In this document: positions 1 to 31,370 of the stretch, in pieces
Numbering within the stretch: position 1 is the first letter of the stretch
Layout: the number at the start of each line of letters is the position of its first letter
The notes under the pieces: generated by a model
Databases searched by the model: none
Told to the model about the DNA's origin: nothing
The model's input: the letters and a program-made list of their open reading frames with translations, nothing else
IMG/VR virus record: IMGVR_UViG_3300025732_000177
Coordinates: 1 to 31,370 of that record
From: a virus
DNA: 31,370 bases
Direction: 5' to 3' (one strand)
Translations under genes and position numbers: made by a program

Positions 1-290
1 GCAATGGCCGTGATGAACTCGCCGCTCTGGTGGCGTAGGGTGCCCATTACGATCCACTGCCCACCAACCAGGCCCGGCCGGAAGTCCGGAAGGGCCAGTC
101 CGTTCTGGGTCAGGGGCCCACGCAACGCCTCGCAGCAGGCCGAATACGAGGCGAATTTGCTGCGAAAGTGCGGGTTGGCACTGTCGTATTTCACAATCGG
201 ATACGCGGCCTGGGCAGCCGCCAGGGCCTTGGTCAGTTGCCCAGTGACGGGCGAGCCGCTCGGCCCCAGGATTTCGTTGTTGTCGTTCAT
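1..290 (-). CDS. ERF-family single-strand annealing protein (partial, C-terminus off the left edge)
   Basis: Only the first 96 codons are in the window. ERF proteins anneal complementary single strands in phage recombination and genome circularisation. The visible N-terminal part has the typical ERF pattern: a helix KALAAAQAAYP, then NPHFRSKFASYSACCEALRG, then LTQNGLAL, matching the family pattern of NP(F)-(K/R)SK(Y/F)A followed by a hydrophobic helix and a QxGL turn. The ATG at 290 overlaps the stop of the upstream nuclease gene as ATGA, so the two are translationally coupled. An annealing protein next to a RecE-like nuclease is the usual two-component phage recombination pair. The call rests on motif recognition alone, because the C-terminal half is not visible. 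Confidence 0.75.
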   Translation of the reverse strand, partial: MNDNNEILGPSGSPVTGQLTKALAAAQAAYPIVKYDSANPHFRSKFASYSACCEALRGPLTQNGLALPDFRPGLVGGQWIVMGTLRHQSGEFITAI

Positions 291-1144
291 AGAATCACCT
301 CCTCCTCACGCTTCCTCGCCCACGCCGGAACGACCATCTCCGTGATCTCGCCGTGATCCGCAGGCAGATACACGCCGGTCGAACGTCGCAGGCGAACCTC
401 CTCCATCACGCTGACCAACCGCTGGCCAGCCTCCTCCACCAAGTCATCAGGCAAATAGAAGACCTTGCACCTGTAGGGCGGCATGGTCTGAACGAAGACG
501 AACGGCATGCGGAACGGCATGTAACCGATCTGTTCCGCACCACGGCAGTACAGCCACTGCTGTTCCGCGTAGCCGTAGTCGCACACGCTCTTGCCGATCT
601 TGTTCCACGGCGAACTGGTGGTCTTCAAATCCCACCACAGGTCTTCGCACACACCGTCCGGCCTGACCTTCAGCCTGTGGCCGTTGGCCTCCTGCCAGAA
701 CACGGAGAGCTGCGTTTCAGTGGTGGACTCAAACAGTTCACGCGCCGCCTCGTTGGCGAATGCGTTGTCCACCATGGTGCGGTAGACGAACGCCTGGTCG
801 GCGGTGCAGCACACCCCGGTCTGGTTGGCCTCCCACTCCCGGTACGCCTTGGTGTTCCGTGATCCGCTGGCACCCAGAACTTCATCCGGCGGGATGCAAA
901 CCAGCGAGTCGAACGACTGGCCGGCGCACATGCCCATGATGATTTGGTCGAACTCGCCGCCGCGCTTGGTGGCCGCGTTCCCGGCGAAGAGCGAGCGACC
1001 GGAGTCCATCCACAATTGGGCCTCCCCGCCGCCGTCCGCCACAGCCCGCAGGAAGGTCCGAGAGTCAAACTCCTTCAGCGAGTGGTAGATGTGGGCCGCC
1101 ATGCCGACGACCTTCACGGGCCCGCTGGAAACGTCGATGTTCAT
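287..1144 (-). CDS. PD-(D/E)XK nuclease of the RecE/exodeoxyribonuclease VIII-like type
   Basis: This 285-aa protein probably resects double-stranded ends to give single strands for the ERF partner encoded next to it. The catalytic core is visible: VRPDGV with D163, then LWWDLKTT with D172 and K174 (the D...DxK core), and a QxxxY element (AEQQWLY, Q195/Y199) downstream, as in RecB-like and RecE-like nucleases. I chose the ATG at 1144 because AGGTGG lies just upstream of it. A start 11 codons earlier (1177) is open, but it would lie inside a hairpin and has no clear ribosome site. The stop overlaps the ERF start (ATGA). It could also be a Cas4/AddB-like nuclease, but gene pairing and length favour the phage recombination exonuclease. 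Confidence 0.78.
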   Translation of the reverse strand: MNIDVSSGPVKVVGMAAHIYHSLKEFDSRTFLRAVADGGGEAQLWMDSGRSLFAGNAATKRGGEFDQIIMGMCAGQSFDSLVCIPPDEVLGASGSRNTKAYREWEANQTGVCCTADQAFVYRTMVDNAFANEAARELFESTTETQLSVFWQEANGHRLKVRPDGVCEDLWWDLKTTSSPWNKIGKSVCDYGYAEQQWLYCRGAEQIGYMPFRMPFVFVQTMPPYRCKVFYLPDDLVEEAGQRLVSVMEEVRLRRSTGVYLPADHGEITEMVVPAWARKREEEVIL

Positions 1145-1165
1145 ATGTCCACCTGTGGAGATGCG

Positions 1166-1185
1166 AAAAAAGCCCATCCGTGGGC
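1166..1185 (-). terminator. Hairpin plus U-tract, terminator or attenuator upstream of the nuclease gene
   Basis: On the minus strand GCCCA-CGGA-TGGGC is followed directly by six T (complement of 1166-1171), the form of an intrinsic terminator. The stem is only 5 bp. It lies just upstream of the nuclease ribosome site, so it would either stop read-through from the right or act as an attenuator in the nuclease leader. Confidence 0.45.
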
Positions 1186-1216
1186 GAAAAGCGATCCTTC
1201 AGCCCGTCCGTGGGCG
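1171..1216. repeat. Two 16-base direct repeats with internal dyads, 30 bases apart
   Basis: AGCCCATCCGTGGGCG (1171-1186) and AGCCCGTCCGTGGGCG (1201-1216) differ at one base. Each contains a GCCC/GGGC dyad. The 30-base offset is close to three helical turns, so a dimeric regulator could bind both copies on the same face of the DNA. The first copy also forms the terminator-like hairpin described separately. Confidence 0.6.
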
Positions 1217-1432
1217 GGCGGCAGAGATCGACTGGCCAAGGTGTCCAGCGATCAAAAGGCCGAGGCACAGTTCCATCTGTGCCAGCCAGGAGAGAAATCC
1301 AGCACCCACCCTGACGGCGGGGGCTAGAATGAAGTCGGCTCGCTCAAAGAGAGGAGCGAGTTTGGGCAACACTCCAACTGAGCTAGCTGCCCAATCGTTC
1401 CGAAAAAAACGATTTTTCAGGGGTGACCAACC

Positions 1433-2305
1433 ATGCCGAGTTCCAGAAGACAGGTTAGTCCCCGCTCGGAAACTACCATGACGCTGCAAGAACTCGCCAG
1501 GAAGTACCACAACAGGGTGGGAGGATCCCCGGGCTACCTGGAGCAACTGGAGGTGTTCGTTCGCCGCCTTCGATGGAAGGCTGCGGACCTCTCCCCGGAA
1601 CTCATCGACTCCTACCTGACCGATGCCCTGAAACATCTGGCTCCCTCCACCGTTGCAAACCACCGGAAGATGCTGCGGTGCCTGCTGCACTTCGCCGCCT
1701 CCGAGCGAATTGTGGACGCCAGTATACTGCGCCCCCTTCGCCGTGTCAAACGAGTTCCACCGAACCCCAGAGCGTGGAGTCACGCGGAAATCCGTACGCT
1801 TTTGTCGGTAGCTGCGAACCTGCGGGGCGGTCGCAAATGCCCGCGCAGTCTGCTGGCGAGGGCGTGGATCCTGGTTGCGTACAGCACTGGGCTGAGACTG
1901 GAAGACCTGTTGTCGATCCGCCATGATCAAATCCGCGGTCAGCGTCTGTGCCCTAGTCAGCACAAGGTGGGTTACCCCCATGTGTGCTGGCTGGACGACA
2001 ATGCCCTGGCAGCAATCCGTTCGCTGCCTGTCCTTGGGCCGCGTATCTTTGGCGACCTCATCTGCCGAGACAAGGCCATGGCCATGATGCGGCAGCTCAC
2101 GCGGGCCGCTGGCCTGCCTGGAAGCACTAAGTTTCTGCGGCGATCCGGGGCGACCTACTGCGAAATTGCAGGCAAGGACGCCACTGGACACTTAGGACAC
2201 AGATCTCCAGGGATGAAGGTCTACTACATCGACCGGCTGCTGCTGGCAGAGGAGAAGCGCCAGGAGCCGACCGCGCCGCCGCTAGACCTGCTGGAGCAAA
2301 CCTAG
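1433..2305 (+). CDS. int: Tyrosine recombinase / phage integrase
   Basis: This 290-aa protein is the only plus-strand gene. An N-terminal SAM-like core-binding domain (about residues 17-100) is followed by the catalytic domain. Catalytic residues are R155 in box I (STGLRLEDL), K178 in the beta-hairpin, KFLR (K233, R236) in the place of HxxR, H256 in LGHRSPG and the nucleophile Y265, nine residues after H256, in VYYID. The H-to-K change in HxxR is tolerated in some lineages. The ATG at 1433 is chosen because GGGGTG lies about 7 bases upstream; ATG 1478 is an alternative that would still contain the whole core-binding domain. It is expected to insert or excise the phage genome. Its 3' end overlaps the end of the convergent structural operon by 24 bases. 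Confidence 0.93.
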   Translation: MPSSRRQVSPRSETTMTLQELARKYHNRVGGSPGYLEQLEVFVRRLRWKAADLSPELIDSYLTDALKHLAPSTVANHRKMLRCLLHFAASERIVDASILRPLRRVKRVPPNPRAWSHAEIRTLLSVAANLRGGRKCPRSLLARAWILVAYSTGLRLEDLLSIRHDQIRGQRLCPSQHKVGYPHVCWLDDNALAAIRSLPVLGPRIFGDLICRDKAMAMMRQLTRAAGLPGSTKFLRRSGATYCEIAGKDATGHLGHRSPGMKVYYIDRLLLAEEKRQEPTAPPLDLLEQT

Positions 2306-5300
2306 TGCTTCCAGCGGGTCCATGGCCATCTGCTTGTTTTCCCTGGCCCGCTTTGCCGCCTCGCTCTGAACGATTTTGTACAACAAGTACAAGTCCCGCT
2401 GCTGTTGCGGCATGGTCTGCAGGATCTCTTCCGGCACGGTGATGTTTTCATAGGTCCGAACACCAGGGGTGGTGGACAGCATCTGGTTCAGCATGTCCCG
2501 GGCCGCCTGACGCTTGGCCCGATCCTGGTCAATGTCGGTGAGCTTGGCCCCAGCCAGCAGATTGAACGCTGCCTTCATGTACTTGTCGCCGGTAGACAGC
2601 CGGTCGTCGGTCATCTGCCTATACAGGCCAAGCGCACGCGAACCGAATGGCATGAAATTGACGACGGCCTGCTCCAGCGGTCGTCCGACATCCCCGAAGT
2701 CTCGCTCCAACACGGAGTACAGGTCGTTGAGGTCGCGGCCAGAGTACAGTTGCCTCCCGGTGAAAGATTCAATCGGAGCCTTCACAAGCGGGGTGGTCAT
2801 GCCCAGGAGATTCGATCCGGTCTTGCGGATGGTGTCTGCCAGCCGTGCCGTCGCAGTTGACCCAACGCCAGGCGTGAAGAGCTGGAAGAACGACTCCCAC
2901 GGGAGATCCAAGTTGGTCAGGGACCGTTGCAGTTCCGGGTTCCCGGAACCCCACTCCGCAGGCAGCGGGATGGCGGCCGACTGACGCATATGCTCCGGGA
3001 TGAAGTTGTCTTCGCTCGGCTCCGTGCCACGCACCACGCCACGGATGGACTGGCCCATCAGTCCGCCGGGGCGGTACAGGGCGTTGTCCATGATGCTTGG
3101 AACGATGCCCTTTTGGAACGAGTAGAAGGGCACCAACTTCTTTAGGCCGCGCTCAAAGCTGGTGAACGCCTGCGGCGAATAGTCCACCTGGCTGAGTCGC
3201 ACAAGGTCGGCCGCCTCCCCAGGATCCACGCCTTTGCGGATCTGGTTCAGGAACACGCCACCGCGCAAAGCGTCTTCAACGGTGGATCCAACGGCGTCGT
3301 TCAGCACCAGGAGTGGATTCTTGTTGCGGGCCGCGGGGCGCTGCGTGATGCCCACGCCGCGCACGGTTGTCAGGTCGTTGAGGAACTGGCCCCGGGAGCG
3401 CTTTGGGTTGAAGAACGCTTGGCCAACGCTCGGATCATTCCCAGCCCCAAGCCACCCGCCGCGGATCTGCTGTTCCGGGAGCCCCGTCGCAAAGTCGGTG
3501 AACACGCCGCCGCCGATGCGATTGCCAGCCGTGAGGTCCAGGAACTTGGCGACCCGCTGTTCTGGCTTAAGTCCGGCGTATCCAGGGGCTTTTGCGAGCC
3601 GTTTCGCCAAAGCGGCCGTATCGCCCCGAGAAGCCCGGTACGCGGCCCACATGTCCAGCGGGTTGAATGCGTCGAACGTGGCGGCGTTGATTGCACCTGA
3701 GTACAGATTGCGGGTGTGGAATGCCGGGCTGGCCAAGGCACCGACTTTCCAGAAACTCAGGAACTGGTTGTAGGCGTTGGCAGCGGACTGTTCGACATCG
3801 CCAAGCTGCGTGGATTTGACCACCGTCGCCAGTTCAGCGACGAGACGCTCTGGGACCGACACGTTTGTGATGTCGGTGTTGAACAGCGTCTTCCACATCT
3901 TCTTAAAGTTATTCGCGTCAAAGTTCAGCCGCTTCGCCGCGTCGGTGAGCTGGACCATGCCGTCCTGCAGGCCGTCAGGGCCAATGCCAGATGCGGCCTC
4001 CCGGAGCCTGGGAATGATGCGGTCGGCGTTGGCGAGGACACGGCTCTGGCCACGCTCATAGCGCTCCAGATTCGTCCACCCCGGCGTGTCGAAGATGCCT
4101 GTTCCCGTCTGTGCGAACTGCTGATCTGAGCCGCGCAGCAGATTGACGAGGTCGTCACGGTTCTTCTGCATCTCCTCAATCACCGGCTTCATCATCGCCT
4201 TGCGCTCGGCGCTGGTGGCGTTCTTAAAGTCAGCGGATGCGACGAGTTCACGCAGGCGCTCGCGGAACGGAACCTGCACTCCAATGGATGTGAAGGCGTC
4301 GTCCAGAAGTTTCCTGGCCGGTTTCTGCTTGGCGTTGATCAGGGACTGCTGCAGGCCAGCGGCATCAAACGGCAGACCATTGGGTGTTCCGGGCGCAGCC
4401 TCCAGGGCTCGGCCGCCGGTCAGGATGCGGAACGTACGCTGCCCGCCCGGTATGTCGGTGTACGCCTTGCGACCACGGCCAAAGTTGTCGGAGGTGCCAA
4501 GCAGGGCCTGTCCGCGAGCCCACGGCTGTTCGACACGCTCCACAGCGTTGGGCCGAACGGGGTCCAGGATTTTCTCCCACCACTTCAATTGCCGCGGGAA
4601 GAACTCTGTCCCTGACGCACCACGCCAGCTCTGGTCAGGCAGGCCCTTGGAGATGGCATCTAGGCGAGCCTTCTCGGTGGCGTTCAGGTATTCTTCACGG
4701 ACGGTGCGGAACTCTGGCACGTTCTCCAGCACCCAGTCCGCCACTTGGTCGCCACTGCTTTTTGGCATCGGCCCGTACACGCCAGGCGCGGTTGGGATGG
4801 GCGACGACTCTGCGTAGTCCACCAGCGCACGCTGCACATCGGTGCTATCAAAAGTTCGCAGCGTCTCCGGGATGCTGGTCGGAACTCCTTGTACGCCCTT
4901 GGCCCGCTGGGCGGCAGCAACCGACTCTGCGTCCACGCCCATGGCCTCACGCAGCATCTTGCCGCGCAGCAGTCCCCGGGCCTCGTCGGCACGGGAGGCA
5001 TTGCGCTTTGCGATGCGGGAGTCCCACTGAAGGTCAGGGTTCAGGGTGCCGCCGGACGGTGCGTGAAGGCCAGCGATCAGAGGATTGACGAGCCAACTGG
5101 TGTACGGATTTCGTTTGGAACCTTCGGCAAGTGTGTCCAGCGTACTGGCTACTGTGTCGCCAAACTGCTTGCCAAACACATCGGTGTTGAATCCGATGTT
5201 CGTACCAGGGATCCGCACATCGACCAGGCTAGCGGCATTGCCGGTCAGGTCGGTGGGGTCAATCCCGAACCGCTTGGCCTGCGTCTGCCACCGCGCCAGG

Positions 5301-5935
5301 GCTTCCGCCTTCAGCGTCGGATCAGTGATCTCAGCCAGGGCCTGTTCGGGCGTGATGTCGCGCATGTACTTGCGAACACCGCCGCCAGCCTTCCTGGTCG
5401 CCCCAAGAGTGGAGCCCTCCCACGCAGCCTCCGCGGCATTGCGCAGCAGGCCAGACGCCTTCATCGCCTTGCCGGTCTGAGTCGCCGCGCCACGCCCCAG
5501 GATGGCCAGCGGATTGGCCCAGGTGAGCGGGTCCAAAAGCATCTCGGCAGCAAGCGAGCCCGTGAAGTTGCCCCACGTATCCTTGTCGCCAATCATGCCG
5601 TACTGCCGCAGCAGCTCACGGCCAGTGACACGGTCGTCGGATGTTCCGAGGAACGACAGCGGCTTGCCTGCCAGCAGGCCGCGGACGAAGGCGCCAGGCG
5701 TGTCGAAGAGCCAGCCCGCCGCAGCCAGGCCGGAAGAGCCCGCCTTGGCCAGGGAGTCCAGCATCCCGCTCTTCTGGTCGTCCGGCATCAGATCGGCAAT
5801 CGTCGCCCGCTGCCGACCAAGCGGAGCGATGCCAATTACATCGCCGTCGTCGTCCGGAGGCAGAAGCCCTAGCTCCGCCTGTTGCTGGAGAACTCCGTAT
5901 GGATCATACAGGTCAAAGAGCGGGGAGCGGGCCAT
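2282..5935 (-). CDS. Large internal virion / DNA-ejection protein (1217 aa) with LPD-like regions
   Basis: This is the last gene of the structural operon and its largest product. In short-tailed phages the giant protein at the end of the tail genes is packaged inside the head and ejected ahead of the DNA, and position and size fit that role. Visible segments include an N-terminal stretch with FDTPGAFVRG and EMLLDPLTWANP (about 75-145), a region with NQFLSFWKVGALASPAFHTR (about 723-742), and PFYSFQKG preceded by QVDYSPQAF (about 916-943). These patterns occur in large phage polyvalent proteins and remind me of the LPD38-type region; that link is from memory. No lysozyme or protease active site is apparent. 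The ATG overlaps the upstream stop as TAATG. Its 3' end overlaps the integrase 3' end. Confidence 0.7.
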   Translation of the reverse strand: MARSPLFDLYDPYGVLQQQAELGLLPPDDDGDVIGIAPLGRQRATIADLMPDDQKSGMLDSLAKAGSSGLAAAGWLFDTPGAFVRGLLAGKPLSFLGTSDDRVTGRELLRQYGMIGDKDTWGNFTGSLAAEMLLDPLTWANPLAILGRGAATQTGKAMKASGLLRNAAEAAWEGSTLGATRKAGGGVRKYMRDITPEQALAEITDPTLKAEALARWQTQAKRFGIDPTDLTGNAASLVDVRIPGTNIGFNTDVFGKQFGDTVASTLDTLAEGSKRNPYTSWLVNPLIAGLHAPSGGTLNPDLQWDSRIAKRNASRADEARGLLRGKMLREAMGVDAESVAAAQRAKGVQGVPTSIPETLRTFDSTDVQRALVDYAESSPIPTAPGVYGPMPKSSGDQVADWVLENVPEFRTVREEYLNATEKARLDAISKGLPDQSWRGASGTEFFPRQLKWWEKILDPVRPNAVERVEQPWARGQALLGTSDNFGRGRKAYTDIPGGQRTFRILTGGRALEAAPGTPNGLPFDAAGLQQSLINAKQKPARKLLDDAFTSIGVQVPFRERLRELVASADFKNATSAERKAMMKPVIEEMQKNRDDLVNLLRGSDQQFAQTGTGIFDTPGWTNLERYERGQSRVLANADRIIPRLREAASGIGPDGLQDGMVQLTDAAKRLNFDANNFKKMWKTLFNTDITNVSVPERLVAELATVVKSTQLGDVEQSAANAYNQFLSFWKVGALASPAFHTRNLYSGAINAATFDAFNPLDMWAAYRASRGDTAALAKRLAKAPGYAGLKPEQRVAKFLDLTAGNRIGGGVFTDFATGLPEQQIRGGWLGAGNDPSVGQAFFNPKRSRGQFLNDLTTVRGVGITQRPAARNKNPLLVLNDAVGSTVEDALRGGVFLNQIRKGVDPGEAADLVRLSQVDYSPQAFTSFERGLKKLVPFYSFQKGIVPSIMDNALYRPGGLMGQSIRGVVRGTEPSEDNFIPEHMRQSAAIPLPAEWGSGNPELQRSLTNLDLPWESFFQLFTPGVGSTATARLADTIRKTGSNLLGMTTPLVKAPIESFTGRQLYSGRDLNDLYSVLERDFGDVGRPLEQAVVNFMPFGSRALGLYRQMTDDRLSTGDKYMKAAFNLLAGAKLTDIDQDRAKRQAARDMLNQMLSTTPGVRTYENITVPEEILQTMPQQQRDLYLLYKIVQSEAAKRARENKQMAMDPLEALGLLQQV

Positions 5936-7563
5936 TAACTGTCCATCGGAATATATCTAGGTCTGCCGGTCGGCGCAGGTGTTGGCGCAGCCCGCCCTGC
6001 TGGGTTAGATGTTTGATTCCACGGCCATCGCTCCCTATTGGCCGAGGCATGCGCGGCGGCCTCGGCCTCCGCCGGATCCATTCCGTACGGAGGCTGTTGC
6101 AGACGAGCCGCAAGACGCTTCTCGCTGTCGTAGCTGAACCCGCCCCAATCAGTGTCCATGGAGTCTCGCAGCCGATCAATCTCTGCCAGGCCATCTGGGC
6201 TGTCCCATCTCCCTTCCGAAATGTCGCTCACCCCGGCAGCGGCTGGGTCTTTCTCACGCCGCGCGGCATCGGCCTGCTGCTGCAGGATCGCAAGCTCTTC
6301 TGGAGTTCTTTGCTGTAGACCTCGGCCAGTCGCCATTCCGCGCGCCACCTGCAGTCCAAGATCAGTGAGCTGCTGGTTGTGCAATGCCTCTACGCCAAGG
6401 GGAGTCGGGCCGAAGTTGATTGGCCCGCCGCCACGGTTAGCGTTGAGGGCCGCGTTCTGCTGGTTCAGAATGGCCGCTTGCATGGGCCTGCTCAGGCCAG
6501 GGAGTGCAAGCGCACCTGCGTAATTGCCAGCCCGCATCATCACCTGCGCCCGCCACTGCAGTTCCTTGGCCTGGCGGTCGGCAAGTTTCTTGGCACGGCC
6601 TCGCTCACGCAGTTGGTCTGCAGTCAGTGCCATGTCTTCTTCGGTCGGATTGGTGATGCCAGCAGCGTCACGCAGGCGGCCCATCATGCGAGCATTTGAC
6701 TGCTGCTGCCCTAGTTCCCGGTTCGCCTTCAGCTTTTCCGGGGTCAGCATGTACACCATCTCTGGGCCGTTGGGGCCATCGACCATCGTCGGAACGTACC
6801 CGCGGGCCGCTAGGTCGGGCCTCTCTAGCGACGGGTTTCGGTCCCGGTTGTCAACCTCCTTGCCGACCATCCGGCCGTCTGTGGCGGCGTTGGCAGTCCC
6901 AGCACCCGGGGCCCGCGGCAAGTAGGTCACGCCACCGCTTGGGCTGTAGACCGGGGCGTAGCCGCTCTGGCCAACTCCCATCATGTCACGGTCACGCGGG
7001 CTCATGCGCGCCTCGGCAATCTCCGCCCAGGTGGCACCGGCGTCACGCATCGCTTGCTCTTGCTCGCCCGTGTACTTTGGCCGGGCGTTGTATTGATCAC
7101 GCTCTGCCTCCGTGGAGAACGCTGGCCCACTTCCGACCGGGCTGCCAAGCGTCGGGTCTGGCTTTGGCGCAACCGGCGCCGTGGGCTTGCGGACTGTGTC
7201 GTACTGCCGTGTCCGCTGATTCCAAACCCGCATCGTCCCGGGCTGGTCGCCGGGGAGCGTGTCAGTAGACGACATGTCCAGCGGTGCAGGCCGCATGGAA
7301 GCCCGCAGGGCCATCTCCTCTTCGTCCGGCGGGCGGTTGCGTCCCTCTTCAAACTGACGCTGCATGTCTCGGCTGTATGCATCACCCAGGCCGGTCTGCG
7401 CGTAGGCAACCCGGCGGGCCTCGTCGGGGTGCATGCCAGCGGCGATCAGCTCGCGGATCCGCTGGAGCGTCTTCGCCTCAACCTCACCGACAGTCGGTTC
7501 GACGTTCAGCGGCGACGACGGGGCGCCTTCCAGGTTGCTTTCGGATGCAGCGTAAACGGCCAT
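5935..7563 (-). CDS. Putative internal virion protein (542 aa)
   Basis: I do not recognise a named family. The protein is Ala/Arg/Gln-rich and predicted mostly helical, with a Pro-rich middle (about 110-150). Near the N-terminus it has a short helical motif, IRELIAAGMHPDEARRVAYA, followed by GLGDAYSRDM. A long Gln/Arg/Ala-rich helical stretch (about 290-370) follows, then a Gly/Asn/Pro spacer, and the C-terminus is low in complexity. The ATG at 7563 is preferred because GAGGAT sits just upstream, within the upstream gene's stop region; the open frame extends 29 codons further but would overlap the previous gene. It lies between two other large proteins of similar composition, which supports an ejection or internal-core role. 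Nothing points to an enzymatic activity. Confidence 0.6.
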   Translation of the reverse strand: MAVYAASESNLEGAPSSPLNVEPTVGEVEAKTLQRIRELIAAGMHPDEARRVAYAQTGLGDAYSRDMQRQFEEGRNRPPDEEEMALRASMRPAPLDMSSTDTLPGDQPGTMRVWNQRTRQYDTVRKPTAPVAPKPDPTLGSPVGSGPAFSTEAERDQYNARPKYTGEQEQAMRDAGATWAEIAEARMSPRDRDMMGVGQSGYAPVYSPSGGVTYLPRAPGAGTANAATDGRMVGKEVDNRDRNPSLERPDLAARGYVPTMVDGPNGPEMVYMLTPEKLKANRELGQQQSNARMMGRLRDAAGITNPTEEDMALTADQLRERGRAKKLADRQAKELQWRAQVMMRAGNYAGALALPGLSRPMQAAILNQQNAALNANRGGGPINFGPTPLGVEALHNQQLTDLGLQVARGMATGRGLQQRTPEELAILQQQADAARREKDPAAAGVSDISEGRWDSPDGLAEIDRLRDSMDTDWGGFSYDSEKRLAARLQQPPYGMDPAEAEAAAHASANRERWPWNQTSNPAGRAAPTPAPTGRPRYIPMDS

Positions 7564-7570
7564 CAGATCC

Positions 7571-9130
7571 TCACGTAGTGCTGGGAGATGAGCGGCGGCG
7601 GAGCCTGGGAGGCGGGGCAAGCAACTGCGGACCCTGCTTGGGCTGACCAATCAGTTGTGCGCGGCCCGCTCCAGGGCGAACAGGATTGGAGTTGCGGCGG
7701 GAGGTGTCCTGCTTGTCGGCCAGGGCGAACAACTCATCGATCCTCCGCTTCATGGCAGAGTACTCAGAGGCGGAGATGTTGCCTTGCGACGACCGGATGT
7801 TCAGCTCGGCCATCATCCGCCTGGCCTGGCTGCGGTAGTCGTCGCCCTGGTTCTGGGTAATCTGTTGGCGGGCGTCACGCTGGATGCTGCTGGTCTGCTG
7901 GTTCTGCTGTTCGACCGGCATGATGGCTGGCTGCGAGCCTGACCGGCGGCCTTCGGCGGCCAGTTCGTACAAGCGGTTCGCCTCATTGATCAGGGCGATG
8001 GACTCTGGCGTCTGTCTTCCAGCCTGCCGCTGGATGTCGTTGGCACGGGCAATGAGTTGCCGGGCCTGGGCGGCATAGTCCGGCTGGCCCTGCTTTACGG
8101 TCGGCTTCGGAACATCGGGCGTGGCCTCCACCTTCGGGGCTGGGCGGCTCTCTTCAGCAAGGTCTGCCGTTCCAGAACCGTTGCCGTTGTCCAGAACGCC
8201 ACGGCTCAATACATATCCACCGGCCGCGCCAGCACCGAGCGCACCCCACGGGATCTTTGGCCCCCTGTCTTTGACGACAGGCGAGTCAGGGAGGCGGCCA
8301 GGCATCCCCGGGTACGGGCCATCAGCCATCTCGCCCGCTGTGCGCAGAGGCGGCGTTGGCGGAGGGGGAGGCGCAGCACCGCGTGGCGGCGCAGGCGGCT
8401 CTGGCGTGCGGGGAGGCAATACCTCAAACTCCGCGTCTATGACACGCTGCGGGGCTGTCGATGGATCAAAGCCGAGACGCGGTTGCGTCGGCGCCGGAAG
8501 GCCGCGGAGCGGTGCCGGGATCAGGTCAGTGGATCGCGGGACCAAACTGCCTGGACCGCCAATACCTCCAACAGGGACGCCTGGGCCGCGGACGCCAAAC
8601 GGGATGAGCGAGCGAATGTCAGGCTCCCGCGCGCCAGGACCAAGAGGAAGTTCCAACTGCCTGGCTGGAGCATCGCCAACAAAGAAGTTCTCGGGCGGCT
8701 TTGCAGCAGGCTGCGGCGGTGGGGAGTGAGGGGCCTTGCGAGGACGACCGCGGCGCTCACCGTCTAGTCGGGCGATGGCATTATCGTACGCCGCCATGAT
8801 CTCGTCGGGACTGGCCCGGTCGATAGTGGCGAAGAACTCCGGGGCATGCTCTTGGAGGAAGTCGCGGATTTGCTTGCTTGGAGCCAGGCCAATTGACGGG
8901 TCGCCAGCCACCCGTTGATCAACCGTCACCGGGCTCCGCGGCCCGCGGCGCGGAGCGGATGGCGACCGAGCGTCCTCCATCATCTGAAGCACTTGCGACG
9001 GCGTCAGCTTGGACAGGTCCGTGCCTTTCGCCTTCAGGGAACGAAGCATGGAGTCCGCAGCGTCGATGTCTGCACCGAGGCCAGACAGCTTGGCCATCAG
9101 TTTGTTGAACGCAGCGTCGGGCCTAGCCAT
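7571..9130 (-). CDS. Putative internal virion protein with Pro-rich linkers and a Gly/Ala hydrophobic segment (519 aa)
   Basis: No recognised family. The order of regions is: a helical N-terminus (about 1-110); a long proline-rich stretch with PPRGAAPPPPPTPP (about 230-265); a hydrophobic Gly/Ala segment, WGALGAGAAGGYVLS (about 290-310), long enough for one short membrane pass; and a Gln/Arg-rich helical C-terminus (about 350-490). Ejection proteins of short-tailed phages have to cross the envelope, so a single membrane-active segment is plausible. The ATG at 9130 overlaps the stop of the 85-aa gene by 8 bases. An in-frame upstream extension to 9187 would translate an Arg-rich stretch antisense-like in character and is unlikely. 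The function is inferred only from position and composition. Confidence 0.6.
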   Translation of the reverse strand: MARPDAAFNKLMAKLSGLGADIDAADSMLRSLKAKGTDLSKLTPSQVLQMMEDARSPSAPRRGPRSPVTVDQRVAGDPSIGLAPSKQIRDFLQEHAPEFFATIDRASPDEIMAAYDNAIARLDGERRGRPRKAPHSPPPQPAAKPPENFFVGDAPARQLELPLGPGAREPDIRSLIPFGVRGPGVPVGGIGGPGSLVPRSTDLIPAPLRGLPAPTQPRLGFDPSTAPQRVIDAEFEVLPPRTPEPPAPPRGAAPPPPPTPPLRTAGEMADGPYPGMPGRLPDSPVVKDRGPKIPWGALGAGAAGGYVLSRGVLDNGNGSGTADLAEESRPAPKVEATPDVPKPTVKQGQPDYAAQARQLIARANDIQRQAGRQTPESIALINEANRLYELAAEGRRSGSQPAIMPVEQQNQQTSSIQRDARQQITQNQGDDYRSQARRMMAELNIRSSQGNISASEYSAMKRRIDELFALADKQDTSRRNSNPVRPGAGRAQLIGQPKQGPQLLAPPPRLRRRSSPSTT

Positions 9131-9380
9131 TCTTCTTCGCCTTCTTCTTGGGCAGGTCGGCAAGCTCGCCGTCGCCGGGGAGGTCATCTTCCTTCACGGG
9201 GGGCGTGTTGGGCTTGCCGTGCATCTCCTCGTCCAGGTCGGCCAAGTCGTTCTTCTCGGCGCGTTTCTGGAGGCGGTCCAGCAATGCCTTCTCCTCGCCG
9301 TCCTTGGTGACGAGCAACTGCTTCACCAGTCGCTCCAGCGCGGCGCGGTTGAGATCACGCAGGTCGAAGTCCATCTTCAT
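9123..9380 (-). CDS. Small highly charged helical protein (85 aa)
   Basis: I do not recognise this protein. Residues 1-45 are a heptad-like amphipathic helix (LRDLNRAALERLVKQLL, then LLDRLQKRAEK). An acidic Pro/Gly-rich part follows, and the protein ends in a lysine cluster, PKKKAKKNG. The ATG overlaps the previous stop as ATGA and its own stop overlaps the next start by 8 bases. The charge pattern would suit a small core or assembly factor packed with DNA, but this is only a guess from composition. Confidence 0.6.
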   Translation of the reverse strand: MKMDFDLRDLNRAALERLVKQLLVTKDGEEKALLDRLQKRAEKNDLADLDEEMHGKPNTPPVKEDDLPGDGELADLPKKKAKKNG

Positions 9381-9766
9381 CCGATCAGTCCTCGCAAGAG
9401 TCCGGTACGCTGGAGCATTGCCATCGCATTGGCATAGGCGTTTTGACGCTGAAGCGCGCCGAGCGCCTGAGCAAACTGTTCCTGTCCCTGCTGCGCCTGC
9501 ATGGCGTTCATTGCCGTGGAAGCGGCGTCCTGTGCTTGCTGTGAGTAGGCGTCCGCCACACCGTCAGCCACAGACGAAGCCGCGCGGATGCCTGCCTGGT
9601 GCCGCTGCCCAGCACCGCGGGACATGCCAGCCCGGTCCAGCTCCTTCATCGCAAACCGCGGATCGCCGCTCGCCTGCGCCGTGGCCATGCGAGCGTTGAA
9701 CATGCTCGGCGTGAGCTGGTCGCCGTACTGCGGGAGCGACGGCTGGGCAATGCGGACAGAGTTCAT
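9377..9766 (-). CDS. Small Ala/Gln-rich virion protein (129 aa)
   Basis: Unrecognised. It is rich in Ala, Gln and Met and looks almost entirely helical from about residue 50, with repeated Gln/Ala stretches such as NAMQAQQGQEQFAQALGALQ. The N-terminus (VRIAQPSLPQYGDQLTPSMF) is more extended. It ends with the hydrophobic LQRTGLLRGLIG, which resembles the LAGSLLGGLF end of the neighbouring 107-aa protein. Composition and clustering match small ejection proteins of podoviruses. Start and stop overlap both neighbours (ATGA on each side). Confidence 0.6.
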   Translation of the reverse strand: MNSVRIAQPSLPQYGDQLTPSMFNARMATAQASGDPRFAMKELDRAGMSRGAGQRHQAGIRAASSVADGVADAYSQQAQDAASTAMNAMQAQQGQEQFAQALGALQRQNAYANAMAMLQRTGLLRGLIG

Positions 9767-10086
9767 CGGAACAACCCTCCAAGGAGGCTGCCAGCCAGGG
9801 ATTGGCTGTACTGCGAGGCGGCTTGCTGCGCCTCGCCCATCTGCTGGAGGCCCGCCAAGGCCAACTGCCGCGCGGCGCTCTGGCGAGCAACGGCGTAGTT
9901 GCGGTTGGCCTCCGCAGCGTCACGCGCGTACTGCGTGGCATTCACTCCAGCCCGCGTCATATACACATCACGGGCGTTTTGCCCGAGGCCCTGCGGAACC
10001 TGCTGCCGCATTCCTGCCAGCGCAGACTCCTGCATCTCCGGAGTAATCGGCGGACGATTGGCAAGCCGCGTGTCGTAGCGGAGCAT
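9763..10086 (-). CDS. Small Ala/Gln-rich virion protein (107 aa)
   Basis: Unrecognised. Residues 1-35 are extended and Pro-containing. The rest is an Ala/Gln-rich helix (RQSAARQLALAGLQQMGEAQ) ending in the hydrophobic SLAGSLLGGLFR. The Gly/Leu C-terminus could associate with membranes. The start overlaps the stop of the 330-aa gene (TGATG) and the stop overlaps the 129-aa gene (ATGA). A role as a minor head core or ejection protein is inferred from position in the block of similar proteins. Confidence 0.6.
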   Translation of the reverse strand: MLRYDTRLANRPPITPEMQESALAGMRQQVPQGLGQNARDVYMTRAGVNATQYARDAAEANRNYAVARQSAARQLALAGLQQMGEAQQAASQYSQSLAGSLLGGLFR

Positions 10087-11078
10087 CAGCGTCCCACCTC
10101 ACGCTCCACAATGCCCATGATCGGACGCAGCATGTCGGCATAGCCACGCATGCCGGACAGGGCGTCCCCGTATCCGCGGGACAGCCCATCCAGTATTCCG
10201 CCGTATTCGCCACGGTTCCGCGGATCGTTCTGGGTGTCGTAGAACTGATCCATCCCGTAGGCAGAGGCGCCCAGCCCCTGACCGGCCAGGGCGTACAGTC
10301 CACTCAGCGCCTGTGTCAGCATGTCCTGCGGGGCGTTGCGGTTTCCGTAGTAGGCGGTGTCCAACTGCCGCCGACCGGCATCCGCCTCGGAACCGATGCC
10401 CGCATCACCGGCCATGATGTCGCGCCGCAGACCGTCCAGGAATCCGGCGGGAAGCGATCCGCCCCCACCAGGAACTGCGCCATATGAACCGGATGCGATC
10501 TCGCCATCAGTGCCCGTGGCAGTGAAGCCCGAGCCAGGAACGCCACCGCCGCCCAGCGACCCCGCAGCCGCCAGGCCGACCAACGCCTGGTTGCGACCCA
10601 TGCCGTACTGCGAGCGGGCGTTCTGGTTGGCCGCCTGCATGTCGGCCACGGCCTTCTGGTATGCGGCCTGGTTGCTGGCCCACGCCTGCATGGCGTTGTT
10701 TGTCGCACCACCATACGCACCGAGCGAGGCGGCTCCGATGTTAGAGGCGGCGTTCTGCCGGGCGGACTCTGCCAGAGCGTTGGCGCCGTAGAAGTTGCCG
10801 CGCTCGTTCGCTATCGCAGTGCCGACGTTCCCAAGCCCTTGGGCATAGTTCCCATAAGCGGCAGCCGTGGAGTTGGCGAATTGCCCAGGCTGCGAATACA
10901 GCCCACCCAGGAATTGCATGGCGTTCCCGTGCCGCTGGGCCCCAGCCTGCGTTTGGGCCGCGGCGACGTTCGCCTCTGCGTTGCGGTCGTTTTGATAGGT
11001 CTTGGCGGCCAGCGCCTGGGCGACTGGGTCACCAGTAAACTGATACCGCTGGTTGGTGTTGAGGCCGAGAAGTTGCAT
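10086..11078 (-). CDS. Ala/Gly/Asn/Gln-rich putative ejection protein (330 aa)
   Basis: Unrecognised by family, but its composition is characteristic. Residues 20-165 are an Ala/Asn/Gln-rich helical region with many small residues. A Gly-rich hinge follows (about 165-205, GSLGGGGVPGSG and VPGGGGSLPAG), and then a second helical part with Tyr/Gly spacing. Ejected pilot proteins of podoviruses often look like this. A ribosome site, AGGGGGA, lies just before the ATG at 11078, and there is a 28-base gap to the upstream gene. This is the only gap in the tail/ejection block, so a new translational unit may start here. Confidence 0.6.
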   Translation of the reverse strand: MQLLGLNTNQRYQFTGDPVAQALAAKTYQNDRNAEANVAAAQTQAGAQRHGNAMQFLGGLYSQPGQFANSTAAAYGNYAQGLGNVGTAIANERGNFYGANALAESARQNAASNIGAASLGAYGGATNNAMQAWASNQAAYQKAVADMQAANQNARSQYGMGRNQALVGLAAAGSLGGGGVPGSGFTATGTDGEIASGSYGAVPGGGGSLPAGFLDGLRRDIMAGDAGIGSEADAGRRQLDTAYYGNRNAPQDMLTQALSGLYALAGQGLGASAYGMDQFYDTQNDPRNRGEYGGILDGLSRGYGDALSGMRGYADMLRPIMGIVEREVGR

Positions 11079-11106
11079 GTGTCCCCCTACTATCTATTGG
11101 CCGTTC

Positions 11107-11862
11107 TCAGCGGATCCGGAGTCGCACCGGCCGTTTTTTCTCCACAACAGCACAGTTTTCCTCGTCAAAACTGGCCCCCGCCAGGACGTTGGACCCCTGC
11201 GGCCAGCCAACGATCTGCAGTGACCGGATCCGCCGATCCAGCTCCTGGGTGAACGCCAGGAGCCTGGTCACCACGCCCCACAGCGTGGCAATGCGGGGGT
11301 CCATGTCGGCGGAGTTCTTCTGGTAAAAGAGGAAGTACTGATACAGGTCGCCTTCGCCGCTCTGTCCTTGCGGGCCAGCGGGTCCACGGGCGCCGTCCTT
11401 GCCGGGGGCGGGCTCACCGTTGATGGTGTCGGCGTTGACGTTCCCGGCGTCCACGTTCTCCACAGTCACGTTTTGGATGTACGTGTCGCCTTCAATGGTC
11501 ACTGATGGACCGGCGTAGTACTGATTCAGATTCTGCGTGAGCGATGTACGGAGGTCGAACTGGGGCGATCCGTAGTAGGTGCTGTACCAGTCACCGGCCC
11601 TGTAGCCACCATTGCCTGGAGCCTCCACAAACCCGCCGTCCTGGAGGTTGGGGAACAGCTCTGGGTAATCGCCTGGATTCCATCCTGACTGCGACAGAAC
11701 TCCGCCGCGCTGCGGGAATGAGGCGTTGCCGAATGCCACAGGCCCCCGATGCTCCAGGGGTTGGGCGCAGTTGAACAGGGCTTGCGACAATGCCTGCGCC
11801 AGCGCGGGCGGCATCTGCCCGTCAGTTGCCCGGTTGAATGCTGGAGCTGCGCGTGTCAGCAT
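11107..11862 (-). CDS. Virion fibre or spike subunit with a collagen-like segment (251 aa)
   Basis: The ATG at 11862 overlaps the nozzle gene's stop as TAATG; the open frame extends further upstream, but only as a shadow of that gene. Residues 1-105 are Pro/Gly/aromatic-rich. A beta-rich stretch follows (YAGPSVTIEGDTYIQNVTVE, with VDAGNVNADT after it), then a short Gly-X-Y run (GKDGARGPAGPQGQSGEGD), as used to hold phage fibres as trimers. After that comes a helical part, DPRIATLWGVVTRLLAFTQE, and a basic C-terminus. The role is probably an appendage attached near the nozzle. No sugar-degrading domain is visible. Confidence 0.6.
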   Translation of the reverse strand: MLTRAAPAFNRATDGQMPPALAQALSQALFNCAQPLEHRGPVAFGNASFPQRGGVLSQSGWNPGDYPELFPNLQDGGFVEAPGNGGYRAGDWYSTYYGSPQFDLRTSLTQNLNQYYAGPSVTIEGDTYIQNVTVENVDAGNVNADTINGEPAPGKDGARGPAGPQGQSGEGDLYQYFLFYQKNSADMDPRIATLWGVVTRLLAFTQELDRRIRSLQIVGWPQGSNVLAGASFDEENCAVVEKKRPVRLRIR

Positions 11863-14498
11863 TACTGCACCCCCGAAACGGCAAGGGCGTGGAGTTGCAC
11901 GGTCCCTGTGGTCTGCGATCCAGACACGGCCACGGCCATGTGCTTGTCTCCACCACCGCTCTGGTCCGTGACCCGTCCCGCATAGCTCGCCTTGGCGTAG
12001 CCATTGGCGGCACCCAAGGCGCTGCGGTCGGAAGCCATGTTGAGCGTGGCGACGGTGGATCCTGTGGCGACGACGAACCCGTCTCCGCGGTTGGATGCCA
12101 CGGCGTTGGCCCGTGCAGAGTCGGAGTTGTTGAAGTGCAGGCCAAGCTCCAGCGTCTCTGGAGTCGGCGTGTAGACCACGCTGACGGCCCGGTTGCCGTC
12201 CTCGTCCTTTAGCATCAGCGGGGCGGTGCGGTACTGGTACGGAATGGCCGTAGAAGACCCTGATGTGCTGGCATCCACACGGCCCGAGGACTTCAGCATG
12301 CCGCCTGCCTCGCCCCCATAGATCACCGACTGCCGCTGGCCGATGCTGGTGGAGGCGGCGTGGCCGAGCGATTGGGCAAACGTCTCCTCCCACCATGCCT
12401 GCGTGGACAGGGAGTAGCACAGCGCCCGTGACGGGTATGTGCCGTCCGTGGAGCGGCAGTAGAAGAAGCGAACGACGCGCTCCTGGGCGTTTACCTTCAC
12501 GTAGCAGTACTTCCGCTTGGAGAAGTCGATTACGCCGTCCCGCCAGTAGTTGTCCACGGCTGCCGAGATCGCCTCCTCCTGCGAGCCGTCGAAGGCGTAC
12601 AGGCCGTAGTCGTCAGCGATGAATGCCACGCCGCCGAACACATCCCAGCACCTGGAGTTCAATGCTCCGCGGTAGGAAGCCAGGGTGATGGAAGCATCGA
12701 TGACCGGCTGGCTCACGTATTGGAGCTTGTAGATGTGCCGGGACTGTGCGACCAGGAGTGAGGAGCCAAAGGGAATCAAAGCGACAATGGCGTCTGAATC
12801 GACAGCATTCTCCTGGAGGACGAGTTCGTTCGACTCCGGGACGCTCTCTGGCTCATCGATCTCGGAGTAGTACAGGCTGTTGGGCTTTGACCCGGTGGTG
12901 TCAACCGCATACCACGCCCGGTCCTGGAACATGCAGGCCACGCCCAGGTTGGTCGGCGGGGGATCGAAGCGGCGGGCATTGACCTGGCCGCTCGGCAGGA
13001 CGACAGGCATCAGGCCGTACTTGCTCGTCACGTTCCCGGACGTTGTGTCTCGGTCCACATCCAAAAGCTCGCCGTCCGTGAGCGTGTCCACGTACGGAGT
13101 GCTTGGGATCTCGCCAGCCACCTTGTCGATGCGGGCCACACGGTACAGCACCACCGACTGGTCAGCGGTCGTTCGCCACAACTCCACGGCATGGACGCGG
13201 GACTCCATGTCCGCATGGTTGAAGTTCCAGGTCAGCGACTGCAGTCCGGCGGAAGCGTCTACCTCCCGAAGCTCCGAGATTGAACTGGGGATTGGGCCGC
13301 CCTGCGATTCTGGCGTGTCATCCAGGTAGCGGATGGCGCACTGGTAGATTCCCTTCAGCGTCGGCCGCAGCACCGCCACGGCCCTGGCGCTGGTATCAGC
13401 CACCTTCACCGTTGGTTTCAGTCGGTAGCGTCCGCCCGAAAGCATGGTGACGGCCGTGATCTGCCCGGTGGCGTTGACAGAACAGGTAGCCGCCGCGCCT
13501 GTGCCGATGGGATCGGCGGGGTCAGGGAGGAACGTGAGGACCGGAGGAGTCATGTACCCAGAGCCAGAGCTGGCAATGGACACCGACTGCACGGAGTACT
13601 CCAGGACTGGGGTGACGAGCGCTTGCGTAGTCGCCCCGCCGCCGGTCAGCGAGGCCGTGACGCCAGTGCTTGTGGCCCCCGTCCCGGCCGCCAGGATGTT
13701 GTGGCCGATGATCACGCCAGCCACATCATCAACGGTGACCTGGACGTTCGCGCCAGTGAGGCCCTGCGTGTTGTTGAACGTGATCGTCGGCTGCCCGGTG
13801 TAGCCAGCGCCGCTAGAGCTGAACTCCAGGTCAGCGAGACTGCCTTGGATGTTGCACGTAAACGCGGCCCCGCTTCCAAGGCCGCCAGAGAATGCGACCT
13901 GCGGGGCGGATGTATACCCCTCACCACGGCCAGTGACCTTCACTCCGGACACTCGTCCGTTGGCGACGGTCGCCGCACCAGTCGCCTGCGTCGTCGCCCC
14001 GCCACCGGAGAACGTGACTGTGGGCACACCACCGTACCCGGCACCGCCGTCGATGACCTGCACGGCAGCCACGTAGTTCTTCTGGCTGGCCGTGGAACCG
14101 ACCGGGGCTACGAATACGGATGGCTTGGAGATCCCGAGCGGCTCCAGGTGCGGCGTGTCGCCATCCCACCGGAACCCGCGCCCGTAACCGTCCACACCGT
14201 ACATGTCGTTCCAGCGGCCCTTAAAGAAGGACAGCGGCCGGGTGCCAGCGTAGGACAGGACGGTAGCCGTGGCGGCTGCACCGGAGCCTGTGGTTGCGGA
14301 GAAGGAAATGGCCGGGGCCGATGTGTAGCCGGTTCCGGCGTTGGTGAGGACCACGGCCTGGAGTGCCGTGCCGTTCATTTGGGCAACCGCAGCCGCGCCC
14401 GTCCCACCGCCACCGGAGACGACCACGGTCGGAGCGGAGGAGTATCCGCTTCCGCCAGTGGCCACAGTGATCTTTACGACTCCGGACGCCAACTGCAT
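11862..14498 (-). CDS. Tail nozzle/tubular protein with GYxSAP repeats (878 aa)
   Basis: The gene order (adaptor, then this long beta-rich protein, then fibre) is that of the P22 gp10/T7 gp12-like tail nozzle. The N-terminal part carries about seven copies of a glycine-rich repeat of the form GxGYTSAPTVTFSGG at roughly residues 15, 54, 151, 191, 229, 311 and a degenerate one at 354. After copy two there is an SFFKGRWNDMYGVDGYGRGF segment. Residues 380-878 look like a beta-propeller (YAVDTTGSKPNSLYYSEIDE; IPFGSSLLVAQSRHIYKLQY; GGVAFIADDYGLYAFDGS). The ATG overlaps the 89-aa gene's stop as TGATG. That upstream ORF looks like the missing N-terminus of this protein, so the pair may be one ancestral gene that was split. 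Confidence 0.72.
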   Translation of the reverse strand: MQLASGVVKITVATGGSGYSSAPTVVVSGGGGTGAAAVAQMNGTALQAVVLTNAGTGYTSAPAISFSATTGSGAAATATVLSYAGTRPLSFFKGRWNDMYGVDGYGRGFRWDGDTPHLEPLGISKPSVFVAPVGSTASQKNYVAAVQVIDGGAGYGGVPTVTFSGGGATTQATGAATVANGRVSGVKVTGRGEGYTSAPQVAFSGGLGSGAAFTCNIQGSLADLEFSSSGAGYTGQPTITFNNTQGLTGANVQVTVDDVAGVIIGHNILAAGTGATSTGVTASLTGGGATTQALVTPVLEYSVQSVSIASSGSGYMTPPVLTFLPDPADPIGTGAAATCSVNATGQITAVTMLSGGRYRLKPTVKVADTSARAVAVLRPTLKGIYQCAIRYLDDTPESQGGPIPSSISELREVDASAGLQSLTWNFNHADMESRVHAVELWRTTADQSVVLYRVARIDKVAGEIPSTPYVDTLTDGELLDVDRDTTSGNVTSKYGLMPVVLPSGQVNARRFDPPPTNLGVACMFQDRAWYAVDTTGSKPNSLYYSEIDEPESVPESNELVLQENAVDSDAIVALIPFGSSLLVAQSRHIYKLQYVSQPVIDASITLASYRGALNSRCWDVFGGVAFIADDYGLYAFDGSQEEAISAAVDNYWRDGVIDFSKRKYCYVKVNAQERVVRFFYCRSTDGTYPSRALCYSLSTQAWWEETFAQSLGHAASTSIGQRQSVIYGGEAGGMLKSSGRVDASTSGSSTAIPYQYRTAPLMLKDEDGNRAVSVVYTPTPETLELGLHFNNSDSARANAVASNRGDGFVVATGSTVATLNMASDRSALGAANGYAKASYAGRVTDQSGGGDKHMAVAVSGSQTTGTVQLHALAVSGVQ

Positions 14499-14767
14499 CA
14501 GGACGGCCCCTTGCCAACGTACACGTATCCGGACGAGTTCTGGTAGACGATGTGCGGCACCGTGCCGTGTTGGTAGTGGAAAACCTGCACCACCGGAGAC
14601 GACGCACCTGTGTGCGTGGCGAACGTCACGCTCGTCACGCCAGAGCGTACAACCACGGACCCGGGAACAAGAGACTGCAGGTTGACCTGCGTGGCCGCGG
14701 CACCAGGAGGAACCGCATACGGACCTACGTTCGTTACCAGGCCCTTCCAGGCATTGATGACGATCAT
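14498..14767 (-). CDS. N-terminal segment of the tail nozzle, as a separate ORF (89 aa)
   Basis: The sequence (NAWKGLVTNVGPYAVPPGAA, then VNLQSLVPGSVVVRSGVTSV, then FHYQHGTVPHIVYQNSSGYV) looks like the opening of nozzle/stabilisation proteins, where a short N-terminal strand is followed by the N-PG-(V)-R-G turn and the first propeller strands. It stops and the next gene starts in TGATG, so the two polypeptides are made in coupled fashion. Either the two chains assemble together, or this is a fission product of one ancestral nozzle gene. Its own ATG overlaps the 379-aa stop (ATGA). Confidence 0.6.
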   Translation of the reverse strand: MIVINAWKGLVTNVGPYAVPPGAAATQVNLQSLVPGSVVVRSGVTSVTFATHTGASSPVVQVFHYQHGTVPHIVYQNSSGYVYVGKGPS

Positions 14768-15903
14768 CCTTGGTCCGGCTTCAGTGGGGTGCGCCAGCCG
14801 CCGTCATGGTAAATCTGCCGACTGCGACCGGAGATCGGAGCGAGCTGGTCTTGCTCCATGGCCAGCCGCAGATCACGCTGATAAAGCTGGAACGCCTTGT
14901 CCTCTCCCTTGCCGCGGATGCGAGCAAGCCAGTAGTCGCAGCAGGAGTCCACGGCCTGCTGCATGTGCGGCGCAACGTCCACGGGGTCCGTGATCACGTA
15001 CTTGGTGGACGAGGCAATCGTCCCGCTGTCATCAGTGGTTAGCCCCGTCGCACCGCCCACCGCCGTGATCTTGCCTTCGGACACCCATGGCGTGATCGAT
15101 TCAATCGGGCCCGGGTGGTTGGTTGTGTCGCCAACTCGCAGCACTGATCCGACCATGGCGGCGGAGAATGCAGTCCCGTTTCCAGTGACTGCCGTACCAG
15201 TCCTGGCGATGGTCCCCTGCCGCAGAGCCGCCTCATGGCCAGAGTAGCGAATCGGCCTAGCGGAGCGGCGGTACGTGAAGTCCACAGTCTCTGCGGTCGT
15301 CGGATAGCCAAGCAGTTTGATGGCCCACCCAGAACCCAGAGGATCTTTAACGATGGTCCAGTGGTACGGCTTGCCAGACGAGCGGGCGACACGCTCAATC
15401 TTCATCGCCTCGTCCGGACTGAGGTAGATGCCGCTCCACCAGTTGAACTCGTCGCTCGGCTCGTCCATGTTCCGGAAGTCGGACGGCAGAGGATACAGCG
15501 TTCGGATGAGCGTGTATGCCGACAGGGCTGGCTCGCTCACGCCCGTGAACTGACTGCCCAGCGTTAGGCTGGTCGCAGATGTGAACGTGGACACCGGGTA
15601 CGACCTGTCGCCGCAGCGGATCGTCCAGTGGCCGGCATTCGTCGCCGTCACGCCAGCGGTGGAGAAGGAGCCGCCCGTGAGCGTCACCACTCCGCCAGAT
15701 ATGGCCACCGTGCCAGTGGAGTACGTGGCGTTGGTCACCACCCGGCCGTGGACATGGTAGTACGACCAGTCCCGGATGGTGGTCACCTCGCCATACGCCT
15801 TCTGGACTGCCGTGCGAATGTCTCGTTGCTCTGCGTCCTGCGGGCCGCCGTAGGACGAGACGATCAGCGACTCAACAAGATCGAAGTATGTGAGGTAGCT
15901 CAC
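14764..15903 (-). CDS. Head-to-tail adaptor / tail tubular A-like protein (379 aa)
   Basis: The N-terminus is a helical connector-like region (LTYFDLVESLIVSSYGG, then RDIRTAVQKAYGEVTTIRDW). Two beta-rich inserts follow: about 60-130 (GGVVTLTGGSFSTAGVTATN, then SATSLTLGSQF) and about 235-305 (VTGNGTAFSAAMVGSVLRVG). The helical core resumes at the C-terminus (HMQQAVDSCCDYWLARIRG, then LYQRDLRLAMEQDQ). This split-helix layout with beta inserts occurs in adaptor proteins that ring the portal base. The predicted start is GTG at 15903, which overlaps the previous stop (GTGA). It precedes the nozzle genes, as adaptor genes usually do. Confidence 0.62.
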   Translation of the reverse strand: MSYLTYFDLVESLIVSSYGGPQDAEQRDIRTAVQKAYGEVTTIRDWSYYHVHGRVVTNATYSTGTVAISGGVVTLTGGSFSTAGVTATNAGHWTIRCGDRSYPVSTFTSATSLTLGSQFTGVSEPALSAYTLIRTLYPLPSDFRNMDEPSDEFNWWSGIYLSPDEAMKIERVARSSGKPYHWTIVKDPLGSGWAIKLLGYPTTAETVDFTYRRSARPIRYSGHEAALRQGTIARTGTAVTGNGTAFSAAMVGSVLRVGDTTNHPGPIESITPWVSEGKITAVGGATGLTTDDSGTIASSTKYVITDPVDVAPHMQQAVDSCCDYWLARIRGKGEDKAFQLYQRDLRLAMEQDQLAPISGRSRQIYHDGGWRTPLKPDQG

Positions 15904-16211
15904 GCAGGCTCCTGCGGAAGGAGTGCGACGGCCTCAGACCACGGGATGACTTCGACGTTCGGCAGAAGCACAGCCTTGTCGGCCGCTTCCCACATGGAGT
16001 GCATCCACCGCCCAGGCCCGATGGCCGTCAGGAGGTCGGCCGAAGTCATGTACCGACCGTCCGCTAGGATTCGCGGGACGATGTGGCAATCAGGCTGACC
16101 GTACAAATCTTGTAATTGCATGAGCCGCGCGTAGATGGAGTCCCCAAACACCAGCGCGTACTGCCTGGCGTCCTCGTAGGAGATCGGAAGCGTCAGGTCT
16201 GCGAGCGTCAT
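15900..16211 (-). CDS. Hypothetical small structural-region protein (103 aa)
   Basis: Unrecognised. It is a soluble-looking mixed protein with aromatic and acidic residues (YEDARQYALVFGDSIYARLM; PGRWMHSMWEAADKAVLLPN). There is no signal peptide, membrane segment or known motif. Start and stop overlap both neighbours (ATGA upstream, GTGA downstream). Between a putative fibre and the adaptor it could be a small connector or chaperone. Confidence 0.55.
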   Translation of the reverse strand: MTLADLTLPISYEDARQYALVFGDSIYARLMQLQDLYGQPDCHIVPRILADGRYMTSADLLTAIGPGRWMHSMWEAADKAVLLPNVEVIPWSEAVALLPQEPA

Positions 16212-17074
16212 GTTCGACCAAGGGCAGCGCGGAATGTCGTCAGGGCGTCATGGTAGGCCGTGCGGCCGGCGGTGGTGAACGCCGCGCCGATGCTGTACGA
16301 GTCGATGCGAGAGTGGAAGTATCCGGTGATGCCTGTTCCGGTCTGATTGCCTGCGAAAATCAAAAACGCCGTTGTGTGTGTGGCTGAATACGCGGCGAAC
16401 GTGTTCTGCCCGAGGCTCACGTTTCGGGCGAACGATTCGCCAATAAGGCCGTTGGTGCCGTCCAGTTGGCACAGGTACTGCGTCCGACCAGTGACCGGAG
16501 AGGCGTTGCCTGTTGGCTGGATGCCACCAGAAAAAATACTGACTCGCGGCCTATTTGCAGTCGTCCCGTTGAAGTTCTGCTCCATGCCGAGACTGCCCGA
16601 AAGGTTCACTCGCGCACCGAGCAGGAAACGAAAGTTTTGTGTCGCATCTGGCACAAACGACGCGAACAGGTGAACCTGATTTGACCCCAGGAAGGTCATC
16701 GGCAGGCCGGTCGAAAGGTATTTCGATGTGCCGTTTCCCAGGAGTCCGTTGTTCTCGGCATAGTCGCCTTGGGCGAACGTGCCGGTATTTTCGTCGGTCG
16801 CGTTCCCCAGCGGCGCCGCCGTGAACGATTGAGCGCGGTACAGCGGAGTCCTGACGGCGTTCAGCGCCGAGTCGGCGGTTCCGCAGAACAGATTGAGCCG
16901 ATAGAAACGGTCGCGGATGCCGGCGTTGTCAATGGCTTTGCAGAAATCCGACACAGCCTTCAGCGTTGAGCCGCTGACGCTTCCGCCATTGGCGATTACT
17001 CGCGTCCGCCAGTCAGCGGCCTCCGGGTGGAAGCCGCCGGTGCGTGGCCGCAGCAGTCGGGGCGACATGGGCAT
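16208..17074 (-). CDS. Tail fibre / receptor-binding-like protein with a concanavalin/LamG-like fold (288 aa)
   Basis: Residues 10-45 (ADWRTRVIANGGSVSGSTL, then AVSDFCKAIDNAGI) are a short helical module I associate with phage structural proteins ('W..RV..NGG.VS..T'). The remainder is Gly/Thr/Ser/Phe-rich with alternating strands (SNQVHLFASFVPD, FRFLLGARVNL, TTAFLIFAGNQTG, GYFHSRIDSYSIGAAF), which resembles the jelly-roll of LamG/concanavalin-like surface-binding domains. It ends with YHDALTTFRAALGR, a closing helix seen in such proteins. Receptor or glycan binding is the likely role. The fold is inferred from strand pattern only. Confidence 0.55.
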   Translation of the reverse strand: MPMSPRLLRPRTGGFHPEAADWRTRVIANGGSVSGSTLKAVSDFCKAIDNAGIRDRFYRLNLFCGTADSALNAVRTPLYRAQSFTAAPLGNATDENTGTFAQGDYAENNGLLGNGTSKYLSTGLPMTFLGSNQVHLFASFVPDATQNFRFLLGARVNLSGSLGMEQNFNGTTANRPRVSIFSGGIQPTGNASPVTGRTQYLCQLDGTNGLIGESFARNVSLGQNTFAAYSATHTTAFLIFAGNQTGTGITGYFHSRIDSYSIGAAFTTAGRTAYHDALTTFRAALGRT

Positions 17075-17078
17075 GCGA

Positions 17079-17408
17079 CTAGCCCTTGGACATGACCGTC
17101 ATGGCGCACGTAGTCGCACCCGCAACCACTGGCACCACGTAATTGACGGCGAAGCAAGCGTCAGGGACCGGATGGATGCCAATCGTCAGCGCAGTAGTGA
17201 CCGCTGACCCCTCGGCGTAAATCTGGCGAGGCGTGACGGTGGGGGAGACGGTGCCGAACCAGTTGATCTGCGTCCCGCCTCCGGTGTTGGCGATCATCAC
17301 GCATCCGCCGCCGAAACGGCCAAACGGAAACATTCCAGAGGTGGTGGCGGCAGAACTGTTGGCCGTCACCACGGCGCCAGGAGAAAAGTGCCGTGCAATC
17401 TCGTTCAT
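17079..17408 (-). CDS. Small beta-rich structural protein (109 aa)
   Basis: Unrecognised. It is rich in Gly, Thr, Ala and Val, with an all-beta look (CVMIANTGGGTQINWFGTVS; ALTIGIHPVPDACFAVNYVV; AGATTCAMTVMSKG). The motif 'NTGGGTQINWFG' suggests a compact beta-sandwich like head-completion or decoration proteins. ATGA overlap with the 177-aa gene upstream. Its place between portal and fibre genes argues for a small virion component. Confidence 0.5.
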   Translation of the reverse strand: MNEIARHFSPGAVVTANSSAATTSGMFPFGRFGGGCVMIANTGGGTQINWFGTVSPTVTPRQIYAEGSAVTTALTIGIHPVPDACFAVNYVVPVVAGATTCAMTVMSKG

Positions 17409-17938
17409 ACTCCGCGTCCTTTCACTTTGTACGCATGCTTTTCGATCACCTGGGCTCGCAGCTCCTGTGCGCTTGCCCGTGGGTTCTTTCGCTTCTCGCG
17501 GCGGACCTCGTCACGGATGATGGACTCTGACAGCAGCTTGCGTTGCGGTGGTGCCGGGCCGGGGTCGTAGTTGACGCTTCCGGTGACTGCCATGCGGCGC
17601 TGCTTCGCCACCTTCAGGACATCGTCGTTGCTGCTGACCCAGGCAGCGGGATCACGCCAACCGCGGCCGTCAGCGATCCCGGCGCAGTAGTACTTGCCGG
17701 ATGGGTTGATCCCGGCCGCCTTGGCCTCACGGAGCATGTAGCTGGCCTGCCGCCTGGGCAGGGTGTCGAACTGCTGGTTGTTCTGCCGCCCCTCCAGGAA
17801 GGCCCGCTCCGTACCCTTGGTTCCAGGAGGGCACTGCAGGGCCACCATTTCCGCCCACCGCTCGCCGTAGGGCAGGGCATTCTGATAGGTTTCGACGGCC
17901 TCTCGGCCCCGATCAATCACGGACTGGGGAATGGTCAT
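17405..17938 (-). CDS. Hypothetical protein downstream of portal (177 aa)
   Basis: Unrecognised. The N-terminal part is helical (VIDRGREAVETYQNALPYGE). A central region, YMLREAKAAGINPSGKYYCA followed by GIADGRGWRDPAAWVSSNDD, is well structured and probably a small domain. The C-terminus is strongly basic and helical (IIRDEVRREKRKNPRASAQE). It starts six bases after the portal stop. The basic tail suggests contact with DNA or with an acidic partner, but no catalytic motif is visible. Confidence 0.5.
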   Translation of the reverse strand: MTIPQSVIDRGREAVETYQNALPYGERWAEMVALQCPPGTKGTERAFLEGRQNNQQFDTLPRRQASYMLREAKAAGINPSGKYYCAGIADGRGWRDPAAWVSSNDDVLKVAKQRRMAVTGSVNYDPGPAPPQRKLLSESIIRDEVRREKRKNPRASAQELRAQVIEKHAYKVKGRGV

Positions 17939-17944
17939 ATAAGA

Positions 17945-19957
17945 CTATTGGGCCGGTGGGGGTGGTGGAGGTGCTGGCGGTTCGCCGGGTTGCGGACCTG
18001 GTGGAGGAGGCCCTGGCGGCGGCGGCGGGGGCGGCGGAACCAGGAACTCCGCCACATCCATCTGATTCACCTTGCCCCAGGTCTGCAGCATGGCGTTGAA
18101 GATTTCTGGCTTCCCGGCCTGGAGAAGCCCTTGCGCCACGGGGGAGATGATCTGCATAAACGTGTTCAGGTTCTCGGTCTTGGTGGCGACGTTCGGCTTC
18201 CGGGCGCTGCCTGCCTCAACACGGTAGGAATACTCGCGGACGATGTTGTCCGGGGCCTCGTTCTGTACGTGCATGCCCCACGCCTGGGCCGCCATCGGGC
18301 CAAGGAGCGGTTCAACGTCCTGCGGGTAGATGAGCCACCGTGCCATCAGGGCCTCCTTGCGGGCGACCTCCGACAGACGGTCCTCCAATGTGTTTGCGTA
18401 ATCGTCTGGCCTGACCGAAATTTGCTCGCTCTTCACGGCGGCCTCTGCCGCACTTCGGAAGGCTGACCTGGTCATGCCATAGATGAGTTCGGTCAAACCC
18501 ACGCGGCGGTCGAACAGCTCCGTGACGGCCTGGATGATGTTGTACATGTCCTGGGTGACGCCAGGCATTTGAAACACGGAGATGACATCGTTGACCGAGC
18601 GACCAACGGCCTCCGAGATTTCTACGATGTTGAACCCGCCCTCGCTCTTCTCCAGGATCTTCGATTTGATGTCGGGATCCGCGGCCTTCGCTACGCCAAT
18701 CAACGTCTGCGATGAAGTGGCGATCCGCGTGGCGAGGAAAGACATCGCCCAATTGATAAAGCGAAGCTCCCCGATACCTGGTTTGATCAGACTGATCGGC
18801 CAGGAGTAGCCAGGCTGGCGGTGCCAATCCAAGAGCGTGAACGGCCATCCGTTCGGCTCCGCCCAGAAGGGGATCGGCCACTGGCAGGACATGAACAGCG
18901 ACTGCGGAATGCCAGTCTGATCGACCTCTTCCTTCAACATCGCTGGTGGAGCGTTGAGCGGGAAGTCGATTCCCTCCGCAACGACGATGTAGCAGTTCGG
19001 ACCAAGGGCGTCGAACTTGCCACGCAGATCCTTGTCTGCGTCCTTCAGCCGGTCACCGAACCCGGTCTTGGAGTAGACCTCCCAGTAGCAGATCAGGTCG
19101 TTCGTCTTGCCGGTCTTCTTCTTGTACTCATAGCCCCGGTCGTTCTGGTCGGCCCGAGACGAGTACGATTCGATGTGGCCCTTCAGGTCATCCCGTGACA
19201 GGCCAAACTTCGCCGCGACTTCATCGATTGGCTGGACTCGCTTGCGGGCCGCCCAGCGGATGTCATCGAACTCGTCGGCGTCAGGATCCCAGACGAGGTT
19301 GTCAACGGAATCGTAGAACGAACCGGCCATCTTCACCTGCGAGCCTGGCGGCTGGTACAGCTCATGCCACCACACCCCGGCACCCTTAATGAACGCCTCG
19401 TCCACCACCTTCCGCGTGTGGCGTTTGAGATCCAGTTCGTTGGGCGTGTAGTTCAGGTAGTCTTCCAGGAGCTTGGCGATGAGCTTGCGCCGCTCATACA
19501 TGAACCCCTGCTGTTCAACAGCCTGCTGGTAGGCGACGAACATCGGATCCGGCATCATCACCGGCTGGCCGTCCATGCCGATGACCGGCTGCCCGTCCGG
19601 CCCCATCTGCGGAACTGGGGGCTGCGGATTGATACCCAGGAGCGCCGGGCCGATCACCGGGTAGTCCTTGGGCGTGACCGTTCGCACCGGGTTGCGGTGG
19701 TGGATCACGGAGCCAAAGAGCGTTACGGCCTCAAAGACACGGTTGACGACCATCCGGAAGGGCGGCGGGGTCAGGCCCTTGTTGTAGCCCCGCTCGCCCC
19801 GGGCATGCTCGTTTGCCCACATGGCGTTCGGATCTGACGAGTAGAAGCCCATGGCCTCCTTGGCGTCGTCCGAGAACACCTTCTTGTGTTTCTCGCCCTG
19901 TTTGATGCACTCCAGCCACCGCTTGGCAATTGGGCGCAGGGGATTTTCGTCGGGCAT
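17945..19957 (-). CDS. Portal protein (670 aa)
   Basis: Portals form the dodecameric channel through which DNA enters the head. Length, position after the large terminase and content fit: a helical N-terminus with VVNRVFEAVTLFGSVIHHRN; a clip/wing region with WWHELYQPPG and YDSVDNLVWDPDADEFDDIRW; RRVGLTELIYGMTRSAFRSA (about 515-535), a helical stretch common in this class of portal; and a long C-terminal helix, TENLNTFMQIISPVAQGLL. A Pro/Gly linker near 110-135 (QPVIGMDGQPVMMPDP) looks like an insertion. The protein ends in about 30 residues of nearly pure proline and glycine, which is unusual. An AGGAGA ribosome site lies before the ATG at 19957. Confidence 0.85.
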   Translation of the reverse strand: MPDENPLRPIAKRWLECIKQGEKHKKVFSDDAKEAMGFYSSDPNAMWANEHARGERGYNKGLTPPPFRMVVNRVFEAVTLFGSVIHHRNPVRTVTPKDYPVIGPALLGINPQPPVPQMGPDGQPVIGMDGQPVMMPDPMFVAYQQAVEQQGFMYERRKLIAKLLEDYLNYTPNELDLKRHTRKVVDEAFIKGAGVWWHELYQPPGSQVKMAGSFYDSVDNLVWDPDADEFDDIRWAARKRVQPIDEVAAKFGLSRDDLKGHIESYSSRADQNDRGYEYKKKTGKTNDLICYWEVYSKTGFGDRLKDADKDLRGKFDALGPNCYIVVAEGIDFPLNAPPAMLKEEVDQTGIPQSLFMSCQWPIPFWAEPNGWPFTLLDWHRQPGYSWPISLIKPGIGELRFINWAMSFLATRIATSSQTLIGVAKAADPDIKSKILEKSEGGFNIVEISEAVGRSVNDVISVFQMPGVTQDMYNIIQAVTELFDRRVGLTELIYGMTRSAFRSAAEAAVKSEQISVRPDDYANTLEDRLSEVARKEALMARWLIYPQDVEPLLGPMAAQAWGMHVQNEAPDNIVREYSYRVEAGSARKPNVATKTENLNTFMQIISPVAQGLLQAGKPEIFNAMLQTWGKVNQMDVAEFLVPPPPPPPPGPPPPGPQPGEPPAPPPPPPAQ

Positions 19958-19981
19958 AGCGTCTCCTATTGACTAATGCCC

Positions 19982-20302
19982 TTACTTGGCCTTTTTCGGC
20001 TCCAGGGCCTCCAGCTTCTTCTCCAGCAGGGAAACCCGCTCGGAAAGCAGGGCAATCTTGGGATCCTTGGCCCGATGCTCCCAGAACCCGTACCGCTTCC
20101 ACTCCGGGAACTCCTGCACCCCCTCGTCGCTGACATGGTGGACAGAGGGCTTCACGGTGACCCCGGCCTCGCCGGACATGGCGAACAGGGTCAGGGTGCG
20201 GGCGGCTGCCTTGCAGACAATCGCCGGGACGGCAGTGGCTCCCTCATGGGGCATAAACAGGACAATCTCACCGACATCGGCCTTGGGCATTTCGTAACTC
20301 AT
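19982..20302 (-). CDS. Small SH3-like/coiled-coil protein between terminase and portal (106 aa)
   Basis: Residues 5-55 form a beta-rich domain (VGEIVLFMPHEGATAVPAIV, with TLTLFAMSGEAGVTV after it) followed by HVSD and a WKRYGFWE end. This pattern is familiar from small phage proteins encoded near terminase and portal genes. Residues 75-106 are a heptad coiled coil (IALLSERVSLLEKKLEALE). The start at 20302 is chosen because its ATG overlaps the terminase stop as ATGA; an earlier in-frame ATG at 20338 would lie well inside terminase. Its function is unknown, possibly a head-completion or scaffold-type adaptor. Confidence 0.65.
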   Translation of the reverse strand: MSYEMPKADVGEIVLFMPHEGATAVPAIVCKAAARTLTLFAMSGEAGVTVKPSVHHVSDEGVQEFPEWKRYGFWEHRAKDPKIALLSERVSLLEKKLEALEPKKAK

Positions 20303-21990
20303 CGCTTCACACTCCCATTGGGGGCTAGGAACACACACGGATCTTCGGACTCACGCTGTCGTCTCAGACGTTCGGCTCGCCACTTCACCCACCACGGCTC
20401 TGGGCCAACCTTAGTTGGCGGCCTGTGGTACTTGGGTTCGTATGCACAGAGGTATTCGGCGGTCTGGCATGCATGGACCTCGCCGCGGGTCTGCGGCTCG
20501 TCGGTCACGTACACCTGGCCATTGACGGTCGTCGTCTTCTTGCGATACCGCTTCAGCTCCCGGACGAGGTTGGGGCAGCCACCCTCCAGGATTTTGAACT
20601 TGGTGGTGCCGTCGCCACGGATGTGCATGTACTGCCGCACCATGGCCGTGCGGGCGGGGATGTCGTCGGAGCCCGGGAGGAACTGGTGGCCCGTGAGGGC
20701 GAAGCGGTAGTTCCGCTTCTTCAGCTCCTCGGAGTACATCTCATGCGGCAGACGGCCGGACCCGAGGTCACGCAACGCACCGCCGTGCATGTCCATGATG
20801 GCGGCGTAGATGTACTGGTGCTGGGCCTTGGCGAAGAACTGCTCTCCCCAGATCAGGGCGTTGCAGTTGCGGATGTACAGTTCGTCGTAGAAGAGAACGA
20901 ACTTCTCATCGGGCGGGACGGCAGCGAACAGCGTGGCCATCACGGCATGGCCAGGGTCAATCGACACGTACCTCGTCCAGTCAGATGGGATCTGGCCGTC
21001 TGGCAATTCGTTGCGACCCATCATGTGGACTGACGCATTGAACGTCGGGTACATGAGCGTGGAGCCGGTGGTGAACTCCCCCTCGGCCCGCATCTTCAGT
21101 TCGTCTTGCCCCAGTGCCGCCCACCGCTCCAGGTTCTTCTTTTTCTCCTCCTGGTCGATGTGGTCGTTGTCCAGGAATCGGAGAACAAACTTTCTGATGA
21201 TGGGGTTCTCAATCCCATCCTCGTCCGCCCTGTCGGCCCGCTCGCACAGACCAAGGAGCGCATCATTCTTGGACCACGGCATGGCCGACCACACAAAGCG
21301 GCCCTTGCGATCCGAAAGCCGGGCCTGCATTTCGCCAACCCACCGCTCGTTATTGATGTCCTCATCGATGTGGACGAGGTCGGCTTGGAAACCCTGCGGA
21401 GGCTCGCCTTCAGAAGAGAAGCAGTAGATAGTCCAGCCGTTGGTCAGCTCGGCCTTGTTGAGGTATCCCGCGTTCTTCTGGGTCCATGCCATGTCTTTGA
21501 TCATGCGCGGCGGAATCAGCGGCGGGGCTGGCTTGGACTCGCCCTTGCGCGCAGCGTCCTTTGCCGGGTTGAAGGCCCGCCACAGCCCAGTAGCCTCGTC
21601 CCGGATGATTCGGAAAGCCCCCGCCTTAAACAGCATCGGGTACACAACCATGCCGATGTGCTGCCAGTTCTTTCCGATGACCACCAAGTTTCCGTTTTCT
21701 CTTGGGTACTTCCCATGCGGATCCTGGCCGGTGGCTGCGCGGGCGTCTTCTATAAACGTGCATGCGCTCTTGCCGCTTCTGTTTCCTCCGATGACCAGCC
21801 GTTCGCTAGCCGTGCAGGCGTGGAACGCTTCCTGTTTGGGCATCGGCACCCAAAGACGCAGGGCCTCCAGGCGGCGCTCCGCAAGCGCGGCCTGAACGTC
21901 CTTCATCTGCGTCAGGGCATGCTGCGTCAGCCCACCGATGGGCTCGTCGTCAGGCTTCTGGGGAGGCGGGATTTTGGGATGCTTTCGCAC
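20299..21990 (-). CDS. terL: Terminase large subunit (563 aa)
   Basis: This is the DNA-packaging motor. The ATPase domain has a Walker A (IGGNRSGKS, residues 67-75), a Walker B (LVHIDED, 205-211) and a coupling motif, SAMPWS (235-240). The RNase H-like nuclease domain has YVSIDPGH with D345, a second acidic residue at IMDMHGG (D400), and near the C-terminus the conserved block EVHACQTAEYL. The order, ATPase then nuclease, and the length are standard. The frame opens with GTG at 21990 and overlaps the 71-aa gene by 41 bases, so the start is less certain than the rest of the call. It is followed by the small protein and the portal. Confidence 0.93.
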   Translation of the reverse strand: MRKHPKIPPPQKPDDEPIGGLTQHALTQMKDVQAALAERRLEALRLWVPMPKQEAFHACTASERLVIGGNRSGKSACTFIEDARAATGQDPHGKYPRENGNLVVIGKNWQHIGMVVYPMLFKAGAFRIIRDEATGLWRAFNPAKDAARKGESKPAPPLIPPRMIKDMAWTQKNAGYLNKAELTNGWTIYCFSSEGEPPQGFQADLVHIDEDINNERWVGEMQARLSDRKGRFVWSAMPWSKNDALLGLCERADRADEDGIENPIIRKFVLRFLDNDHIDQEEKKKNLERWAALGQDELKMRAEGEFTTGSTLMYPTFNASVHMMGRNELPDGQIPSDWTRYVSIDPGHAVMATLFAAVPPDEKFVLFYDELYIRNCNALIWGEQFFAKAQHQYIYAAIMDMHGGALRDLGSGRLPHEMYSEELKKRNYRFALTGHQFLPGSDDIPARTAMVRQYMHIRGDGTTKFKILEGGCPNLVRELKRYRKKTTTVNGQVYVTDEPQTRGEVHACQTAEYLCAYEPKYHRPPTKVGPEPWWVKWRAERLRRQRESEDPCVFLAPNGSVKR

Positions 21991-22165
21991 GTTCGTTCAT
22001 CTGCTGAATCGTTGGAGACGACCACTCGCCGCACCAGCTTGCGCTTCTAGTGACGGGGAAGGAGTCGTCCTCATCCGGCTGGACGGTCGGTGGATATCTC
22101 CGACACAGGCCGTTGCTCTGGTAAATGAATTCCCACCACCGGCAGGTTTGGCACACTTGTTCCAT
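21950..22165 (-). CDS. Small Cys-rich protein with CRRYPP motif (71 aa)
   Basis: Four cysteines (C5, C8, C21, C45) in VCQTCRWWEF, LCRRYPP and SWCGEW fit a small zinc-binding fold. I know this pattern (C-x2-C-R-(F/W), CRR(Y/F)PP, WCGEW) from small phage proteins of unknown function. The ATG at 22165 has a good ribosome site (GAGGTGAT). The gene overlaps the end of the 196-aa gene by 95 bases and the terminase start by 41, in different frames. The recognisable motif, rather than length, is why I accept it despite that overlap. Confidence 0.65.
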   Translation of the reverse strand: MEQVCQTCRWWEFIYQSNGLCRRYPPTVQPDEDDSFPVTRSASWCGEWSSPTIQQMNERAKASQNPASPEA

Positions 22166-22661
22166 CAATCACCTCAACCTTCTGAATGTTCATGGCGGCC
22201 TCCAAGACTTGGCGTCTCAGCTCGGCCTCCAGCTCTTCTTCGCTCATCAACTCCAGCGGCTTCTTGGCACCGCCCATGGCAGTGTTGCCGACCACCAGGC
22301 GGACCACGGAGTCCAGCATCTTGGTGCGAAACGCTCCGCCAACGGGGGCGTCGTAGAACTGCTTCATGTAGGCGTTGGCAAACCCACGCACCCCGCCGAA
22401 GTACTCCATGATGATTTCCAGGAGTTCGGAGGAGTGCGGGATGTTGGCCCCGCCCAGTCGGGACGCCTTAATGAAGGAGTCCACGGCGGACTTCTCAATC
22501 CGCGCCAGCCGCTTGTTGCGGACCTGCTTCCGCTCGCCCTTCATCTTGTCGTTGCGGCACTTGCGGCAACGGGCATGCAGGCCGTCCTTGGACTTGTGGA
22601 AGTTCTCCGCCGTGGCCGGGTACGAAGTTCCGCAGCCGATGCAAGTCTTGTATTCAGACAC
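22071..22661 (-). CDS. Zinc-ribbon protein, candidate small terminase subunit (196 aa)
   Basis: The N-terminus is a zinc ribbon (C7, C10, C32, C35: KTCIGCGTSYP and HARCRKCRND) of the kind that precedes endonuclease VII-like or other DNA-binding phage proteins. No nuclease active-site motif follows. Instead there is a helical domain (PHSSELLEIIMEYFGGVRGF, then NAYMKQFYDAPVG) and an acidic helix, ELMSEEELEAELRRQVLEA. Helical content, DNA-binding ribbon and a place just upstream of terL are what one expects of a small terminase, but the identity is inferred. The start is GTG at 22661, overlapping the previous stop by 8 bases. Confidence 0.55.
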   Translation of the reverse strand: MSEYKTCIGCGTSYPATAENFHKSKDGLHARCRKCRNDKMKGERKQVRNKRLARIEKSAVDSFIKASRLGGANIPHSSELLEIIMEYFGGVRGFANAYMKQFYDAPVGGAFRTKMLDSVVRLVVGNTAMGGAKKPLELMSEEELEAELRRQVLEAAMNIQKVEVIDGTSVPNLPVVGIHLPEQRPVSEISTDRPAG

Positions 22662-24054
22662 TACTGGACCACACCGTGCCTTGCGTCTGGAAGTCTTTGA
22701 ACTGTTCCCGCACAGCCTGCGTCACGCCATGGAACAGGCCGTAGTCATGGCCAGCCACCACATGCATGGCCAGCGGCCGCCAGAGCGCAATGTCTGCCAT
22801 CACAGAGTCGTAATCATGCTCGGCGTCGATGTAGACGATGTCGAACCGCTCGCCCATGCCAGCGAAATGCTCCGCCGCGTCCCGGGAGCTGCCACGGAAA
22901 TAGCGGAGCTTTCCCGCAGACGACGCCTGCTTTGTGTTTGCCAGGAACGTCTTAAAGGCCGTGGCCGCATCGACGCCTTTGGTCCCGCTGTCGTTCTTGT
23001 TGCCCTCCCAGTGGTCGATGCACGTTACCGTCGCACCAGCCTCCACCATGATCAGCGCGGACCTTCCGGCCCATGATCCGATCTCGGCCACCTTCGGCGC
23101 ACGGCCATGTTTGGCGATGAAGTCCCTGACGATCTTGCGAATGGCATCTGCGTCCGTTGTGTGGAGATCCATGCCCAGGCCATTGAACGGCACGGCCTCC
23201 AGCCACTTTGGGGTTGGCAGGTCGATCAGCTTGGTGCCAGAGTCAACCTTGGCGTCCCAGCAGTCCTTCAGCTTGGAACTCACGCTTTTGGCGTCGATGA
23301 TCTGCGGCTTGCTGACGCACTTCGGCTTCCAGTGCCCTGCCCAGGCGTCCCAGTTGCAGTAGACGGGACTGTACCCCAGTTTCTGGGTGCCAACGAGCGA
23401 CAAGTCCCGCGTCTGCGTAACGTCCTCAGTGGACGCCTTCTCAGAGGCGTACCTGTCCTTCCACTCATAGTAGAACCACGGCTTGTCGTTGTCGGCCTTC
23501 GGCTCCGTGAGATCGAAGCACCGCATGTCGTACATGATCAGGCCGGTAGGCAGGGCGGCGCATTCCTGAATCCCGGCCAGCTTCACCGCCGTGTGCCGGT
23601 CGTACATCTCCAGTTGGAAGTCTGGGTTCGGGTTCTCCGATGCCCAGTTATTCCAGCGGAAGACATACACACACTCCACGGGCGGAGGCCCGCAGTACGG
23701 GGCACCGATGCAGCATGGCCCCTTGTGGTAGTGATCAACCAGGAAGTCGAAGCTGCTTTTGAAGAACGGCTTGGCGTCCGGCTGGCCTGCGAGGATGTCA
23801 GGCTTCATGTCGCTATCGACCATCACCAGGACATCGATGCCATGCTCCCTGGCCATGAGAACGGCCCGGTTGCGGGTCATGGTGATCGGCGTGTCGGCCA
23901 AGTTCCAGACGCGGATGCCGGCTACCCGCTCGTCCTTTGATAACTCCAGCACCGTGGGCAGCATCCACTCACGGATGTCAGGCACCTCAGAGGAGATGCC
24001 GCCGTTGCCGCCGTATGAGAACGTAACGATGCCGACCTGGAACTTTTGCTGCAT
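22654..24054 (-). CDS. Glycosyltransferase (GT-A like) - SAM methyltransferase fusion (466 aa)
   Basis: Residues 1-250 resemble a GT-A glycosyltransferase: VGIVTFSYGG at the first strand, MTRNRAVLMAREHGIDVLVM, then VDSDMKPD (79-86), with the DxD that binds the metal and nucleotide-sugar. Residues 300-460 are a class I methyltransferase of the Methyltransf_24 type: AEIGSWAGRS (323-332, SAM-binding loop), TCIDHWEG (acidic end of strand two), DIVYIDAEHDYDSVMADI (405-422) and VVAGHDYG. The combination suggests transfer of a sugar and methylation of the same or a related glycan, either on the virion or on the host surface. A promoter candidate lies upstream, and GAGGTG precedes the ATG. It interrupts the head genes. 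Confidence 0.75.
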   Translation of the reverse strand: MQQKFQVGIVTFSYGGNGGISSEVPDIREWMLPTVLELSKDERVAGIRVWNLADTPITMTRNRAVLMAREHGIDVLVMVDSDMKPDILAGQPDAKPFFKSSFDFLVDHYHKGPCCIGAPYCGPPPVECVYVFRWNNWASENPNPDFQLEMYDRHTAVKLAGIQECAALPTGLIMYDMRCFDLTEPKADNDKPWFYYEWKDRYASEKASTEDVTQTRDLSLVGTQKLGYSPVYCNWDAWAGHWKPKCVSKPQIIDAKSVSSKLKDCWDAKVDSGTKLIDLPTPKWLEAVPFNGLGMDLHTTDADAIRKIVRDFIAKHGRAPKVAEIGSWAGRSALIMVEAGATVTCIDHWEGNKNDSGTKGVDAATAFKTFLANTKQASSAGKLRYFRGSSRDAAEHFAGMGERFDIVYIDAEHDYDSVMADIALWRPLAMHVVAGHDYGLFHGVTQAVREQFKDFQTQGTVWSSSV

Positions 24055-24080
24055 GTGTCACCTCGGGGGGTAGGTAGACA

Positions 24081-24109
24081 AGTGTACAGTTCTAACTTAG
24101 GAATCGCAA
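24081..24109 (-). promoter_or_regulatory. Sigma70-like promoter candidate for the glycosyltransferase/terminase unit
   Basis: On the minus strand TTGCGA (24104-24109) and TACACT (24081-24086) are spaced by 17 bases, within the 76-base gap before the 466-aa gene. The surrounding sequence is AT-richer than its neighbours. Host promoter rules are unknown here, so this is a pattern match only. Confidence 0.4.
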
Positions 24110-24130
24110 GCGGATATAGCCCGCGTTTGG

Positions 24131-24922
24131 TCACATCCTATAACCACCGTGCCGCTGGGCAGGGGGCCGTACTGGGTTCAGCCGCCTATGCTGCTCCAGC
24201 CACCCGGCCGTACTCAGATCGCGGCGTGGGGCAGCCGGTGGCTGACTGGGAGACTGGGTCTGCTGGCCTGGTCGCTGCGGCAGCACTGGCTGAAGCTGCC
24301 GGGACGGGCCAGCGGACGGGTACGGTATGTTTGCATTGTTTGCTGGCCCACTAGCGGGGGGGACCAGCGTCAGAACGGGTGCCTGGCGGCTACCAGCCTG
24401 CCCTCCAGTGGTCGGCATGCGGATGTTTTGCATCTGTTGCCGCAAGCCCTCCCAGCCACCAGGCACCGCCGGTCCAACTAGGCTGCGGCCGCCGGACGGC
24501 GGTGATGCGCCGACGCCAGGCTGACCTGGACGCGGCGGCGGGGCGGCAGGCGGCTGTTGAGAGAACGGATTCTGGTAACCGTCCTGAACCATCTGCCCGG
24601 CCTGCGACCACATCTGGTTGGGGTTGAACTGCATCGGTTGGCCCCAGGATGCTGGCGGGGCGCCCTGGCCACCGTACACGCCACCCGTGGCCATGGAGCG
24701 ACCGGCCTGGTCGTTGGCCGACTGAATGAATGCGTCCCGCTGCCGATAGAACTGGTTGGGTTCCATCTGGCCCCACGGCGTCGTCATCTGCTGCGTGAAG
24801 CCAGGGGCACCGTATGGCGTTCCCTGCGACGGCGGCTGGATCGACTGGGCAGAGCCAGGAGTTGATGGCGTGTTGGTCGTATAGCCTCCAGCCAGCGGGC
24901 CGTCTCGGAAGATCAGGCTCAT
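24131..24922 (-). CDS. Pro/Gln/Gly-rich low-complexity protein (263 aa)
   Basis: No recognised domain. Proline, glutamine, glycine and serine dominate. The only part that looks structured is about residues 48-78 (GQMEPNQFYRQRDAFIQSAN, then DQAGRSMATGG), one helix. The C-terminal half is disordered-looking with PPAAPPPRPGQPG. The start overlaps the 48-aa ORF's stop (TGATG), with GGAGGAG as ribosome site. It could be a minor head or scaffold-associated protein. The end is followed by the promoter candidate, so it closes the capsid unit. Confidence 0.55.
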   Translation of the reverse strand: MSLIFRDGPLAGGYTTNTPSTPGSAQSIQPPSQGTPYGAPGFTQQMTTPWGQMEPNQFYRQRDAFIQSANDQAGRSMATGGVYGGQGAPPASWGQPMQFNPNQMWSQAGQMVQDGYQNPFSQQPPAAPPPRPGQPGVGASPPSGGRSLVGPAVPGGWEGLRQQMQNIRMPTTGGQAGSRQAPVLTLVPPASGPANNANIPYPSAGPSRQLQPVLPQRPGQQTQSPSQPPAAPRRDLSTAGWLEQHRRLNPVRPPAQRHGGYRM

Positions 24923-25068
24923 CAGCTCTCCTCCACTATGTCGTCAACGCCGGTGCCGGTGTCCTGCAGCATCCGCAGCCGCAGCATGTCCATGAGCGGC
25001 TGGTCGCCTCGCACCTCGGCAATGAGCTGACGCAGGTAGTCCAGGTTCTGAATGGCAGGATCGTTCAT
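24922..25068 (-). CDS. Small helical protein (48 aa)
   Basis: The ATG at 25068 opens a 48-residue frame: NDPAIQNLDYLRQLIAEVRG, then DQPLMDMLRLRMLQDTG, ending in VDDIVEES. It is a mostly helical, acidic-tailed peptide. The stop overlaps the next ATG as TGATG and the gene contains the ribosome site for that next gene, which argues that it is really translated. It lies about 20 bases downstream of the hairpin terminator. Its function is unknown. Confidence 0.6.
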   Translation of the reverse strand: MNDPAIQNLDYLRQLIAEVRGDQPLMDMLRLRMLQDTGTGVDDIVEES

Positions 25069-25087
25069 GTCGGTTCCCAGAAAATGG

Positions 25088-25121
25088 AAAAGCCTCTGAC
25101 CAAGTTGCCCTGGTCAGAGGC
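25088..25121 (-). terminator. Intrinsic terminator after the capsid/accessory genes
   Basis: A perfect 11-bp stem, GCCTCTGACCA (25092-25102) and TGGTCAGAGGC (25111-25121), has an 8-base loop. On the minus strand it is followed by TTTT (complement of 25088-25091). It sits 28 bases past the stop of the 196-aa capsid accessory gene, so it would reduce read-through from the strongly expressed capsid genes into the rest of the operon. Confidence 0.8.
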
Positions 25122-25148
25122 CCCCCCTAGCCCCAAACAGGGCATAAC

Positions 25149-25739
25149 TCAATACCGGGTCTGCATGATCGCCAGGACGTTGCTGCCCGTCGTCGCACCG
25201 ACGCTGCACGCGCGGCCCAGGACGCCAAGGCCGTTGTTCCCGGCGCCGGTCGTCGCAGCACCAACGGACGAGGGCGTCACGCGGCCCGCGGTCGTCGCAC
25301 CGCTGGTGGCGGCCGTGATGCAGGCCAGACGGTCGCCCACAGCCACATCCGTACCGGACAGGGCCACGGCCACCTCAGTGGGTCCGCTCACGGTCACCCA
25401 GCACACATCCTTGTCCGCCACGCCCGTGGCAGGCAGATACTCGTCCACCACACCGACACGCTCCTCGTTCGTCACGGCCGTGTAGCCGTCAACGTGCGAG
25501 AACACCGCCGTGCCAGCCGTGCCCACGGCAAACCGCACTACCCGCTTGGGAAGCAGCGCGGCGCCAGAGGCATTGCGAACGGCCACGCAGGTCTTAATGC
25601 GGCCCGAGCGCACCTTGCCGGTGGTCGGATCCACATCAGGGAACTGCTTAACCACACCAACCCAGGTCTTGCCGTCATCGTTGGAACTGACGCCCAGCGT
25701 CTGACCAAGTGCGAACGGCGGATCGATCAGAAGACTCAT
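25149..25739 (-). CDS. Head decoration/accessory protein (196 aa)
   Basis: It follows the major capsid gene directly, where decoration genes sit. The sequence is all-beta looking, rich in Gly/Ala/Val/Thr (TWVGVVKQFPDVDP; RIKTCVAVRNASGAALLPKR; EVAVALSGTDVAVGDRLACI; GLGVLGRACSVGAT). These features fit a small trimeric or dimeric head-binding protein, but I recognise no specific family. A strong ribosome site (AAGGAG) precedes the ATG at 25739 by 10 bases. The terminator follows 28 bases after the stop. Confidence 0.62.
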   Translation of the reverse strand: MSLLIDPPFALGQTLGVSSNDDGKTWVGVVKQFPDVDPTTGKVRSGRIKTCVAVRNASGAALLPKRVVRFAVGTAGTAVFSHVDGYTAVTNEERVGVVDEYLPATGVADKDVCWVTVSGPTEVAVALSGTDVAVGDRLACITAATSGATTAGRVTPSSVGAATTGAGNNGLGVLGRACSVGATTGSNVLAIMQTRY

Positions 25740-25758
25740 GTGTCACTTACTCCTTGGT

Positions 25759-26871
25759 TCAGACAACGAGCTTAAAGAAGTTCCTCGGGCTCTTAAACTT
25801 AAGGTTGCCGAGGGTGGAAACCACATAACGGTACTGCTGCGTGATTTCGTCGTAGAACGGTCCCTCACTGGTCAGGAGCTGGCCTTCCATGCACAGCAGC
25901 TCCACGTTGCCGGTGGCCAGGCCGTAGCCCACACCAGCCGGAACGCTGACCTCAGAGCCGACCTCCACGCCGTCGAACTCAAACACATCCGTGAAGCCGT
26001 AGCTCCGCAGACCGTTGGTCCGGCTGACGATCACGCGCTCCTTGGCGTCCAGCGTGTTGAGGAAGTCGATGTACAGACGCCGGTCCAGGAGGACCATGTC
26101 GATCTGGTCCTCCTTCGTATCGTTCCGGCGGGTCTGATGGATCGCCTCACGCAGGGCCTTGGCACAGTTGTCCTTCCAGGTCGAAGCCCCGAAGTACGAA
26201 CTGTCGGCGTTCACAATCACCGGGCTGAAGAAGTCAAACTCAGGATCGACATCGCCGTCCGGCCAGGTGGACGTTGCATCGCCCGAACCACCGTACGCAC
26301 CAAGGACGGTCGAAAGACCGGCGTAGGTGTCGTTCGGGTAGTAGAAGCGATCCAAGGGGTTGGCCACGCGGGCCGTGGCACCGGCTGTACCTTCCTGAAT
26401 CGTCTGGGTGGCACCCATGAACGACTCAATGCCGTGGAACCGCAGCTCGTTACCGGCGGCGTAACCGTCCTGGACCCACTCCTTGGCAAGATACTGTTCC
26501 ATGCTGGTAACAAGCCGACTCGCCATTTTCCCGGCAACATTAACCAGGGCCTGGGCGCTACGGTTCTCCAGCATTTCCTTCTTGTAGATGGCGTCCGTGA
26601 CCTGCGCGCCACGGTACTCCAACTCCAGCTTCTTCCACAGATTCTCTCTGCTGAAGCTGCGAGGAGTCTCGCCATTGTTACCAGACGGGTTATGGTTACG
26701 GTATTGGATTTCCCAGTCGAAGCCCCTGCCTGACATGTTGGTACGGATCTGGCCCGCACCTTCCAGGGCAGCGTAGAACTTAAACTTACGCAACGAAGCG
26801 ATCTCTTCCTCCCGAAGGTGGTTGACAATCGTCGTTGCAATGGAACGAGCCCAGTCGGTCGAACTGCTCAT
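25759..26871 (-). CDS. Major capsid protein (370 aa)
   Basis: It lies between the scaffold candidate and the accessory protein. Recognisable features include an N-terminal helix (LREEEIASLRKFKFYAALEG), the W-rich segment RGFDWEIQYRNHNPSG, then LWKKLELEYRGAQVTDAIYK, where a head protein's spine helix and E-loop region would be. The C-terminal core follows (DMVLLDRRLYIDFLNTLDAK; ELLCMEGQLLTSEGPFYDEI; TLGNLKFKSPRNFFKLVV). Length is normal for HK97-like capsids. The start overlaps the scaffold stop as TGATG. There is no sign of an N-terminal protease target region, so assembly probably uses the separate scaffold. Confidence 0.85.
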   Translation of the reverse strand: MSSSTDWARSIATTIVNHLREEEIASLRKFKFYAALEGAGQIRTNMSGRGFDWEIQYRNHNPSGNNGETPRSFSRENLWKKLELEYRGAQVTDAIYKKEMLENRSAQALVNVAGKMASRLVTSMEQYLAKEWVQDGYAAGNELRFHGIESFMGATQTIQEGTAGATARVANPLDRFYYPNDTYAGLSTVLGAYGGSGDATSTWPDGDVDPEFDFFSPVIVNADSSYFGASTWKDNCAKALREAIHQTRRNDTKEDQIDMVLLDRRLYIDFLNTLDAKERVIVSRTNGLRSYGFTDVFEFDGVEVGSEVSVPAGVGYGLATGNVELLCMEGQLLTSEGPFYDEITQQYRYVVSTLGNLKFKSPRNFFKLVV

Positions 26872-27884
26872 CAGATCACTCCATCGTTAACGAGTTGGCC
26901 GCGAAGCCTCTCTTCAAAAGACATCCGCTGGCGGGGTGCCCGCGGCTCAGTGGTTCCTGCACTGCGATTCGGGGTTCGGGTGGCACGTTCCCGGAGGAAC
27001 TGCATGTTGCTCTCCGCCACTGGGTCCGCCGGGGCGGGTGCCTGCGGGGCTACAGGCTCGGCGTAACCCTGCCCCATTTGCGGAGCGGGTTGCTGCATCT
27101 GCTGGTAGCGGATGTTCAGCAGGTCACGCTGGAGCATGCCGGTGGCAAACTTCCAGCGGGCGTCGGGCGACTGGATGCCGAACTCAGCGGCCTGCTGGAT
27201 GTACGCCTGGATGGCCTGGCCCTCGCGGGTCACGTTGCCCTGTTCGTCGTACAGCCAGTCCGCGTTCTGACGCTCCAGATCCTGAACGTAGTTCTTCGCC
27301 TGATACTGGCCCAGGTGCTGTTCGACCAGCTCCTTGGCCTTCTGCATCGCAACGTCTTCGATGAACGGCTTCAGCGTGTTCTCAGGATCCGTGACGAACT
27401 TGCGGGCGAAGTTCGCCGTGTAGTCCTGGTACTTCCGCAGGGCCTGCTGGGCCTCATAGGGGGCGTTGGGGTCGATGACCTCCTTGCCCGTCTGCGGATC
27501 GCGGATGATGTAGGACTTGTAGCTCTCTTCAACCGAGGGCGGAGCCCACCACTTCGGCTTCTCTGCAGGCTTGGGCTGGGCGGCCTCACGCTGGGCGGCC
27601 TGCCACTTCTCATACTCCGACTTGTTGCGGAGGTATTCGTTGGCCTGCGGGATCAGGTTCTGGTACTGACTCAGAACCCGCTGGCTCTCCAGGTAGCCCT
27701 GCTTGGATCGGTACAGATCCTGGGCAATGGCGAGGTCGTCCTGCCCGGCAAATTCTGGCAGGTGGCGGAACGCTTCGTACGGAGACGAGAAGCCGGACGA
27801 CGGCGACTCATGGCCAGCGTCAACGGGAGCGGCAGCCTCGGGGGCCTCGCTTACCGGCGCTTCGTTAACAATTTCGTCCGACAT
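26871..27884 (-). CDS. Putative scaffolding protein (337 aa)
   Basis: It is encoded immediately before the capsid gene, which is typical of scaffolds. An acidic, disordered N-terminus (SDEIVNEAPVSEAPEAAAPV) is followed by a helical, charged middle with coiled-coil character (EYLRNKSEYEKWQAAQREAA; QKAKELVEQHLGQYQAKNYV) and a Pro/Ala/Gln-rich part. The C-terminus is basic (PRAPRQRMSFEERLRGQLVN), as is common for the capsid-binding end of scaffolds. The ATG at 27884 has GAGG just upstream. The identity rests on position and composition, not on a conserved motif. Confidence 0.7.
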   Translation of the reverse strand: MSDEIVNEAPVSEAPEAAAPVDAGHESPSSGFSSPYEAFRHLPEFAGQDDLAIAQDLYRSKQGYLESQRVLSQYQNLIPQANEYLRNKSEYEKWQAAQREAAQPKPAEKPKWWAPPSVEESYKSYIIRDPQTGKEVIDPNAPYEAQQALRKYQDYTANFARKFVTDPENTLKPFIEDVAMQKAKELVEQHLGQYQAKNYVQDLERQNADWLYDEQGNVTREGQAIQAYIQQAAEFGIQSPDARWKFATGMLQRDLLNIRYQQMQQPAPQMGQGYAEPVAPQAPAPADPVAESNMQFLRERATRTPNRSAGTTEPRAPRQRMSFEERLRGQLVNDGVI

Positions 27885-27956
27885 AAACCTCAGTGCCTCG
27901 GGGGGAAGGGCTCTGAAAGGTCTAATGCCGGGCAGGGGCCGAAATTGTTACACCTG

Positions 27957-28643
27957 TCATTGCTTCCTTGGCGGCACACGCAAAAGGCGAATGGCATCCT
28001 CGGCACTCATGTTCAAAGAGTCTGGTACAGGATCGCCTGCTGGCCATGCTCGCACTGAGCCATCAATGGCGGCCAGATTGCCGTCCGGCATGATGCCTAT
28101 ATTGCCGGAATGTGGATCACTCCACTGCATTCCGCGCGCGGCCAGCGAGCGATGGACGGCATCGGCCATGTCAATCCATCGGCCCTCCTCCGCCAGGCCG
28201 CCGAGCCTGGAGCGGACGTTTGGATCCAGCACACGCGCCGCGCGTGGCTGTAATGCAACAAGCAAGCCTGGGCCAATTCGGTCCTTTGCCCAATACCCGG
28301 CCACGCCATCGACGCCTACAGGCAACTCAAATCCCCTGCCAGCACCATGCATCTGGATCTTCAACACGCTTTCCGGCGCCGATCCGCTGCTGGGCGCAGA
28401 GAAGACGATGCTTTCCCTCCCTCGTCCAATCGGCGGGCCAAGAATGACGCCGTTACCTCTGACAAATTCGTCCACCCCATCCATGGCCGCGGACGAACGA
28501 GGCATCGTCAACAGCGCTGTGGCATAACCAGCCATTGGCCCCTTGGATCGGGACAGCGATTCCATCGCATCCCACGCGCGCTCATATCTTGGCGCTGGAG
28601 CTGCGATTCCGATGGCCTGCAGCGTCTTTTCCAGTTTTCCCAT
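27957..28643 (-). CDS. Protein-kinase-like (RIO/APH-type) phage effector (228 aa)
   Basis: It has the core of a kinase fold in compact form: a glycine-rich loop, GPPIGRGRESIVF (69-81), an ATP-binding lysine in VLKIQ (K95), a catalytic loop WSDPHSGNIG (174-183; D176, N181) and a metal-binding aspartate in AAIDGS (D194). The WxDxHxxN form, with few residues between lysine and catalytic loop, is closer to RIO/APH-like kinases than to Ser/Thr kinases. The N-terminus (MGKLEKTLQAIGIAAPAPRY) resembles that of the ART protein encoded next to it. Kinases and ARTs occur in phage polyvalent proteins. Ejection with the DNA and action on host or defence proteins is an inference. The ribosome site is weak. 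Confidence 0.75.
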   Translation of the reverse strand: MGKLEKTLQAIGIAAPAPRYERAWDAMESLSRSKGPMAGYATALLTMPRSSAAMDGVDEFVRGNGVILGPPIGRGRESIVFSAPSSGSAPESVLKIQMHGAGRGFELPVGVDGVAGYWAKDRIGPGLLVALQPRAARVLDPNVRSRLGGLAEEGRWIDMADAVHRSLAARGMQWSDPHSGNIGIMPDGNLAAIDGSVRAWPAGDPVPDSLNMSAEDAIRLLRVPPRKQ

Positions 28644-28660
28644 GCAGGACTAATGCCTAC

Positions 28661-29551
28661 CTATCGCTCTTCGGCGGGCGAGTCGGTCATCGCTCCGCTG
28701 GCGGCGCCTGCGGCAATGGGTGGCAGCAAGCCATACTTCCGCAAGATGCGGATGGAGTCTTCGGTGCCAGGGAACATTACGAAGTTGCGGGTGCCTTGGC
28801 CGGCGGTGCGAGAGTTGCCGTCCAAATACCGGATGCCTGGGATTCCTTCTTGCCGCATACGGATTGTGGCTATGTCGGCCGCCGTGCGGGCAGAAAGCGG
28901 CGCATACCTGTCATTTGCCGCGCGGGTGACAGACTTTTGGTATGCATCGCCCCCACGCCACCGCGTTGGTGTCGCAATGTCTGGGATGGCGCCCATGGCT
29001 CGCATTGCATCGACAATGTGCTGCGGCTGCGAGAGAACTGGCGCATCCCAATCCAAGAGCGCATCTTCCGGGTGGCCTATTGCCACTTCGTACATGCGTC
29101 CACGGCGCACGGGAGGCGGTGGTGTGTCCCCAGCCCTCCGCAAGAACTCCAGGCCCTGTTGCATGAAGTCTGGGGGCGTCTCTTTTGGAAACGGCACACC
29201 AGACAAGGCGGCCTTCATTGCCTCTTCTATATCGCGCACCGTAACAGCTTTCGCCATCGCCGCGTCGTTGGCGTGAATCCCAGAGTTTGTACGCCACCAA
29301 TTGGTCGCAAACTCTTCGGGAGTCCACGCCGGCAGCGATGTCATCCGGCGATATGAGTCTGCGACTGCCTCGTTGCCAGCAAAGTACAGACCATGTCCGT
29401 AAGCCTGCGCGCCTTCGCCAGTCCCGATCTTACTTGCATCAAACCTGTCGAAGTCATACGGGCTGCCGTGATACGCACGGATGTACTTCGCATCCGGCGC
29501 CTGACCGCTCACTGCCCGTAGTACTGACTCCAGTCGGCCCAGCTTCCCCAT
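28661..29551 (-). CDS. PolyVal-type ADP-ribosyltransferase-like protein (296 aa)
   Basis: The N-terminal half has the ART signature of phage polyvalent proteins: RAYHGSPYDFDRFDASKIG (25-43, H28), GAQAYGHGLYFAGN (47-60, Y56) and GRMYEVAIGH (151-160). The C-terminal half carries QEGIPGIRYLDGNSR (234-248) and GTRNFVMF (253-260), a block I know from the same proteins. ARTs transfer ADP-ribose from NAD+ to a target; the third catalytic residue is not clear by eye, so activity is unproven. A hydrophobic segment, LLPPIAAGAASGAM (275-288), lies at the end. Here the domain is a gene of its own, starting just after the 340-aa gene stop (the ATG is 3 bases past it). Confidence 0.78.
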   Translation of the reverse strand: MGKLGRLESVLRAVSGQAPDAKYIRAYHGSPYDFDRFDASKIGTGEGAQAYGHGLYFAGNEAVADSYRRMTSLPAWTPEEFATNWWRTNSGIHANDAAMAKAVTVRDIEEAMKAALSGVPFPKETPPDFMQQGLEFLRRAGDTPPPPVRRGRMYEVAIGHPEDALLDWDAPVLSQPQHIVDAMRAMGAIPDIATPTRWRGGDAYQKSVTRAANDRYAPLSARTAADIATIRMRQEGIPGIRYLDGNSRTAGQGTRNFVMFPGTEDSIRILRKYGLLPPIAAGAASGAMTDSPAEER

Positions 29552-29553
29552 GC

Positions 29554-30576
29554 CTAGCGAGCCTCCCTGCCGAGACGATCAATGAGGTCGTCGGAAGCCG
29601 CCGGTTCCGCAAGCCATGTCGGTGCGGTGAGCGCAGTAGGTAGACCCCAGTCCCACGCCAGGCTCTTGGCCGCTGCGCCTGCGGGCTTGCCGAACACGCC
29701 GTACGCCGATGCGAATGGATCCAGCATGAGGTCAGTAACCAGGCCAAGTGAAGCCGCAGCCGCCGGGGGCAGTCCATGCTTGGCGTAGAACTCCTGGCCG
29801 GTGATCGGCTCGGCAGTGGATCCCTCCAGCGTGAGGCCAATGGCGCGCCGCTCTGGGCTCATGTCGGTCCAGTTCTGAAGCGCGTCCGCATCGACACGCC
29901 GCCGCGTATCGGCCTGGGCACTCCATGTTGATTGGTTCGGGCTGGTAGAAGAGGTCGGAAGCACTGGGCCGAAGAACGTGGCGACATTGCGCCGCCAGTC
30001 CTCTGGGGCATCTGGATACGGCATCTTGTGGGGCAGCCCAAACGCCTTGGACCCGGCATACTCAACAGCATTGGCCAGGTTCTCGGCATTGGCCATGGCG
30101 GCTGCCGGAAGCGACTGGCTCCAGGTGGCCATGTTGCGCAGACCAGACCCAGGACCGAGCGCGCCCGTCGCCTCATACGGAGACTGGATGTCGGTCTTCA
30201 TGCCGCGAACACCGAAGAACGGGTTGGCCCAGTGCCTGCTGCCGTTGGCCGGGGTGTCAGATGCGTACTTATCTAGGTCGGCCCTGACGCTTTCCGGCAA
30301 TGACTCGCGCTGCTTTGGCGACGGGTAGGCATGCAGCAGTTCGTCCAGAACGTATTGCTGGCGGGTGCTTGCCAGCCTGGCGTCTGGAGACTTGGGCCTG
30401 CTACTGAGGATGCCGGGATTGCTGGCCACCCACTCCCATGTGCTGACCGGACGCGGCTCATCGATGTCGTTGGCTTCCCGCACCAGGGCACGGAGGTAGT
30501 CTACCGGCGGCCTTCCGCGGTTGGCGATCCGTGACGCCCGGCGGGTGATCTCCACCTGATCCATCGGGTCTGCCAT
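29554..30576 (-). CDS. Hypothetical protein of the polyvalent cassette (340 aa)
   Basis: Unrecognised as a whole. There is a helical N-terminus (EITRRASRIANRGRPPVDYL), then a middle with RHWANPFFGVRGMKTDI. Near the C-terminus is a hydrophobic stretch, LGLVTDLMLDPFASAYGVFG (277-296), in which LMLDPF recalls the EMLLDPLTWANP segment of the 1217-aa protein. The last residues, ASDDLIDRLGREAR, resemble the SDDDLIERLNQ end of the protein encoded upstream. The start overlaps that gene's stop as TAATG. The shared elements suggest a role tied to the neighbouring virion-delivered proteins. Confidence 0.5.
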   Translation of the reverse strand: MADPMDQVEITRRASRIANRGRPPVDYLRALVREANDIDEPRPVSTWEWVASNPGILSSRPKSPDARLASTRQQYVLDELLHAYPSPKQRESLPESVRADLDKYASDTPANGSRHWANPFFGVRGMKTDIQSPYEATGALGPGSGLRNMATWSQSLPAAAMANAENLANAVEYAGSKAFGLPHKMPYPDAPEDWRRNVATFFGPVLPTSSTSPNQSTWSAQADTRRRVDADALQNWTDMSPERRAIGLTLEGSTAEPITGQEFYAKHGLPPAAAASLGLVTDLMLDPFASAYGVFGKPAGAAAKSLAWDWGLPTALTAPTWLAEPAASDDLIDRLGREAR

Positions 30577-31370
30577 TACTGATTCAGCCTTTCGATCAGG
30601 TCGTCATCGGACATGAGTCCTGCCCCTACGGCGGCGCCAACACCACCTTCTATGAGGCGGCGGCGCATCTCGTCGGACATGATGTAGCGACGGCCTGGCG
30701 GGGCAGTCTCGGACTGGGCTGCCTCATACCGCCGCGCCGCTGCTCGTTCGACTCTGTCTCGGACGCGGCTCTGCGCGTGAGACATTTCCTTCATTCGCTG
30801 CACATCATGCAGCACCTCGCCAATCCTTTGGTTCGCAATGCGCTCTGCGTCATCAAACGAATGGCCAGCCAGCTCCAAGTCGCCCCACAGCACATCACGC
30901 AGACGAGTTGCCTCATCCATTGTGATGCTTGGATCCCAGGGCGCGTCCATGGCGATGTGCGCCGCAGTTTCTCCAATGCCGCGGCGGCCATACGGCCTAT
31001 TCCTTGGAAATCTTTTGTTGAGGTCGTCTTCCAATTCCATGATGCGGTCGAATTGCTGCCTGGCGGCGTACCCGTCCGGATCGCGCGCCCACGCCTCCTC
31101 TGCAAAGTCCTGCATGGTTTTAGGCTGACGAGTGTCGTCCACAAGTCCGCCCATCTTCCTTCCCAGCCGCTCCAGCGCCCCCGGAACAACCTTGCCGTAT
31201 AGGTGCTGAAGGTGTTCTAAGTCGCCGCCAGAAACCGCTGCCGCGCGCGGACTAACGACCTCTATGGCGCGGTGCCCCTGCCTAGCCGCCTCCAGCGCCA
31301 GGCGCTTAATAAGCATGTCGCTCCAGGTGTCTTCCATTGCAAATGGAATCTGCTGCCGGAACGGCTCGCC
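30576..31370 (-). CDS. C-terminal part of a large phage polyvalent/LPD-like protein (partial, N-terminus off the right edge)
   Basis: The frame stays open to the window end, and there is no ribosome site at the only nearby ATG (31337), so I treat it as truncated. The visible end reads PFAMEDTWSDMLIKRLALEA, then LQHLYGKVVPGALERLGRKM. This resembles the closing part of giant phage and plasmid polyvalent proteins, where a W-x-(E/D)-x2-(L/I)-KR helix is followed by the (F/L)Y-x-KV-(L/V)P element. The C-terminus has a short hydrophobic run, EGGVGAAVGAGLM, then SDDDLIERLNQ. The upstream part probably carries more domains. The start of the protein must be read outside this window. Confidence 0.6.
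   Translation of the reverse strand, partial: GEPFRQQIPFAMEDTWSDMLIKRLALEAARQGHRAIEVVSPRAAAVSGGDLEHLQHLYGKVVPGALERLGRKMGGLVDDTRQPKTMQDFAEEAWARDPDGYAARQQFDRIMELEDDLNKRFPRNRPYGRRGIGETAAHIAMDAPWDPSITMDEATRLRDVLWGDLELAGHSFDDAERIANQRIGEVLHDVQRMKEMSHAQSRVRDRVERAAARRYEAAQSETAPPGRRYIMSDEMRRRLIEGGVGAAVGAGLMSDDDLIERLNQ

Follow-up and report, generated by a model that had tools for sequence, protein, structure and literature searches.

The intergenic region between the integrase gene of the phage analysed here and a divergently oriented nuclease gene is very probably the attP of a temperate phage, used by a tyrosine integrase whose target is the 5' half of a tRNA gene in the host. The region lies in a phage record of 31,370 bases (the window, by which we mean the whole stretch of DNA that was analysed), which encodes a P22-type portal protein and in which a plus-strand integrase gene points away from two minus-strand genes, one for an exonuclease VIII-like nuclease and one ERF-like. 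We read the region as an attP because a tRNA 5' end is always found beside the integrase, differing from phage to phage and with exact matches in hosts, and because the symmetry of the region is centred on TCARTTG. The phage thus has an adjacent tyrosine integrase, a block of identity to a host tRNA and inverted half-sites around an overlap, as do attP sites that target tRNA genes. The features discussed below are the following.

287 to 1144, minus strand: RecE/exonuclease VIII-like nuclease gene (phrog_412, E 1e-31; DUF3799), the first gene past the hairpin
1166 to 1185, minus strand: hairpin GCCCA-CGGA-TGGGC followed by TTTTTT, before the ribosome-binding site of the nuclease gene
1199 to 1372, minus strand: small ORF of 57 aa, possibly a membrane protein, between the core and the hairpins
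1202 to 1219, minus strand: upstream copy of the hairpin
1362 to 1394: putative attP core dyad TTGGGCA-N19-TGCCCAA, two proposed integrase half-sites around the overlap, with 7/7 arm positions paired in the window
1374 to 1392, minus strand: tRNA 5'-end block GGGCAGCTAGCTCAGTTGG, the candidate attP identity block, 19/19 identical to tRNA-Val(CAC) of Planctomycetia
1375 to 1381, minus strand: TCAGTTG, the proposed 7-bp overlap, equal to the D-loop; in 19 phages the inverted repeat is centred on it
1403 to 1430, minus strand: putative promoter position upstream of the tRNA block, with a -35 box TTGGTC (1430-1425) and the -10 position at 1408-1403
1478 to 2305, plus strand: tyrosine integrase gene, about 275 aa (phrog_1, E 5e-22); the annotated ORF starts at 1433

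The minus strand from 1392 to 1374 is identical to the first 19 nt of the tRNA-Val(CAC) of one planctomycete family. The block consists of the acceptor 5' strand, T8 and A9, and the D-arm; it begins at G1 of the tRNA and ends in the D-loop, so that the identity covers the 5' end of the tRNA and not its 3' end. Blocks made up of the acceptor strand and D-arm of some tRNA are present in 19 of 19 phages, and they are of three types (Val, Arg-ACG and a third, Arg-like type). The window reads GGGCAGC-TA-GCTCAGTTGG on its minus strand, and the other Val-type phages read the same except for GGGCARC as the opening; four phages (L018, L094, L095 and L096) carry GCACCCC-TA-GCTCAATTGG, and two (L091 and L092) carry GCGCCCG-TG-GCTCAATTGG. 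Such a switch of tRNA type between relatives points to an attachment core that changes its target, and would not be expected of an element internal to the phage. Coding constraint was considered as a cause of the conservation of the block and rejected, since in four phages the small ORF does not keep one reading frame from one side of the block to the other.

The host search was widened to the level of the class after a search of Pirellulaceae with one mismatch allowed, which apart from a phage contig gave only tRNA-Val genes with one mismatch, and a search of a phylum sample with a longer pattern, which gave nothing. The exact 19-nt match to tRNA-Val(CAC) was then found in 8 of 398 Planctomycetia genomes, all eight of them in one family (72 genomes); the tRNA gene is complete at seven of the eight loci and is cut by a contig end at the remaining one. 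In these eight genomes the host tRNA-Val(CAC) opens with GGGCAGC or GGGCAAC followed by TAGCTCAGTTGGTTAGAGC, and both forms are found in the phages as well. In many Pirellulaceae, tRNA-Arg(ACG) begins with GCACCCCTAGCTCAATTGGATAG, and L018 and L094 match this tRNA there exactly over 23 nt; the block of the third type (L091) had no exact counterpart among the host tRNAs seen. The only match among metagenome-assembled genomes was a phage contig in a Pirellulaceae bin (L032, JAGYIQ010000016.1). The tRNAs of that bin do not include a cognate tRNA-Val 5' end, and its assignment as bin or host may be wrong.

The position of the overlap was approached by scoring complementarity at distances of 4 to 16 around every centre in the 19 phages. 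The highest score, 163, falls on the central base of TCARTTG, as against a mean of 61.8 (sd 13.6) and a maximum of 101 elsewhere; in the window this centre is base 1378. Most relatives retain 3 to 7 of the 7 paired arm positions of the core dyad, its centre is the same in all of them, and the arms themselves can be quite different, as in CCGGGCA-N19-TGCCCGG (L016) and CCGTGGC-TCAATTG-GCCACGG (L091). To judge from these sequences the geometry is that of a tyrosine recombinase core with its putative 7-bp overlap placed on the tRNA D-loop, and strand exchange would take place within TCARTTG. The left half-site, which reproduces the host tRNA exactly in its acceptor 5' strand and D-stem, would have to remain tRNA, and the right half-site would be phage sequence, free of that constraint and mirroring the left half.

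The integrase itself is compatible with such a site. A match to PF00589 is present in 11 of 12 homologues, and the methionine at position 16 of the annotated protein (ATG 1478) is invariant in the 12 homologues and preceded by an unconserved region, so that translation probably starts at 1478 rather than at 1433; with this conserved start, the true divergent gap is 1145-1477. A structure model of modest quality (pTM 0.54) has its best fold matches to XerA and to the core of lambda Int and exhibits no added N-terminal domain, and a short integrase of this Xer/lambda fold would suit a simple core of two half-sites. The box II histidine (HxLRR/HxLRH) is replaced by lysine, in the form TKFLRRS, in 12 of 12 homologues. 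A search of the phage record collection gave no match to the integrase, and no tRNA block was found near the distant integrases of the host family.

Since no lysogen junction was found, we infer, rather than observe, recombination at the site, and the steps that follow are proposed from the arrangement of the parts. Integration would create two junctions. At the first, a phage promoter and the phage-borne tRNA 5' end would be joined to the body of the host tRNA, which would thereby be rebuilt (phage int-side sequence and GGGCARCTAGCTCAGTTG joined to the tRNA-Val(CAC) body, ...GTTAGAGCGC); at the second, the host tRNA promoter and tRNA 5' end would come to stand before the leftward operon of the phage, with its small ORF, terminator-like hairpin, and recE-like and ERF-like genes (the ERF-like gene assigned by eye). 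As a tentative extension, with somewhat less than an even chance of being right, integration might act as a genetic switch that places an essential host tRNA under a phage promoter and lends the host tRNA-Val promoter, tuned by the hairpin, to a recombination operon and a small membrane protein.

Sequences that could serve as promoters are present on the minus strand upstream of the block. The arrangement TTGGNC-16-TACAAT is read directly in L018, L081, L093 and L094, and further relatives have other -10 sequences of the TAYAAT type. The -10 position is occupied by TACAAT or TATAAC in many relatives and by TTTTTT in the window, and the strength of the window promoter is doubtful because its -35 box is kept but its -10 is a degenerate run of T. 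Similar GCTACGAT boxes precede host tRNA-Val genes at three of the eight loci. The ORF of 57 aa is possibly a gene for a small membrane protein: its frame is open and hydrophobic in 17 relatives, and its pN/pS of 0.72-0.85 is the lowest of the six frames but a weak signal; no start codon is common to the relatives.

Between this ORF and the nuclease gene lies the hairpin at 1172-1185, which is retained in 18 of 18 sequences, with 95% of the aligned cells paired and compensatory double changes in 6 cells, as compared with none in slid controls. Together with its U-tract it is predicted to be an intrinsic terminator or attenuator, which would limit read-through from the host tRNA promoter into the leftward operon. 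A scan against Rfam gave no family, and an exact DNA search with the hairpin region gave no match in viral contigs. Alternatively, the hairpins might form a nut-like antitermination site or a protein-binding site in place of a terminator. We consider this unlikely, even though two similar GC hairpins lie 30 nt apart, within a 16-nt direct repeat (AGCCCRTCCGTGGGCG at 1171-1186 and 1201-1216) that spans both, and nearly all relatives share the loop motif AYGGA. In all relatives the second hairpin runs directly into a U-rich tract, inspection by eye showed no conserved boxA, and the pairing of the upstream copy, within which the stop codon of the small ORF lies, is poorly kept at aligned positions; these points favour the reading as a terminator or attenuator.

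The nearest known parallel is found in archaea. The pTN3-like integrases of Thermococcales use the 5' half of a tRNA gene as attB, and the rebuilt tRNA is read from a promoter on the side of the element (PMC8371274, PMC5495485); a review of archaeal recombinases describes integration in tRNA 5' halves as seldom encountered in bacteria (PMC8371274). The phage resembles these elements in the location of its identity, and the rebuilding of the tRNA and the element-side promoter proposed for it would extend the likeness. In the archaeal elements, however, attP lies inside int, which is split upon integration, and the identity is 41 bp long, whereas the attP proposed for this bacterial phage (1374-1392) lies upstream of the int start at ATG 1478, is palindromic, and has an identity of 19-23 nt. 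Bacterial tyrosine integrases that target the anticodon loop, the T loop or the 3' end of tRNA genes likewise use a 7-bp overlap in a loop with inverted half-sites and leave the tRNA intact, as would the phage; they differ in that their elements bring the 3' portion of the tRNA, so that the host promoter remains in charge, whereas the phage carries the 5' part as far as the D-loop and, by our proposal, its own promoter. A phage that uses the 5' part must supply both the start of the tRNA and its promoter, and an essential host gene would then come under phage control. For ICEKp1, promoter switching that depends on the state of the element has been described, in which a host tRNA promoter reads into the integrated element and stem-loops in a 5'-UTR act as an attenuator (PMC13023037); there the tRNA promoter drives int, whereas in the phage it would drive the operon of the small ORF and recE.

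Integration at this site might also proceed without a working tRNA being rebuilt, with a phage-encoded tRNA or another host copy compensating for the loss. There are precedents in mycobacteriophages with tRNA-dependent lysogeny, in which attB lies in a tRNA gene, the common core is about 10 bp, and a phage tRNA substitutes for the one that is destroyed (PMC10865867), and the window shares only 19 nt with its host tRNA. We nevertheless regard this possibility as improbable: no tRNA gene was found in the window or its relatives, and the exact conservation of the acceptor strand extends as far as G1, which rebuilding requires. Equally, the tRNA-like block is very unlikely to be a relic or an RNA element (a truncated tRNA or a leader) that regulates the leftward mRNA; it does follow closely on a likely promoter of the minus strand, and its dyad could form a hairpin in RNA too, but such a role would leave unexplained the matches to different host tRNAs in different phages, the constant place beside int and the symmetry about seven bases of the D-loop.

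The preliminary description of this DNA had drawn attention to seven inverted repeats packed into the divergent region. These exist at the coordinates given there, and the perfect-arm dyads (at least 5 bp) between 1172 and 1414, not counting overlapping matches in A/T tracts, are as follows.

1172-1185: 5-bp arms
1202-1219: 5-bp arms
1226-1253: 5-bp arms
1264-1283: 7-bp arms
1339-1360: 7-bp arms
1362-1394: 7-bp arms, 19-nt spacer
1393-1414: 7-bp arms

The dyads are denser than expected by chance: four perfect 7-bp dyads were observed and 0.32 expected, none of 500 dinucleotide-preserving shuffles contained as many, and just 0.5% of the 288-nt windows of the whole 31,370-nt sequence equal this count. 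Both strands also fold better than 200 of 200 shuffles (z = -3.58 and -3.47), in the comparison with shuffled sequence that the same description had proposed.

Conservation was assessed in an alignment of 18 gap sequences, namely the window and 17 relatives. Integrases 62-86% identical are encoded by seventeen viral contigs, to which distant ones were joined by alignment. Here the dyads diverge in their fate. The hairpin at 1172-1185 persists, as does the dyad at 1362-1394 in varying form, and the best-conserved stretch of the gap (1373-1384, 91%) lies inside the latter. The three dyads that had been singled out as resembling recombinase core sites (1264-1283, 1339-1360 and 1394-1413) mostly have 0-3 of 7 positions paired in relatives that keep both flanking genes (at most 4, apart from 6 of 7 in one phage at 1339-1360), and so fail the refuting condition that the preliminary description had itself set. 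The earlier idea of a tyrosine recombinase core beside the integrase therefore holds in general, with the core relocated to the dyad at 1362-1394, and that of a structured RNA applies to one element alone, the hairpin at 1172-1185. Although perfect 7-bp arms with spacers of 6-8 bp occur in the window far more often than chance would give, the three dyads are most improbable as core sites or as a cluster of repressor operators for divergent promoters, given their loss in 17 relatives, the lack of a motif common to the three and the lack of any host match.

Integrated copies were sought directly. No lysogen with attL and attR was found, the genome scan yielding one related integrase, in a phage contig; there was no integrated copy in 240 family genomes or in 72 family genomes, and no viral contig contained a captured junction, in which the block would form part of a complete tRNA start. 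One contig with two integrases (IMGVR_UViG_3300049595_001870, 117,778 nt) was considered as a pair of tandem prophages and rejected: two phage genomes (L013/L085 and L092) have been joined in it via a near-identical stretch of 0.5 kb, so that the contig is chimeric and provides no evidence of integration. A genome of 59,201 nt contained in it closes upon itself with an end overlap of 48 bases. In another phage (L009, IMGVR_UViG_3300042507_003741) the small-ORF side of attP is nearly identical to that of L002 and the int-side sequence is different, as though an exchange in or close to the core had brought the two sides together.

From 19-23 nt the attP block predicts the hosts of planctomycete phages that are otherwise anonymous, and in a phylum for which few integration tools exist the site might serve as an att site of small and defined extent. 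Elsewhere in the window, the protein encoded at 28661-29551 has a weak match, below the curated cut-off, to ART-PolyVal (an ADP-ribosyltransferase domain of polyvalent phage proteins), and a protein of 466 aa with a C-terminal methyltransferase domain (Methyltransf_24) is encoded at 22654-24054, between the terminase-side and capsid-side genes.
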